64,000 nucleotides of DNA from NCBI GenBank assembly GCA_036262055.1, contig DATAJP010000002.1, forward strand, positions 392,177-456,176, written 5' to 3'. Shown piece after piece: positions 1 to 64,000 of this stretch. The translations under genes were made by a program, and so were the position numbers. Source of the stretch: Ignavibacteria bacterium. Its GTDB lineage: Bacteria > Bacteroidota > Ignavibacteria > Tepidaquicellales > Tepidaquicellaceae. The stretch's first letter is position 1, and every line of letters begins with the position of its first letter. The notes under the pieces are model-generated. The model saw nothing but the letters and a program-made list of their open reading frames with translations, searched no databases and was not told the origin of the DNA.

Positions 1-72
1 AAGCTTTGCTGTTTTAATGTTCTGGTTTTATGGAATTGGGTAACAACCCTAAACTTTTAAATATCTATCTTA

Positions 73-160
73 GTGTCATTCTGAGCGAAGCGAAGAATCC
101 AACAGCTTTGTGTCATCCTGCTTCAAAGGAGTCCCTTTGGGAAACGAAGTGAAGGATCCC
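73..160 (+). repeat. Two copies of dispersed repeat family 1
   Basis: Positions 73-100 hold GTGTCATTCTGAGCGAAG followed by CGAAGAATCC. Positions 110-160 hold a relative (TGTCATCCTG ... CGAAGTGAAGGATCCC) interrupted by about 24 bases that themselves form a small hairpin (CAAAGG / CCCTTTG). Related copies lie at 215, 557, 31423, 34299, 34339, 43057 and 43103. Nothing else is visible in bases 1-254. Confidence 0.8.
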
Positions 161-254
161 ATTCAAGTACTTATCTTAATTGAATTCTGAATCCTTTTTA
201 AAAAATCTACATTGGTGTCATTCTGAGCGAAGCGAAGAATCTCGTTTTTAGAAT

Positions 255-551
255 ATGCTTACAAAACAATATTATGTTTATATTATTACCAATAAACTTA
301 ATAAAGTCTTATATACCGGCGTTACAAATAATTTATGCTCAAGAGTTAGCCAGCATAAATCGGGTATAATTGACGGTTTTTCAAAGAGATATAAATTAAA
401 TAAACTAATTTATTTTGAAAACACAGATGATATAAAATCAGCGATAGAAAGAGAAAAACAAATTAAAGGCTGGTTAAGAGAAAAGAAAATTAAATTAATT
501 GAAAATTTTAATCCGCAATGGAATGATTTATATGAAGAATATTGTCAATAA
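255..551 (+). CDS. Small GIY-YIG nuclease family protein
   Basis: This 98-residue protein is essentially one GIY-YIG domain. The paired-tyrosine signature is seen as YVYI (residues 7-10) and LYTG (19-22), followed by Arg30, His34 and a Glu at 65 or 67 in AIEREKQIKGW, and a late Asn near residue 90. These are the positions that form the metal-dependent DNA-cleaving site in this superfamily, so the enzyme looks intact. It belongs to the short UPF0213/YhbQ-like class, not to UvrC, which is several times longer. Cellular role is not established for most of these proteins. Its position between inverted copies of a genome repeat (215-242, 557-584) is the notable point. The ATG at 255 is the only good start. 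Confidence 0.88.
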   Translation: MLTKQYYVYIITNKLNKVLYTGVTNNLCSRVSQHKSGIIDGFSKRYKLNKLIYFENTDDIKSAIEREKQIKGWLREKKIKLIENFNPQWNDLYEEYCQ

Positions 552-556
552 AAAAG

Positions 557-584
557 AGATTCTTCGCTCCGCTCAGAATGACAC
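557..584 (-). repeat. Inverted copy of family 1 repeat
   Basis: AGATTCTTCGCTCCGCTCAG followed by AATGACAC is the reverse complement of the copy at 215-242 with a single substitution. It begins five bases after the GIY-YIG stop codon. The 100 bases from here to nusB hold no gene. Confidence 0.85.
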
Positions 585-685
585 TACTATTCATTTATAA
601 ATTATTAACTTTTTGATATTTATAAGTTTATTTCTAATGAATTTTTAAATAAGTATTTTAACATTACACACATTATTAGACTCAG

Positions 686-1165
686 ATGAAGGATAAACAA
701 GGTTTCAGCTTGACCAACAGAAGAAGCTTGCGGGTAAAAGTATTGCAGATACTATATGCCTACGAAATGTCAAAAGACCCGGTTGATAAAATCAAGAAAG
801 ACATTTTTGTAAACGAACTGAGCGAGGAAAACAAAGAATTTGTTGATAATCTCATTTCTCACGTTTTGAAAAATGAAAAAGAGCTCGATGAAATAATAAC
901 GAGCAAATGCCAGAACTGGGAACTCGAAAGAATTTCCGTTATTGACAGGATTGTTTTACGAATGGGCATAACCGAGCTGATGTATTTTCCCGATATCCCC
1001 CCGAAAGTTTCAATCAACGAAGCAATAGACATTGCAAAAGAATTCTGCACCCGCAATAGCGGAAAGTTTGTAAACGGGATTCTCGATGCGGTTCTCGATG
1101 AGCTTAAGGAAAGCAATAAGCTGAACAAAACGGGCCGAGGATTGATTGACTTCAAGAAAAAATGA
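686..1165 (+). CDS. nusB: Transcription antitermination factor NusB
   Basis: NusB binds boxA RNA together with ribosomal protein S10 (NusE) and helps RNA polymerase read through rRNA operons. The 159-residue length and the family signature agree: an N-terminal RRSLRVKVLQILYAYE helix and the C-terminal stretch ERISVIDRIVLRMGITELMY, then SINEAIDIAKEF and KFVNGILDAV. The protein is all-helical with no signal peptide, so it is cytoplasmic. The ATG at 686 gives the expected N terminus. Its last codon overlaps the next gene by four bases (ATGA), so the permease at 1162 is probably translationally coupled. Confidence 0.97.
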   Translation: MKDKQGFSLTNRRSLRVKVLQILYAYEMSKDPVDKIKKDIFVNELSEENKEFVDNLISHVLKNEKELDEIITSKCQNWELERISVIDRIVLRMGITELMYFPDIPPKVSINEAIDIAKEFCTRNSGKFVNGILDAVLDELKESNKLNKTGRGLIDFKKK

Positions 1166-2400
1166 AAAATAAAAAAGATGTTTTTGTCTGGTCATTATTC
1201 GATTTCGCCAATTCGACTTATGCGACTATAATTGTTGCATTTGTCTTTGCCGTTTTTTTTAAATCCGTAATTGCAAATGACGAACCAATCGGCGATTTAT
1301 ACTGGGCGCTTGGAATAAACATCTCAATGATAATCTCCGCTGTTCTCAATCCTGTTTGCGGAGCAATCTCAGATTTATCTTCAAACAAGAAAAAGTTTTT
1401 GTTTGTTTTTACATTGATGTCGGTTATTGCAACCTGCATGATGTATTTCACCGGACCTGGAACGATTTTGTTTGCAATAATCTTATTTATCGTTTCAAAC
1501 ATTGGTTTTCAGACTGGAATGACCTTTTATGATGCGTTCATTCCTGAAATAACTACACCTGAATATTATAATAAACTCTCGGGAATCGGATATGCGGTTG
1601 GCTATCTCGGTTCGCTTATTTCTGTATTTCTTGTGTTCCCTTTGAAGGATAATCCGAATTTATTGTTTGCTGTAACTGGAATGTTATTTTTATTATTCTC
1701 GCTCCCTTTGTTTTTATTTTTAAAAGAGAAAAAGAATGTTTTACCTCCGGCTGATGTTAGTTATATTAAATACGGGTTCACGAAAGTAAAAAATTCTTTA
1801 CTTCACATAGGAAATCTTCCGAACCTGAAAAATTTTTTGATTTCGTTTTTCTTTTATATTGATTCGGTTAATACAATAATATTTTTTGCGGGAATATTTG
1901 CCAGCACTACGCTTGGCTTTACGATTACACAGCTTGCAATATTTTTCATTCTCGTTCAGATTACGGCTCTTATAGGGTCGCTTGTGTTTGCAAAGCTTGG
2001 AGATAAAATCGGAGAGCTGAAATCTCTGAACATTAACATAATTTTCTGGCTTATTATAATTCTTGCAATATTCATTTTTGTAAATAAAGATTCATATGTT
2101 GATTTATTCGGACAGCAGGTTCATTTGTTTTACATAATCGGCAGCTTCGCGGGGTTTTTTCTTGGCTCTACCCAAAGCTTATCCCGCGCTGTAATGAGCC
2201 GGTTAACGCCCTATGAAAGCAAAGCCGAATATTTCGGGTTTTATGCACTGCTTGATAAAACATCTACGTTATTGGGACCATTACTCTTCGGGCTTGTGTC
2301 GGCAATCTCAGGAGACCAAAAGCTTGCGGTGCTTTCGTTGATAGTTTTGTTTGTAATAGGAATTGTTTTTTTGAATAGAGTTAAATTGCAAACTAATTAA
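1162..2400 (+). CDS. MFS permease, UMF1/Atg22-like family
   Basis: This 412-residue polytopic inner-membrane protein has about 12 hydrophobic segments. The N-terminal VWSLFDFANSTYATII and the following FQTGMTFYDAFIPEI are hallmarks of the UMF1 branch of the major facilitator superfamily, related to the yeast vacuolar effluxer Atg22. The bacterial substrate is not known; sugar or amino-acid efflux has been suggested for relatives. Translation starts inside the nusB stop codon. The short distance to 2455, broken by a palindrome at 2414-2443, makes it the second member of a nusB-led transcript. Confidence 0.88.
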   Translation: MKNKKDVFVWSLFDFANSTYATIIVAFVFAVFFKSVIANDEPIGDLYWALGINISMIISAVLNPVCGAISDLSSNKKKFLFVFTLMSVIATCMMYFTGPGTILFAIILFIVSNIGFQTGMTFYDAFIPEITTPEYYNKLSGIGYAVGYLGSLISVFLVFPLKDNPNLLFAVTGMLFLLFSLPLFLFLKEKKNVLPPADVSYIKYGFTKVKNSLLHIGNLPNLKNFLISFFFYIDSVNTIIFFAGIFASTTLGFTITQLAIFFILVQITALIGSLVFAKLGDKIGELKSLNINIIFWLIIILAIFIFVNKDSYVDLFGQQVHLFYIIGSFAGFFLGSTQSLSRAVMSRLTPYESKAEYFGFYALLDKTSTLLGPLLFGLVSAISGDQKLAVLSLIVLFVIGIVFLNRVKLQTN

Positions 2401-2413
2401 ATTTTAGAAATAT

Positions 2414-2443
2414 GACGGGGATTCCCGCATTCGCGGGAATGAC
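2414..2443. repeat. Family 2 palindromic repeat
   Basis: GGGATTCCCGCATTCGCGGG followed by AATGAC folds into a GC-rich hairpin (ATTCCCGC / GCGGGAAT). Related copies lie at 31390, 32441, 37952 and 55446. It sits 11 bases before the next start codon, so it may affect messenger stability or translation. Confidence 0.75.
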
Positions 2444-2454
2444 TTCATTTTGGT

Positions 2455-5421
<2,967 letters not shown>

Positions 5422-5440
5422 GAATGCGGAGATGCATAAA

Positions 5441-5470
5441 TGTAGAGACGCAAAATTTTGCGTCTCTACA
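5441..5470. repeat. Perfect 30-bp palindrome, family 3; probable bidirectional terminator
   Basis: TGTAGAGACGCAAAA is followed directly by its exact reverse complement. It lies between the convergent surE and citrate synthase genes. Near-identical copies stand at 46090-46116 and 59147-59173, both in gaps next to gene ends. It could act as a terminator, but there is no clear T tract after it, so a repeat-element identity is equally likely. Confidence 0.75.
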
Positions 5471-5480
5471 ATAAACTATT

Positions 5481-6749
5481 TTATAACTGACCCTTTACCC
5501 AGTTTGTGGTTACAGACTTCGGTCTGATAAGCGGAGCATTCATTGCCCGAGCCATAATCAACTGCGCGCATAATCCTAATGCTCTTGAAACGCTGAACAA
5601 TACCGTATAATAAGTATATTCTTTTAAGCCGTAATGATGTAACAAAGAACCGCTTGCCGCATCAACGTTCGGCCATGGGTCTTTTGCTTTTCCCTGCTCG
5701 ATTAAAATTTTCGGAACTATGTCGAACAACTGCTCGACGATTTTGAAAATTTCATCATCAGGCATACATTTTTTACCGAAATCAAGAAACGCTGTAAATC
5801 TCGGGTCTGTTACTCTTAATACAGCATGACCATATCCCGGAATTACTCTTTTATTATTAAGCAAATCCAGGCAGTATGTTCTTACTTCTTCGTCAGATGG
5901 TGAGTGACCGATGTCTTCTCGCATTTTAACTATGAATCGCAAACATTCCTGGTTTGCAAGTCCGTGAAGCGGTCCTGCAAGTCCGTTCAATCCGCCGCTT
6001 ACAGAATAATAAACATCTGATAAAGCCGACCCGATTGTCTGTGTTGAGAACGCGCTAACGTTTCCGCTCTCATGATCTGAGTGCAAAACCATATATAATC
6101 TCATAAGGTCCTTGAATGAACCGTCTTTGTCGTCAATGCCAAGCATGTGAGCGTAATTCGCTGCCCAGTCGAGTGAATGGTCAGGCTCAATTCTCGCGCC
6201 CTTGTTAAATTTTTTTCTATAGATGTAAGCAGCTATTGCCGGCATGCGTGCAATCAGGTTCAAACAGTCTTCATACATCGGCTCCCATAATCTATCTCTG
6301 CTCAAGCCGTTATCATAAGCTTCTCTGAAGTCGGATTCGTTTTCCATTGCAAGAACTGCAGTGCTCAGCATCACCATGGGGTGTGTCTCGTCAGGTAATG
6401 TATCAATAAGTTTCCAGATATAATCAGGAACACCTGAACGTAAATCAATGTCTTTCATCAGTGCATCCAAATCTTCTTTTGAGGGAAGTTCTCCGGTTAA
6501 GAGCAAATAAAAAATTTCTTCGGGAAGTTTGCCGGTTAATTCTAAAATAGGAATTCCTCTTATGATGAGTCCCGTATCTAAGCCGACCTCTGAGGTATCA
6601 CAAATCAATGCTTTTACTCCGCGCATTCCGCCGTAAAGCTGGTCAATCGTAACGTCACCAATTACTTTGGTGTTGTAATTTTTTACGATTGATTTCGCTT
6701 CTTCTCTCAGGGCAGGAATTTGAGAAGCGAGTTTTTCTTTTAATCGCAT
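5481..6749 (-). CDS. gltA: Citrate synthase, mitochondrial-type
   Basis: Citrate synthase condenses acetyl-CoA with oxaloacetate to enter the TCA cycle. The catalytic triad is intact: His262 in GPLHGLANQ, His308 in GYGHAVLR and Asp363 in PNVDA. Their spacings of 46 and 55 residues equal those of pig citrate synthase (His274, His320, Asp375). Other stretches, such as DQLYGGMRGVKALI and LHSDHESGNVSAF, also read like the mitochondrial enzyme more than the hexameric GltA of Proteobacteria. Length is 422 residues. It is transcribed alone, convergent to surE. The start at 6749 is an ATG, with 200 bases of AT-rich promoter DNA upstream. Confidence 0.96.
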   Translation of the reverse strand: MRLKEKLASQIPALREEAKSIVKNYNTKVIGDVTIDQLYGGMRGVKALICDTSEVGLDTGLIIRGIPILELTGKLPEEIFYLLLTGELPSKEDLDALMKDIDLRSGVPDYIWKLIDTLPDETHPMVMLSTAVLAMENESDFREAYDNGLSRDRLWEPMYEDCLNLIARMPAIAAYIYRKKFNKGARIEPDHSLDWAANYAHMLGIDDKDGSFKDLMRLYMVLHSDHESGNVSAFSTQTIGSALSDVYYSVSGGLNGLAGPLHGLANQECLRFIVKMREDIGHSPSDEEVRTYCLDLLNNKRVIPGYGHAVLRVTDPRFTAFLDFGKKCMPDDEIFKIVEQLFDIVPKILIEQGKAKDPWPNVDAASGSLLHHYGLKEYTYYTVLFSVSRALGLCAQLIMARAMNAPLIRPKSVTTNWVKGQL

Positions 6750-6948
6750 TTTTAAAGATTTTTTATAATGTAATGTTATCGAACATTAAATATATACGAT
6801 TTAATTTTAAGTAAAAAGTTACGATTTTATGCCCAAAACAGCATTATTATTTAGAATTTATTTGGTCTCAAATTTGTATATATTTTAAAGGTCATTTTTG
6901 TCTCTTTTTTATTTATAACATGAACAAAAATCATTTTGTTAATAATTT

Positions 6949-7659
6949 ATGGTAAATCGGCTCATAAAATCAGGATTTATAGTTCTTCTGCTTATTATTT
7001 TTTATTTTTCAATTGAAGGATGTCAAAAACAGGTTGAACAGGCAACTCTTGATTCAATTAATGTATATACAGAATTGATAAAAAAATATCCCGCCGACCC
7101 TGTTTATTATAAAAACCGCGGAGATGCCTATTTCAAAATCGAAAGATATAATGAAGCTGTCGCGGACTATCAGAGAGCCCTGCAGATTGACCCGTTTGAT
7201 TTGCCTGCCTTGAGAAATCTTGCGGCAATGTATGTTAAGATGGAAAAATATTCTGAGGCAATAAAGGAATATGATAACCTGATAAGACTTTATCCGACTG
7301 CTCAGGATTATATAAATAGAGGAAATATCCACGAAAGCTTCAATAATATTCCGATGGCTGTTACTGATTACACAAAGGCAATTGATATGGATACAAACAA
7401 TGTTTACTTCTATTTTGTAAGAGGAAATGCACATGATAAAGCAGGCAATTATCAATTGTCAATTTCAGATTATACATCTATAATAAATCGTCAACCAACC
7501 AATGTAGGAGCAAGATTAAACCGCGGAAATGCAAATTATAATTCAGGAAATTACAAAGGAGCTCTCGAAGACTGGAATATTGTAATCCAACAAGACCCTT
7601 CGTTCGAAAGTGATTTATCCGAAAAAATGCAGATTGCGAAGATACGCTCCAGTCAATAA
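6949..7659 (+). CDS. TPR lipoprotein
   Basis: This 236-residue exported lipoprotein has a hydrophobic leader followed by the lipobox-like SIEGC at residues 21-25. The rest is a chain of tetratricopeptide repeats from about residue 40 to 230, with repeated units of the form Y.NRG.......Y..A..DY..AI..DP. TPRs form superhelical protein-binding scaffolds; the partner is unknown. The next gene has the same architecture and the same repeat wording, so the two are probably duplicates working at the same membrane. Confidence 0.85.
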   Translation: MVNRLIKSGFIVLLLIIFYFSIEGCQKQVEQATLDSINVYTELIKKYPADPVYYKNRGDAYFKIERYNEAVADYQRALQIDPFDLPALRNLAAMYVKMEKYSEAIKEYDNLIRLYPTAQDYINRGNIHESFNNIPMAVTDYTKAIDMDTNNVYFYFVRGNAHDKAGNYQLSISDYTSIINRQPTNVGARLNRGNANYNSGNYKGALEDWNIVIQQDPSFESDLSEKMQIAKIRSSQ

Positions 7660-7752
7660 TAAATGATAAATGATGAAATTTTGGTATAAAATTTGTAATA
7701 ATTAATATGGATATTTATATAGTTCATTTTTGCAGGAATACAAACTAAACAT

Positions 7753-8514
7753 ATGAAAATATTTAACTTAATAACAGTTCTGATTATTACAATTTTTATT
7801 CTGACGGGATGTCAAAAAAAAGAAGATACTGTTAATAGCCAAAACCAGTCTAATTTAACCGACCCTAACATGCAACCGGAAGGTGATCAATGGAAAATTG
7901 CAGGTTACAGAGACAGTACTGACGTTTATGGTGTCGGATATTATGATTATAGAGACAGTCTCGAAACCTTTCATATGGGTTACAGCATTCCGAGAGACAG
8001 CGTATATAAATACTACAACATAAAAGAATTTGAGCAGTATAATTTTCTGATTAAAAAAGATTCTACAAACCCGGGTCCATATCTCGACAGGGGAAATCAC
8101 TTCCAGAACATTAAATTATACTTTGAAGCAATAAAAGATTACGATAAATATATTTCGCTTATTCAGACAAATCATTCTGCATACATGAACCGCGGAAATG
8201 CGCATGAAAGATTAAAAAATTATCAGGCGGCTCTGACGGATTATGATAAAGTTATCGAGCTAAAGCCGACCGATACTATTGCTTATTACAATAAGGGAGT
8301 TGTTTATGATTACCTCGGAAATTACAATCAGGCAATTTACGAATATACAAGAAGTCTGCAAAGAGACCCCCGTCTTGCGAAAACGTATTATAACAGAGGC
8401 ATTGATTATCTTATGATAGGTGATGAAGAAAATGCAAGAAGAGATTGGGAGACGGCAATTCAGCTTAATCCCAAATACGAAGCTGAACTAAGACCGAGAA
8501 TAAACGGATTATAG
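7753..8514 (+). CDS. TPR lipoprotein, paralogue of the preceding gene
   Basis: This 253-residue lipoprotein has signal peptide MKIFNLITVLIITIFILTGC, with the lipobox cysteine at residue 20. A region of about 80 residues rich in Tyr and Asp (GYRDSTDVYGVGYYDYRDS) precedes four or so TPR units (for example YMNRGNAHERLKNYQAALTDY). A strong terminator (8542-8567) follows, so the 6949-8514 pair forms a unit. The function is not recognisable beyond a protein-interaction scaffold. Confidence 0.85.
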   Translation: MKIFNLITVLIITIFILTGCQKKEDTVNSQNQSNLTDPNMQPEGDQWKIAGYRDSTDVYGVGYYDYRDSLETFHMGYSIPRDSVYKYYNIKEFEQYNFLIKKDSTNPGPYLDRGNHFQNIKLYFEAIKDYDKYISLIQTNHSAYMNRGNAHERLKNYQAALTDYDKVIELKPTDTIAYYNKGVVYDYLGNYNQAIYEYTRSLQRDPRLAKTYYNRGIDYLMIGDEENARRDWETAIQLNPKYEAELRPRINGL

Positions 8515-8541
8515 GCAGAGATTTAAAAAAAGTGTTTAAAC

Positions 8542-8567
8542 AAAAACCCGGTTTTGCCGGGTTTTTT
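8542..8567. terminator. Rho-independent terminator
   Basis: AAAACCCGG, a short loop and CCGGGTTTTTT form a GC-rich stem with a T tract. The A-rich left side lets it also serve the convergent gene at 8571-8963. Confidence 0.85.
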
Positions 8568-8570
8568 ATT

Positions 8571-8963
8571 TTAATAATAAGCTACACTCCAGGGACCTTC
8601 AGTTCTTACCTGAAGCAAATAAGGATTTGTGGAAGTAACATTAAATTTTTTAACTCCTTTCCATCTGCCTGTAACGTTCGCAAGATTCGTTATAATTTGC
8701 CCTTCATTAGTTGTTAAGTTAACTATAAAACTTCCGTTTCCGTTATATTCCATAACAAAAGTTGATTCCCCCTGAAGCAAATCAATTATCAAATCATTAT
8801 TTGTTGTCCCTGTATAAATCATCCTGTACTGGATTATGTCATCAGTCGGAGGATTTTCGGCATCCTGAAATGTTTCTGTTGCACTGCGTTTGCAGGTAGA
8901 GCACGAAGAAATTAACGTTGCAAGCATAAGCAACATCAAGCTTCGGATAATTATTTTGTTCAT
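8571..8963 (-). CDS. Small lipoprotein of unknown function
   Basis: This 130-residue protein has a clear lipoprotein leader (LMLLMLATLISSC, lipid-attachment cysteine at residue 21). The mature part is about 110 residues with alternating hydrophobic and polar positions, suggesting a small beta-rich domain. Its length and fold recall lipocalin-like cell-envelope proteins, but I see no diagnostic motif. It ends against the terminator it shares with the TPR lipoprotein pair and appears monocistronic. Confidence 0.75.
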   Translation of the reverse strand: MNKIIIRSLMLLMLATLISSCSTCKRSATETFQDAENPPTDDIIQYRMIYTGTTNNDLIIDLLQGESTFVMEYNGNGSFIVNLTTNEGQIITNLANVTGRWKGVKKFNVTSTNPYLLQVRTEGPWSVAYY

Positions 8964-9077
8964 AATTGAATTTTATTTTGTTTTGCTAATATAAGCAATG
9001 TTTCAGGGTGGTATTAAAAATAAGTCTGATAATTGATTAGTTCAAGGTAAGTATTTAAAAACTAAATACATAGCAGG

Positions 9078-11069
9078 TTATCTCTTTGTGGGAATTTTAA
9101 GAGTAAAAGTAGCACCTTTGCCCGGTTCTGATTCTAATATAACCTGAGAATTTATAATTTCGGATAATTTTTTGATTATATACAAACCTAACCCGCTTGA
9201 CGGCTCTCCTCCCGTTGGTTTGTTGGAAAGCTTGGCAAATTTTTTAAATAATCCTTTTTTATCTGATTCCGTAAATCCCGGACCTTCATCTTTTATGCCA
9301 ACATAAATATTTTTTACATTATCACGCAAAGTAATATAAACCTTTTTGTTGAATGGAGAATATTTAATTGCGTTGGAAACCAGGTTATTTATGATATGCT
9401 CAATACACATCTTAACAGTAATAACCTCCGGGTTTTTAATTTTTTTATTAAGAATTATTTCTATGTTTTTAGGATTTGCGAAAACCTGGTTCTTCTCTTT
9501 TATCTGGCTTATTAACTCTACAAGATTAATTTTTTCTTGTCTCTCATTCCAATTACCTGATTCGATAGAGTTTATGTCAAGCAAATTCGACATAATATCC
9601 AATGATTTAACCGAACAATTTTTTATGTCTTCTATAAGCGACTGTATTTCTTCTTTGCTTAAAGAATCACTATGCTCATTTATGAAATCGGCAATTGCCG
9701 AAATAGTTGAAATCGGATTTCTTAAGTCATGTGAAACGATTCCGATAAAATCATTCTTGTCCTTGTTTGCTCTGTCAAGATTTTCAGACAGCTCTATCAA
9801 TTTTTTATTTTTTTCATCAGAAATCTTAAGCTCGGTTTCCTGCATTTCAACTTCATTTTCTAGGAGCAGGCTTTTTGTTCTGAGCGATACCTTTTTCTTA
9901 TTTAACTGCTCAATTATTTTATTATACTTTTCAAGAAACTTGTAAGCATTTTTATGGTCTTTATTTATTTTATAAACCTGTGACAGCATCTGATATGATT
10001 CTTTCAGAATATTCAGTGCTTTCATCTTCTTTGCAATAACAAGATTCTTATTTAACATGGCTATTGCTTTATCAAACCTGCATGTTTTTATATACATCGA
10101 AGCAAGATTTGAATAGTTCGTCAGGAAACCATTCTGATAACCAATCTTATTTGAAATTTCGAGTGAAATTTTAAAATATTTTTCCGCATTCTCATAATCT
10201 TTTTTATGCTCATGCAAAACCCCAAGATGATTCAGTGACTGAACCCGGTTTATATTATTATTAATCTTTATGCTTATCGAATCACCCAGCTCAAGATATT
10301 TTAATGCGGTTTTATAATCATGAAGATGTGTATATACGTTTCCCAGATTACAGTAACACGTGGCAAGCTTACTCAAGTCTGTGCTGTCTTTGCCGAGATG
10401 AGAAATATTTTCTTCAAGGATTTTTATTGCTCTGTCATATTTTTTAACATTCATATACATGACAGCGAGGTTATTCAGAACGTTTTTTAAATCTGCGCTA
10501 TCAGGCAATGTTCTGGAAATTTTTAAGGACTTAAGATAATATCTTGAAGCGAGAAAATAATTTCCCATATTATTATAAAACAAACCCATGCTGTTATAGC
10601 ATTGCGCAATTCCTTTCTTGTTATTTTTCTGCTTCCTGATTTTTAGCGATTCACGGATATAACTCAAAGCTTTTGTCATATCGCCCAGATATAAATAATT
10701 AGAAGCAGCAATAAACAAAAAATGGTCTGTATCTAAATCGTGTTTTTTACAATAAACCAAAGCTTTTTCTATCTGGTTTATTGACTCTTTGAAATTTGAA
10801 GTGAAATAATAATAAGCAACGATTAACCGCATTGCTCTTATGACTGCTTTATAATCATTGTAACTTTTAAAAACCTTTAGAGATTGCTCTGCAAATTTTA
10901 AAAGGGAAGGATTAACGGTGTGAAAATTAAGCGATGAAATATGAGCTTCGAGTTTTGCTTTCATCTCATCAATTGATTTTAAACTATAGCCATTTTTTAA
11001 ACGAATTTCCGAAAGATTAACAGAAGAAATTCGCATATCAGTTGTGCCCAAATAAGACATATTTTTCAT
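9078..11069 (-). CDS. Soluble TPR-sensor histidine kinase
   Basis: The 663-residue protein has TPR units at about residues 80-385, a coiled coil at about 385-437, a HisKA dimerisation domain with the phospho-acceptor His447 in FIGIVSHDLRNPIS, and a HATPase domain with the N box IEHIINNLVSNAIKYS, G1 DEGPGF and G2 GLGLYIIKKL. There is no signal peptide or transmembrane segment, unlike many TPR kinases of Bacteroidota, so it should sense a cytoplasmic protein or ligand. No response regulator is adjacent, making it an orphan kinase. The ATG at 11069 is used; Met4 or Met12 could serve instead. Confidence 0.92.
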   Translation of the reverse strand: MKNMSYLGTTDMRISSVNLSEIRLKNGYSLKSIDEMKAKLEAHISSLNFHTVNPSLLKFAEQSLKVFKSYNDYKAVIRAMRLIVAYYYFTSNFKESINQIEKALVYCKKHDLDTDHFLFIAASNYLYLGDMTKALSYIRESLKIRKQKNNKKGIAQCYNSMGLFYNNMGNYFLASRYYLKSLKISRTLPDSADLKNVLNNLAVMYMNVKKYDRAIKILEENISHLGKDSTDLSKLATCYCNLGNVYTHLHDYKTALKYLELGDSISIKINNNINRVQSLNHLGVLHEHKKDYENAEKYFKISLEISNKIGYQNGFLTNYSNLASMYIKTCRFDKAIAMLNKNLVIAKKMKALNILKESYQMLSQVYKINKDHKNAYKFLEKYNKIIEQLNKKKVSLRTKSLLLENEVEMQETELKISDEKNKKLIELSENLDRANKDKNDFIGIVSHDLRNPISTISAIADFINEHSDSLSKEEIQSLIEDIKNCSVKSLDIMSNLLDINSIESGNWNERQEKINLVELISQIKEKNQVFANPKNIEIILNKKIKNPEVITVKMCIEHIINNLVSNAIKYSPFNKKVYITLRDNVKNIYVGIKDEGPGFTESDKKGLFKKFAKLSNKPTGGEPSSGLGLYIIKKLSEIINSQVILESEPGKGATFTLKIPTKR

Positions 11070-11294
11070 TTAAACCAATAAGTGATAGTGAAATTATCAA
11101 AAAAACATACATAAATTAACTATATTTTTGATAATTTGTAAGCAAATTAACTTATATTATTGATTTTTTTATTTCTCAATATGCTTTGCATTTTTATTAT
11201 AGCGTAAAATCCATATATTTACGTGAATTAATTATTAAAATCGAGCTTTTAGCTCGGTTTAATTCCAGTAAAAACAATAATTAATTTGCCACCC

Positions 11295-11380
11295 GCCCGG
11301 GTGGCGGAACTGGTAGACGCGCAGGACTTAAAATCCTGTTGCCTGTAAAGGCAGTGCCGGTTCGATTCCGGCCCCGGGCA
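11295..11380 (+). tRNA. tRNA-Leu (UAA)
   Basis: The sequence folds as a class II tRNA. The acceptor strands GCCCGGG and CCCGGGC pair, the D arm is TGGCGGAACTGGTAGACGCG, the anticodon loop CTTAAAA carries TAA, a long variable arm follows (TGCCTGTAAAGGCAG), and the T arm is GCCGGTTCGATTCCGGC. The long variable arm and the anticodon identify leucine. CCA is not encoded. The 3' part of this gene is repeated exactly at 21933-21993. Confidence 0.97.
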
Positions 11381-11382
11381 CA
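11322..11382 (+). repeat. Left attachment repeat (attL), inside tRNA-Leu
   Basis: These 61 bases run from the anticodon arm (CAGGACTTAAAATCC) to the bases just after the tRNA end (GGGCACA) and are identical to 21933-21993. Recombination here left the tRNA functional, as usual for tRNA-targeting tyrosine recombinases. Confidence 0.9.
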
Positions 11383-11385
11383 CAC

Positions 11386-11420
11386 AAGACCTTTTGATTA
11401 TTAAATTGAAAGGTCTTTTT
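11386..11420 (+). terminator. Terminator after tRNA-Leu
   Basis: AAGACCTTT and AAAGGTCTT form a 9-bp stem followed by TTTCTTTTT. It would end the tRNA transcript. Confidence 0.75.
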
Positions 11421-11449
11421 CTTTTTAGATTTAAAACTTCTCAATTTTT

Positions 11450-11482
11450 GTCCTGCGTTTCTACCAGTTCCTGCCACCCGGG
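11450..11482 (-). repeat. Degenerate inverted copy of the tRNA-Leu 5' half
   Basis: Read on the minus strand, these 33 bases reproduce tRNA positions 11296-11327 (CCCGGGTGGC ... GGAACTGGTAGA ... CGCAGGAC) with one inserted base and two substitutions. The copy covers the acceptor 5' strand, the D arm and the start of the anticodon arm, and lies only 70 bases past the tRNA end. Confidence 0.8.
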
Positions 11483-11518
11483 GTTCTAGGAATAATCTCT
11501 TATCACACTTTACAAGCT

Positions 11519-11540
11519 TGTATTTAGACTGTATTTAAAA
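11519..11540 (+). other. Tandem TGTATTTA motif, left end of island
   Basis: TGTATTTA at 11519 and TGTATTTAAAA at 11530 are spaced by 11 bp. A matching pair stands near the right end at 21869-21891. Paired short direct repeats inside both ends are what arm-type integrase binding sites look like; the assignment is inference. Confidence 0.4.
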
Positions 11541-11593
11541 ATGCAATTAAGAATTGTTTTAAGATTCAAAGATTTGAAATAAATTTTATTTAT

Positions 11594-11740
11594 TCAGATT
11601 AACAGAATTGAAACGATTCTGTTTAGATTTTAATAAGATTATAGACAGACGTTCTCAGAGTCGTTTGTTTTGTTGTGACCATATAGATTATATGTTTTTG
11701 AAAAGCTCGTTAATCTGACAACGTCTATTATTAAAATCTA
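11594..11740. other. Cluster of inverted repeats in island left non-coding region
   Basis: Three nested structures are visible. AACAGAAT / ATTCTGTT has a 7-base loop (11601-11623). TAGATTTTAATA...AGACGTT at 11624-11652 is repeated inverted at 11720-11740. CATATA-GAT-TATATG lies in the middle (11680-11694). TCAGATTAAC at 11594 is also repeated inverted at 11709-11718. The 11421-11900 gap has no gene; this cluster and the inverted tRNA half are its only recognisable contents. It could be a structured RNA, a recombination site or a MITE remnant. Confidence 0.5.
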
Positions 11741-11900
11741 CAATATTCTATTTTTTTCAGAGTTTATAAATATTAAAATGATTTGAATTAGAGTTGAAAA
11801 AGAGAAAAAATTGAGGGACTTTTATAAAATGCTGCATCAATATCCTATTTATATAATACAAATTTTAAATAGTACATCTGTACTTTAATAAAGCAACATA

Positions 11901-13352
11901 ATGTTAGATTTATTTTCACATCTTACTAAAAATGAAATTATTGAGTTTGAGAAGTTCATAAAATCTCCTTATTATAACACCGATAAAACTATAGTAAAAA
12001 TTTTTGAAAATCTTAAAAAAATTAATGCTAATTATAATTCTGATTTAAATTCGGAGACTGAGCTTTTTAAAGAACTAAATTTAGATAATTCCAAAAGAAA
12101 TCGGCTTTCAAAACAATTTCGTTCGTTGTTGAAGTATTTTCTAAAATTAAAGGAGTTTGAAAAAGATGAAAACACTAATATGATGTATGAGCTTAGAGCT
12201 TTGCGAGAAAAGAAGTTTACAACTCACTATAAGAAAAAATTAAATGAATTTATAAAAATTTTTGATAATAAATTTAAACGAGATGAAAACTATTATTCAA
12301 ACAGAATTATAATTGAAGATGATTATTACAACTTTACAATTAATGAAAAAGCTCTAGATTATCCTGATATTTTAAATACCAAGCGAGATAACATTATTTA
12401 TAATTTTTATTTCCAGTTGTTACATTGTTATAATGATATGATATTGCATGAGGAGTATGCCGGTAAGAAATTTGACCTTAAGTTTCCATATTTAAATGAA
12501 ATTTTGAATGACATTAAATTAAATTTTGAAAAAATACAAAATGAACATCCAAATATTTGCATTATCTATTATATTATATCAATTCAGTTGAGTATGAGAA
12601 AAAACCAATCTACAATAGAATTAGAAAAATTATATTTAAAATATTTAGAAGCCAATCTAAATAAGTTTGACAAAACACAACTTTTCCATTATTATTTATA
12701 TATAGTAAATTATTATATACTAATGCTCCATAAAGGTAATTATGACTATAGACAGAAATTATTTGATATTTATTTTTTTCAAGAAAAAAATGATTTCTTG
12801 TTATTAAATAATGAAATTAATGCTGAATCTTTTAGAGATGTGGTTTCTATTGCAACCTCAACCGGAAATTTAGACTGGGCGCAATACTTTATCGAAAAAT
12901 ATAAAAAATTGTTAAATTATGATAAAAACAAAGATTTTATAAATTTATCTTATGCAAAAATTTATTTTATAAAAAAGAATTATAACAAAAGCATCTCTCA
13001 TTTAATATTAGTCGGTTCAAGGAACATATCTAATTATGTAAGTGCTAAAATAATTTTTTGTAAAATTTATTATGAACAGAAAAATATTTCTGCAATTGAA
13101 TTCGAATTGGACAATTTAAGAAAACTTGAAAAACGAAATAAAAAAATTAATGAGCTTAATAAAAGTTCAATTGATAATTTCACAAAATATATTAAACAAT
13201 TAATAAAAATAAACACCTTGGAATTTATGCATGATAAAAAATTTCAGGAATTAGCTGAATTTAGTTATGATGAAATTAATAAACTTCATTATTTTATTCC
13301 CGAAAAAAATTGGTTTTTAGAAAAATTCCAAAGCAAATTTAAAAATAAATAA
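11901..13352 (+). CDS. Large AT-rich helical protein of unknown function
   Basis: This 483-residue protein is rich in Lys, Asn, Ile, Tyr and Phe and has visibly lower GC than flanking chromosomal genes. There is no signal peptide or membrane segment. The N terminus (LTKNEIIEFEKFIKSPYYN) resembles a class of Bacteroidota/Ignavibacteria hypothetical proteins with a conserved F.KFI.SP.YN start. The rest looks like irregular helical, TPR-like repeats. I see no Arg-His-Arg-Tyr pattern of a tyrosine recombinase and no DDE or HUH motif. It is the first gene inside the island and the only one without an export signal, so a regulatory or maintenance role is conceivable but unproven. Confidence 0.8.
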   Translation: MLDLFSHLTKNEIIEFEKFIKSPYYNTDKTIVKIFENLKKINANYNSDLNSETELFKELNLDNSKRNRLSKQFRSLLKYFLKLKEFEKDENTNMMYELRALREKKFTTHYKKKLNEFIKIFDNKFKRDENYYSNRIIIEDDYYNFTINEKALDYPDILNTKRDNIIYNFYFQLLHCYNDMILHEEYAGKKFDLKFPYLNEILNDIKLNFEKIQNEHPNICIIYYIISIQLSMRKNQSTIELEKLYLKYLEANLNKFDKTQLFHYYLYIVNYYILMLHKGNYDYRQKLFDIYFFQEKNDFLLLNNEINAESFRDVVSIATSTGNLDWAQYFIEKYKKLLNYDKNKDFINLSYAKIYFIKKNYNKSISHLILVGSRNISNYVSAKIIFCKIYYEQKNISAIEFELDNLRKLEKRNKKINELNKSSIDNFTKYIKQLIKINTLEFMHDKKFQELAEFSYDEINKLHYFIPEKNWFLEKFQSKFKNK

Positions 13353-13408
13353 GGTATGCCCTTTTTGGCGGGTCCCACCTCCTCTAAGGGGTCCGGCAGG
13401 GCATACCT
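13352..13408. terminator. Hairpin between convergent genes
   Basis: AGGTATGCCCT and its reverse complement AGGGCATACCT (11 bp) enclose about 35 bases rich in G and C, with T-rich runs outside on each strand. This fits a bidirectional terminator, although the loop is long. An AGGGCAT-containing structure also follows the gene at 17801-19816. Confidence 0.55.
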
Positions 13409-13417
13409 GAATTTTTA

Positions 13418-15121
13418 TTATTTTACAAGCACAAGTTTTTTTGTAATAATCTGATTTTCCGTTTTTAATCTATAAAAATAAATCCCGCTGGAATATTTAG
13501 ACGCATCCCATTTAACTATATGATTTCCCGCATTCAAATATTGTTTTATTAATGATTCTATCTGTCTTCCGCTTATGTCATAAATTGCAAGTTCAACAAA
13601 CTGTTGCGCAGGAAGCGTGAAACTAATGTTAGAAACGGGATTAAATGGGTTGGGATAATTTGTAACTGTTGTTTCTTCACCTATTATTCCGGGAATAATT
13701 CGTTTAGTTCTTATAATTTCAGGTTGTATTGAATGCAATACTTTACCTTCTCGATTGTATTTTTGACCCGCAATGAATGAATTGCTATCATTGTAGCCAA
13801 ATGCAATCATAGTTATGTTTCCATTTTTATCTGCTGCACAATAAGTATATTTTTTCATTTGTCCCAAGTTATTATTACCCAAATTTGGTATATATCTGCC
13901 AACCCAAACAGGTTCTGCATTTTCCCATGAATCTACAATACCTACATTAAATCCTACAGCAACATACTCATTAACAATAGAACTACTATATCCTGTTATA
14001 TAAAGAAGATCATTGCTGATTAAAAGAGAGGAAGGCTTATCATCTCCCTTTAATGCAAGATGATCATACCAAAGAGGAAAACCACTAACCATATTTCCAT
14101 TTGCTTCATATTTTAATATTGCGAAATCATATTCGCTCCTTCCTCGATGAGTATAACCCGCGGAATATATAAATTCATTATCACAAATTACACTTGTTAA
14201 AACATCATTGGTTGAATAATCTAAGGTGTCGTACCAATTATTACTTAAATTATTTCCATCAATATAGCAAGTAAAGAAGTTGTTGTTGCCCCCTGAGTAT
14301 TCCTGATGAACCGATAAAGACCTTTTGGATTTTAATATTGGATTTTGCGAGAAATCAGTTATGATATGACCGGTTGGGTATTCATTAGCAATGCTATTAT
14401 AAATAAATTCATTCCCAACTTTTGAGCCGGTGCTAATATCAAAATCAACCAATAATAAATCATAACCATAAGTACTTCCCTGATCAGTATATCCTGCTAC
14501 ATATATATAATAATCATCTGCAATAAGTGATGTGCCAACATCGGTTAATTTATCCGGAGAATCATAAGCGCCATCAAATTCATAGTTTCCGCTGTTATCT
14601 ACTACATATAAATAACAATCTACATTACCCGGATTAGTATAATACCCACAAATTGCTATATTATCCTCTGATAATTCTTTTATAGATAATCCGGCATCAT
14701 CTCCTGCATCATTAGGAATAACTACTGCCCACTGTGAATCTAATGAACTATTATATTTAGCAATAATAATATCATTAGTTGATGTATTGGAATTATAGTA
14801 AAATCCTGTTATAAGTATATTGCTCTCATGGTCAAGTGCTATAGACATTCCTTTATCCAAACCATCAATATTTTCTAAAAACTCTGATGTTAAATTACCA
14901 AAACCATCAATTTTTGCAATAAATATATCATTGGTTGAGTTAGCTGAATTATATGCCATCCCTGTTATATAAATGTTATCATTTCCATCTGAAATTGCAT
15001 GAAAAGGATAACCAACAGGAGGAAATTGAGCATAAATGTTATTGTTTGAAAATAATAGAAAGCTTAAAATTGAAAATAAGAATCCTATGCCCCATAACGA
15101 GAATTTTTTTTGTTTTGCCAT
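13418..15121 (-). CDS. T9SS-sorted SBBP-type beta-propeller protein
   Basis: The 567-residue protein has an N-terminal signal peptide (hydrophobic to about residue 32, ending NNNIYAQ) and about eight propeller-like repeats with wording such as NDIFIAKIDGFGN, NDIIIAKYNSS and DFAILKYEANGN, typical of SBBP repeats. The C-terminal sorting domain (about 485-567) contains NYPNPFNPVSNISFTLP and ends KKLVLVK. The sorting domain directs export through the outer membrane and attachment to the surface or release. The ligand of the propeller is unknown. It lies in a same-strand pair with the next gene inside the tRNA-Leu island. Confidence 0.88.
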   Translation of the reverse strand: MAKQKKFSLWGIGFLFSILSFLLFSNNNIYAQFPPVGYPFHAISDGNDNIYITGMAYNSANSTNDIFIAKIDGFGNLTSEFLENIDGLDKGMSIALDHESNILITGFYYNSNTSTNDIIIAKYNSSLDSQWAVVIPNDAGDDAGLSIKELSEDNIAICGYYTNPGNVDCYLYVVDNSGNYEFDGAYDSPDKLTDVGTSLIADDYYIYVAGYTDQGSTYGYDLLLVDFDISTGSKVGNEFIYNSIANEYPTGHIITDFSQNPILKSKRSLSVHQEYSGGNNNFFTCYIDGNNLSNNWYDTLDYSTNDVLTSVICDNEFIYSAGYTHRGRSEYDFAILKYEANGNMVSGFPLWYDHLALKGDDKPSSLLISNDLLYITGYSSSIVNEYVAVGFNVGIVDSWENAEPVWVGRYIPNLGNNNLGQMKKYTYCAADKNGNITMIAFGYNDSNSFIAGQKYNREGKVLHSIQPEIIRTKRIIPGIIGEETTVTNYPNPFNPVSNISFTLPAQQFVELAIYDISGRQIESLIKQYLNAGNHIVKWDASKYSSGIYFYRLKTENQIITKKLVLVK

Positions 15122-15170
15122 AATGTGATGATTTAAATTAATTAAAAGAGAATTGTATAAGAAATTGGAT

Positions 15171-17309
15171 TTACTTCATTAAAATCATTTTTTTAGTTTG
15201 AGAAAATACACCTGTCTTTAGTGTATAAAAATAAACTCCGCTGGGTAAAGCAGAGGCATTCCATGTTAGTTCATAATTTCCACTTTGCAAAGGTTTATTA
15301 ATCAGTATTGCAATTAATTTACCCGTAATATCATAAATACTTAAATTCACATTGACCCAAGGGGTACCCGACAATTGACTGTTCACACTTGACGGAATAT
15401 CAAACTCAATCTTCGTCACTGGATTAAACGGGTTTGGATAATTCTGTTTTAATTCATACTGCGTGACAATCTCATTATGATTTTCTTCAATGAAAGTTAA
15501 CCCACCGTTTGTTGTTTTTAAAATATTGCCCCAGTCACCAACTATATAACCGGTTTCGCTATTGATAAAGTCTATGCCATATAAAACACTATTAGTTGCA
15601 AATAATCTAAACCAGTTTAATCCTCCGTTAGTTGTTTTTACTAATAATTCCTGACCTGCATATCCCACTCCAATTCCTTCCATTTCGTTTCCAAAATATA
15701 AATCCTGAAATACCCATCCGCTTCTTGAAAATATTTGTGCCCATGTTTCACCTGAATTAGTCGTTTTGTACATTCTCGAACCGCTTCCCAGATACCCGGT
15801 ATTTTCATTTATGAAATATATAGCTCTTCCGTCTGCATTGGGTTGAATTATCCAATTAGTTCCTGCATTGGTTGTTCTTAACACTACAGTGCTTGAAATG
15901 GTTATGCCGGTATTTTCATTCATAAAATGGATTTTCCAAAACGTATCATTTTCAACACTATCTAATCTGAACCAGTTTAATCCTTCGTTTGTGGTTTTCA
16001 TCACAAGTCCAAGAGTTCCGCATATATATCCTGTTGACTGGTTTGTAAAATAAACATCATTCAAAATATTATTCCTTCCTGTAGATAAAGAAACCCAATT
16101 TTCACCTGAGTTAGTTGTTTTCAAAACCAGTCCCGTATCTCCGGCAATATATCCTGTCTGCTCATTTACAAAAAATATTGAGTTTAAATCTCTTTGAGTG
16201 TTTATGTTTTTTTGTATCCAGCTAGATCCTGAATTGTTTGTTTTATAAAACTCTCCCCATTCACCTATTGCAAACCCAGTGTTTTCATTTACAAAACGTA
16301 TGTCTAAGAAATCCCGCTTATAACCTGATTGCAGAAAATAATTTTCGCCGGAGTTTGTAGATTTAACTATTGTTCCACCACCACCTACTGCATAGATTTC
16401 GTTTTGGTTTACAAATACATCAAAAAGCACACCATGTATCTGAAAATTAGTTCTAAATGTTGTGTTTTGGATCCAATTTTGTCCACTATTTGTTGTTTTA
16501 CAAATACTTCCTCCATCAGAGACTAAATAACCTGTTTGGAGGTTTATAAAAGATATTGCTCTAACTTCATCAACTCCTCCGCTTACTATGTGCGGGAGAT
16601 TAACATCATAATAATTCCATAGTGCTCCTCCATTGCTTGTGTATGCAATTCTTTCATCTCCTCCGATTAAAAGATAGACATTATTAGAATCAATAATTGA
16701 GATATCATATATAATTGAAAAAGGTAAAGTAAAAGTTATCCCCATATCAAACCAGTTTGCTCCTGCATTTGTTGTTTTTATGCATTTAGCATTTCCCGAA
16801 GCATATCCTATATTTTCATTGGCAAATGCAACACATAGAAAGTTAGTACTTGTTCCTGAATTAAGATTAAACCAGTTAAACCCACCGTTGGTGGTTTTTA
16901 AAATCGTATTTGAATGTCCTGAAATATAACCGGTTATTGAATTTGTGAACGTTATGGTATTTAACAAAATAGTTTGTCCTGTATTTATAAGAGTCCAATT
17001 ATTACCACCATTGGTTGTTCTTAGTACTCTTCCTGAATCACCACACGCAATCACATTAATACTATCAAATAAATAGAAAGAACGAATTAATGTAGTGACT
17101 CCGGAATTTTGATTAAACCAGTTATTTCCACCATTTGTCGTCTTCAAAATTGTTCCTGAATGTCCGCAAGCATAACCCGTTTGGGAATTGTAAAACTTTA
17201 CATCATCCAATCCGTTTCCATTTGGCAATGGCATCTGCCATGTCCACTGAGTTTGTGCATTTAAATTATATGTTAATGTTAGAAGCAAAATTATGAATAA
17301 GTTTTTCAT
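15171..17309 (-). CDS. T9SS-sorted YCF48/BNR-like repeat protein
   Basis: The 712-residue protein has signal peptide MKNLFIILLLTLTYNLNAQ, then about 14 repeats of roughly 40-45 residues of the form TGY..G..G.I.KTTNGG.NW. This is the YCF48/sialidase-BNR beta-propeller pattern, here enough for two propellers. The C-terminal sorting domain (about 615-712) has NYPNPFNPVTKIEFDIP and ends KKMILMK. The repeats are well conserved within the gene, suggesting recent internal duplication. It reads away from the gene at 17801, sharing a 490-base intergenic region with three copies of a 23-bp motif. Confidence 0.9.
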   Translation of the reverse strand: MKNLFIILLLTLTYNLNAQTQWTWQMPLPNGNGLDDVKFYNSQTGYACGHSGTILKTTNGGNNWFNQNSGVTTLIRSFYLFDSINVIACGDSGRVLRTTNGGNNWTLINTGQTILLNTITFTNSITGYISGHSNTILKTTNGGFNWFNLNSGTSTNFLCVAFANENIGYASGNAKCIKTTNAGANWFDMGITFTLPFSIIYDISIIDSNNVYLLIGGDERIAYTSNGGALWNYYDVNLPHIVSGGVDEVRAISFINLQTGYLVSDGGSICKTTNSGQNWIQNTTFRTNFQIHGVLFDVFVNQNEIYAVGGGGTIVKSTNSGENYFLQSGYKRDFLDIRFVNENTGFAIGEWGEFYKTNNSGSSWIQKNINTQRDLNSIFFVNEQTGYIAGDTGLVLKTTNSGENWVSLSTGRNNILNDVYFTNQSTGYICGTLGLVMKTTNEGLNWFRLDSVENDTFWKIHFMNENTGITISSTVVLRTTNAGTNWIIQPNADGRAIYFINENTGYLGSGSRMYKTTNSGETWAQIFSRSGWVFQDLYFGNEMEGIGVGYAGQELLVKTTNGGLNWFRLFATNSVLYGIDFINSETGYIVGDWGNILKTTNGGLTFIEENHNEIVTQYELKQNYPNPFNPVTKIEFDIPSSVNSQLSGTPWVNVNLSIYDITGKLIAILINKPLQSGNYELTWNASALPSGVYFYTLKTGVFSQTKKMILMK

Positions 17310-17346
17310 TCAATACAAATTTAAATTATAAATTATTAAGATATAT

Positions 17347-17546
17347 GGACAATTTTTTGAAGTGGGACATATTAATAATAAGCTAAATCCATACAAATCA
17401 TATATTTAATTAGTTTTTATGGCATTTTTAATTGGAATGTCCAACTTCAATTTTCTGTCCCCCATTTTTGTTTAAAATAAGATGGAAATTACACTATTTT
17501 GTAAATTAACGATTCTTAAACTGCGTCCAACCTCAAAAATTTGTCC
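17347..17546. repeat. Three copies of a 23-bp TGTCC motif in a divergent promoter region
   Basis: Copies lie at 17347-17369 (minus), 17438-17460 (plus) and 17524-17546 (plus). Each is exactly 23 bases: TGTCC, then aACtTCA, then six variable A/T-rich bases, then tTGTCC. The gaps are 68 and 63 bases. They occupy the intergenic region between two divergent T9SS genes. Operator sites or transposase-binding repeats are both possible. The remainder of 17310-17800 is AT-rich with no gene. Confidence 0.7.
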
Positions 17547-17800
17547 AAAGTTTTTTAATAATTTTTAGATAAATTATGATGATAATGTTTAGTTGAGATT
17601 TTTAATTATAGAATTGATTTTATAAAAAAATAAAATTAAAATTTATTTAGGTTAAATTATTTTTGCTATGACAGCACTGTTTGAAAATAAAATTTTTTAA
17701 ATAGTAATATGCCCCGCATCAACTTTAAATCTATCATTCTATAAAAAAATAATCTTTACTGAATTTTTTGTGATTTTTAAATCTTAAAAAATTAATTCTT

Positions 17801-19816
17801 ATGAAGAAGATTATTTTTTTATTATTATTTTCATTTTCATATCTCAATTTATTTGCCGACAATTCCGATTCTCCGAAAACCATAAGACCATCAGATTTAG
17901 GTTTAACCGTTTTCAAGGGAAACCTGGATGAAAATCGTATGACACAAAAACAAAAAGACACCATTGTAATAGGGTTATTTAACTATCAGGATTATTTCAA
18001 AGATATTGCAGTATATTATAAATCAAAAAATGAACTGATTATATATAATAACAACGGAAACGGAACTTTAAGTGAATATAAAAATTACAAGCAGAGCAAG
18101 GAAATAAAAAAGATAACTCTTGTTAAAAAAACAAATTCAGAATTGATGAATTCGTTTATGTCACGGTTTGATGATTTAGAGATAGAGTTTTCTACGGGAG
18201 AAAAAGAAGTTCTTCATAATTACAGGATTAACATATTGAATGAAAATGCTTCAAAGGTGCCTCTGAGAAATTTCCTTGATGATGGAAGAGTGTTTCTTTA
18301 CAGCTCTTCAATTACATTCAACGAAATGTGGGCAAGCTGGAGAAGCGGACAGCCGAATAATGGTCAGTCTATCGGGGACATAGATAATGACGGTAAGACA
18401 GAAGCAATATATACTTTTTATCCTATTTCAGATACATTATCATATCCGTTATATAAGCCAACTCGAGTGGTTGTATTTGAAAATATAACCCCTGAAACAT
18501 ACAGAATAGATTGGGATACAGTTTTGCAGCATGGCGGTTGGAATCATACGGAGTCCTTATTTGATTTTGATAGTAACGGAAAAAAAGAGTTTTTGTGCGT
18601 GGGTCCACGTATATTTACCGGGGAGCTTGCTGAAGGAGTATATGAATGTTTAGGACCGGGAGTTTATAAATTTTTTGATGCTTCGTTTAATAGAGCCAGA
18701 CCTATGTTTGACTTCATGCAAAAGGATTCAGTCAACATAAACGGTGATATTAAACAGGAATTTTGGATAAGTTATATGCCGGAAGAAAACAGCACTTACA
18801 TAATAAGAGAGAGATTTAAAACAAAATATGCAACGGAATATTTTTTTGATACCCAAGTCCCTATAAATGCGCGAAGTTTTATCTACAGCATATGTCCGGG
18901 TGATATTGATAACGACGGAAAGGACGAAGTTGTAATCGGTGATACACAGTGGGAAAGCGGATATGTCAATTATCTTGATTCAACCGGCAATACACCCTCA
19001 CAATGGCATGGATACAGCATAAAAGAAATTATAACTAATGCTCCAGTTTCCTGCGGGTATGCATTTTTGAAAGATTACGATAATGACGGCAAGAAAGAAA
19101 TAACGACTACAGGAATTGGAGACTCAAGCGGAAGCTTGGGGGTTATTAAACATACCGGAACACCCGGAGAAAATAATTTTCAAACAGTCTTCTACACTTT
19201 GCAAGGTATTAGAGCCGGACCTAATATGGGAATTGATACAGCTTCAATTGAAGGTAATTTTATAGTTCTTTATCCATGTATTGCATATTCTGAAGGTGGT
19301 ATTGGAAACCAGTTAACGAGCATTTACAAAAAACAATCTTTTTATGATTTTTCTTCGATTTATTTTAAAAGAATTGATTCAACGTCATTTGTAAGACCTG
19401 CTTTACATTATATGGATAATGATAATAAAATAAATATCATGACACCCTTAGGTAAGGTGATTTCTTCAACCCCGACCGGTGATTTTTTCTATACCAATTT
19501 TAAACAGTTTGGAACTGTAAATATTACAAATTATAACAACCCCGTTCCTGAAAATTTTAAGCTTTATCAAAATTATCCTAATCCATTTAATCCGATTACT
19601 AAAATTAAATTTGATATAAAGAAAAAAGCAGAAGTAAAATTAATTATTTATGACATAACGGGAAGAGTTGTTGAAAAACTTTTAGAAGGAATAAAAAATC
19701 CGGGAGAATATGAGTTTGCCTTTGACGGCTCAAATTTTTCATCCGGAATTTACTTCTATTCACTAATTATAGAAGGAAAAAAAATTGATACAAAAAAGAT
19801 GATTTTAATAAAATAG
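17801..19816 (+). CDS. T9SS-sorted FG-GAP/VCBS-like protein
   Basis: This 671-residue secreted protein has leader MKKIIFLLLFSFSYLNLFA. Three calcium-binding-style loops are evident: DIDNDGKTEAIY (about residue 194), DIDNDGKDEVVIG (about 368) and DYDNDGKKEITT (about 425), as in FG-GAP/integrin-alpha-type beta-propellers. The sorting domain near the end has NYPNPFNPITKIKFDI and finishes KKMILIK. It is followed by a structured spacer (19828-19912) and another exported propeller protein on the same strand, so the two are probably co-expressed. Confidence 0.88.
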   Translation: MKKIIFLLLFSFSYLNLFADNSDSPKTIRPSDLGLTVFKGNLDENRMTQKQKDTIVIGLFNYQDYFKDIAVYYKSKNELIIYNNNGNGTLSEYKNYKQSKEIKKITLVKKTNSELMNSFMSRFDDLEIEFSTGEKEVLHNYRINILNENASKVPLRNFLDDGRVFLYSSSITFNEMWASWRSGQPNNGQSIGDIDNDGKTEAIYTFYPISDTLSYPLYKPTRVVVFENITPETYRIDWDTVLQHGGWNHTESLFDFDSNGKKEFLCVGPRIFTGELAEGVYECLGPGVYKFFDASFNRARPMFDFMQKDSVNINGDIKQEFWISYMPEENSTYIIRERFKTKYATEYFFDTQVPINARSFIYSICPGDIDNDGKDEVVIGDTQWESGYVNYLDSTGNTPSQWHGYSIKEIITNAPVSCGYAFLKDYDNDGKKEITTTGIGDSSGSLGVIKHTGTPGENNFQTVFYTLQGIRAGPNMGIDTASIEGNFIVLYPCIAYSEGGIGNQLTSIYKKQSFYDFSSIYFKRIDSTSFVRPALHYMDNDNKINIMTPLGKVISSTPTGDFFYTNFKQFGTVNITNYNNPVPENFKLYQNYPNPFNPITKIKFDIKKKAEVKLIIYDITGRVVEKLLEGIKNPGEYEFAFDGSNFSSGIYFYSLIIEGKKIDTKKMILIK

Positions 19817-19827
19817 CTTTTAAAAAA

Positions 19828-19912
19828 GCAGGGCATTCCAAAAAATTGAAGACCGCTAAGTACTCAATCTAAACTGCCGAAGCAGTTCGCTTTGGTTTGC
19901 CCTTTTTTATTA
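19828..19912 (+). other. Structured spacer between two T9SS genes
   Basis: AGGGCATTCCA near the left pairs loosely with GGTTTGCCCTTTTTT on the right, and an inner AACTGC-CGAA-GCAGTT hairpin stands at 19872-19887. The T run after the right arm fits a terminator for the upstream gene. Confidence 0.5.
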
Positions 19913-19931
19913 ACCTAAAAAAAAATAAACA

Positions 19932-21797
19932 ATGAAAAAATTCATTAAAAACCCCGCATTTCTATTTTTATTTTTTGTTATGTTTTCATCACAAATTTCA
20001 CTTTCTCAGGACGATGGCGAAGGCGCGCCTCCCTCTTATTTTAACACCGGGAGCATCAGCACGGTTGACTGGGGAGGACAAAATGCTACAAACTATTTTT
20101 CTTTGCAGGAAATTTCCACAAGCCGTCTTGATGTGGGTTCATCTTTAAATTCTACCGATTTTACCCTAACATACCGATTAGGAAAATGGGCTCCAAATAA
20201 TGGAAGTGGTAGTCTGGGTTCTCCTTCAAGTGCATTTTATTCTGAAAATCCGTCTCAATATGATTTAAACCAGTTCAGAGGAATGGTTGCGGTAAGATTA
20301 AGAAACAGCACAACAAAAAAGGACATAGTAACAATTCAAAATGATAATATGCGTGTATTCTGGAATAACAATAATACAATAACGGGACAACAGCAAAGTT
20401 TCAGTGTTAGTTCTTCATATATTGAAAAGGGTTCATTTAATCAAGAAGATACATATGAGGATATAATAATAGTTCAATCAAATGGAATTAAAGTTTATTA
20501 TAATCAGTATGATGGATATTTAAACACAACGCCCTATTCTTTTACTTGCAGCGCAACCAAGATAAAACTAAAGCAGATAAATGAACATATCTTTTTCCCT
20601 TCAAACACATCAGATAGAGATGATTTAATTTTGATTTCTAATGGTTATGTAAAAGTTTACTTAAATACAGGTAGTAATACATTCAATTCTTCAGCCTTTG
20701 CAGACATTAATACCGGTATGAGTTACATTCAGGATTTATTTGTTGAAGACGTCAACAATGATGGCTATAATGATATAATAGTTGCATCCAATGATAATGT
20801 TGCAAAAGTATATTTAAATAATTTAGGCAGTTCGGTTGACGGAACTGCAGACTGGACACTTAGCAGTTCAAGCTATATCCCATCTCTTCCATTAATTTTT
20901 TCAAAAGATATTAATAAAGATGGTTATAATGACCTGGTTTTTGTCGGTGCATATGGTCATACAAGTGTTTTTATCAATACAGCTTCGAGCGGACTATTTA
21001 ACTCAACATCTGAACAAACTTTCTCAAGTATCTCAGGCTGGGGTACAGGAGCTTCCGTATTTAACAAAATTGAAGGAGCTGATATGTATAATACCGGAGG
21101 TATTGCTCTTGTCGCAAGCTATGGCACATATACTAAAATGATGAACTCAACAAACTTTGATCCTGCTCCTCCCCCTCCGTCTGTTCGTGCAAGCCATATT
21201 AGCAGCGGAAATTTTTATCATCCTAAAATACATTTAAAAAATCGCGATGAAAGAGACTTTAATACTTATAAAATATATAAGCTTGACACCGGTGATGTTT
21301 CATACCAATATATTGGTTCAACATCGGGTGATAATTATGTTGATTATACTGAAAATATTTTTGTAGGACCGGGTGAATTGCAAAGTTATGGAACTATTTC
21401 ATATAAAGTAACAATGGTTGATAATAGTTCGCAAGAATCTGGTTTTTCAAAACAAATGAATTATGTAATTCATTCTGATTATTTGCCAGATACTTATTCT
21501 GAAAACACCGAGACAATAATGGGTATTACTCCTGACAAATATGCTTTAGAAAATTATCCAAATCCATTTAATCCTGTTACAAAAGTATATTATCTAATTC
21601 CACAAGAAGGATTTGTTAATATAACAGTGTATAATTACTTAGGACAGGTTGTAAGTGTATTAGTTAATAAACATCATTCCACACCTGGAGCATATTATGT
21701 AGATTTCAATGGTTCAAACTTAGCAAGTGGTATTTACTTCTGCAGAATACAAACAGGCAATTTTGTTCAGACTAAACGTATGATGTTAATTAAATAA
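19932..21797 (+). CDS. T9SS-sorted VCBS-like protein
   Basis: The 621-residue protein has a signal peptide ending near SSQISLSQ and repeated strand-rich modules with DVNNDGYNDIIVAS (about residue 275) and DINKDGYNDLVFVG (about 330), again FG-GAP/VCBS-like calcium loops. The later part (about residues 400-520), before the sorting domain, resembles a fibronectin-like module (TYKIYKLDTGDVSYQYIG). The C-terminal domain has NYPNPFNPVTKVYYLIP and ends KRMMLIK. It is the last gene before the orphan tRNA fragment and is closed by its own terminator. Confidence 0.88.
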   Translation: MKKFIKNPAFLFLFFVMFSSQISLSQDDGEGAPPSYFNTGSISTVDWGGQNATNYFSLQEISTSRLDVGSSLNSTDFTLTYRLGKWAPNNGSGSLGSPSSAFYSENPSQYDLNQFRGMVAVRLRNSTTKKDIVTIQNDNMRVFWNNNNTITGQQQSFSVSSSYIEKGSFNQEDTYEDIIIVQSNGIKVYYNQYDGYLNTTPYSFTCSATKIKLKQINEHIFFPSNTSDRDDLILISNGYVKVYLNTGSNTFNSSAFADINTGMSYIQDLFVEDVNNDGYNDIIVASNDNVAKVYLNNLGSSVDGTADWTLSSSSYIPSLPLIFSKDINKDGYNDLVFVGAYGHTSVFINTASSGLFNSTSEQTFSSISGWGTGASVFNKIEGADMYNTGGIALVASYGTYTKMMNSTNFDPAPPPPSVRASHISSGNFYHPKIHLKNRDERDFNTYKIYKLDTGDVSYQYIGSTSGDNYVDYTENIFVGPGELQSYGTISYKVTMVDNSSQESGFSKQMNYVIHSDYLPDTYSENTETIMGITPDKYALENYPNPFNPVTKVYYLIPQEGFVNITVYNYLGQVVSVLVNKHHSTPGAYYVDFNGSNLASGIYFCRIQTGNFVQTKRMMLIK

Positions 21798-21824
21798 TTA
21801 ATTTTACAGTTAATATATTAAATT

Positions 21825-21857
21825 AAAGAACGTCTTAAATTTTTTGGACGTTCTTTT
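21825..21857 (+). terminator. Rho-independent terminator
   Basis: AAAGAACGTC and GACGTTCTTT form a 10-bp stem with a 12-base loop and a short T run, 28 bases after the stop codon of the preceding gene. Confidence 0.8.
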
Positions 21858-21868
21858 CAAATAAACTC

Positions 21869-21891
21869 TGTATTTAAGAGTATATTTAAAA
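21869..21891 (+). other. Tandem TGTATTTA-like motif, right end of island
   Basis: TGTATTTAAGA at 21869 and TATATTTAAAA at 21881 mirror the pair at 11519-11540 near the left end. They are candidate arm-type recombinase sites. Confidence 0.35.
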
Positions 21892-21932
21892 GGGAGTTAA
21901 TTTAAGGACTGTATAGAACTGTTAACAGTTTA

Positions 21933-21993
21933 CAGGACTTAAAATCCTGTTGCCTGTAAAGGCAGTGCCGGTTCGATTCCGGCCCCGGGCACA
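21933..21993 (+). repeat. Right attachment repeat (attR), orphan tRNA-Leu 3' part
   Basis: These 61 bases are identical to 11322-11382. They hold the anticodon loop, variable arm, T arm and acceptor 3' strand but no acceptor 5' strand or D arm, so they cannot make a tRNA. Confidence 0.9.
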
Positions 21994-22003
21994 TAAAACC
22001 ACT

Positions 22004-22035
22004 AACCGCATTGATAACTTCAATGCGGTTTTTTT
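22004..22035 (+). terminator. Terminator after the orphan tRNA fragment
   Basis: AACCGCATTG and CAATGCGGTT form a perfect 10-bp stem followed by a T run. It is probably the ancestral tRNA-Leu terminator, displaced about 10.6 kb by the insertion. Confidence 0.85.
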
Positions 22036-22064
22036 ATGCCCGAATATATAACATTAAATACTAA

Positions 22065-22769
22065 TTAGTTATATGCATCAACTAAACGATCTTCATCATC
22101 ATCATAAAAACATGATGGTGTATAATCCCACCAACAATATTGATATTTGGTTCCATATCCATAATTTGACGGATTTACAGAACTCGGGTTACCTCTTCTT
22201 GCAACCAATAACCAAATATTCATTCCAATCCAAATCCTATCTTCGCTAGCTTTTATACAATCTTCTTTAGTAACAACCGCATTTTTTTTCTGACAAAACT
22301 TCCAGATTTTTCCAGCTTTTGAGTTTAAAAATTTTTGTTCTTCTTTTCTTTCGTTTTCAGCTCTAAGTTTTTCTTGTTTTTCATTATATAATAAAATCTC
22401 TTTTTTAATTTTTATTAAAATGTTTGAATCAACAGGATAATGTTTGCTTATATTTTTAAAATTCTCTTCTGCTTCAATCCATTTTTTTTGATTGTAAGCT
22501 TCCATACCTTTTACAAAATTTAAACTATCTAAGTGTTTATAACATTCTTTCAATAATTCTTGAGCTTTTGAATAATTTTCATCTGAACTAGGTATGCGCT
22601 CTAAATTAACTTTTGCCAATCCCCAATTTTTTTCGTTAACATAATTACTACCTTTCATAAAGTCTTCTTTCGGATTTGTAGAGGATATACCTCCTGTTTT
22701 TTTATTTGTGTTTAAATTGCAAGCATTGATTGCAAAAACGAAAACTAATAAAGCTATTAAAGGTTTCAT
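22065..22769 (-). CDS. Lipoprotein with helical repeats, unknown function
   Basis: The 234-residue protein begins MKPLIALLVFVFAINAC, with the lipid cysteine at residue 17. Residues 35-130 look like two or three degenerate TPR-type helices (KGMEAYNQKKWIEAEENFKNI), then a charged coiled coil (EKLRAENERKEEQKFLNSK). The C-terminal 60 residues are rich in Cys, Trp and Tyr (YCWWDYTPSCFYDDDED) and may form a small disulphide-linked cap. It lies just outside the island's right boundary. No family was recognised. Confidence 0.75.
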   Translation of the reverse strand: MKPLIALLVFVFAINACNLNTNKKTGGISSTNPKEDFMKGSNYVNEKNWGLAKVNLERIPSSDENYSKAQELLKECYKHLDSLNFVKGMEAYNQKKWIEAEENFKNISKHYPVDSNILIKIKKEILLYNEKQEKLRAENERKEEQKFLNSKAGKIWKFCQKKNAVVTKEDCIKASEDRIWIGMNIWLLVARRGNPSSVNPSNYGYGTKYQYCWWDYTPSCFYDDDEDRLVDAYN

Positions 22770-22922
22770 TTTATTATTTTTGAGGATTATTTCAAAAAAA
22801 TAAATTAAAAGCAGGTATATACTTCGACTTCATAAAAATAAAAAAATATTTCTTTATTACAAAGATTATTTCTACTTCACCATCAGTCCCGCAAAGACGG
22901 GACTTATGATAAAATGATAAAA

Positions 22923-24650
22923 TCATTTCACCAATAGCATCTTTCTCGTTTCAACAAAATCATTCACTTCAATCGTATAGTAATAAACTCCGCTTGAAAA
23001 TTTGTCGCCGTTCCAGATTGTCTCGTAGCTTCCCGCGTTGAGCTGTTCGTTCACAAGCGATGAAATTTTCTTTCCTGTTATATCATAAATAGAAATTTTC
23101 ACCACACCACTCTTAGGAATTTGAAATCCGATTTTTGTAACAGGATTGAACGGGTTCGGATAGTTCTGATGAAGAGAATATTTCTGCGGAACGATGCTTG
23201 AAATATTCTGCACCGAAACCACGTTTGGCGTTAGGTAAACTTTATAAATTATCGACGTTGCCGTGCTTCCCGCTCCGCGTCCGCGCTTTGATTTGTCATA
23301 CATCTGATGCATAAAAGAATTTTCCGACGTCGTTGCACTTGCATCTATTCCTCCATAGAGATAACCAACAAACGTTCTGTTGCTGAGCTGATTTACCTTT
23401 ATCACGCGATTGTTATACGTAGGAAGCGCCGTATCTATTATGAAATTCATTTCCGAACCTAAAGTTTTATTCTGCGGAAAGCGAATCGGTAGCAATGAGT
23501 CCTTATAAGAATTATTGCTGTATTTCGTGATAACCGAAATTAGATTTATAAACGGAATGCACGGTCCCCCGCACCCTGCTGTGTCGATGTAAGGAGTGTT
23601 CGTAAGCGTATCCAATGTCCATAAGCTAATGCCTCCGAAAAGCACCGTGCTCATTCGGTTGTAAACCGAATCATAGACTCCCAGATTAGCGCAGTCATAA
23701 TGAGAAAATCTTTGAGAGAAAGAATTATCCTGTGTCGCGCTCGTCAAAGAAACGTTCACGGGATTATTCCACGTAGAAACATCGTTTGTAAAAACTCCTC
23801 CATACAAACGAAGCTCAGGTAATCGCGTTGTGTTATTTATAACATCAACCACATTCAAATCCCTGCGATGAAGTATCGCTGGATTTGTGATGTGCGAAAG
23901 ATTTGCTATGCTTAAATTAACTCCGTCATCGACAATGTTAAAAGTTCTGATTTCATCGGTATATTTCTGAACACCGTTCTGAACTCCCGAACCTGAAAAT
24001 CCGTAAAGCCCCGTGAACTTTTGCCCGACACATAAAAGAAAAGTATTGTCAAGTCTTCTGAGCTTCCCTCCCGTAACCGCCATGTTGGTATCAATAATTG
24101 AACGCACAAAAGGTGCAATCGATGTTCCGTTTATCACCGCATTAATCGCACCGCTTATATTAATTGCAGTAAGTCGAGGAAAAGTAACCATCGAGTCTCT
24201 TCCCGGTGAGCTTAACGCGGAATCTTTTCCGTAACCACCGACAACATACAGCATATTTCCGAGAACTAAATATTGCAGATTAGTTGCGCGAAGCTGGTCG
24301 GCAACTCCCAAAGGTAAATCCGTATAAATATTTTTTGACCATCGCGTGTCTGTAACAGGATCATAAACATACATCATCTTATTTGCGAACACTGTCGGGA
24401 ACGCGGAGTTATTAACAGGTGACGGAAAATTATGAAGTCCGTTTGTTCTGCCTGCCATTAAAAGCCATTTACCATTCTGCTGTGCATATACATACGACTG
24501 AAGAGTTGGAGCATTTAATTGTGACACCTGCTCGACTTCAACCCTAAATGGAACTGCAAGCTGCTGTGCGAACACAGAACCATTATAGAAAAATAAATTA
24601 AGAAACCAAAGACCGGAAACAAAAAGCAATGAAGTTAAGGTTTTTTTCAT
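22923..24650 (-). CDS. T9SS-sorted kelch-like beta-propeller protein
   Basis: The 575-residue protein has a signal peptide ending near YNGSVFAQ. The body has kelch-like strands (KMMYVYDPVTDTRWSKNIY, GNMLYVVGGYGKD, LRLYGGVFTND, STVLFGGISLW), suggesting one six- or seven-bladed propeller. The sorting domain (about 500-575) has NYPNPFNPVTKIGFQIP and ends KMLLVK. It has higher GC than the island genes and lies outside the 61-bp repeats, so it belongs to the resident chromosome. A small GTCCCG/CGGGAC hairpin at 22884-22902 lies downstream. Confidence 0.87.
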   Translation of the reverse strand: MKKTLTSLLFVSGLWFLNLFFYNGSVFAQQLAVPFRVEVEQVSQLNAPTLQSYVYAQQNGKWLLMAGRTNGLHNFPSPVNNSAFPTVFANKMMYVYDPVTDTRWSKNIYTDLPLGVADQLRATNLQYLVLGNMLYVVGGYGKDSALSSPGRDSMVTFPRLTAINISGAINAVINGTSIAPFVRSIIDTNMAVTGGKLRRLDNTFLLCVGQKFTGLYGFSGSGVQNGVQKYTDEIRTFNIVDDGVNLSIANLSHITNPAILHRRDLNVVDVINNTTRLPELRLYGGVFTNDVSTWNNPVNVSLTSATQDNSFSQRFSHYDCANLGVYDSVYNRMSTVLFGGISLWTLDTLTNTPYIDTAGCGGPCIPFINLISVITKYSNNSYKDSLLPIRFPQNKTLGSEMNFIIDTALPTYNNRVIKVNQLSNRTFVGYLYGGIDASATTSENSFMHQMYDKSKRGRGAGSTATSIIYKVYLTPNVVSVQNISSIVPQKYSLHQNYPNPFNPVTKIGFQIPKSGVVKISIYDITGKKISSLVNEQLNAGSYETIWNGDKFSSGVYYYTIEVNDFVETRKMLLVK

Positions 24651-24861
24651 AGTGGATTTTCAAGGTTTTTTCAAGTTTAGAAATTGTGTGCAAAAAAGAA
24701 ATGATAAACACAAAAAGGTAAAAGCTGCATAACTCTTCCGTTTATTCACTCTCTTTATGGCTGATATTAATGATTGAAACTTTTATTTTAAAAAAACGCT
24801 TAAATAGAAATATCGGCGTTCGATATGAATTTGACGTAAACTGCAAGAAAGGATAGTAATT

Positions 24862-25371
24862 ATGAGACCCACCGAAAACGAATACGCAAGTTTTTATAAG
24901 CCGTACATAGATGAAGTTCCTGATGGAGACATAATTGTTATTTTAACCGAGCAGGGAAAAGAAGCAAGAAAGTTTTATCAGAGCATACCCGAAGCAATCG
25001 GGGCTCATGCATACCAGCCGGGCAAATGGACAATCAAAGAAGTTCTCGGGCATATGTGCGATGCCGAGCGTGTGATGGCATACCGCGCAATGTCCATAGC
25101 ACGAAATGAAAAAACACCTCTTCCCGGTTTTGATGAAAACGAATATATGAACCATTCGAATTTCAACCGGAGAACAATTCAGGATATTTCCGATGAAATG
25201 CTTTATATACGCGCATCGAACATTGCCTTGTTCGGTACATTTGATGAAGAAATTTTAAACCGTACGGGAAATGCAAACGGAAATAATGTTTCGGTAAGAG
25301 GACTATTGTATATAATATCAGGGCACGAACTTCACCATATAAAGGTATTGAGGGAAAGATATTTGAGATAA
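24862..25371 (+). CDS. DinB-like putative metal-dependent hydrolase
   Basis: This 169-residue protein matches the DinB_2 four-helix-bundle family. WTIKEVLGHMCDAERVMAYR near residues 52-71 and GHELHHIKVLRERY at the C terminus supply the histidine metal ligands. Some relatives are thiol transferases using bacillithiol or mycothiol; for most the reaction is unknown. An AAAGGA stretch stands before the ATG at 24862, one of the few recognisable ribosome-binding sites here. It is monocistronic and precedes the sugar locus by about 100 bases. Confidence 0.85.
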   Translation: MRPTENEYASFYKPYIDEVPDGDIIVILTEQGKEARKFYQSIPEAIGAHAYQPGKWTIKEVLGHMCDAERVMAYRAMSIARNEKTPLPGFDENEYMNHSNFNRRTIQDISDEMLYIRASNIALFGTFDEEILNRTGNANGNNVSVRGLLYIISGHELHHIKVLRERYLR

Positions 25372-25473
25372 TTTTAGAATTATACGGTTTTTCTGCTTTT
25401 AATAATTTTAAAATAATAATTATTTTACATGGGGGTGTTAGAATAATCGGGATAAGTCAATTAAATTTATGGG

Positions 25474-26493
25474 ATGAAGAAAATACTGTTTATCTGCGGG
25501 TCGATGAATCAGACAACAATGATGCACCAGATTGCGCAGAATCTTTCAGATTATGATAATTATTTTACTCCTTACTATTCCGACGGCATAGTCCGTGCCG
25601 CAGCAAAAACCGGCATACTCGATTTTTCCGTTCTCGGCGGAAAATTTAAAACCCAGACATTAGAATACCTCTATAATAACAAGCTTAAAATCGACAGCGA
25701 GGGAAAAGATAATAACTATGACCTCGTTGTTACCTGCAGCGACTTAATCGTTCCGAAAAACATTAGAGATAAAAAAGTAATTCTCGTTCAGGAAGGAATG
25801 ACAGACCCCGAAAATCTTGCATACTATATAGTAAAGACTTTAAAACTTCCGAGATATTTTGCAAGCACTTCGGTAACAGGATTGTCTGATGCTTATGATA
25901 TTTTTTGTGTCGCTTCGGAGGGCTACCGTGAACTGTTTATTAAAAAGGGTGTCAGACCCGAGAAGATTGCCGTGACGGGAATTCCGAATTTCGATAACTG
26001 CCGCCAATATCTTAACAATAGTTTTCCATATAGAAATTATGTTCTTGTGTGCACATCGGATATGCGCGAGACGTATAAATATGAGAACAGAAAAAAATTC
26101 ATTTTAGAAGCTGTTAAAATTGCTAACGGCAGACAGATAATTTTCAAGCTCCATCCGAACGAAAAATTTGAACGCGCAAAAAAGGAAGTCGATAAATGGG
26201 CACCCGGTTCTCTTGTATTCCAGACTGAAAATACTAACCATATGATTGCAAATTGCGACGTTCTCATAACAAGATATTCCACCGTTGTATATGTAGGCAT
26301 TGCGCTTGGCAAAGAAGTTTATTCTGCGTTTGACATTAAAGACCTTAAGCGCCAGGCACCGATTCAAAATGGAGGAATGTCAGCAAGCAATATTGCGCGC
26401 ATCTGCCGCGAGATGCTTGAAGCAAAGCGCGACATTACAAACCTTATACCTGATTTGATTAAGCAATTCAGTCCTCAAGTTGCATTGAATTAG
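25474..26493 (+). CDS. GT-B fold glycosyl/glycerophosphate-transferase-like protein
   Basis: The 339-residue soluble protein has the two-Rossmann layout of GT-B enzymes: an N-terminal KILFICGSMNQTTMMHQIA nucleotide-fold strand, a middle VASEGYRELFIKKGV..EKIAVTGIPNFDN, and a C-terminal IIFKLHPNEKFERAKKE and MIANCDVLITRYSTVVYVGIALGKEV. The HPNE and late YST parts recall CDP-glycerol glycerophosphotransferases and UDP-GlcNAc 2-epimerases. The exact substrate cannot be read. It is first in a same-strand run of sugar genes (27 bases to the next), so it may supply or transfer the sugar made by that run. Confidence 0.7.
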   Translation: MKKILFICGSMNQTTMMHQIAQNLSDYDNYFTPYYSDGIVRAAAKTGILDFSVLGGKFKTQTLEYLYNNKLKIDSEGKDNNYDLVVTCSDLIVPKNIRDKKVILVQEGMTDPENLAYYIVKTLKLPRYFASTSVTGLSDAYDIFCVASEGYRELFIKKGVRPEKIAVTGIPNFDNCRQYLNNSFPYRNYVLVCTSDMRETYKYENRKKFILEAVKIANGRQIIFKLHPNEKFERAKKEVDKWAPGSLVFQTENTNHMIANCDVLITRYSTVVYVGIALGKEVYSAFDIKDLKRQAPIQNGGMSASNIARICREMLEAKRDITNLIPDLIKQFSPQVALN

Positions 26494-26520
26494 CGAATCA
26501 GCATCTTCGTCAATAATTTT

Positions 26521-27324
26521 TTGAATAAAATAAATTCCGAAATATTAGTTGTCATTCAGGCGCGAAGAGGTTCAACACGCTTGCCTGATAAAATTATGAT
26601 GCCGCTTGCAGGCAAACCATTGCTCATAAGAATGGTCGAGCGTGTTCAGGCGATAAAAACTGCCGCAAAAATTGTAGTCGCAGCAACAATCGATTCAAAC
26701 GATGATATTGTTGAAAAGCTCTGCAAAGAAAATAACATCGAATGCTTTCGCGGACATCCCACCGATTTGCTCGAACGTCACTACAAATGCGCAGAGAAAT
26801 ATAAAGCAGACGTCGTTTCAAAAATTCCATCGGACTGTCCTTTGATAGACCCGCAGATTATCGACAAGGTTTTTGGTTATTATTTAAAAAATAATTTTGA
26901 TTTTGTAAGCAACCTTCATCCTGCAACTTATCCCGATGGTAATGACGTAGAAGTAATGTCATTCGATACTTTAGAAACTGCATATAAGGAAGCAGTGTTA
27001 CAAATGGAGAGAGAGCATACAACGCCGTTTATATGGGAACGCCCTGAACGGTTCAAAATCGGCAATGTTGAGTGGGAAACGGGTTTGGATTACTCAAAGT
27101 CGCACCGTTTCACGATTGATTATATAGAGGATTATGAATTTATAAAGCGCATTTATGACGAATTGTATGCCGATAATCCTTTATTTGGGCTTGCAGATAT
27201 ATTAAATTTGCTGAAGCAAAAACCCGAAATTTACGAAATTAACCAGAAATACGCCGGCGAATACTGGTACAAAAACCACATCGGCGAGTTGAAAACGGTT
27301 GATTATAAAAACAATAAACGATGA
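26521..27324 (+). CDS. Cytidylyltransferase, SpsF/NeuA-like
   Basis: The 267-residue enzyme has the nucleotide-binding signature LVVIQARRGSTRLPDKIMMP followed by LAGKPLLIRMVERV, as in SpsF and CMP-sugar synthetases (CTP_transf_3). SDCPLIDPQIID carries acidic residues expected for metal and sugar binding. It should activate a sugar acid or sugar phosphate, most likely with CTP. The start is a TTG at 26521, because no in-frame ATG lies before the conserved strand. Its stop overlaps the transketolase start by four bases (ATGA), implying coupled translation with that enzyme. Confidence 0.85.
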   Translation: MNKINSEILVVIQARRGSTRLPDKIMMPLAGKPLLIRMVERVQAIKTAAKIVVAATIDSNDDIVEKLCKENNIECFRGHPTDLLERHYKCAEKYKADVVSKIPSDCPLIDPQIIDKVFGYYLKNNFDFVSNLHPATYPDGNDVEVMSFDTLETAYKEAVLQMEREHTTPFIWERPERFKIGNVEWETGLDYSKSHRFTIDYIEDYEFIKRIYDELYADNPLFGLADILNLLKQKPEIYEINQKYAGEYWYKNHIGELKTVDYKNNKR

Positions 27325-28178
27325 CCGAAGAAAAACTTAATGACCTCAAAGAAACTGCTTTTAAAGTGCGTGAGCATATTGTGAGAATGTCAACCGACGG
27401 AGGATGCTTCATCGGAGCGTCGCTTTCATGCGCTGACCTGATTGTTTTTTTGTATAAAGATTTTTTAAACATAAGCTGCAATAATATTGCAAATCCCGAT
27501 AGAGATTATTTATTTTTATCGAAGGGGCATGATGTTCCTGCGCTTTACGGAACATTTGCAGAAATCGGCTTCATAAAAAAAGACCGTCTGAAAAAACATC
27601 TCAAGACAGATGATTTTATTTACTGGCACCCTAACACAAACGTAACAGGAGTTGAGTTTTATTCCGGCTCGCTCGGACATTCTCTCAGCGTTGCAATCGG
27701 TGTTGCTATGGATTGCAAGATTCGCGGGCATAATAATAAAATTGTCGTCATACTTGGTGACGGTGAGCTTGATGAAGGCACAATATGGGAAGGACTTCTC
27801 GTTGCAAATGCATATAAGCTCGATAATTTAATTTGTGTTGTCGATAGAAACCAGTTTCAGGCAAACATCGAAACAGAAAAGCTTATTCCGCTTGAACCGA
27901 TAACAAATAAATTCGAAGCATTCGGATGGAATGCATATACCTGCGACGGACATGATTTCGAAAGCATGGAAAAAACTTTCACCGAAGCAAAACAAAAGCA
28001 AACTAAGCCAGTGGTAATCGTTGCAGAGACAAGACGAGGCAAAGGTTTGCCGAGCATTGAAGCAAAAGCTGACAGATGGTTTGTGAACTTCAAGTCCGAA
28101 GAAATCGAAATGCTTCTCGAAGAGCTTAAAGGCGGAAAAGAAGCTGACATTACATCAGACGTAATCATAGCAAGATAA
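27321..28178 (+). CDS. Transketolase, N-terminal (thiamine diphosphate-binding) subunit
   Basis: The 285-residue subunit carries the TPP/Mg motif GDGELDEGTIWEGLLVANAY ... DRNQFQ and the histidine stretches LSKGHDVPALY and GSLGHSLSVAIG typical of transketolase. It needs the partner encoded at 28194 to form the active site. Full transketolases move two-carbon ketol units between sugar phosphates. The pair sits between a cytidylyltransferase and an aminotransferase, and I see no other pentose-phosphate gene nearby, so a dedicated role in building a special sugar is likely but inferred. Confidence 0.92.
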   Translation: MTEEKLNDLKETAFKVREHIVRMSTDGGCFIGASLSCADLIVFLYKDFLNISCNNIANPDRDYLFLSKGHDVPALYGTFAEIGFIKKDRLKKHLKTDDFIYWHPNTNVTGVEFYSGSLGHSLSVAIGVAMDCKIRGHNNKIVVILGDGELDEGTIWEGLLVANAYKLDNLICVVDRNQFQANIETEKLIPLEPITNKFEAFGWNAYTCDGHDFESMEKTFTEAKQKQTKPVVIVAETRRGKGLPSIEAKADRWFVNFKSEEIEMLLEELKGGKEADITSDVIIAR

Positions 28179-28193
28179 AATTTTACTTTACTA

Positions 28194-29099
28194 ATGACCA
28201 AAACAACATACGAAGAAATTTTAAAAGCACTCGTTGAAGAAGATGAAAGATTCATGGTGCTGACTGCAGAAAACAGAGCTGCAATAAGAAACCTGCCGAA
28301 TCAAATCGGAAACAGATTCATCGACACGGGAATAATGGAGCAGACACTTGTCGGCATTTGCGCAGGACTTGCTCTTCGCGGAAGAATACCCGTTGCGCAT
28401 GCGCTCGCAACGTTCCTTACATTAAGAGCATTTGAGTTCGTAAGAACCGACGTTGGAATTTCCTGCCTGCCTGTTAAGCTTGTAGGAGGCGTCCCGGGAT
28501 TTTTATCCGAAGCCAACGGACCGACACATCAGGCAATCGAGGACGTTTCAATCATGCGCGGCATTCCGCCGATGAATGTTTTTTGTCCTGCCGATGAAGA
28601 AGACATGTTAATCGGGCTTCGCACAATTCTTGAACATCCCGAACCGTTTTATATTCGCTACAATAATGTTAAACCTGTCTGCCAGCATAACCATACTTTC
28701 GAATGCGGCAAAGCTGAAATTTTTTCCGAAGGAAAAGACGTGACATTAATAGTATATGGATTTTTATTCGGCGAAGCTTTCAAAGCAAAAGAGCTGCTTG
28801 AACAAAAAGGTGTATCAGTTGGACTTATAAACTTGCGAACAGTAAAGCCAATCGATGAAGCTGCAATCTTAAATGCAGTTAATAACTCAAGATGGATTGT
28901 AACTATCGAAGACCATTTCTTAGTCGGCGGTTTATATACGATTCTCGCTGAAATATTATTGCGGCACAAACAAACTGCGAATGTTTTACCGTTTGCATTG
29001 AACAATAAATGGTTCAAGCCGGCATTATTAAATGACGTGCTTGAGCACGAAGGTTTCACTGCACAACAAATGGCAGACAGCATTTTAGAAAAAATTTAA
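28194..29099 (+). CDS. Transketolase, C-terminal (pyrimidine-binding) subunit
   Basis: The 301-residue partner has the Pyr domain FIDTGIMEQTLVGICAGLAL (the conserved Glu that activates thiamine is in GIMEQ), RIPVAHALATFLTLRAFE, and the C-terminal domain beginning near TLIVYGFLFGEAFKAKELL. It lies 15 bases after the N subunit and should form an alpha2-beta2 enzyme with it. An 83-base gap holding a C-run/G-run hairpin separates it from the aminotransferase. Confidence 0.92.
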   Translation: MTKTTYEEILKALVEEDERFMVLTAENRAAIRNLPNQIGNRFIDTGIMEQTLVGICAGLALRGRIPVAHALATFLTLRAFEFVRTDVGISCLPVKLVGGVPGFLSEANGPTHQAIEDVSIMRGIPPMNVFCPADEEDMLIGLRTILEHPEPFYIRYNNVKPVCQHNHTFECGKAEIFSEGKDVTLIVYGFLFGEAFKAKELLEQKGVSVGLINLRTVKPIDEAAILNAVNNSRWIVTIEDHFLVGGLYTILAEILLRHKQTANVLPFALNNKWFKPALLNDVLEHEGFTAQQMADSILEKI

Positions 29100-29123
29100 A
29101 TTAACTTTTTGTTGTATGAAATT

Positions 29124-29141
29124 CCCCCTTAGAAAAGGGGG
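29124..29141 (+). promoter_or_regulatory. Intra-operon hairpin
   Basis: CCCCCTT-AGAA-AAGGGGG forms a strong short stem between the transketolase C subunit and the aminotransferase. It could lower readthrough or act as a processing site. No T run follows, so full termination is unlikely. Confidence 0.5.
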
Positions 29142-29182
29142 TTAGGGGGTTGTTTTAAAATTGAATATTATAAAATAATTTT

Positions 29183-30526
29183 ATGTCTAACAAAGTAGAA
29201 TTTAACAACGACTTTCCTGTGATTGAAAAATCAAAAGAGCTTCTCAAAAGAGCCGAGGGATTAATTCCCGCTTACACCCAGACTCTTGCAAAAGGTCCGA
29301 CACAATGGGTAAAAGGCATTGCGCCTCACTACCTCGTTCGCGGAAAAGGTTCACACGTATGGGATGCAGACGAAAACGAGTATATTGATTACAACATGGG
29401 CATCGGTCCTCTTGTGCTTGGCTACTGCTACCCCGATGTTGATGAAGCAATAAAAAAACAGCTCGAAGACGGAATTACATTTTCATTAATGCACCCGCTT
29501 GAAGTTGAAGTTGCCGAGCTTGTGAAATCCGTAGTCCCAAATGTTGAAAGCGTTCGCTATTCAAAAACAGGCTGCGACATTACAACTGCTGCTGTTCGTG
29601 TTGCTCGTGCTTTCACAAAACGCGAAAAAGTCTTATGCTGCGGTTATCACGGCTGGCATGACTGGTATATAAGTGTTACGGACAGAAACGCCGGCATACC
29701 GAAAGCTGCTCAGGATTTAACTTTTACATTTAATTATAATGACATTCAATCTTTAATTGATTCAATCGATGATGAAACTGCTTGTGTAATTCTCGAGCCG
29801 TTTGTATTCGAACAGGAAAAAAATGATTTCTTAATGAAAGTCCGTGAAGTCTGCGATGAATACGGCGCGTTGTTAATCTTCGATGAAATGTGGACAGGAT
29901 TCAGAATTGCACTCGGCGGCGCACAACAGTATTTCAACGTTCGTGCTGACATGGCTTGCTTTTCCAAAGCTATCGCAAACGGAATGCCGATTTCAGTTTT
30001 GACAGGAAGAAAAGACGTTATGAAATTATTCGATAAAGATGTTTTCTTTTTCACAACGTTTGGCGGTGAAGCTCTTTCTCTTGCCGCAGCGAAAGCAACA
30101 ATAAATGTAATACGCGATAAGAACGTTCCTGATTATCTTGCAAAGCAGGGAGAGAAATTAAAATCAGGTTACAACAAAATCGCCGAAGAACTCGGAATGA
30201 ATTATACAAAATGTGCGGGATATGATTGCAGAACAATCGTAACGTTCGATGCCGCTGCCGGAAACCCACTTGAAATGAAATCGCTTGTGCAGCAGGAAAT
30301 GATTAAGCGCGGAATTTTGTGGGGAGGTTTTCATAATATGTGCTTCTCTCACAGCTTCGAAGATATTGAATATACTTTAAACGCATACAAAGACGTAATG
30401 CCGGTTCTGAAAAAAGCAGTTGAAGAAAAAAATGTCAAGGGTTATCTCAAAGGTGAACCTGTCGAACCCGTTTTCAGAAAGACAAGCAACTTCAACATGA
30501 AGCCAAAACAAAAAGCTACAGCATAG
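29183..30526 (+). CDS. Class III PLP aminotransferase, glutamate-1-semialdehyde aminomutase-like
   Basis: The 447-residue enzyme is of fold type I. VWDADENEYIDYNMGIGPLVLGY and the PLP-contact stretch CCGYHGWHDWY are typical of the GSA aminomutase/class III group. IFDEMWTGFR holds the cofactor Asp, and FSKAIANGMPIS the Schiff-base lysine. Haem biosynthesis is unlikely here, because the neighbours are sugar genes and the C terminus has an extra lysine-rich tail. It probably adds an amino group to a keto-sugar intermediate or isomerises an amino group. The donor is unknown. Confidence 0.9.
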   Translation: MSNKVEFNNDFPVIEKSKELLKRAEGLIPAYTQTLAKGPTQWVKGIAPHYLVRGKGSHVWDADENEYIDYNMGIGPLVLGYCYPDVDEAIKKQLEDGITFSLMHPLEVEVAELVKSVVPNVESVRYSKTGCDITTAAVRVARAFTKREKVLCCGYHGWHDWYISVTDRNAGIPKAAQDLTFTFNYNDIQSLIDSIDDETACVILEPFVFEQEKNDFLMKVREVCDEYGALLIFDEMWTGFRIALGGAQQYFNVRADMACFSKAIANGMPISVLTGRKDVMKLFDKDVFFFTTFGGEALSLAAAKATINVIRDKNVPDYLAKQGEKLKSGYNKIAEELGMNYTKCAGYDCRTIVTFDAAAGNPLEMKSLVQQEMIKRGILWGGFHNMCFSHSFEDIEYTLNAYKDVMPVLKKAVEEKNVKGYLKGEPVEPVFRKTSNFNMKPKQKATA

Positions 30527-30555
30527 CATATAATACAATAGATAGAATATAATAG

Positions 30556-31371
30556 ATGCCGGGAATATCAAAAATTTTTTCACTCAAAGATAAAGTTGCA
30601 GTTGTTACGGGTGCTGCCGGGTTAATCGGCAAGCATCACTGCGAAGCTCTTGCCGCCGCAGATGCAACTGTTATTGCATGCGACCTTAATACTTCTTCCA
30701 TAAAAGAATATGTCAACAAGCTTGGATTTAATTCCATGGCAATCGACATGGACGTTACCGACAAAGTTTCGATTCAGATTGCAAAAGAATTAATTCTCGA
30801 AAACTTCGGAAGAATTGACGTGCTCGTGAACAACGCGGCAATAAATGATATGTTTGAGAATCCGCAAGCTGCAACCGAACAGTCGAAGTTTGAAAATTAT
30901 CCGCTCGAGCTCTGGAAAAAATCTCTAGATGTGAATGTAACAGGAGTTTTTTTATGCTCGCAGATTTTTGGTGCGCAGATGGCGAATCAAGGAAAAGGAA
31001 GCATCATTAACGTTGCTTCGACATACGGCATTGTCGGTCCTGACCAGTCTCTCTACATCGACAAAAACGGAAATCAGAATTTTTATAAGCCGCCTGCATA
31101 TTCCACAACAAAAGGCGCAGTGATTTCATTTACAAAATTTCTTGCAGCTTATTGGGGCAATAAAGGAGTTCGCGTTAACACACTTTCACCCGGCGGAGTT
31201 GAAAACTCACAGGATGAATTTTTTGTGGAAAAATATTCAAAGAAAACACCGCTTGGCAGAATGGCTGCGCCAACCGACTATATGGGTGCTGTTATTTATC
31301 TCGCAAGCGATGCATCGTCATACATGACTGGTGCAAACCTTGTTGTTGACGGCGGCTGGACTTGCTGGTAG
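30556..31371 (+). CDS. Short-chain dehydrogenase/reductase
   Basis: This 271-residue classical SDR has the NAD(P) motif VTGAAGLIGKHH near the N terminus, NNAA after strand 4, catalytic Ser in INVASTYGIVG, and Tyr/Lys in PPAYSTTKGAV. C-terminal YMTGANLVVDGGWTCW is the family ending. A short insertion, YGIVGPDQSLYIDKNGNQ, precedes the catalytic Tyr, as in SDRs of surface-sugar clusters. It lies 29 bases after the aminotransferase and presumably reduces or oxidises the same intermediate. Confidence 0.92.
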   Translation: MPGISKIFSLKDKVAVVTGAAGLIGKHHCEALAAADATVIACDLNTSSIKEYVNKLGFNSMAIDMDVTDKVSIQIAKELILENFGRIDVLVNNAAINDMFENPQAATEQSKFENYPLELWKKSLDVNVTGVFLCSQIFGAQMANQGKGSIINVASTYGIVGPDQSLYIDKNGNQNFYKPPAYSTTKGAVISFTKFLAAYWGNKGVRVNTLSPGGVENSQDEFFVEKYSKKTPLGRMAAPTDYMGAVIYLASDASSYMTGANLVVDGGWTCW

Positions 31372-31389
31372 AATGAGTGCTGTTAGGAA

Positions 31390-31452
31390 GTCATTCCCGC
31401 GAAGGCGGGAATCCCAGTATCAGGGGATTCTTCGCTTTGCTCAGAATGACAC
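31390..31452. repeat. Family 2 and inverted family 1 repeats inside the sugar operon
   Basis: GTCATTCCCGCGAAGGCGGG followed by AATCCC (31390-31415) is followed by GGGATTCTTCGCTTTGCTCA and GAATGACAC (31423-31452). The pair separates the SDR from the NeuB-like gene and may act as an RNA-stability or attenuation element. Confidence 0.75.
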
Positions 31453-31508
31453 AAAACTCAAATTATTTCTTAACTCTTTCTTAACATTAATTTTATATAT
31501 TGAAAAAT

Positions 31509-32390
31509 ATGAACAAAGCAAAAGTAAAAGTTGGAAACAGGTTTATCGGTGACGGTGAACCGGTATATGTAATCGCGGAAATCGGCATCAACCATAATGG
31601 CTCGATGGATAATGTTTTTAAAATGATTGACGGAGCAAAAAGCGCAGGATGCGATGCAGTAAAGTTTCAGAAAAGAACTCCCGAGCTTTGCGTTCCTAAA
31701 GACCAGTGGTATATTGAACGAGATACCCCTTGGGGAAGAATGACTTATATTGATTATCGACATAAAGTTGAACTGACTTATGATAATTACAAAGCTATTG
31801 ATGAATATTGCAATAAAATCGGAATGGATTGGTTTGCTTCATGCTGGGATGAAGAATCTGTGGATTTTCTCGAACAGTTTAATCCCAAGCTTTACAAAGC
31901 CGCTTCAGCATCACTTACTGATATAAGTTTGTTAAAGAAAAAGAAATCAACAGGAAAACCATTGATGATTTCAACAGGCATGTCAACGATGGAAGAAATT
32001 GAAAAAGCAGTTTCTGAAATCGGAACGGATAATCTCATGATTGCGCATTCAACTTCAACATATCCCTGTGCACTTGAAGAATTAAATTTAAATGTAATCC
32101 GCACGCTGAAAGAAAAATATCCAACTGTTCCAATCGGGTACTCAGGACATGAAACAGGTCTTTCTCCGAGCTGGGCTGCAGTTGCGCTCGGTGCATGTTT
32201 TGTCGAGAGGCACATAACGCTTGACCGCGCAATGTGGGGAACAGACCAGGCAGCATCTGTGGAAGTGTCGGGATTTCAGCGTCTTGTTGCAAACATACGC
32301 GACATTGAAAAATCTCTAGGCGATGGCGTGAAAAAAGTATATGATAGCGAGCTCGGTCCCAGAAAAAAACTGAGACGAGTTCAGTCATAA
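31509..32390 (+). CDS. NeuB-like sugar-acid synthase lacking the SAF domain
   Basis: NeuB enzymes condense phosphoenolpyruvate with a hexose or amino sugar to give a nonulosonic acid. The TIM barrel is clear: YVIAEIGINHNGSMDN, CDAVKFQKR, STGMSTMEEIEKAV, IGYSGHETGLSPS and the metal-ligand region ACFVERHITLDRAMWGTDQA. The protein ends about 50-60 residues early, without the C-terminal antifreeze-like SAF domain that normally reaches the active site of the partner subunit. The ATG at 31509 is preferred to a TTG nine bases upstream. It is the last gene of the plus-strand sugar run. Confidence 0.9.
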   Translation: MNKAKVKVGNRFIGDGEPVYVIAEIGINHNGSMDNVFKMIDGAKSAGCDAVKFQKRTPELCVPKDQWYIERDTPWGRMTYIDYRHKVELTYDNYKAIDEYCNKIGMDWFASCWDEESVDFLEQFNPKLYKAASASLTDISLLKKKKSTGKPLMISTGMSTMEEIEKAVSEIGTDNLMIAHSTSTYPCALEELNLNVIRTLKEKYPTVPIGYSGHETGLSPSWAAVALGACFVERHITLDRAMWGTDQAASVEVSGFQRLVANIRDIEKSLGDGVKKVYDSELGPRKKLRRVQS

Positions 32391-32440
32391 CCCCTTCAAT
32401 AAAAAACTTCAATCACAAAATCACTAAACCACAAACTTCG

Positions 32441-32467
32441 ATGTCATTCCTGCGAAGGCAGTAATCC
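32441..32467. repeat. Degenerate family 2 repeat
   Basis: ATGTCATTCCTGCGAAGGCA followed by GTAATCC is a decayed copy of the family at 2414 and 31390. It lies between two convergent genes. Confidence 0.6.
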
Positions 32468-32515
32468 ATAAGCGTTTGTTTTGATTTTGTGCTTTCGTAT
32501 TTTTGTGTTTTTTTG

Positions 32516-33817
32516 TTAAACCGTGGTTGACTTAAAACGCTTCGTTTTTCTATAATCCATCAGCATTCCTGTTCCCGCAATTGCAAACAACACCGCCGAT
32601 AAAATAAAATTCGCCTCAATAGAAAATAATTCTATCACAAAATATCCAAGCATAGGAGCAAACGAACCGCGCAATCCCGTCAAAGTTATATGCACTGCCT
32701 GATAATTCGCAACTTCATTATGCGGCGCATAATATATTGACCCGAGATTCCACGCAATCGTCACTCCGCTCATAGCAACTCCAAAAATAAAAAATGTCAG
32801 ATAAATTATATCAACCGGCTGAAGCGATAATCCGCCTTTCAATATCAAATCACTCACAAGCATAAGCAAAGGAACGCTGACTAATGTTAAAAACACAATT
32901 CCGCAAAACTTTGTCGGGTTATTAACGCCAAGTATCTTTCCCATAAACGGTGTTGCAAGAATTAATGCTCCGTGAAAAATAAAACCTTTCGCAATTGAAA
33001 TAGGAGTATAATCAAGATTAAGATAATCGACAAGAAAAATTGGGATTGCGGGAGCAAGAATCATAAATGCCATTCCGTAAAGAAAAAAATTCACCTCAAA
33101 CTTAAAAAATCTTTTGTCTTCTTTGCATATCCTTATTGAATTCCTTATCGGTAAAATCAAAATGTCTTTAAGTAACTTTTTATTTATGCTCCTTAATTTT
33201 ATTTTTTCCATACTATCAGCCTGCATGCCCAGCTTCATGATGCGCGACATGTAATAGTAATATAATATTCCTGAAACCCCGGCAATCGGAAAAATTAATT
33301 TATAAACCATATCGTTTTCATCAAGCATAAATCCTGCAATGATTGAAACAATTAACAGCACTATTGTCGTGAAGCTGTAAGCATAAGAATAAAGCTTGCT
33401 TCTGTTCTGGTCAGTGTAATTATGTTTGAAAATAAAATTCCAAGCCGGAAGAAGCAGCGCATCGGCAATGAACATAATGGAAATTACAAAAATGTAAAAC
33501 CATACATTATCAAAAAGCGGAATGAAGATTAACGCTCCCCTGCCGATTGCGCCGATTATAAACAACGTTCTCGGTTTGTTCGAGGTTCTGTTTATTATTT
33601 CGCTTCCGTAAATCGAAAGCAAAAATGAAATTGATGTAAGATAAATGAGAACTGTTACTTCAAAGTCCGTGCCTGATAAAGATTTTTTTAAAATAATTTC
33701 CTGTAAGACAATTATTCCCGCAACAAGTCCGTTAAAAAATTGGCATAACAAATGAAGAGCAAAAGTTTTTTTCTCGATTATTAATGCATCATAGGATGGA
33801 TAAGTGAGGCGGCGCAC
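32516..33817 (-). CDS. MFS transporter
   Basis: The 433-residue protein has about 12 hydrophobic segments with the usual central cytoplasmic loop (residues about 190-225, rich in Lys and Arg) and belongs to the major facilitator superfamily. No substrate motif is recognisable. The start is a GTG three bases after the stop of the RapZ-like gene, so the two are co-transcribed. Convergence on the NeuB-like gene suggests, without proving, a link to export of sugars or surface material. Confidence 0.85.
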   Translation of the reverse strand: MRRLTYPSYDALIIEKKTFALHLLCQFFNGLVAGIIVLQEIILKKSLSGTDFEVTVLIYLTSISFLLSIYGSEIINRTSNKPRTLFIIGAIGRGALIFIPLFDNVWFYIFVISIMFIADALLLPAWNFIFKHNYTDQNRSKLYSYAYSFTTIVLLIVSIIAGFMLDENDMVYKLIFPIAGVSGILYYYYMSRIMKLGMQADSMEKIKLRSINKKLLKDILILPIRNSIRICKEDKRFFKFEVNFFLYGMAFMILAPAIPIFLVDYLNLDYTPISIAKGFIFHGALILATPFMGKILGVNNPTKFCGIVFLTLVSVPLLMLVSDLILKGGLSLQPVDIIYLTFFIFGVAMSGVTIAWNLGSIYYAPHNEVANYQAVHITLTGLRGSFAPMLGYFVIELFSIEANFILSAVLFAIAGTGMLMDYRKTKRFKSTTV

Positions 33818-33820
33818 AGT

Positions 33821-34225
33821 TTAGTTCAGATGTTCAAACTCTCTGTGTTTAACAACAACATTAACTCCCGGATATTTCTTAAGGATATGTTCTTTGGTTC
33901 TTTCAGCAGAATAAATTGAGCGGTGCTGCCCACCTGTACATCCAAAGCTTATCATTAAGTTAGAAAAACCGCGTTCGATAAAATTTTCAATCGCCGGGTC
34001 AATGATACTATAAACATTTTTTAAAAATCCCTGCATTGAATCCTGCGCATTCAAAAATTCAATTATCTCCGTATCTTTGCCATGCTTTTCTTTGAACTCG
34101 GTTTGTCTGCCGGGGTTGTTCATAAAACGGCAGTCGAAAACAAATCCTCCGCCGTTTTCGGTTTCATCTTTTGGTATTCCTGACTTTTTATATGAAAATG
34201 AATTTATCTGAACTGTAAGCGGCAT
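33821..34225 (-). CDS. Stand-alone RapZ C-terminal domain protein
   Basis: The 134-residue protein aligns by eye to the C-terminal half of RapZ (YvcJ): INSFSYKKSGIP, GGFVFDCRFMNNPG, and the diagnostic ISFGCTGGQHRSIYSAERT near residues 91-109. The N-terminal P-loop ATPase half is absent, and the start codon is clear, so this is a natural single domain rather than a truncation. In E. coli this domain binds glucosamine-6-phosphate and controls GlmS through small RNAs. Here it leads an operon with an MFS transporter, next to an amino-sugar-type locus. Confidence 0.88.
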   Translation of the reverse strand: MPLTVQINSFSYKKSGIPKDETENGGGFVFDCRFMNNPGRQTEFKEKHGKDTEIIEFLNAQDSMQGFLKNVYSIIDPAIENFIERGFSNLMISFGCTGGQHRSIYSAERTKEHILKKYPGVNVVVKHREFEHLN

Positions 34226-34298
34226 TGAATTGAAATGTGTTTAACACAATTTCACTATAATAAAATAAAAATGTTAGTTAGAATTTATTGACTCACGA

Positions 34299-34366
34299 GT
34301 GTCATCCTGAACGAAGTGAAGGATCCCATAACTTGAATGGGATTCTTCGCTGCGCTCAGAATGACA
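34299..34366. repeat. Back-to-back inverted family 1 repeats
   Basis: GTGTCATCCTGAACGAAGTG and AAGGATCCC (34299-34327) face GGGATTCTTCGCTGCGCTCA and GAATGACA (34339-34366) across an 11-base spacer. Together they make an imperfect hairpin of roughly 28 bp, like a bacterial interspersed mosaic element. Confidence 0.8.
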
Positions 34367-34369
34367 ATT

Positions 34370-35293
34370 TTATGAGGTTTGAATTGCAACCTTATTCAAC
34401 TTTCTTTTCCTCCATAATCTTCTCAAGATAAAGAAAAGGATTACAAAAAATATTATAACCGGTGTAAATGCAATTAGTCCGGCGATTAATCCGCCTGTAA
34501 CTTCCGTAAATCCTGTCAATCCTTTTGAGATAGATTGCCCGATTTCATAAAAGAATCCTCCGCCTGAAGATGTATTTAAAATCGACGGCTCGAAAATGTT
34601 TATCTGAAGCGTTGAATATTCTGCCTGATTTTTTAAAAAATTTATTTTGCCTTCTGCGGATTCAATCTTGCTTCTTACATCTGATAATTTATCCTCAACA
34701 TCAATCACATCAGATAAATTTCCCGCTTTGCTGTTCAATAAATCAAGCAATCTTTTTTCTAATTCTTTCTGTGTATTTAATCTTGCTTGAACATCAATAA
34801 ATTCATCAGTAATATCACGCGAAGAAATATTTTCCGACATAACTTTTCCAAGCCCGGTAATTTTTCTTACAAACTCATCAAATGATGCCGCAGGAATTCT
34901 GACATTTATACTTCCCTGTTTTTTGCTTGCGGGTGTTAGTGATGAAGTTGAGTTATTAACAAATCCTTTATATTCACCAGTTAACTTTATAATTTCGTTA
35001 AGAATACCATCATAATTATCAGCTTCAATCTGAATCTGCCCTGACTTAACAACCATTCTATCCTGAATCTGAATGGATGTTGAAGTTCTTGATTGATTTT
35101 TGATTTGTAAAGCGTCCATATTTTTCGATACAGGTTCAGAATTATCAATTTTGAATTTTGGGGCTGATTCATCCTCAAGCAATCTTAATTGCGGCGGCGG
35201 GTTATTTCCGGTATCATTGGATTTTTTATTGCATCCCAATAATATTCCTGATGAAAAAATTACAAATGCGAGAAGTAAAATTTTTGTTTTCAT
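34370..35293 (-). CDS. DUF4349 lipoprotein
   Basis: The 307-residue protein has the lipoprotein leader LLLAFVIFSSGILLGC (cysteine at residue 21). The DUF4349 body starts near RMVVKSGQIQIEADNYDG, with NVRIPAASFDEFVRKI and DITDEFIDVQARLNTQKELEKRL, then a coiled coil (residues about 185-225). A C-terminal transmembrane helix (LIAGLIAFTPVIIFFVILFF) ends in an RRLWRKRK basic tail. Function is unknown; the architecture suggests an envelope protein anchored at both ends. It is monocistronic, downstream of glnA on the same strand but separated by a terminator. Confidence 0.88.
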   Translation of the reverse strand: MKTKILLLAFVIFSSGILLGCNKKSNDTGNNPPPQLRLLEDESAPKFKIDNSEPVSKNMDALQIKNQSRTSTSIQIQDRMVVKSGQIQIEADNYDGILNEIIKLTGEYKGFVNNSTSSLTPASKKQGSINVRIPAASFDEFVRKITGLGKVMSENISSRDITDEFIDVQARLNTQKELEKRLLDLLNSKAGNLSDVIDVEDKLSDVRSKIESAEGKINFLKNQAEYSTLQINIFEPSILNTSSGGGFFYEIGQSISKGLTGFTEVTGGLIAGLIAFTPVIIFFVILFFILRRLWRKRKLNKVAIQTS

Positions 35294-35348
35294 GGCAGTT
35301 GGTTTTTCTTTTGTTACTTCCCGATTGTTTTATTGTTCCAAAATGAAA

Positions 35349-35377
35349 AAGGACAGTCCCGAACCGGAACTGTCCTT
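35349..35377 (-). terminator. glnA terminator
   Basis: On the minus strand AAGGACAGT and ACTGTCCTT pair around an 11-base GC-rich loop and are followed by TTTTTCATTT. It lies 25 bases past the glnA stop codon. Confidence 0.85.
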
Positions 35378-35401
35378 AGCAAAACAACATATAATAAGAT
35401 A

Positions 35402-36853
35402 TTATACTTCGTAATACAAATGGAATTCGTAAGGATGAGGTCTTAACTGAACCTGCTTCACTTCTTTTTCCATTTTGTAATCAATCCATGTATTAATCAA
35501 GTCTTCGGAGAACACACCACCTTGTGTCAAGAAACTTCTGTCTTTGTTCAAGGCTTCAAGAGCAAGCTCAAGTGTTGCAGGAGCATGGTTTATTTTATTA
35601 TACTCCTCGGGTGCCAAATGATAAATATCCTTATCCATCGGGTCGCCCGGCTCAATTTTATTTTGTATGCCGTCTAATCCTGCAAGAAGCATTGCCGAAA
35701 ATGCAAGATACGGATTTGCTGTTCCGTCCGGACATCTGAACTCAACTCTTTTTGCTTTCGGGCTTTGCGAATACATCGGTATTCTTATTGCCGCGCTTCT
35801 GTTTCTTTGTGAGTAAACAAGATTAACCGGAGCTTCATATCCCGGAACAAGTCTCTTGTATGAATTTGTTGTCGGATTTGATAATGCAAGCAGAGCAGGA
35901 GCGTGTTTCAATAAACCGCCGATGAAGTGCAATGCCATTTCGCTGATGCCTGCATATTTATCGCCTGCGAACAACGGCTTGCCGTCTTTCCATAAACTGA
36001 TGTGCGTGTGCATTCCGCTTCCGTTATCACCAAAAATCGGCTTGGGCATAAACGTTGCCGTCTTACCCATTGCTCTTGCGGTATTCTTCACAATATATTT
36101 AAACATCTGTAACTGGTCTGCGCAATTAAGCATCGGACAGAATCTGAAATCGATTTCCGCCTGACCTGCAGTTGCAACCTCGTGGTGCTGTGTTTCAACA
36201 TCGATACCTGCGTTCAGCAAATGCTCAACCATAACGTTTCTTATGTCGTTTGTTGAATCAGACGGAGGCACAGGAAAGTAACCTTCTTTTAATCTGATTT
36301 TATGTCCAAGGTTTGCTTCGTGTTCGCTTCCTGTATTCCAGAAACCTTCTACAGAATCCAATCTGAACCAGCTTGAATATTCATTTACATTATATGCTAC
36401 GTGGTCTAAAATAAAAAACTCAGCTTCAGGTCCGAAATAAACAGTATCCGCAATCCCGAGCTTATATAAATAATCCAATGCTTTTTTCGCAACATAACGC
36501 GGGTCGTGATCATATGGCTGCATTGTTATCGGGTCATAAATATCGCAGATTAAGCTCATAGATTTCGTTGTAATAAACGGGTCGATGTTTGCAGTTGCCG
36601 GATCGGGAATTGCAAGCATGTCCGATTCATTGATTGCCTTCCATCCTCTTATTGACGAACCATCGAATCCGAAACCTTCGTAAAATACATCTTCGGTCAA
36701 TTTACTCAGCGGAACCGAGAAGTGCTGCCATTGACCAACCATGTCGGTAAAGCGAAGGTCAACCATCTTTACTTCTTTTTCTTTTGCAAGCTTGAACACG
36801 TCATTAATTTTTTTGAGCTTCTCTTTTTGCTCTTCTTTGTTTTTTGCGTCCAT
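35402..36853 (-). CDS. glnA: Glutamine synthetase, type I
   Basis: GlnA makes glutamine from glutamate, ammonia and ATP. The 483-residue length and the signatures fit [25 protein letters not shown], the ATP site [17 protein letters not shown] and [10 protein letters not shown]. Tyr411 in [11 protein letters not shown] is at the adenylylation position, so control by covalent AMP addition is possible if an adenylyltransferase exists elsewhere. The gene lies 43 bases downstream of an Lrp/AsnC regulator on the same strand, so it is probably in that regulator's transcript and under amino-acid-responsive control. Confidence 0.97.
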
Positions 36854-36896
36854 GTAGTTTTTTATTTTAGTTTTATATTATATTATTATTTAAATG

Positions 36897-37370
36897 TCAT
36901 TTTAGTGAAAGGGTTGTTGTTTCTTTTATTGTGGATAAAACGATGTTTGATTTTGTTGACTTAACTCCGGGCCATGCCTGAATTTTTGCCAACAGCTTTT
37001 CAAGCGATGAAGTATTTTCGGTTCTGATTTTTAAAATATGCGAGCCGTCTCCTGTAATTGAATGGCATTCAAGAATTTCATCCGTATGGTCACAATGCTC
37101 AATAAACTGCTTGTAATGCTTTGAGGATTCGCTGACAACCGTAATGAAGCACGTAATATCATACTTCAGCTTTTTTGCGTCGAGAATTGCGGTATATGAT
37201 TGAATGACTCCGGTATTTTCTAATTTAAGGATTCTGTCGATTGTGGAAGGAAGCGACAAGCCGACTTTTTCGGCAAGCTCGTTTCTTTTGATATGGGCAT
37301 TTTTCTGAAGCTCGGACAGGATTTTGTAATCTATCTCGTCAAACCTAATATCTTCACCTATTTTTGTCAT
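36897..37370 (-). CDS. Lrp/AsnC family transcriptional regulator
   Basis: The 157-residue regulator has an N-terminal helix-turn-helix (DYKILSELQKNAHIKRNELA to ENTGVIQSYTAILD) and a C-terminal RAM effector domain (CFITVVSESSKHYKQFIEHC, then ITGDGSHILKIRT). Members sense amino acids as octamers and wrap DNA. Two matched palindromes immediately upstream (37374-37419) look like its own operator. Being the first gene before glnA, it probably tunes glutamine synthesis to amino-acid supply. Start ATG at 37370. Confidence 0.93.
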   Translation of the reverse strand: MTKIGEDIRFDEIDYKILSELQKNAHIKRNELAEKVGLSLPSTIDRILKLENTGVIQSYTAILDAKKLKYDITCFITVVSESSKHYKQFIEHCDHTDEILECHSITGDGSHILKIRTENTSSLEKLLAKIQAWPGVKSTKSNIVLSTIKETTTLSLK

Positions 37371-37373
37371 TTG

Positions 37374-37419
37374 CCTTAATTATTAAGGTAAAATTAATTA
37401 AATACCTTATAAATTAAGG
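37374..37419. promoter_or_regulatory. Two palindromic sites upstream of the Lrp gene
   Basis: CCTTAATTATTAAGG (37374-37388) and CCTTATAAATTAAGG (37405-37419) are both 15 bases, share the CCTTA...TTAAGG arms and lie 31 bp apart, three helical turns on the same face. They begin four bases before the regulator's start codon. This is the expected layout of Lrp-family autoregulatory sites; binding is inferred. Confidence 0.65.
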
Positions 37420-37533
37420 AGAATAGATTTAAATGTCAATATCTCTTTTAATGGGTATTAACTGCGAAAGCACAAATAATATAATTGATATAGTAAGCAT
37501 ATGTTAATAATTTAATCAAAAACCTCACTTGCT

Positions 37534-37866
37534 ATGAATAATTTTAAAATGATGTTGTTCAACGGACTTGTTTTGATTGGACTCGGATTGTTTTCTTATT
37601 TCAACGGTCCCGTAAAAAGCGGAACCGCACTTATCGCTCCGATTGCGGGAGTCATTCTTGTCATACTTTCTTTCCCGACAAAAAACGGAAATCGTACCGC
37701 AGCGCATATCGGGGTAGCACTTACAGCTCTTGTTGCCATCGCATTGATATTTCCTATCATCCGTTCGGCAAGTCCTTATGCAATTGCAATGTGCGCATTG
37801 AGCTTTGTTGCGCTGATTTATTACATAAAAGGTTTCGCCGCAATGAAAAAAGCAAAGAGCGTTTAA
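37534..37866 (+). CDS. Small four-helix membrane protein, unknown
   Basis: The 110-residue protein is almost wholly hydrophobic, with four likely transmembrane helices at about 7-25, 31-48, 57-78 and 83-102 and short loops. Glycine- and alanine-rich segments (LIGLGLFSYFNGPVKSG) recall TMEM14/UPF0136 proteins, but I would not assign it. It is transcribed divergently from the Lrp gene, so the operator-like palindromes could also influence it. Confidence 0.65.
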   Translation: MNNFKMMLFNGLVLIGLGLFSYFNGPVKSGTALIAPIAGVILVILSFPTKNGNRTAAHIGVALTALVAIALIFPIIRSASPYAIAMCALSFVALIYYIKGFAAMKKAKSV

Positions 37867-37889
37867 CATATAATGAACTTGACTGTGTT

Positions 37890-37976
37890 GTCAGGACTTA
37901 CGTCTTGACAAATACGTATCAGGAAATAATTCCTGACACCACCATCAAAATGGATTCCTGCCTGCGCAGGAATGAC
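37890..37976. repeat. Three short palindromes, last of family 2
   Basis: TCAGGACTTACGTCTTGA (37891-37908), TCAGGAAATAATTCCTGA (37919-37936) and GGATTCCTGCCTGCGCAGGA (37952-37971) each fold into hairpins in the gap before 37982. The last belongs to the family seen at 2414 and 55446. Confidence 0.65.
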
Positions 37977-37981
37977 AAAGT

Positions 37982-39415
37982 ATGAATTTTTCCAAAATCG
38001 GTTTCGGATGTTACAGAGTCGATTATAGAATCGACGAGCATCACAAAGCTTTGAAGAAAGCTTTGGTAGACGGCATTACGCTTATCGATACCTCCGCGAA
38101 TTATTCCGACGGCGGAAGCGAGATTCTTGTCGGAAACGTTCTCGATGAAATTGCAAACGAAGGAAAAATAAAACGTGAGGACATTACACTCGTTACAAAA
38201 GTCGGATATCTTCAGGGACAGAATTATAAGTTTGCGTTAAAACAAAAAGAACACGGACATCCCTTTACAGATATAGTAGAGTATGCCGAGGGTCTCTGGC
38301 ATTGCATAAGTCCTGATTTTCTCGAAGATCAACTGAAACGCCAGCTTTACAGGTTAAACCAAAACTATATCGATGTTTATCTGCTTCACAATCCTGAATA
38401 TTATCTCGGATGGGCGGAAAAAAATAATATCTCAACCGAAGCTGCTCACACGGAATATTACACACGAATAAAAAAAGCTTTTGAGTGGCTGGAACAAAAA
38501 GTAACCGAAGGAAAAATAAAGAGTTACGGCATCTCATCGAACACTTTTCCTGTAAGCTCAAGCGCTTATAATTTCACTTCGCTTGAAAGAATTTTAAAAA
38601 TTGCAAATGAAGTTTCTGAAAACAATAATTTTAAGTTCATTCAGCTTCCATTCAATCTTTTTGAAATAGGCGCGCTGATAAATAAAAATCAGGAAGAAGA
38701 TACGAAAACAGTTCTTGAGCTTGCCGCAGAAAAAAATATTTATGCCTTAATCAATCGTCCATTGAATGCAATCACCTCGAAAGGACTCGTCCGGCTTGCG
38801 GAATTTCATTTTACCGCATATACCGAAAAAGATTTTTATAAACAGATTGAAAAAGTGAAGCTGATGGAAGATGACATGATTAAAGAAAAGCTGGTAACAT
38901 ATTCCATTGACGAAGAGGAAATGACAAAGCTTAAAAAGCTTTTTACTTTCGGAAAAATAATTGATGAGAACTGGAAGTATTTCGGAAGCATTGAGCATTT
39001 TAATGATAACGTTGAGCATCACTTTGTCCCTAAAATTAATTACTTAATAGAACAATTCGACGCGCATTACCAGAATGAAGATACGCTTGAGTTTCTGAAA
39101 AAACTTCTGAACAATATTTACATCATGCTTAATCTTGTATCAAACCATTATAAGATGAAGGCAAGCAAGCGAAGCGGTTTCATAAATAAATGCATAAATG
39201 ATTTAACTGGTGAAAATTTTCATAAGTTAACTTTATCACAAAAAGCAGTTGCTCTTATAAACTCCATTGACGGAGTAAGCTGTGTTCTTGTAGGTGCAAG
39301 AAAAGATAAATATGTCGATGACATAGCCCAGGTTCTGCACTATCCCCCGGTTGAGAACGCCAAACAAATTTTTTTACGGCTGCATGAAGAGCTGATGCAG
39401 GCGGAATATACTTAA
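37982..39415 (+). CDS. Aldo/keto reductase
   Basis: The 477-residue protein begins as a classical AKR barrel: IGFGCYRVDYRIDEHHKALK, GITLIDTSANYSDGGSEILVG (catalytic Asp and Tyr), ITLVTKVG (Lys) and DVYLLHNPEYYL (His). It is about 150 residues longer than usual AKRs. The extra part (about 300-420) is helical and charged and precedes SINSIDGVSCVLVGARKDKYVDD, the normal C-terminal cofactor loop. The insertion may form a lid or partner surface. It probably reduces a carbonyl with NADPH; the substrate is unknown. The next gene starts seven bases on. Confidence 0.85.
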   Translation: MNFSKIGFGCYRVDYRIDEHHKALKKALVDGITLIDTSANYSDGGSEILVGNVLDEIANEGKIKREDITLVTKVGYLQGQNYKFALKQKEHGHPFTDIVEYAEGLWHCISPDFLEDQLKRQLYRLNQNYIDVYLLHNPEYYLGWAEKNNISTEAAHTEYYTRIKKAFEWLEQKVTEGKIKSYGISSNTFPVSSSAYNFTSLERILKIANEVSENNNFKFIQLPFNLFEIGALINKNQEEDTKTVLELAAEKNIYALINRPLNAITSKGLVRLAEFHFTAYTEKDFYKQIEKVKLMEDDMIKEKLVTYSIDEEEMTKLKKLFTFGKIIDENWKYFGSIEHFNDNVEHHFVPKINYLIEQFDAHYQNEDTLEFLKKLLNNIYIMLNLVSNHYKMKASKRSGFINKCINDLTGENFHKLTLSQKAVALINSIDGVSCVLVGARKDKYVDDIAQVLHYPPVENAKQIFLRLHEELMQAEYT

Positions 39416-39421
39416 TTAGCA

Positions 39422-40519
39422 ATGTTCTGGAAATTCAACCATATTTTCTCCAACACAAAAGTTAAGCTTTTAATTTTCGCGGTTCTTGCAATAACCGGAA
39501 TAATTCTTTTCATTGTTTCCGGAAATGTCACTAAGCAGGATGTTACTGCAACAACCGAGGAAGTAAAAACAAAGAATTATACCGCAGAAGAATTGAAAAT
39601 AAAAATGCCGAATGAAATAGATACGATTTTGTTCACGTTCGGAATAATGAAAGAATGGATTAATGATAACGCTGCAAAAAATAAAAATGAAGCGCTTTGG
39701 TTCAACAAAGAAGTGCTTGTTCCCTATGACCTGCCTCTTGCATCAGTTAATTATGAGCTAAAAAGTTTCCTGAAATCGGTTGATTTTGCGGAAACCGTAA
39801 CGGAAGACCCGCGCTCAAAAAATCTTTCCATAGATATTTATCATTCTGCTGATTCAACAAAAAAACCGCTCGGTAAATTATCTCTTTTGTATTCCGACAA
39901 AATTAATAGAATTGCCTCCGATGTTGCCATTATACTTAACAATGTAGATAAACTCAGTGCTTCCGATTTTGAAAAAATTGTCTCATCTCCCGAAAAATTT
40001 ACAGTCGTTCTTCCGGTGAATTTTGAAAATGCCGATATTCAATCTCAAATTCTTGAAACGGGCAGGGATTACGTTTTAATTTATGATGTCGGAAATCAGG
40101 ATATTCCTGAGGCAGATTTTAGAAATGACATGAGCGAAAAACAGTGGAAAGGAAAAGTCCGCTCGGTTACAATAGAGTATCCGAACACAAGCGGAATTTT
40201 TCTGAATAACATTTCAAAAGACATAAACTTTAAACAGGATTTGTCTGCGCATTTTAATAAGTACTCGAAAGTTCTTTATGAAGATACGGTTCTCATAAAA
40301 TTTACAACAAAAGAAACCGAGGAAAGAAAAATTTATGATTTATTTTCGCAGATATTTACTAATACAAACCGTGGGGTAAGATCACAGGCGTATCTTGTAG
40401 ATTTTGATGTGAATGATTTTAATAATTACATACGTGAAGTCAATAACCTGCGCAAACGTGGCTACAGATTTCTGACGTTTAAAGAAATTATGAAGCAAAA
40501 AGATTCCAAGCAAAAATGA
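39422..40519 (+). CDS. Membrane-anchored protein of unknown function
   Basis: The 365-residue protein has one N-terminal membrane helix (LLIFAVLAITGIILFIVSG) followed by an extracytoplasmic domain of about 330 residues. I do not recognise a family. Two roughly parallel halves (about 90-190 and 195-350) and the closing FNNYIREVNNLRKRGYRFLTF give a faint resemblance to divergent polysaccharide deacetylases, but the metal ligands are not evident. Its last four bases overlap tadA (ATGA), so it is co-translated with an essential tRNA-editing gene. Confidence 0.65.
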   Translation: MFWKFNHIFSNTKVKLLIFAVLAITGIILFIVSGNVTKQDVTATTEEVKTKNYTAEELKIKMPNEIDTILFTFGIMKEWINDNAAKNKNEALWFNKEVLVPYDLPLASVNYELKSFLKSVDFAETVTEDPRSKNLSIDIYHSADSTKKPLGKLSLLYSDKINRIASDVAIILNNVDKLSASDFEKIVSSPEKFTVVLPVNFENADIQSQILETGRDYVLIYDVGNQDIPEADFRNDMSEKQWKGKVRSVTIEYPNTSGIFLNNISKDINFKQDLSAHFNKYSKVLYEDTVLIKFTTKETEERKIYDLFSQIFTNTNRGVRSQAYLVDFDVNDFNNYIREVNNLRKRGYRFLTFKEIMKQKDSKQK

Positions 40520-40965
40520 CTGAACACGAAAGATGGATGAAATATGCTTTCAGAGAGGCAGAAAAAGCATATGACCGTGAAGAAATTCCCATTGGTTGCG
40601 TTATAGTTTTCCAGAACTCAATCATTGCGAAAGCGCATAACCAGGTTGAAACACTTAAAGATTCAACCGCGCATGCGGAAATTCTTGCGATCACTTCGGC
40701 ATCAGCTTACTTGCAATCAAAATATCTGATGGGTTGCTCGATGTACGTAACTCTTGAGCCATGCGTAATGTGTGCGGGAGCTCTTGTGAATTCAAAGCTT
40801 GAAAATCTTTTTTTCGGAGCGTTTGATTCAAAATGCGGAGCTGCAGGAAGCGTGTTTGATGTTACAAATAATAAGAATATGAATCATAGAGTCAATGTTC
40901 TCGGAGGGGTTATGGATATCGAATGCGGAGAGCTTATAAACAGTTTCTTTGACTTAAAAAGATAG
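40516..40965 (+). CDS. tadA: tRNA-specific adenosine deaminase TadA
   Basis: TadA converts wobble adenosine 34 of tRNA-Arg to inosine. The zinc deaminase site is complete: His53 and catalytic Glu55 in TAHAEI, and Cys83 and Cys86 in EPCVMC. The length of 149 residues is normal. The C-terminal FFDLKR is shorter than in E. coli but typical of this group. The start overlaps the preceding gene's stop. Confidence 0.95.
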   Translation: MTEHERWMKYAFREAEKAYDREEIPIGCVIVFQNSIIAKAHNQVETLKDSTAHAEILAITSASAYLQSKYLMGCSMYVTLEPCVMCAGALVNSKLENLFFGAFDSKCGAAGSVFDVTNNKNMNHRVNVLGGVMDIECGELINSFFDLKR

Positions 40966-41061
40966 TTGAAATTCAATGATTTTTAGCTGTATTCCTCTCA
41001 TAACCCGCCTTATTCCATATTATATTAACAATTTAATTTCTATTTTTATAGCAGAATAGTT

Positions 41062-41844
41062 ATGAAATTTTCTATTATTACCGTTGTATATAATGGGGAA
41101 GAGTTTATCAAGGATTGCATTGAATCGGTTCTTTCTCAGGATTATAAAAACATTGAATATATAGTAATTGACGGAGGTTCAACTGATAAAACTCCTGAAA
41201 TTATCTCTTCATTCGGCAATTCAATTTCTATATTCATAAGCGAAAAAGATAATGGTCTTTATTATGCTATGAATAAAGGAATTACGATGGCTACCGGAGA
41301 CATTATCGGGCTTTTGAATGCTGACGACCTCTACTATGACAAAGACGTTATAAAAAATGTTGCTGATGTGTTTGCGAAAAACGATACTTCCGCTGTATAC
41401 GGCAATGCGGTTTTTATAAAAAGAGACGACACACATAAAGACAAAATTGTCCGTTACTGGAAAAGCAAAAAAATGTATCCGGGTTATTTTGAAGACGGAG
41501 AAATTCCCCACCACCTTAGTCTTTTCATAAAAAAAGATGTTTACAAAAAGTTCGGCACGATTAATACGCAGTATAACATTGCGGCTGATTATGAACTGAT
41601 GCTTAGGTTTTTTAAAGTAAATAAAGTTACTGCATTTTATTACGACAGAATTCTTACAAAAATCCGCCTCGGAGGTCTTTCAAACGGAAGCATAAGAAAC
41701 ATTATGAAGGGAAATTTTGAGATTCTGAAAGCATGGAGAAATAACGGCTTGCCTATTCCATGGGTTTGTCTTTTCATCAAAAGACCGCTCAATAAAATAA
41801 AACAATATCTCTTCAATCCCTTTAAGAGACAATATTCATCCTGA
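41062..41844 (+). CDS. Glycosyltransferase family 2
   Basis: The 260-residue GT-A enzyme has FSIITVVYNGEEFIKDCIES at the N terminus, YIVIDGGSTDKTPEI, and the metal-binding region IIGLLNADDLYYDKDV. HLSLFIKKDVYKKFG and DYELMLRFFKV complete the WcaA-like GT2 pattern. It transfers a sugar from a nucleotide donor, probably in surface polysaccharide assembly. There are no membrane helices, so it should work at the inner face of the membrane. It is convergent with the peptidase gene. Confidence 0.9.
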   Translation: MKFSIITVVYNGEEFIKDCIESVLSQDYKNIEYIVIDGGSTDKTPEIISSFGNSISIFISEKDNGLYYAMNKGITMATGDIIGLLNADDLYYDKDVIKNVADVFAKNDTSAVYGNAVFIKRDDTHKDKIVRYWKSKKMYPGYFEDGEIPHHLSLFIKKDVYKKFGTINTQYNIAADYELMLRFFKVNKVTAFYYDRILTKIRLGGLSNGSIRNIMKGNFEILKAWRNNGLPIPWVCLFIKRPLNKIKQYLFNPFKRQYSS

Positions 41845-41850
41845 AATTAC

Positions 41851-42795
41851 TTACATCATTTCTCTGGAAATTAAACTCCCTCTTTCATAAATTTTTAATA
41901 CCAAAGGTTCCGAGCCAAACAATTCTTTATTAAGAAAAATAAAATTATTTCCTTCCTTAAATACACCGCAGGTTACTTCAAATAATTTTTTACCGTAAAT
42001 GCTTTCAGCGATGAATTTTATATCGGATGTTTGCAAGTTATGAAAATCTATCCTGATAAAGTTTTTATAATTGAAGCTGTTTTCTACTTCAATTGGAATG
42101 TTCATGACATAATTATTCGAATCTATTTTGTCCACAAACTCCATCGACTTTTCTTCCGTGAAAAAATAAGGGTTGTTAAGCCACTTTGTGCTGTCTTCAA
42201 GGTGTATGTGGCGGTTTCTTCCATGTTCAAGAAATTTCAATCCTAACCCGACTGCGTCCTCACGAATTTTGTCTCTGTTTTCGGCTGACCAGTAATTCGT
42301 GATGTCAAAGGCAAGCCCGAACATATGCGGCGATGAGCCCCTGTCAGACCATCCTCTGCGCATATATCTGTGCTGCAAAGCAGGACTGCGCATCGCATCC
42401 GAAATTCTATATGCAAAATTATTATTATTCATTATATAAAGCACCTTCACCATAAGTTCAGGGTCAATATATTTTATTACATTGTCTTTAATGGTTAAGA
42501 AATCAAACTGAAAGTCCATTAATGAATAATTAATTTTTCCATTTTTGAAATTCAGAAAATCACCATCGCAAACAAGCATAAGTTTTCTATCTTTCTGCAT
42601 CAAAAAACAGTTTTCATAACCGTTTCCATTTTTTTTGTGAAGATATGCAGAATAAAAATTTGTGTCGGGGAAAATTATGAAAACTTTATCAGAACCGTAT
42701 GAAGGAATAAAAAAGAAAGCGTGTGAGGCGGAAATAAAAACAAAAAAAATAAGAATGGATAATAAGAATTTTATTTTATAGTTCCCCGAAGCCAT
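41851..42795 (-). CDS. M15/DUF5715-like peptidoglycan peptidase
   Basis: The roughly 314-residue exported protein has a signal peptide (KFLLSILIFFVFISASHAFF). The zinc site of M15-type D,D- or L,D-peptidases is visible: MRSPALQHRYMRRG, SSPHMFGLAFDIT (His and Asp ligands) and RNRHIHLE (His ligand). About 100 residues precede and 100 follow the catalytic core. It should trim peptidoglycan cross-bridges in the periplasm. The ATG at 42795 is preferred over a TTG two codons earlier. It overlaps the HPr stop by 20 bases. Confidence 0.8.
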   Translation of the reverse strand: MASGNYKIKFLLSILIFFVFISASHAFFFIPSYGSDKVFIIFPDTNFYSAYLHKKNGNGYENCFLMQKDRKLMLVCDGDFLNFKNGKINYSLMDFQFDFLTIKDNVIKYIDPELMVKVLYIMNNNNFAYRISDAMRSPALQHRYMRRGWSDRGSSPHMFGLAFDITNYWSAENRDKIREDAVGLGLKFLEHGRNRHIHLEDSTKWLNNPYFFTEEKSMEFVDKIDSNNYVMNIPIEVENSFNYKNFIRIDFHNLQTSDIKFIAESIYGKKLFEVTCGVFKEGNNFIFLNKELFGSEPLVLKIYERGSLISREMM

Positions 42796-43063
42796 CTTCA
42801 AAAAATTTTACCATCTCTTTAGAAAACTCTTCCTCATCAGGTCCTTCAAATCTGAGGATGAGCTTAGAACCCTTTTCGGCAGCAAGGGTCATCACACCAA
42901 TAATGCTTTTACCGTTCACTTCAAAATTATTTTTTGAAATAAAAAAATCGGATTTATACTTTGCAGCAATCTTCACAAGCTGTGATGCCGGACGCGTGTG
43001 CATGCCGGCTTTGTTTACTATTGTTACTTCGCGTTCTATCACAATACTTTTCTTATGTGTCAT
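42776..43063 (-). CDS. ptsH: HPr-like phosphocarrier protein
   Basis: The 95-residue protein has the HPr active site TIVNKAGMHTRPASQLV with His22, and the regulatory serine Ser53 in FEVNGKSIIGVMTLAAEKG. It relays phosphate in PTS-type sugar uptake or in a regulatory chain; no other PTS gene is in the window. A longer reading frame runs upstream, but its first 36 residues are encoded by repeat DNA, so I choose the ATG at 43063, which gives normal HPr length. That start codon lies inside a family 1 repeat (43057-43086). Confidence 0.9.
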   Translation of the reverse strand: MTHKKSIVIEREVTIVNKAGMHTRPASQLVKIAAKYKSDFFISKNNFEVNGKSIIGVMTLAAEKGSKLILRFEGPDEEEFSKEMVKFFEDGFGEL

Positions 43064-43129
43064 TCTGAACGAAGTGAAGAATCCCCCCATTAGTGAAAAA
43101 ATGGAATCTTCATTACACTCAGGATGACC
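43057..43129. repeat. Inverted pair of family 1 repeats overlapping the HPr start
   Basis: GTGTCATTCTGAACGAAGTG and AAGAATCCCC (43057-43086) face GGAATCTTCATTACACTCAG and GATGACC (43103-43129). The hairpin lies between the polyprenyl synthase stop and HPr, and its outer CAT is the HPr ATG on the minus strand. Confidence 0.8.
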
Positions 43130-43134
43130 TGTTT

Positions 43135-44127
43135 TTAAAAATTTCTGCTTAACAACATGCTCGAAAACCAAAGGAGCTGTTTTTTATGTTCTTCGTTTGA
43201 AATTATGTCTAAATAATTATTTGCTTTGGTTGTATAATGCTCAATTTTTTTCTTTGCATCTTCAATCACACCGTATTTTTTATAAATCGCTTTTATTTTA
43301 TTGACATCGGTTTCAGAAATTAATTCACCATTGTTAGAAATAACTTTCATAAGCTCCGTTTTGTCATTTCCATCTGTTGCAGTTTCAAGTGCTTTTAAAA
43401 TCAAATAAGTTTTTTTGTGCTCATAAATATCTCCTCCGTTTTTTTTGCCGAAATCTTTTTCATCGGCAATAATGTCAAGCAGGTCATCCTGAATCTGAAA
43501 CGCCAGCCCTATGTTGTTTGCATACTCACGCATCGCATTAATTTGTTTTTCATCTGCGCCGGCAATTAACGCTCCGACCACTGCGCAGGTTTCAAGAAGC
43601 TTCGAGGTTTTTTTCCCGATCATCATTAAATATTCATCAAGCGATACGTTACCTCTCGTTTCAAATTCCTTATCGTAGCTTTGTCCCTCGCATACTTCGA
43701 TAATTCCGTCAGTGAAGCAATCGAAAATTTCACTTATTCTGTCCGACTTTGTTTTTGAAAGTGATTTGTATGCAAGACCAATCATTTCATCTCCTGCGAG
43801 AATCGCAATGTTTGCATCCCATTTTTTATGAACGGTTTCCTTTCCTCTCCGTGTATCGGCATTGTCCATAATGTCATCATGCACAAGAGTAAAATTATGC
43901 AGTATCTCGATTGCAACAGCAGCGCTATATGCATCTTCCGGTTTTCCGCCAAATGCCTCGCAGCTGAATATCAAAAGCACAGGACGTATTCGCTTTCCGC
44001 CGCCTGAGAGAATATATTTTATCGGCTCATAAAGCAGCTTCGGATCGTTTTTGCCCGTAACTTCCATCAAACGATTATCAACTTCTGCCGTATATTTTTT
44101 ATATTTACCGGAATTAGAATCCATCAT
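43135..44127 (-). CDS. Polyprenyl (geranylgeranyl-type) diphosphate synthase
   Basis: The enzyme elongates isoprenoid diphosphates with isopentenyl diphosphate. It is about 330 residues long, with both aspartate motifs: DDIMD (about 84-88) followed by RRGKETVHKKW, and DDLLD (about 214-218). GGGKRIRP supplies the diphosphate-binding Arg and Lys. The first motif lacks the two-residue insert of bacterial farnesyl synthases, and Phe stands five residues before it, which favours a C20 or short product. ATG at 44127 or 44124 is used rather than the TTG before them. It heads a minus-strand run with HPr and the peptidase. Confidence 0.9.
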   Translation of the reverse strand: MMDSNSGKYKKYTAEVDNRLMEVTGKNDPKLLYEPIKYILSGGGKRIRPVLLIFSCEAFGGKPEDAYSAAVAIEILHNFTLVHDDIMDNADTRRGKETVHKKWDANIAILAGDEMIGLAYKSLSKTKSDRISEIFDCFTDGIIEVCEGQSYDKEFETRGNVSLDEYLMMIGKKTSKLLETCAVVGALIAGADEKQINAMREYANNIGLAFQIQDDLLDIIADEKDFGKKNGGDIYEHKKTYLILKALETATDGNDKTELMKVISNNGELISETDVNKIKAIYKKYGVIEDAKKKIEHYTTKANNYLDIISNEEHKKQLLWFSSMLLSRNF

Positions 44128-44263
44128 CAAAAAAGATAATAAAACATTAAATATATGAAATTTAAGTATTTACTAATATGAAAATTTCTGTTTTTAATTA
44201 GCTTCCTATAAATAACTATTCTTAGAACTTGTCCGTAATATTGAGAACAACTAAATTAACGAT

Positions 44264-46078
44264 ATGAAAATTAAACTACTGTTTTTCATTGGCTTAACCC
44301 TCATTATCGCCAATTATAGTTTCCCCCAATCTTTTCAGAAAATAACAGATTCCAATAATCCTATTGTATCTGACCCGCCTTCAGCCGCAGGTGCTTTTAA
44401 TGGCTGTGCATGGATTGACTTTGATAATGACGGCAAGCTTGACCTGTATGTTGTAGGAAAAAACGATATTTATAAAAACATGGGAGGAGGAAATTTCTTA
44501 AAAATCAGTAACGCAATTCAGGGAAATTTTTCCTCGGTGTTCGGAACAACATGGGCTGATTATGACAATGATGGTTTCATAGATTGTTATTTATCGGGAG
44601 GAAACGCACCCGGTTCATTTCTTTATAGAAATAATAACGGTAACGGAACATTTACTCTCATAATAACAGGTCAAATAGGAAACAGCAGTGTGAACAAAGG
44701 ATGGGGATGCGCATTCGGTGATTACAATAACGACGGCAGACCTGACCTTGTTATTGCGGCTGCATTTAATTTTGCAGGAATAACCAATCCTAATATTTTA
44801 TTTCTTAATACAGGAAGCGGTAATTTTACAAAAGTTGACACAAGCATAATTACAACTGGAACTGCTCCTTACACTGTTCCGTCGTGGTATGATTACGATG
44901 ATGACGGTGACATTGATTTATTCATCGGCAGCGGTCCGGCAACGGGTTCACTTGCTCCCGATTATTTATACAAAAATCTTTTTATTGAAACCGGAAATCC
45001 ATACTTCGCAAAAATTACTTCCGCGCCTCTTGCAACTGATAATGCAGACGGGCAGGTCTGGAACTGGATTGATTATGATAATGACGGTGACCTTGATGCA
45101 TTCAGAACAAATTACAACGGAACAATTCCGAATGACTTATATAAAAATAACGGCGACGGAACATTTACAAAAATGACTTCAGCGCAGGTTGGTCCGATTG
45201 TTTCAGACCTTGCAAGCTCGCTTTCAAATGTTTGGGGAGATTTCGACAACGATGGCTGGCTGGATTGCTTTGTCGGCAATGCAGGAAATTCTGTAGGATT
45301 TTATTACCGAAACAACGGCAACGGAACATTTACAAAGCTAACATCCATTGAAATTGCAACTGACCTCGGCTCTCGTTTCGGAATAGCCGCCGCTGATTAT
45401 GACCTCGACGGCAAGCTCGATATATTTACTTCAGGAACTGCCACAGTGAAAGCGTTATTCAAAAACACAACTGTAAACTCAAATGCATTCATAAATCTAA
45501 AATGCACCGGCGGTGTTTCAGGCAAGTCAGCGCTCGGAACAAAAATAAAAATTAAAGCTAACATTAACGGAACTCCAATGTGGCAAAGAACAGAAATCAA
45601 TGCTCAAAACAGCTTCTGCTCGATGAATATGCTTAATGCGCATTTTGGACTCGGTAATGCAACAGTGATAGATTCATTAGTAGTGAGATGGATTTCTGGA
45701 ACAACACAGGTTTTCACGAATATTGACGTTAACAAGTTTTATCGTTTGGTTGAAGGCGGAAGTCTCGAGCCCGTTTCAGTTAAAAGTATATTAACTGAAG
45801 TTCCTGAAAGATTTGCTTTACACCAGAACTTTCCGAATCCTTTTAATCCTGAGACAACCATAACTTTTGACATTCCAAAAAATATAGCTAACGATAAAAT
45901 AAGTTTATCTGTATATGACATGCTCGGCAAAAAAGTTGCCGGGCTTTTTGAAGGCAGTCTGACTGCAGGAAGCTATGAAGCAAAATGGAACGCCGCAAAT
46001 ATGCCAAGCGGTATGTACTTTTATACATTGCAGTCCGGTGATTTCAAGATTACAAAAAAAATGACTCTTGTAAAATAA
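44264..46078 (+). CDS. T9SS-sorted FG-GAP/ASPIC-UnbV protein
   Basis: The 604-residue exported protein has a leader ending near ANYSFPQSF and six or more loops of the form WxDxDNDGxxDxY (WIDFDNDGKLDLYVVG, WADYDNDGFIDCYLSG, DYDDDGDIDLFIG, DYDNDGDLDAF, DFDNDGWLDCF, DYDLDGKLDIFTSG), a VCBS/FG-GAP propeller binding calcium. The UnbV/ASPIC domain follows (about 405-495, SALGTKIKIKANINGTPMWQ and SLVVRWISG), then a sorting domain with NFPNPFNPETTITFDIP ending KKMTLVK. ASPIC proteins are common secreted proteins of unknown ligand. Confidence 0.92.
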   Translation: MKIKLLFFIGLTLIIANYSFPQSFQKITDSNNPIVSDPPSAAGAFNGCAWIDFDNDGKLDLYVVGKNDIYKNMGGGNFLKISNAIQGNFSSVFGTTWADYDNDGFIDCYLSGGNAPGSFLYRNNNGNGTFTLIITGQIGNSSVNKGWGCAFGDYNNDGRPDLVIAAAFNFAGITNPNILFLNTGSGNFTKVDTSIITTGTAPYTVPSWYDYDDDGDIDLFIGSGPATGSLAPDYLYKNLFIETGNPYFAKITSAPLATDNADGQVWNWIDYDNDGDLDAFRTNYNGTIPNDLYKNNGDGTFTKMTSAQVGPIVSDLASSLSNVWGDFDNDGWLDCFVGNAGNSVGFYYRNNGNGTFTKLTSIEIATDLGSRFGIAAADYDLDGKLDIFTSGTATVKALFKNTTVNSNAFINLKCTGGVSGKSALGTKIKIKANINGTPMWQRTEINAQNSFCSMNMLNAHFGLGNATVIDSLVVRWISGTTQVFTNIDVNKFYRLVEGGSLEPVSVKSILTEVPERFALHQNFPNPFNPETTITFDIPKNIANDKISLSVYDMLGKKVAGLFEGSLTAGSYEAKWNAANMPSGMYFYTLQSGDFKITKKMTLVK

Positions 46079-46089
46079 ATATGAGATAT

Positions 46090-46116
46090 GTAGAGACGCA
46101 ATATTTTGCGTCTCTT
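46090..46116. repeat. Family 3 palindrome, second copy
   Basis: GTAGAGACGCAATA followed by TTTTGCGTCTCTT differs little from the perfect palindrome at 5441-5470. It starts 12 bases after the preceding stop codon and may act as its terminator. Confidence 0.75.
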
Positions 46117-46194
46117 TAAAGCTCTCTATTCAAACCAGATTATACTGGAAATTGCAATTCATAAACAATATTTTATTTTTTCAAATAAATTAAT

Positions 46195-46812
46195 TTGAAC
46201 TTCCTCAGAAATCATTGGTTTGACATCGGCGGTATTCTTGCAATACTTAATATAATTGCTCTATTAATATTTCATACTCAATTAACAAGTTTTGAAATAT
46301 TGTTGTGGATAAGCTTAATCTCGTTGTTCGTTCATCAGGTTGAAGAATACCGCTACCCCGGTTACTTTCCCGGAATGGTCAACACTGTTTTATTCAAAAG
46401 CACTCAACCTGAAAGATATCCGCTCAATACAAGTTCGGCTTTTATAATCAATGTAATTCTTGGCTGGGGAGTTTATGCCGCTGCAATTTTTGTGAACAAC
46501 AATGCAATATGGTTCACAATGATTCCGATTATCGTTTCACTCGGCAACTTCATGGCGCATACAACTTTGTTCAACATAAAAGGAAAAACTTTTTATAACC
46601 CCGGAATGCTGACAAGTATTTTTCTTTTTTTGCCAATCGTTATTTATTATTTCTATTATGTTTCATCAAGCAATCTCGCAGAAACATCTGATTACATAAT
46701 CGGAATAATTCTCGGCATCATTTTAAACTACGTCGGCATCATAAAAGTAATCAATTGGATGAAAAACAAAAACACTCCATACGTTTTTCAACCCAGGCAG
46801 GCTAAACCTTAA
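46195..46812 (+). CDS. HXXEE-domain membrane protein
   Basis: The 205-residue protein has about six hydrophobic helices and the family motif in FVHQVEEYRYPGYFPG (His-x-x-Glu-Glu, near residue 46) plus a second conserved His in NFMAHTTLFNIKGKTFYNPG. The HXXEE family is of unknown function; the paired His/Glu suggests metal binding in the membrane. The start is a TTG at 46195, the only start that keeps the first helix. It appears monocistronic. Confidence 0.8.
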   Translation: MNFLRNHWFDIGGILAILNIIALLIFHTQLTSFEILLWISLISLFVHQVEEYRYPGYFPGMVNTVLFKSTQPERYPLNTSSAFIINVILGWGVYAAAIFVNNNAIWFTMIPIIVSLGNFMAHTTLFNIKGKTFYNPGMLTSIFLFLPIVIYYFYYVSSSNLAETSDYIIGIILGIILNYVGIIKVINWMKNKNTPYVFQPRQAKP

Positions 46813-46931
46813 TGGCATTATCTTTTCTTTATTTTAACCCATTTATTTTAGTTATTTTGATTTCGCCATATAGTAAATAAGGAACTTACGTTCCTGTCAA
46901 TTGTTTAAATATTTAAGTTTTAGAACAAAAA

Positions 46932-48674
46932 ATGAAAATTATAAACAGAATAACAGTTTTTGCAATAGCGCTTTTCTCTGTAGTTTCATTATCCTCATTT
47001 ACTTTTCCGGGCACACCGGTTGCTCAAAGAGCGGATAAGATATACTCAAACCCTGGAATCGCCGATATATTTTTAAAGCTGTTTAACATAGACAGTGAAG
47101 AAAATCAGAATAATAATGGTTTATATTTTGATATCGATGATGAAGGTGATAAGGATTTACCTGACTGGGCATTGCTCGATCCTGAGAAAGACGGTTACGA
47201 AGGAACACGCACAAAAACTTTTTTCAAATATATAAACTCACTTCCTGAAAAACCTCAGACAAGTGAAGTTATCGTTGCGGTGATTGACTCTGGCTTTGAC
47301 ATAGACCATCCCGCATTGAAAAACAACATCTGGAAAAATGAAAAAGAAGTGAACGGATCCGCGGGTGTGGATGATGACAACAACGGTTACATAGATGACT
47401 TCAACGGATGGAATTTCCTCGGTGATGCAAAATATCTGAACTTTGAAGTAACCCGTGAACTCAAACGCCTGAAAAAAGAAGGCGTTCCTGAAAGTGACCC
47501 GTATTATAGAAGAGTAAAAATGGAATATGACTCCGAGCGTTCGGATATCAAAGGAACTTATGAAGGGCTTAAAGAATCTTTGCAGGGTTTGATTGACGCA
47601 GAAGATGTTCTTAAACGAGGCGGATACACAACCGACCCCGAAAAACTGAAGCTCACCGCAGAAGGTTTAAAGGGCGAATACAAAAGCGCTGCAATGGTTA
47701 TTCTCACGACTTATATGTTCATCGGGCTTACAAAAGAAGAGCTTGAAAAATATACTAAAGAATACGAAATAAAAAATAAATATTTATTTGATGACAGAGA
47801 TCCTGAAGAATTAATCGGCGATGACCCGAATAATTTATATGAAAAGGGATACGGCAACAATGACGTTCGTTCAAGAGACGATGACCACGGCACGCACGTA
47901 GCAGGAATCATTGCAGCGGATAAGGACGGCATCGGACAGGCGCCGTTTGCTCGGCTTATGTTTCTCCGCGCTGTTCCCGGTGAAGGCGATGAACGCGACA
48001 AAGACATTGCAAACGCAATCAGATATGCAGTCGATAACGGCGCTGATATTATTAACATGTCCGCAGGAAAATATTTTTCTCCTAATCCTGAGATTGTAGT
48101 TGAGGCAATTAAATATGCCGAAGAAAAAGGCGTGCTGTTTGTTGTCTCTGCAGGAAATGAATCGGCTGATATAGAAACGACGATTAACTACCCGAGAAAA
48201 TTCACAAATGAAAACGGACAGATAAATTATTTTGATAATATGCTCGTGGTCGGAGCAAGCTCATGGATGAAAAGTTATAACTCATCTAAAGACCCTGAGA
48301 ATTTATCAGGAGGATATGACCTTGTTGCAAACTTTTCAAATTACTCCGGAAAAATTGTTGACGTATTTGCACCGGGACTTGAAATAAACTCAACAATCCC
48401 GAACGGCAAATATGAAAGAATCAGCGGAACAAGCATGGCTTCACCTGAAGCTGCGGGAGTTGCGGCAATTATTAAAGCATACTTCCCTGAATTAACTGCG
48501 GCGCAGTTAAAAGAAGTGCTTTCAAACTCAGTAAGAAAATATGACGGCTTGAAAGTTAAGGTCGGCGACTCAGGCTCAAAGGTTTCGTTCTCGTCTCTCT
48601 CACGCTCCGGCGGAGTAATCGACGTTATGAACGCATACGAATATGCAAAAAAGATGAAAGAAAGCGTGAATTAG
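46932..48674 (+). CDS. S8 subtilisin-like serine peptidase with a large insertion
   Basis: The 580-residue secreted protease has a signal peptide ending near residue 22-28. Its triad is Asp119 in VAVIDSGFDIDH, His319 in DDHGTHVAGIIA and Ser501 in SGTSMASPEA, with oxyanion Asn409 in SAGNES. Asp to His is 200 residues, against about 32 in subtilisin. The inserted segment (about 160-310) is helical and charged, perhaps a built-in inhibitor or docking domain. A calcium-like DDDNNGYIDD loop follows the Asp. There is no T9SS domain, so it probably stays periplasmic or leaves by another route. A terminator follows. Confidence 0.92.
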   Translation: MKIINRITVFAIALFSVVSLSSFTFPGTPVAQRADKIYSNPGIADIFLKLFNIDSEENQNNNGLYFDIDDEGDKDLPDWALLDPEKDGYEGTRTKTFFKYINSLPEKPQTSEVIVAVIDSGFDIDHPALKNNIWKNEKEVNGSAGVDDDNNGYIDDFNGWNFLGDAKYLNFEVTRELKRLKKEGVPESDPYYRRVKMEYDSERSDIKGTYEGLKESLQGLIDAEDVLKRGGYTTDPEKLKLTAEGLKGEYKSAAMVILTTYMFIGLTKEELEKYTKEYEIKNKYLFDDRDPEELIGDDPNNLYEKGYGNNDVRSRDDDHGTHVAGIIAADKDGIGQAPFARLMFLRAVPGEGDERDKDIANAIRYAVDNGADIINMSAGKYFSPNPEIVVEAIKYAEEKGVLFVVSAGNESADIETTINYPRKFTNENGQINYFDNMLVVGASSWMKSYNSSKDPENLSGGYDLVANFSNYSGKIVDVFAPGLEINSTIPNGKYERISGTSMASPEAAGVAAIIKAYFPELTAAQLKEVLSNSVRKYDGLKVKVGDSGSKVSFSSLSRSGGVIDVMNAYEYAKKMKESVN

Positions 48675-48696
48675 GAATAAAATTTCACTCTTTTTT

Positions 48697-48742
48697 AAAA
48701 AACCAAATAGAATTAATTATTAATTTTATTTGGTTTTTTTAT
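48697..48742 (+). terminator. Rho-independent terminator after subtilase gene
   Basis: AAAAAACCAAATA and TATTTGGTTTTTT form a 13-bp stem around a 17-base loop, ending in T residues. Confidence 0.75.
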
Positions 48743-48782
48743 TTAATAAAGATTAATATATTTAATTACTAAATTAAATCAT

Positions 48783-50831
48783 ATGCGCGCCGGGCTAATA
48801 ATTTTATTCAGTTTATTTCTAACAAATATCTGTTTTTCACAATGGATTGATGTCTCAACCGGAATCAATGGAGGTAATCCGTCTTTCATTGGTTCAAACG
48901 GTACTTACTTATTTACTTCTGCTTATAACAAAATCTACCGTTCTTCAAATAATGGAGATTCATGGCAATTATTAAATACCCAACATTTAAACATCAGACA
49001 GTTTGTAGGATTTGAATCAATTGGCAGTACCATATTTCTTTCTTTTAGAAACGATGACAGCATAACCTGTTATAAATCTATAAATCAAGGCGAAACATGG
49101 ATTCCCGCAAATCAAGGATTACTAAATTCAAATGTTCGCAATTTAATAAAGTCAGGCAATACTCTGATCTTATATTCTCAATCTAATAACACGATTTATC
49201 GTTCAACTAACCTTGGAAATTCATGGCAAGGTCTTTTCTTTAATAAGCTTTTCGATATGTATTGTATGGGAGCAAATTCTTCTACAATACTTGCATCTGT
49301 ACCTTTTAACTTATTTAAATCAACAAATAACGGTGATAATTGGACGTCCATTGATAACACTTCACCTCCATTTGTAATCTTGACTGCAAATGAAAATTAT
49401 TTTTTTGGCAGACGTTTAAACGGACATAATTATTATTCTTCAAATCAGGGAACAAACTGGATCCAAATGCCTGATGCTTCCTTAGGTTCTTTTTTAAAGC
49501 TTTATATATTTAATGATGTTTTTTATGCTATAACAGAATCGGGAATTGTCCGCAGTACAAATTTTGGACAAACGTGGAATAATATTTACAATAACATAGA
49601 TGCCACTAATATAACGGTTTTCAATAACAATATTTTTTCTACAAATGTAATCAGAGGCATTTTCTCAACAAACATAAACAATATAAATTGGATAGAAAAA
49701 AATAATGGAATACAGGCGGAAAACCTGAGCGTAATAACATCGGACGATAATGATAATTTATATGCAGCGCAGAAATATGGCGACTGTATTTATGTTACGG
49801 AAACTAAGCTTCACCAATGGACCAAAAAATATCCTCCCGTCCAGGGAAGAATAATAACGATTCATGCCGCTTCAAACGGACTTTATTTAGGAACTGAAGA
49901 TGGTTTATATAAATCAATTAACGCAGGAACCAGCTGGACTCTTGTTCCCTCTTTTGCGGATAAGTATGTTTCGAATATAATTTCAAGCGGTGATAGTATT
50001 TATTTGGGTGTTTTATCAGACGGTATTTATTTTTCCAGCAACGGAGGCACGAGCTGGCAGCTGCGAAATAACGGCATTACCTCCTTTTTTCCTCTGATAT
50101 ATGATTTGAAAAAATTTGGCAACAATTTATTTATGATTGAACAAATGTATGCCTTCAAATCAACAGATTGCGGACTTAACTGGACAAGAATGATGGGTGG
50201 AGGATTACCAAGCTCTTTTTATCAGGTGCTCGGTGCAATGGGTAATAATATTTACATTGGTAATGGCACTTATGCATTTAAATCTACAAATAATGGTGTG
50301 AACTGGACTAATACTTTAATCCCTGCACGGCATATGTTAATCAGAAGTGACAGCATAATCATTGCGGGTGCATCGCAATATCCCGTAAGATTATCCACAA
50401 ACAATTTAATTAACTATACTAACATAAGCAGGGAGTTGGAGAATAAAACTGTTAATTATTTATACAGCCATAAGAATACTGTCTATGCTGCAGTTGCAGG
50501 ATATGGAATTTACAAACACAGTTTTGGGGGTTTTGTAAATATTACAAATACCAGTAACATTATCCCCGATAAATTTGTTTTACATCAAAATTATCCCAAC
50601 CCATTTAATCCAACAACAAAAATTAAGTTTGAACTCCCTGAACAATCTTATGTAACATTAAAAATATATAATTTGCTCGGGCAGAAAATATCAATTTTAG
50701 TTAATCAAAATCTTAATGCAGGAAATTATGAATTGGAATGGAACGCAGGAGACTTAAACAGCGGTATTTACTTTTATAAACTTGAAAGTTTTGATTATAC
50801 AGAAACTAAAAAAATGTTATTGGTAAAATAG
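48783..50831 (+). CDS. T9SS-sorted BNR/YCF48-like repeat protein
   Basis: The 682-residue protein has signal peptide MRAGLIILFSLFLTNICFSQ, then a dozen or so repeats of the type YRSSNNGDSWQ, YKSINQGETW, FKSTNNGDNWTS and YKSINAGTSW, the sialidase/BNR-style propeller seen also at 15171-17309. The sorting domain has NYPNPFNPTTKIKFELP and ends KKMLLVK. It is related to the island-borne gene in architecture, so one could be the source or a distant paralogue of the other. It is convergent with a GNAT gene five bases away. Confidence 0.88.
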   Translation: MRAGLIILFSLFLTNICFSQWIDVSTGINGGNPSFIGSNGTYLFTSAYNKIYRSSNNGDSWQLLNTQHLNIRQFVGFESIGSTIFLSFRNDDSITCYKSINQGETWIPANQGLLNSNVRNLIKSGNTLILYSQSNNTIYRSTNLGNSWQGLFFNKLFDMYCMGANSSTILASVPFNLFKSTNNGDNWTSIDNTSPPFVILTANENYFFGRRLNGHNYYSSNQGTNWIQMPDASLGSFLKLYIFNDVFYAITESGIVRSTNFGQTWNNIYNNIDATNITVFNNNIFSTNVIRGIFSTNINNINWIEKNNGIQAENLSVITSDDNDNLYAAQKYGDCIYVTETKLHQWTKKYPPVQGRIITIHAASNGLYLGTEDGLYKSINAGTSWTLVPSFADKYVSNIISSGDSIYLGVLSDGIYFSSNGGTSWQLRNNGITSFFPLIYDLKKFGNNLFMIEQMYAFKSTDCGLNWTRMMGGGLPSSFYQVLGAMGNNIYIGNGTYAFKSTNNGVNWTNTLIPARHMLIRSDSIIIAGASQYPVRLSTNNLINYTNISRELENKTVNYLYSHKNTVYAAVAGYGIYKHSFGGFVNITNTSNIIPDKFVLHQNYPNPFNPTTKIKFELPEQSYVTLKIYNLLGQKISILVNQNLNAGNYELEWNAGDLNSGIYFYKLESFDYTETKKMLLVK

Positions 50832-50835
50832 ATTT

Positions 50836-51330
50836 TCACACCTCCCTCACATACCAGCAGTTGCATTTGAAATGTCCTGTATCTCCCATAGGTCTCTCAA
50901 GTTTTTTGAAGCCGTGCTTTTCGTATAATCTCTGCGCGTTTTCCATCTGAGTCAAAGTTTCGAGATAACATTTTTTATAACCCAATTCCTTCGCTGCTTT
51001 AAGACAAAGATTCAGAAGCTTCTCACCAAAACCCTTTCCGCGAAGTTCATTAAGAAAATACATTTTCTTCAGCTCGCAGGTATCAGCATCTCCATTCAAC
51101 AACTGCGCTACCCCGGAGCCGCCAAGAATTCTGCCGTCTTTCTCAACAACAAAATATTTTGCGCGGACTCCGTAAGCATCGAACATATTGTCAACTTCAG
51201 TGTCTTCAATCGAATAACCGCATCCGACTGCGCCAAATTCCGTCATGACTGTTTTGATAATCTTACTGATTTGTTCGTTGTCGCGTTTTTCAATTGGACG
51301 GACTATATATTTATCCTGATTTTCTGACAC
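50836..51330 (-). CDS. GNAT family N-acetyltransferase
   Basis: The 164-residue enzyme has the acetyl-CoA loop in FLNELRGKGFGEKLLNLCLKA (R.x.x.G.G/A pattern), then KKCYLETLTQMENAQRLYEKHGFKKL, the usual C-terminal wording of the family. It moves acetyl from acetyl-CoA to an amine; the substrate is unknown. The start is a GTG at 51330. It is monocistronic. Confidence 0.88.
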   Translation of the reverse strand: MSENQDKYIVRPIEKRDNEQISKIIKTVMTEFGAVGCGYSIEDTEVDNMFDAYGVRAKYFVVEKDGRILGGSGVAQLLNGDADTCELKKMYFLNELRGKGFGEKLLNLCLKAAKELGYKKCYLETLTQMENAQRLYEKHGFKKLERPMGDTGHFKCNCWYVREV

Positions 51331-51402
51331 TGTTTTATGCTCGTTTGATATTTCTATTTTACGGAAGAAATATTAATTTGTGTTGCATTAAAATTACTTT
51401 AA

Positions 51403-52809
51403 ATGAAAAAAATTATTATACTTTTACTGTTAGTTTTAGCTGTTTCAAACACTACGATTAACGCTCAGATTTCAAGAAATATAAAATTTTCAAAAAATTA
51501 CAATCCAAGACCTTCGCAACCATTATCTCAATTTGGCTCAATTTATGCCGCAATCTGGGGCTGGACTGCCCCGAACGGCAGAGAATATGCAATTTTATGC
51601 TGTGTAACAGGTACCTCGTTCATCGACATAACGGATACAAATAATGTAGTCGAAAAAGATTTCGTTTCAGGTCCTACAACTCCATGGAGGGAAGTCAAAG
51701 TTTATCAAAATTATGCATATGTGGTAACCGATAACGCGGGAAGCGGTATGCAGATAATTGACATGAGCTATCTTCCCGATTCAGTCCGGCTTGTAAAAAC
51801 CTGGAACTATACCGGCTTCACTCAGGGACATACGATTTCAAACAGCGGAAGGTATATGTACATCAACGGCGGTAACGCTGCGCCAAGCGGAGGCATTGCA
51901 ATTATTGACTTGCTGGACCCTATTAACCCGGTTCGCAAAGGAAGATATAACAAGTATGTGCATGACAGCTTCATCCGAAACGACACCATTTATGCTGCGC
52001 AGATGTTTGCAAATCAATATTCAATTCTTGATGCAAGGAACAAAGATACCATTAGAGTAATCAAAGAGTTCAATAATCTTCCGAGCTACACTCTTACGCA
52101 TAATTGTGAAATAACAGAGGACAGAAAATATCTGATTACAACTGACGAGGGACAAAACCCGCCCGGCTCAGTGAAAATCTGGAACATACAGAATTATGAC
52201 AACATAACTTATGTTGGTGCGCTTCGTCCGTCAGTTCCGGCAAACAGCAATGCAATCTGCCATAATGTTTTTATAAAAGGAAACCTGCTTGTCGTATCTC
52301 ACTACGAAGCCGGGTTGAGATTCTATGACTTGCGCGGACTTCCGACAGGTGTGACTGAGATTGCTTACTATGATACGTATCCTTCAGCCGACAGCGCTCA
52401 ATATCGCGGCAACTGGGGATGCTACCCTTATTTTGCTTCCGGAAAAATTATTTCTTCCGACATGCAAACAGGTTTATGGATTCACATGATTGATACAACA
52501 ACTGCAAACATAACACCTGAAAACAATGCTCTGGTAAAAGATTACCTGCTCGGACAAAACTATCCGAACCCGTTCAATCCTGAAACAGTGATTGAGTTTT
52601 CTGTTCCTGAGGGTATGCGAAGTGAATTTGTAATGTTAAAAATTTATGACGCTCTCGGAAAAGAAGTTGCAACTCTTATCAACAAACAGCTTTCAGCAGG
52701 AAACTATACTGCAAAATGGAATGCCGCAAACTTCCCCGGCGGAATTTATTTCTATAAGCTCTCAGCAAACAACTTCAGTGAAACAAAAAAAATGATGTTA
52801 GTGAAGTAA
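51403..52809 (+). CDS. T9SS-sorted choice-of-anchor B / LVIVD-type protein
   Basis: The 468-residue protein has leader MKKIIILLLLVLAVSNTTINAQ. The body is a beta-propeller of the choice-of-anchor B class: SIYAAIWGWTAPNGREYAI, TSFIDITD, GSGMQIIDMS, GGIAIIDLLDPINPVRKGRY and GLRFYDLRGL are its LVIVD-like blades. The anchor used here is the T9SS domain (NYPNPFNPETVIEFSVP, ending KKMMLVK). It is monocistronic, with two hairpins (52833-52878) after the stop. Confidence 0.88.
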   Translation: MKKIIILLLLVLAVSNTTINAQISRNIKFSKNYNPRPSQPLSQFGSIYAAIWGWTAPNGREYAILCCVTGTSFIDITDTNNVVEKDFVSGPTTPWREVKVYQNYAYVVTDNAGSGMQIIDMSYLPDSVRLVKTWNYTGFTQGHTISNSGRYMYINGGNAAPSGGIAIIDLLDPINPVRKGRYNKYVHDSFIRNDTIYAAQMFANQYSILDARNKDTIRVIKEFNNLPSYTLTHNCEITEDRKYLITTDEGQNPPGSVKIWNIQNYDNITYVGALRPSVPANSNAICHNVFIKGNLLVVSHYEAGLRFYDLRGLPTGVTEIAYYDTYPSADSAQYRGNWGCYPYFASGKIISSDMQTGLWIHMIDTTTANITPENNALVKDYLLGQNYPNPFNPETVIEFSVPEGMRSEFVMLKIYDALGKEVATLINKQLSAGNYTAKWNAANFPGGIYFYKLSANNFSETKKMMLVK

Positions 52810-52832
52810 AAAGATAATTTTAAATAATAGTA

Positions 52833-52878
52833 CGACAGGCATTCTTGCCTGTCGAGGACAGACAGGAATGTCTGTCCT
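52833..52878. repeat. Two adjacent hairpins
   Basis: CGACAGGCATT-C-TTGCCTGTCG (52833-52854) and AGGACAGACA-GGAA-TGTCTGTCCT (52855-52878) stand side by side and share CAG/CTG wording. They lie in the 174-base gap between 52809 and 52984, which has no other content visible. Confidence 0.65.
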
Positions 52879-52983
52879 ACTTCTCCTTTTATTGAATTGT
52901 TAATCACATCTCCACTCACTAATTTAATATTTTACTCATAATTTCTTCAATTTTAACATAATTTCACACATATATTTCTATAA

Positions 52984-53796
52984 ATGAGCGAAAAAGCACA
53001 CCTATCCGCACAATATAAGAATATTCTTGTATCCGAAGTCGATAACGGAAAACACCTGAAAGTCGGTTTAATTCAGCTTAACCGTCCCGATGCACTGAAC
53101 GCACTCAACATCGAACTCATGAAAGAAGTCGTTGAGACTCTCGAAGCATTCGACAAAGACCCGCAAATCGGGTGCATGATAGTCGCAGGAAATCAAAAAG
53201 CATTTGCCGCAGGCGCAGACATAAAAGAAATGGCTGACGCTACTGCAATCGAAATGCATTTGCGCGACCAGTTTGCACGATGGGACAAAATCAGAAAAGT
53301 TAAAAAACCAATTATCGCCGCAGTAAGCGGATTTGCTCTTGGAGGCGGATGCGAGCTTGCAATGTCATGCGACATGATTGTTGCCGCAGAAGGCGCAAAA
53401 TTCGGTCAGCCGGAAATCAACCTCGGCGTAATTCCCGGTGCCGGCGGAACGCAAAGATTAACCAAAGCAATCGGCAAGGCGAAAGCTATGGAAATGGTGT
53501 TAACAGGTAGAATGTTCACAAGCGCAGATATGTTCAACGCAGGACTTGTAACAAAAGTTGTTCCCGATGAAGTTTTTCTCGATGAAGCAATCGAGCTTGG
53601 CAAAGAAATTGGAACAAAGCCGACCGTCGCTGTTCAGCTTGCAAAAGAATCTGTCTTGAAATCTTTTGACCTTACAATAGAAGCAGGACTCGAATTCGAA
53701 AGAAAAAATTTCTATCTGCTTTTTGCATCGGAGGATAAATTTGAAGGCATGAAAGCATTTGTTGAAAAACGTAAACCCGAATGGAAAGGCAAATAA
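52984..53796 (+). CDS. Enoyl-CoA hydratase/isomerase
   Basis: The 270-residue crotonase-fold enzyme has the oxyanion segments AFAAGADIKEMADA and the catalytic stretch GGGCELAMSCDMIVAAEGAKFGQPEI, where the two glutamates that activate water are present (in KFGQPEINLG and GGGCELA). VIPGAGGTQRLTK is the family signature. It hydrates trans-2-enoyl-CoA in fatty-acid or amino-acid degradation. Five bases separate it from the protease gene that follows. Confidence 0.93.
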   Translation: MSEKAHLSAQYKNILVSEVDNGKHLKVGLIQLNRPDALNALNIELMKEVVETLEAFDKDPQIGCMIVAGNQKAFAAGADIKEMADATAIEMHLRDQFARWDKIRKVKKPIIAAVSGFALGGGCELAMSCDMIVAAEGAKFGQPEINLGVIPGAGGTQRLTKAIGKAKAMEMVLTGRMFTSADMFNAGLVTKVVPDEVFLDEAIELGKEIGTKPTVAVQLAKESVLKSFDLTIEAGLEFERKNFYLLFASEDKFEGMKAFVEKRKPEWKGK

Positions 53797-53800
53797 TTTT

Positions 53801-55429
53801 TTGAAACAACTCACCGCAAAACTAACTTATACTTTTCTCGCAATTTTTATTCTCACTGCGTCAAATCTTTTTGCGCAGGAAAAAGAAGCAGGATTAACAC
53901 AAGCACCGGTAAACATTCTCGCTGATGACATTTACAACGCTCAGCAAATTATAGAGAAGAACAAAGATGCTTTAGTTTCCATCTGGTATCATGTGGATGA
54001 TTATTATAGTTACTATTCTTATTCATCAACCCCGAAGGACACAACTCTTCTGAACGGAAGCGGCTTTCTGGTTACTCCCGACGGATATATCGGAACTAAT
54101 TATCACGTTGTTGAAAGTTTAGACAGCATTCTCGTGAAAACAAGTGATGGCACGTTTTACGATGCCGAGCTTATAATGGTTGATGAAAAAAATGATTTTG
54201 CAATTTTAAAAATTAAAAATGCAAATGGAAGAATTTTTCAGACTGTTACAATGGGAAATTCCGATGACTTAAAGGTCGGGCAGGATGTTTTTGCAATAGG
54301 AAGTCCTTTGGGATTTGAATATACAATTTCACAGGGCATAATTGCTGCAATAAGACCGGAAGAACGAGTTGAGTTCACAGACCCAAATACTTACGCACTC
54401 GTTCAGAAAGTTTTTGATAAGGTTATTCAGATAACCGCGGCAATTTCACCCGGCAACAGCGGAGGTGCTTTATTTACCGACAAAGGCGAAGTAGTCGGCA
54501 TTACAACTTATTCATATGGATTTTACGGCAACCTGAATTTTGCATCGGCAATAAATTCATTTAAAACTCTTCTTAATGTTGTCTTAAACTCCGGTGGTGA
54601 CAATACAGAATTTCTTGCAAAGAAAGAGGAAAATTTATTTAACATAAACTACAAGCTTGCGTCGAATTTCAAAAATCGTGTAATCAATAACTGGTATTAC
54701 ACAAAGCAAGCTGATACAATGAAAGTTGTAATTGATACTTTTGTTATAAAGCAGGATTCCTTAAATAAAAATAATCTAATCAAAGCTGAAAATTATTTGA
54801 TTAAATGTATTGAGCTTCGCCCTGATTCGTTTTATGTATATAAAGACATGATTGATTTATATGTTGTAACCGCAAACTATCAAAAAGCGGAAACTTTATA
54901 TACACAGATTCGCGAAAAATTTGATAACGACAGCTTGCTTAACACTTTATCATATGCTCTTGCAGATGCATATACAACGACAAAAGATTATAAACGAGCG
55001 CTCGGATTTTATGAGAAGCTTCTTAAGAAAGACACTAATGACACTTATATAAGATTTCAGATTGGCGAGACGTATAAACAAATGAAAGATTATAAGAACG
55101 CAATTAAAATATATAACGATTTAATACGCCGTGATTCAACTTTTACAAAGGCATATTCAGAAATCGGAGCAATTTATTATAAAGATTTAAATAATAAAGA
55201 GCTTGCAAAAAAATATTTCAATGCAGCTTATGAACGCGACCTGATGTCGGGTTATTCATCCTATAACGTCACCGCATTGTATTATATTGGTATGATGGCA
55301 ATCGAGGAGGGACGTGAAATGGATGCAATGCTTGCTTATCTCGAACTGAAGAACATTTATACGTACACACCCGAAGAAACCAAAATGAAGCTCGACTTAT
55401 ACAGAGCTTTAAAAAAGATGTTAGATTAA
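53801..55429 (+). CDS. HtrA-like serine protease with TPR tail
   Basis: The roughly 542-residue exported protein has its signal peptide at the TTG-encoded start at 53801 (KQLTAKLTYTFLAIFILTAS, ending FAQ). A longer reading frame begins at 53759 but overlaps the upstream gene. The trypsin-like triad is His102 in TNYHVVES, Asp132 in KNDFAIL and Ser220 in SPGNSGGALF. The PDZ domains of DegP are absent; instead TPR units follow (about 300-520). It is a periplasmic protease whose TPRs may recruit substrates. It is probably co-transcribed with the hydratase gene. Confidence 0.9.
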   Translation: MKQLTAKLTYTFLAIFILTASNLFAQEKEAGLTQAPVNILADDIYNAQQIIEKNKDALVSIWYHVDDYYSYYSYSSTPKDTTLLNGSGFLVTPDGYIGTNYHVVESLDSILVKTSDGTFYDAELIMVDEKNDFAILKIKNANGRIFQTVTMGNSDDLKVGQDVFAIGSPLGFEYTISQGIIAAIRPEERVEFTDPNTYALVQKVFDKVIQITAAISPGNSGGALFTDKGEVVGITTYSYGFYGNLNFASAINSFKTLLNVVLNSGGDNTEFLAKKEENLFNINYKLASNFKNRVINNWYYTKQADTMKVVIDTFVIKQDSLNKNNLIKAENYLIKCIELRPDSFYVYKDMIDLYVVTANYQKAETLYTQIREKFDNDSLLNTLSYALADAYTTTKDYKRALGFYEKLLKKDTNDTYIRFQIGETYKQMKDYKNAIKIYNDLIRRDSTFTKAYSEIGAIYYKDLNNKELAKKYFNAAYERDLMSGYSSYNVTALYYIGMMAIEEGREMDAMLAYLELKNIYTYTPEETKMKLDLYRALKKMLD

Positions 55430-55445
55430 ACAGTAATATAAAGAT

Positions 55446-55471
55446 GTCATTCCCGCGCAGGCGGGAATCCC
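55446..55471. repeat. Family 2 palindromic repeat
   Basis: GTCATTCCCGCGCAGGCGGG followed by AATCCC is the best-preserved copy of this family in the window, 17 bases after a stop codon. Confidence 0.75.
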
Positions 55472-55532
55472 ATTCCTTTTGACTAAGGAGATTCTTCAAA
55501 AAGAAGATTAAACCTGTTTTTCACCGCCTTTG

Positions 55533-55713
55533 AAAAATTGGCGTAATGAATTTTGAAATAATTGCGGTAATAAAAATTCACTGTCTGACGAATCCCGATT
55601 TTTGGGATGAGGAGTTTGAATTTTTACGCAATTATTTTGAAATTTAGGCAATTTTTCATAAGCGGAAGATTTTTCTTTGGTTACTTTCTTTTCATCTTTC
55701 AAAAGAAAGTAAC
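55533..55713. other. Large foldable non-coding element upstream of sdhA
   Basis: An AT-rich arm at 55533-55579 (AAAAATTGG ... AAATAATTGCGG ... AAAAATTC) has a degenerate inverted counterpart at 55618-55656, enclosing an ATCCC/GGGAT hairpin (55592-55608). A 13-bp hairpin with an 8-base loop follows (GTTACTTTCTTTT / AAAAGAAAGTAAC, 55680-55713). The whole 345-base gap has no gene I would accept. It looks like a dispersed structured repeat or a MITE and occupies the sdhA leader. Confidence 0.55.
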
Positions 55714-55773
55714 ATTTTCCATTTAAAAACATCTATTTTTTTGATATTTTTCAATTATACAGGACATTAAAAA

Positions 55774-57534
55774 ATGCTGCATACATTTGACGTGGTTATT
55801 GTGGGAGCGGGCGGAGCGGGCTTAAGAGCCGCAGTTGAACTGCCTGAAGATTGCTCCTGCGCTGTTTTATCAAAAGTTTTCCCCCCGCGTTCACATACAG
55901 GAACTGCTCAGGGAGGAGTCTGCGCTGCGCTTGCCAATATGGAAGACGATAGCTGGGAAAATCATGCGTTCGATACCGTGAAAGGAAGTGACTATCTCGG
56001 AGATCAGGATGCAATCGAAATTATGTGCCGCGATGCCATAAGAGCTATCATTGAGCTTGAACACATGGGCATGCCGTTTTCAAGAAACAAAGACGGATAC
56101 ATAGCGCAAAGAAATTTCGGAGGTCATACAAAACCTGCTGACCCTGCTGACCCTTACGGAAAAAGAATTCCCGTTAAGCGTTCATGTTACTCTGCAGACA
56201 GAACCGGGCATGTTATGCTTCAGACACTTTATGAAACAGCAATTAAAAACGAAGTAAAGTTTTTCTCTGAGTTTTTTGTAACCGATTTAATTATCGATAA
56301 TGGTGTTTCTAAAGGAGTTGTTGCAATTGACATAAGAACTTCCGAGATTCACGTTTTTCATGCAAAGGCGGTTATGTTTGCAACAGGCGGTAACGGAAGA
56401 GTTTTCAGAATTACTTCCAACGCTCACGTCGGTACAGGCGACGGCTTCGGACTTATTTATAAAAGCGGACTTCCGCTTGAAGATATGGAGTTTTATCAGT
56501 TTCACCCGACCGGATTATGGAAGCTTGGGATTCTTGTCAGCGAAGCTGCAAGAGGCGAAGGTGGAATATTAAAAAATAAAGACAAAGAAAGATTTATGGT
56601 GCGATATGCACCGACTGTTATGGATTTGGCTCCGCGTGATATGGTTTCAAGAGCAATCGTAACCGAAATTCGAGAAGGCAGAGGAATTAAAGGAAGTGAC
56701 GGCACTGATTACGTTCTGCTTGACGTTTCGCATCTCGGCAAAGAAGTTATCGATGATAAGCTTCCTGAAATCACCGGTTTTGCAAGAACTTATCTTGGCG
56801 TTGAACCAACAAAAGAACCGATTCCGATTCAGCCGACCGCGCATTACATGATGGGCGGCATTCCGACAAATGCAAACTGCGAGGTGTTGAGAGATGAAAA
56901 AGGAAATATTGTCAACGGACTTTATGCTGCAGGCGAATGTGCGTGCGTTTCTGTTCACGGAGCTAACCGTCTGGGTACAAACTCGCTTCTTGACCTCGTT
57001 GTATTCGGAAGAAGAGGCGGAAAAGCAATTGCAGAGTTTTTGAAAACAGCAACTCTTTCAGACATTGACGAAAATAAAGTTTCAGAAAAAACCCGCGAGA
57101 TGATTTCGCATCTTCTGAACAGTACCGGAAGCGAAACTGTTGTTGCGTTAAGAACCGAGCTTCAGCAAACAATGATGGATGACTGCGGTGTTTTCAGAAC
57201 AGAAGAAGCACTGAAAAAAATGAAAGACAAAGTTGAGGAACTAAAAGCAAGATATAAGAATGTTCACATACAGGATAAAGGAACTGTGTTTAATACTGAT
57301 TTAATTGAAGCAATCGAACTTGATAACCTTCTCGAATCTGCAGAGGCAATGGTTTTCAGCGCATATAACAGAACCGAAAGCCGTGGAGCTCACACCCGCG
57401 AAGATTTCCCGAAACGTAACGATGATGAATGGATGAAACATACGTTCATATCCAGGGGAAACGGACAGGGACCCGAAATAAAATATAAGCCTGTTGTTGT
57501 TACCAGATATAAACCGATGGAAAGGAAATATTAA
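55774..57534 (+). CDS. sdhA: Succinate dehydrogenase/fumarate reductase flavoprotein subunit
   Basis: SdhA oxidises succinate to fumarate with covalent FAD. The dinucleotide fold FDVVIVGAGGAGLRAAVEL is at the N terminus. His41 in RSHTGTAQGG is the FAD attachment site, and the active-site features HPTG and ARGEGG, plus ANRLGTNSLLDLVVFGRR near residue 395, are present. The 586-residue length is normal. It leads the sdhA / exported unknown / sdhB group. No cytochrome b (SdhC/D) gene lies on either side within the window. Confidence 0.97.
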   Translation: MLHTFDVVIVGAGGAGLRAAVELPEDCSCAVLSKVFPPRSHTGTAQGGVCAALANMEDDSWENHAFDTVKGSDYLGDQDAIEIMCRDAIRAIIELEHMGMPFSRNKDGYIAQRNFGGHTKPADPADPYGKRIPVKRSCYSADRTGHVMLQTLYETAIKNEVKFFSEFFVTDLIIDNGVSKGVVAIDIRTSEIHVFHAKAVMFATGGNGRVFRITSNAHVGTGDGFGLIYKSGLPLEDMEFYQFHPTGLWKLGILVSEAARGEGGILKNKDKERFMVRYAPTVMDLAPRDMVSRAIVTEIREGRGIKGSDGTDYVLLDVSHLGKEVIDDKLPEITGFARTYLGVEPTKEPIPIQPTAHYMMGGIPTNANCEVLRDEKGNIVNGLYAAGECACVSVHGANRLGTNSLLDLVVFGRRGGKAIAEFLKTATLSDIDENKVSEKTREMISHLLNSTGSETVVALRTELQQTMMDDCGVFRTEEALKKMKDKVEELKARYKNVHIQDKGTVFNTDLIEAIELDNLLESAEAMVFSAYNRTESRGAHTREDFPKRNDDEWMKHTFISRGNGQGPEIKYKPVVVTRYKPMERKY

Positions 57535-57541
57535 GAACATA

Positions 57542-58342
57542 ATGAAAATGAAATACCTCATTTCAGTGTTTTTATCCCTATTTTTATTTTGTTTGTTTTT
57601 TTCTGATGCTAATGCTCAGTCGTATTTTGATGATAAGAATTATAGCATCGGTGATTTTCAGGTTACAGCAAAATATGACACCGCAAATTATTCAACTCAT
57701 GTCGTCATAAAACAGGACGGCAATATTGTTTATGATGACGTTGCAGAATACATGGTTGATACGGTTGTCATCATCGACTTAAATAATACGGGTGAAAAAA
57801 ACATATTTGTCTCGCAATACAGCGGCGGGGCTCATTGCTGCTTTCAGCTTCTTGGCGGAACGCTTTCAAATTATAAATATACCCCGACCGATACTTTGTT
57901 TCTGGGAAACGTATATTTCCAGTTCAAGGATTTAAACTATGACCATCATTATGAAATAGAAACTGCCTTCGACGGTATTTCGTATGCTTTTACGAACTAT
58001 GCCGAAACAAGATTTCCGACTATGGTTTATAAATGGGAAAATAATAAATTTGTTGACGTAACGCGTGATTACCCTAACCTTGTTAATCTTGACATAAAGG
58101 AATATACCGAACAGCTTAAAGATTTTTTGCTTCAGAATAAAAACATTTGTCCTAAGACAGCCGATGAAGATACTTTTAATACTCCGGCAGGAAGCTTGAA
58201 GACAATCCTTGCGGCAATAGCCGTCAGCTACAGTTTTATAGGAGAAAACCAGAAAGCAATCGAGACTGTGAAAACATTTTACAAATGTCCTGATTTAAAC
58301 AAATTTATTTCGACATTAGAAACTGATTATAAGATAAAATAA
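57542..58342 (+). CDS. Exported protein of unknown function between sdhA and sdhB
   Basis: The 266-residue protein has a clear signal peptide (KYLISVFLSLFLFCLFFSDANAQ). SQYSGGAHCCFQLLGG near residue 90 is wording seen in several secreted beta-propeller-like proteins of unknown role. The C-terminal 90 residues look helical. I choose the ATG at 57542, because the longer frame overlaps sdhA and would bury the signal peptide. Its stop overlaps the sdhB start (TAATG), so it is co-translated with a respiratory subunit although it is exported. No haem- or membrane-anchor feature was seen, so it does not replace SdhC. Confidence 0.75.
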   Translation: MKMKYLISVFLSLFLFCLFFSDANAQSYFDDKNYSIGDFQVTAKYDTANYSTHVVIKQDGNIVYDDVAEYMVDTVVIIDLNNTGEKNIFVSQYSGGAHCCFQLLGGTLSNYKYTPTDTLFLGNVYFQFKDLNYDHHYEIETAFDGISYAFTNYAETRFPTMVYKWENNKFVDVTRDYPNLVNLDIKEYTEQLKDFLLQNKNICPKTADEDTFNTPAGSLKTILAAIAVSYSFIGENQKAIETVKTFYKCPDLNKFISTLETDYKIK

Positions 58343-59052
58343 TGAATCTTCATGTAAAAATTTTAAGGTATAATCCTGAAAAAGATGAGCAACCGTATTT
58401 TCAGGATTTTCATCTGCAGAACATAGGCGAGGATATGCGTGTTCTCGACGTTCTGCATGAAATAAAATGGAAGCACGACGGGACGCTGACGTTCAGGCGT
58501 TCATGCGCTCACGGAATATGCGGAAGCGACGGAATGAAAATAAACGGAAAAAACCGACTTGCATGCGCGCTGCTTCTGAAAGACCTGAATACATCAAAAC
58601 CGCTTGTGATAGAACCGCTGCCGTCATTGCCAATTATAAAAGACCTTGTTGTTGACATGAGCGACTTCTGGGCAAAGTATGAAGTTGTAAAACCATATTT
58701 GATAAACCATACTCCTCCCCCAAGTGACAGAGAACGTCTGCAATCAAATGAAGATGCGGAAAAATTATTTGAGTCGGCAAAGTGTATTTTATGCGCTTGC
58801 TGCACGACAAGCTGTCCTTCAACATGGACGAATGAAAACTACATAGGTCCTGCGGCTATTCTGAAAGCATATAGATTTGCTTATGATACAAGAGACGATG
58901 CGGCTGATGAGAGAATGGACATACTCGATACGCCAAACGGCATCTGGAGATGCCACACGATTTTCAATTGCGTAGAAGCATGCCCGAAAGAAATAAATAT
59001 TACGTGGCATATTTCAAAATTGAAAACCCGTATTTCAAAAAGAGAGCTGTAA
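58342..59052 (+). CDS. sdhB: Succinate dehydrogenase/fumarate reductase iron-sulphur subunit
   Basis: SdhB passes electrons from FAD to quinone through three Fe-S clusters. The [2Fe-2S] ligands are Cys55, Cys60, Asp63 and Cys75, the same set and spacing as E. coli SdhB including the aspartate. CILCACCTTSCPS and CHTIFNCVEACPKEI carry the [4Fe-4S] and [3Fe-4S] ligands. Length is 236 residues. It is translationally coupled to the exported protein upstream. Confidence 0.96.
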   Translation: MNLHVKILRYNPEKDEQPYFQDFHLQNIGEDMRVLDVLHEIKWKHDGTLTFRRSCAHGICGSDGMKINGKNRLACALLLKDLNTSKPLVIEPLPSLPIIKDLVVDMSDFWAKYEVVKPYLINHTPPPSDRERLQSNEDAEKLFESAKCILCACCTTSCPSTWTNENYIGPAAILKAYRFAYDTRDDAADERMDILDTPNGIWRCHTIFNCVEACPKEINITWHISKLKTRISKREL

Positions 59053-59062
59053 AATTTATTTT

Positions 59063-59112
59063 GTAGTCGAACCCTTTAGGGTTCGCTTTCGAAAGCTAAA
59101 GCTTTCGGCTAC
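59063..59112. repeat. Double hairpin repeat
   Basis: CGAACCCTTTAGGGTTCG (59068-59085) and CGAAAGCTAAAGCTTTCG (59090-59107) lie between GTAG and CTAC. The pair follows the sdhB stop by about 10 bases. Confidence 0.65.
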
Positions 59113-59146
59113 ATTTATAAACATATCAGGAACACAAACGTAACAC

Positions 59147-59173
59147 GTAGAGACGCAACATTTTGCGTCTCTA
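59147..59173. repeat. Family 3 palindrome, third copy
   Basis: GTAGAGACGCAACA followed by TTTTGCGTCTCTA is nearly identical to the copies at 5441 and 46090. It lies between convergent sdhB and antiporter genes. Confidence 0.75.
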
Positions 59174-59190
59174 TAAAATCTCTTCCGAAC

Positions 59191-60282
59191 CTATCCCAAA
59201 AATATCAGAAACACAAACGTAATAAAAAGTATTATATGTATAAATCCCTGAAGTGCGTTTGAGTCCCCTCTTGTTGTGCTGATAAATCCCAGCAATAAAG
59301 TAGTAATTACCATCACACCCATAAAAGGACTTAACCCGAGAATTATAGAATTGCCCGTGATGAAGCTGACTATTAATACTGCCGGTATTGTGAGCGTAAT
59401 GGTCGAAAGTGTAGAACCAAATGTAATGTTTATCACTCTCTGCATGTCATCAGAATACGCTGCGCGAAGCGCCGTGAGACCTTCGGGAGCAATTATGATT
59501 AACGCAATTATTAATGCGGCAAGCTTTACAGGAAGCCCGAGCATTAATATTCCATTCTCAATCGAAATCGATAAAAACTCTGCTATCATTGCTATAACAA
59601 GAATTATTGCAAGAAGCATTCCCGCATGATACCACCCGTTTATTTTTTTTGATTCAAGCTCTTCTTCTCTTTCGGATTTTATTTCGGCGTTTTTATATGA
59701 AAAAAAATAACTGTGTTTTTTAGATTGCATCGAAAGAAAAAATGCATAAAGCGCTAAAGATGCAAAAATCAAAAACCGTTCGAGAATGGTTAACTGCTCA
59801 GGATTAGCAAATGCAGGCAGAAATAAACCGATGCCGATAATTGCAATTATCATTGATAAAAATGAGTTCGAGCTTTTCAAATTAAAAAACTGTTCGCCGT
59901 ATTTAAATCCTCCTATGACCATGCATAATCCGGTAATACCGTTAATCAAAATCATCAGCGTCGCATAAATCGTATCACGCGCAAGAGTCGGGTCTTTTGC
60001 TTCGTGAAGCATCATTGCCGTTACCATGATGATTTCGACCGTGATTGCCGAAAATGTAAGTATCATCGTTCCATAAGGTTCACCGAACTTATGCGCAAGC
60101 ACCTCCGCATGGTCTGCAACCCCTATTGCCGCATAAATTATCACGACAAAAATCACAAAGAACAAAACAAGCGATGCACCAAGCGATACGTCTTCAAATA
60201 AATCCCTCTGGAACACTGTTATAATAATCAGCGTTAATAAAGCTATCAGAAATGATTTTTCACGTTTTAAAAATTTTGCCAA
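59191..60282 (-). CDS. chaA: Ca2+/H+ antiporter, ChaA-type
   Basis: The 363-residue inner-membrane protein has about 11 helices and the two CaCA-family alpha repeats. The first holds GEPYGTMILTFSAITVEIIM; the second, LIIIAPEGLTALRAAYSDDM, carries the acidic ion-binding residue in APEG. ChaA-type proteins extrude calcium, or sodium and potassium, in exchange for protons. The start codon seen is a TTG at 60282, chosen because the hydrophobic N-terminal region follows at once. It is divergent from the C1 peptidase gene. Confidence 0.9.
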   Translation of the reverse strand: MAKFLKREKSFLIALLTLIIITVFQRDLFEDVSLGASLVLFFVIFVVIIYAAIGVADHAEVLAHKFGEPYGTMILTFSAITVEIIMVTAMMLHEAKDPTLARDTIYATLMILINGITGLCMVIGGFKYGEQFFNLKSSNSFLSMIIAIIGIGLFLPAFANPEQLTILERFLIFASLALYAFFLSMQSKKHSYFFSYKNAEIKSEREEELESKKINGWYHAGMLLAIILVIAMIAEFLSISIENGILMLGLPVKLAALIIALIIIAPEGLTALRAAYSDDMQRVINITFGSTLSTITLTIPAVLIVSFITGNSIILGLSPFMGVMVITTLLLGFISTTRGDSNALQGFIHIILFITFVFLIFLG

Positions 60283-60433
60283 TATGTTATGAATATAAAA
60301 ATTTTATTAGCAAATATACTTTATATGAACATAAATGTTAAATGAAAAATTATTATTAATTTAGTATTTTTATAAAGACCCTGAAAGTATATTTCAAAAT
60401 TTCACATCACAAAATTTTAACAGCAAATAATTT

Positions 60434-61327
60434 ATGAAACTTAAATCTTTTATCCTCTCTTTTATTTTTACAGCGGTTATCTGTAATTCCCTGAATGCGC
60501 AGACAAATTACGGAACAGGTTACAACGACATTTCTGAAGATGCATATAACAATCTTCAGGTATCTGTTGTTACTTATAACGGCACGAAACCTCAGACATT
60601 TACAAACTGGCAAAGCACTATTGTTCCTGAAGTCGGCAACCAGGGACAGGAAGATGCCTGCAATGCATGGGGCTTGGGTTATGCCTGCATGACAATTACT
60701 GCAGCGATGCAAAATAATTACAGCATTTATGATGCTAACGGTGAAATGAGCGGAATGAAAGTATTCAGTCCTGCTTTTTTATATAACTCACTGAACGGCG
60801 GGCAGGATAACGGGACAAATATTCTTGACATGCTTGAGTTTGTAAAAACTGTCGGTGCTGTGCCGTGGGACTACATGCCTTATGTTAATGGACAGTATAA
60901 CGTAACACCCCCCGAATCTTTAAAAACAATTGCTGCTAATTACAGGATAAAAGATTATGCAAGAATCAACATGGATGAAGAGTCCATCAAGTCTCATTTG
61001 CTCAGCGGCTATCCTGTTGTGATTGCTTTAAATGCTTACAAAGGCATGGGAGCAGATGGGGATGCCGCATATAAAAATAATACTCCATACTTCTTTCCTG
61101 AATATGCTTCCGCAAGTGATGCAGAAGGAAGACATTGCGTCTGCATAATTGGTTATGATGATACAATTCAGACTCCTTATGGCAATGGAGCATTCCTTGT
61201 TCAGAACAGCTGGGGAACACAATGGGGAACAAACGGAAGATTTTTTATTCCTTATGATGTTTTCACAAAAAACATCCCCGGGACAAACGACCCCTATATT
61301 GTGCATGGGTTTGTGGTGAGCATGTAA
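60434..61327 (+). CDS. C1 family (papain-like) cysteine peptidase
   Basis: The 297-residue secreted peptidase has a signal peptide ending CNSLNAQ (about residue 23). The papain dyad is visible: oxyanion Gln70 and nucleophile Cys76 in GNQGQEDACNAWGLGYA (six apart, as in papain), His234 in EGRHCVCIIGYDD, and Asn258 in VQNSWGTQWG. There is no obvious long propeptide and no T9SS domain, so it may work in the periplasm. It is monocistronic, closed by a long perfect hairpin. Confidence 0.92.
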   Translation: MKLKSFILSFIFTAVICNSLNAQTNYGTGYNDISEDAYNNLQVSVVTYNGTKPQTFTNWQSTIVPEVGNQGQEDACNAWGLGYACMTITAAMQNNYSIYDANGEMSGMKVFSPAFLYNSLNGGQDNGTNILDMLEFVKTVGAVPWDYMPYVNGQYNVTPPESLKTIAANYRIKDYARINMDEESIKSHLLSGYPVVIALNAYKGMGADGDAAYKNNTPYFFPEYASASDAEGRHCVCIIGYDDTIQTPYGNGAFLVQNSWGTQWGTNGRFFIPYDVFTKNIPGTNDPYIVHGFVVSM

Positions 61328-61336
61328 AATCTTTTA

Positions 61337-61385
61337 AAAAATACATAAAAGAACAAGAAAAGTGCTTGTTCTTTTATGTATTTTT
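61337..61385. terminator. 21-bp perfect hairpin, terminator after C1 peptidase
   Basis: AAAAATACATAAAAGAACA continues into AG, a 7-base loop and the exact reverse complement, ending in TTTTT. It acts as a terminator on the plus strand. The 205 bases from here to rho are AT-rich leader without a recognisable element. Confidence 0.85.
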
Positions 61386-61591
61386 GCAACTTTTCACTTG
61401 TATTTTTACTATAATTAGCTTAGTTTTGGGTGCATCAAAAAACACACCCTTTAAAATTTAACTGCTTATAATACTAAATTATAACAATATAAATTAAAAT
61501 CATACTTTTTTAACAACTCTACCCCCAAAACCATCAACCAATTTTTACAAACATCTTAATTAATATGTTACCCCTAAACAAAGGATAATAA

Positions 61592-62896
61592 ATGGATTCG
61601 AAAAACACATCCAAAGCCGGTGTTGCTCCTACTCCGAATGCAAATTCGAAAGACAACCTGGATTTGAAATCAAAAAAAGTCCCCGAACTGATTAAAATCG
61701 CTAAAGAACTCAATGTTAACGGTTACAGCGACCTCAAAAAACAGGAACTCATCTTTAAAATCATTGAAGCACAAACCGCAAAAGACGGCTATGCCTATGC
61801 TTTTGGTGTGCTCGAGGTTCTTCCTGACGGTTACGGTTTTTTAAGGTCAGCAAATTATAATTATCTGCCGTCGCCGGACGATATTTATGTTTCACCTTCG
61901 CAAATTAAAAAATTCCTCCTCAAAACAGGTGATACCGTAAGCGGACAGGTTCGTCCACCGAAAGAAGGCGAAAGATTTTTCGCGCTTCTGAAAGTCGAAC
62001 AGGTCAACTACGGAAATCCCGAGCTTATAAGAGACAGAATTTTATTTGATAACCTTACACCTCTCTATCCGAATGAGAAATTAAATCTTGAAACAACTCC
62101 CGTTGAATACTCAATGAGAGTTATGGATTTATTCACTCCAATCGGAAAAGGACAAAGAGGTCTCATAGTTTCACCTCCCAAAAGCGGTAAAACAATTTTG
62201 CTTCAGACAATTGCAAACAGCATAATACGGAACCATCCTGAAGTTCACATGATTGTTCTTCTAATCGACGAAAGACCTGAAGAGGTTACGGATATGGAAA
62301 GAAACGTTAATGCTGAAGTAATTGCCTCAACATTCGACGAACCGCCGGAAAGACACGTTGCGGTTTCCGAAATCGTTCTGCAAAAAGCAAAACGCCTTGT
62401 TGAAGCAGGAAAAGACGTTGTTATACTTCTTGACAGTATCACCCGTCTTGCAAGAGCTCACAACACTGTAATTCCTCATAGCGGAAAGATTTTATCAGGT
62501 GGTGTGGACGCAAATGCTCTGCACAAGCCGAAGAGATTCTTCGGTGCTGCAAGAAACATCGACGAAGGAGGAAGCTTGACAATCATTGCAACATCATTGA
62601 TTGAAACAGGAAGCAGAATGGATGAAGTTATATTTGAAGAGTTCAAAGGAACAGGAAACATGGAAACCGTTCTTGACAGAAGAATTTCCGACAGAAGGGT
62701 ATTTCCTGCAATCGACCTGAACAAATCCGGAACAAGAAAAGAAGAGCTGTTGATTCCAAGCGATGTATTGAATCGCGTATGGCTCTTGAGAAAAATTCTT
62801 GCCGATTATAATCAGGTTGAGGCAATGGAATGGCTGCTCGGAAAAATGAAAGGCACAAAGAGCAATAAGGAATTTTTAGCGACAATGAACTCATAA
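61592..62896 (+). CDS. rho: Transcription termination factor Rho
   Basis: Rho is a hexameric RNA helicase that ends transcription. The 434-residue protein has the N-terminal Rho_N domain ([20 protein letters not shown]), the RNA-binding cold-shock-like domain ([20 protein letters not shown]) and the ATPase with Walker A SPPKSGKT, Walker [17 protein letters not shown], and [21 protein letters not shown] (Q-loop/R-loop region). An AAGGATAATAA stretch precedes the ATG. The next gene is an RNase G/E, a fitting pair for RNA turnover. Confidence 0.97.
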
Positions 62897-62929
62897 AATA
62901 AGGAGCTGATGAACTAATCCCCGATATAG

Positions 62930-64000
62930 ATGAAAAAAGAAATACTGATTAATGCGACTTCCAATGAAATTAGAATCGCTCTCACAGAGGATTCCAAGCT
63001 AACCGAATTTTTTGTAGAAAGCCCGGACCAGGAACGCAACGTCGGTGATATTTATCTCGGTAAAGTATGGAAAGTTATGGCGGGCATTCGCGCCGCATTC
63101 ATAAACCTCGGCTTCCCGCAGGATGCATTTCTTCATTTTTCCGACATTAACACATTAGATGATACTCTTCTGTCTGAGGAAGATACCGATATTGAAGATG
63201 AAGAAGATGAAGAAAACGACCAGCCTGCCTCACGTGCTAATTCAACCGAATCAAAAATAAAACTTAATCCTGCTAATCTGGAAAGAGGGCAGGATATTAT
63301 TGTTCAGATTACAAAAGAACCTGTCGGCAAAAAAGGTGTGCGGGTTACTTCAAAAATTTCACTTCCCGGCAGATACCTTGTGCTTATTCCCTTTGGCAAG
63401 CGCACAGGAATTTCCAAAAAGATTTATAACCCGCGCGAAAAATACCGTCTCAGAAAGATTGTCCGCTCTATGCTTCCGAAAGGTTTCGGAATTATTATCC
63501 GCACTGTTGCAATGAATCAGGATGAAAAACTTATCAGGGAAGATTTGAATACCTTGATAACTGAATGGAACTCAATAGAAGCAAAGCTTAAAACCGCAAA
63601 GTCTCCTTCTTTGCTTTATAAAGATGCAACAACAACTTCATCCGTGATGAGAGATATTCTGAAAGAAGATGTTTCAAAAATTGTTGTTGATTCCAAAAAA
63701 CTTCATAAAGAAATAAAAAATTATCTCGACAGGACTTCGCCGGGATTTGCAGAACGTCTTGAGTTATATAACGGCAACCAACCGTTATTCGATGTATTTA
63801 ACGTTGAACGCCAGCTTAACGATTCGCTTAACAAAAAAGTATGGGTTAAAGGAGCAGGTTACATTGTAATTGAAACAACAGAAGCAATGACCGTTATCGA
63901 CGTCAACAGCGGTAAATATGCAAAGAATCAGGAGCAGGAGCTTAACTCTCTCAATACGAACATCGAAGCCGCTAAAGAGATTGTCCGTCAGATTCGCTTG
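62930..64000 (+). CDS. rng: Ribonuclease G/E, 5' part (runs off window)
   Basis: An open frame of 357 codons starts with the ATG at 62930 and continues past the window end. It reads MKKEILINATSNEIRIALTE, then the S1-type region GDIYLGKVWKVMAGIRAAFINLGFPQDAFL. An acidic insertion (about 85-105) breaks the S1 domain. KGVRVTSKISLPGRYLVLIP and RKIVRSMLPKGFGIIIRT match the RNase E/G fold, and VIDVNSG supplies the catalytic Asp. It processes rRNA and degrades mRNA. It lies 33 bases after rho. Confidence 0.95.
   Translation, partial: MKKEILINATSNEIRIALTEDSKLTEFFVESPDQERNVGDIYLGKVWKVMAGIRAAFINLGFPQDAFLHFSDINTLDDTLLSEEDTDIEDEEDEENDQPASRANSTESKIKLNPANLERGQDIIVQITKEPVGKKGVRVTSKISLPGRYLVLIPFGKRTGISKKIYNPREKYRLRKIVRSMLPKGFGIIIRTVAMNQDEKLIREDLNTLITEWNSIEAKLKTAKSPSLLYKDATTTSSVMRDILKEDVSKIVVDSKKLHKEIKNYLDRTSPGFAERLELYNGNQPLFDVFNVERQLNDSLNKKVWVKGAGYIVIETTEAMTVIDVNSGKYAKNQEQELNSLNTNIEAAKEIVRQIRL

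Follow-up and report, generated by a model that had tools for sequence, protein, structure and literature searches.

A probable stranded relic of an integrative element at tRNA-Leu(UAA) in an Ignavibacteria genome

RESULTS

A repeat-bounded block at tRNA-Leu(UAA)

We analyzed a 64-kb stretch of an Ignavibacteria genome (G000), referred to here as the window. Within it, a 10.6-kb block (positions 11383 to 21932) lies between a tRNA-Leu(UAA) gene and an orphan copy of the 3' part of the same tRNA. We believe that this block is most likely the stranded relic of a tyrosine-integrase element whose attachment gene was tRNA-Leu(UAA), and that it now holds T9SS cargo of its own lineage. Site-specific integration at this tRNA gene, the event named in the original prediction, is well supported by sequence comparison with an empty site in one relative (G003), a footprint with an integrase in a second (G007), and an orphan half with a decayed integrase in a third (G005).

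ARAGORN identified a single tRNA in the window, tRNA-Leu(taa). The gene is where it had been predicted, but its end lies one base beyond the expected 11380 (Table 1). Its 3' part and the orphan copy had been reported as identical over 61 bases, and we confirmed this match with no mismatch. The first base of the repeat is tRNA position 28, where the anticodon stem (CAGGA-CTTAAAA-TCCTG) begins, and the last lies one base beyond the tRNA 3' end. In a whole-genome search, strong matches to the tRNA 3' sequence occurred only at these two places (E 2e-25), which excludes a chance origin of the repeat. A whole-genome search with this region found only one close match that was a complete tRNA-Leu(UAA). 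The terminator claimed for each copy is also real, since a hairpin follows both. No further homology was found between the sequences flanking the two copies.

Both copies carry the T-stem variant GCCGG/CCGGC, which is absent from the 18 relatives listed; this implies that the repeat core came from the same lineage. As these 61 bp are presumably under no constraint, the lack of any difference between the copies suggests that the event was recent.

From this arrangement we infer the following order of events. An element carrying a tRNA 3' part and its own terminator would have recombined at the anticodon stem-loop, so that the tRNA was rebuilt on the left while the old 3' part and its terminator were pushed to the right. 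By analogy with G007 and G005, an integrase gene would be expected just within the right end; it would later have been lost or replaced. Without an integrase supplied in trans, the present block should be immobile.

Table 1. Features of the block and its borders, in window coordinates
Feature	Position	Strand	Remarks
tRNA-Leu(UAA), putatively restored at left end	11295..11381	+	ARAGORN
Left copy of 61-bp direct repeat (putative att core, left end)	11322..11382	+	61/61 identical to 21933-21993
Terminator hairpin behind left copy	11386..11417	+	z -5.9; would have come with the element
Inverted copy of tRNA 5' half (positions 2-33)	11450..11482	-	91% identical; 0/2000 shuffles reach score
i483, 483 aa, multicopy lineage family without Pfam match	11901..13352	+	G003 counterpart 39% identical
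i567, T9SS-tailed protein	13418..15121	-	PF18962 / TIGR04183; L148 counterpart 36% identical
i712, Ycf48-like T9SS-tailed protein	15171..17309	-	PF14870 + PF18962; G003 counterpart 46.5% identical
i671, FG-GAP T9SS-tailed protein	17801..19816	+	G003 counterpart 53% identical
i621, FG-GAP T9SS-tailed protein	19932..21797	+	G003 counterpart 56% identical
Right copy of 61-bp repeat (putative displaced tRNA 3' part)	21933..21993	+	61/61 identical to 11322-11382
Terminator hairpin behind right copy	22004..22030	+	z -8.1; probably the original tRNA terminator
DinB-like gene, first right-flank gene common with G003	24862..25371	+	52% identical; 1 kb from tRNA in G003

An empty site and integrase-bearing relatives

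The original prediction proposed looking for an empty site in related genomes. G003, from the sister genus, has an uninterrupted tRNA-Leu in the order 131-aa gene, tRNA, one 300-aa gene (i300), and DinB gene, with no extra tRNA pieces. The 131-aa gene on the left and DinB on the right are the neighbors common to this site and the window. This answers the proposal in part, as the site belongs to another genus, has a different terminator, and differs in its flanking genes, with i300 in place of R234 and R575 on the right and three extra genes on the left.

A close counterpart of the block was found in G007, which is of the same family. Here, the same tRNA is followed by a terminator, an inverted tRNA 5' half, a 23-kb island, and an orphan 3' half. 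G007 differs from G000 in that an intact tyrosine integrase lies 70 bp inside the right end, beside the orphan copy, and in its restriction and defense-type cargo. This cargo includes genes for type I restriction-modification, as well as an OLD-type ATPase adjoining a helicase-like gene; the latter arrangement may resemble Gabija. In G005, the orphan 3' half adjoins a broken integrase homologous to that of G007, and the intact and broken integrases belong to one family. The orphan halves of G007 and G005 start no more than 2 nucleotides from the start point in G000. A related integrase directly follows tRNA-Leu in G018 as well. Taken together, these cases mark tRNA-Leu(UAA) as a site of repeated integration in this Ignavibacteria family.

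Other tRNA rearrangements were seen in passing. At L128 (G016:C91) and L133 (G033:C3), integrases related to that of G007 are found close to tRNA-Arg genes with a second partial copy; these partial copies cover the 5' part (positions 1-68 and 1-56), as opposed to the 3' copies at tRNA-Leu. Broken extra tRNA-Leu copies, with the anticodon arm replaced by a TCCCG..CGGGA palindrome, were present in G004:C87, G006:C4, G018:C11, G026:C55 and C285, and G031:C12, and by eye in G008 and G019; most lie beside an intact tRNA-Leu(UAA). Two pairs of viral contig loci (L221/L264 and L236/L265) contain a tRNA-Leu with intron-like inserts interrupting its anticodon loop. Short peptide patterns for relatives of the G007 integrase gave no confirmed match in viral contigs.

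The cargo is native to the lineage

The interior holds five genes, one of the I483 family and four encoding T9SS-tailed proteins. Counterparts of i483, i712, i671, and i621 are clustered in G003 (C36:13.5-21.4 kb), some 150 kb away from its tRNA-Leu, with the i671-i621 pair inverted relative to the other counterparts and with no tRNA or tRNA-Leu piece in the cluster. The nearest counterpart of i567 is in a second, similar cluster. G008, G016, and G033 also have the i671-i621 pair in unchanged order, in each case away from any tRNA-Leu. These clustered counterparts and this recurring pair indicate that the cargo is native to the lineage. Rather than being foreign to their host, the genes are, as judged by their homologs, the lineage's own T9SS and I483-family genes. 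The original implication of a mobile, foreign island is not supported, given this native cargo and an interior with no integrase or recognized mobility gene. The cargo may have been captured between the att copies before integration, or it may have accumulated there afterwards.

A native cargo that is clustered elsewhere in G003, an integrase-free block, and a T-stem variant common to both copies would also fit the copying of a tRNA part together with a chromosomal T9SS cluster by ordinary recombination, that is, by segmental duplication or translocation with no integrase. We consider this quite unlikely, because the repeat runs exactly from the anticodon stem to the tRNA 3' end, starting almost where the repeats beside the integrases of G005 and G007 start, while no homology beyond the repeat was found between the two copies and the G003 cluster is free of tRNA sequence.

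The I483 family comprises proteins of about 480 amino acids, with many divergent copies per genome (at least 10 in the majority of the order's genomes); T9SS genes are often their neighbors. Inspection of i483 itself (window 11901-13352) and its relatives at L087-L105 and L147-L162 gave no convincing match in Pfam, PADLOC, or PDB, and the family is undescribed. A single-sequence AlphaFold model of i483 was mostly helical with a mean pLDDT of 51, too poor for a fold search. Short peptide patterns for further relatives in genome contigs gave none that could be confirmed.

No integrase in the block

Searches of the block with Pfam, NCBIfam, and tblastn using the G007 integrase returned no integrase, and the same tblastn query gave no trace of an integrase remnant near the right end or anywhere in the window. 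Among the five interior ORFs, Pfam and NCBIfam revealed no relaxase, conjugation, or phage structural genes; the ORFs had T9SS, FG-GAP, or Ycf48-like domains or belonged to no family. Arm-type direct repeats at both ends of the block were not above chance in G000 and were only suggestive at the island ends in G007.

The G000 genome encodes five tyrosine recombinases, all outside the block, two of which look Xer-like. The other three, together with the perfect repeats and the recent movement that they suggest, could fit a nonautonomous element that stays mobile through the trans action of an integrase encoded elsewhere in the cell or by another element; this is very unlikely, as the G007 integrase had no match among the three at E 1e-6, no tRNA was found in the 60 kb and 40 kb of sequence surrounding them, and the genome has a single tRNA-Leu footprint. 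Two related tyrosine integrases lie 27 kb apart in G000 (C2:1078370 and C2:1105011) with no tRNA nearby; Vsr-like and DNA cytosine methylase-like genes come after one of them.

An inverted tRNA 5' half behind the terminator

Just 3' of the first terminator, we identified an inverted copy of the tRNA 5' half that the original prediction did not contain. With its end at the first base of the anticodon loop, it meets the direct 3' copy at the presumed crossover point. It differs from the tRNA by two substitutions and one insertion, and with three differences it may be older than the direct repeat, although these are small numbers. If transcription reads through, base pairing is predicted between this copy and the tRNA 5' half.

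The same inverted half is found behind the terminator in G007 (27/27). Of 19 tRNA-Leu sites tested, only those of G000 and G007 had an inverted half above chance (0/2000 shuffles each); the candidate in G005 was not significant (p 0.09). Pattern searches of 391 class genomes, 44 order genomes, and viral contigs, using exact bases with a limited spacer (35-65 for the class and 62-92 for the order), recovered the inverted half only in G007 and G000, the remaining class matches being intact tRNAs or unrelated sequence. A narrow full-text literature search, by which absence is not shown, turned up no account of island ends bearing an inverted tRNA half.

The inverted half could be a built-in attP part of this integrase lineage, whose elements would carry both halves of the target in opposite orientations, for example, as a second core-type site or as a device capturing the tRNA 5' half in read-through transcripts. 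We regard this as unlikely. The inverted half is the one odd feature of an otherwise ordinary stranded island.

DISCUSSION

Weighing against a relic are the absent integrase or other mobility gene, an empty site that comes from another genus with differing flanks, the native cargo, and the lack of arm-type sites above chance in G000. We nevertheless favor the stranded relic, and comparison with known systems helps to place it. The Islander definition of tDNA islands requires an integrase gene, distinguishes crossover subsite classes, sets a length of 2-200 kb, and applies an orientation filter (PMC4383910). The G000 block resembles such islands in its apparently restored tRNA, its displaced 3' fragment in the same orientation, its anticodon-centered crossover, and its length. 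It differs in having no integrase, which the definition demands, in its extra inverted 5' fragment, a class that the orientation filter rejects, and in its native cargo. Thus, its ends work like those of a tDNA island, but it is not a complete member. The 10K island of Riemerella anatipestifer is a tested complete tDNA island, also about 10 kb long with perfect tRNA-borne direct repeats (53 bp), but it targets tRNA-Arg and has its own tyrosine integrase, which was shown to integrate and excise it (PMC6764341).

A clean tRNA/att footprint is therefore no proof of a foreign or mobile island, as here the frame is that of an integrative element and the filling is that of the lineage. Inverted half-tRNAs at island ends form a fragment class that filters such as Islander's would discard.

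The gene style of the interior had been described as different from that of the flanks, and this holds only in part. G+C content is 30% in the interior compared to 34% in the left flank and 38% in the right, but the drop comes mostly from one gene of 22% G+C, and T9SS-tailed genes also lie outside the block at 22923, 44264, 48783, and 51403. Past DinB, gene order is not colinear with G003 again until window coordinate 86.5 kb, a point about 75 kb from the tRNA in G000 versus 7 kb in G003. The stretch from 25400 to 64000 and on to about 86500 is largely without colinear G003 counterparts, and G003 has about 6 kb from DinB to the next shared gene. The repeat-bounded block is only the left edge of a variable region of about 75 kb.
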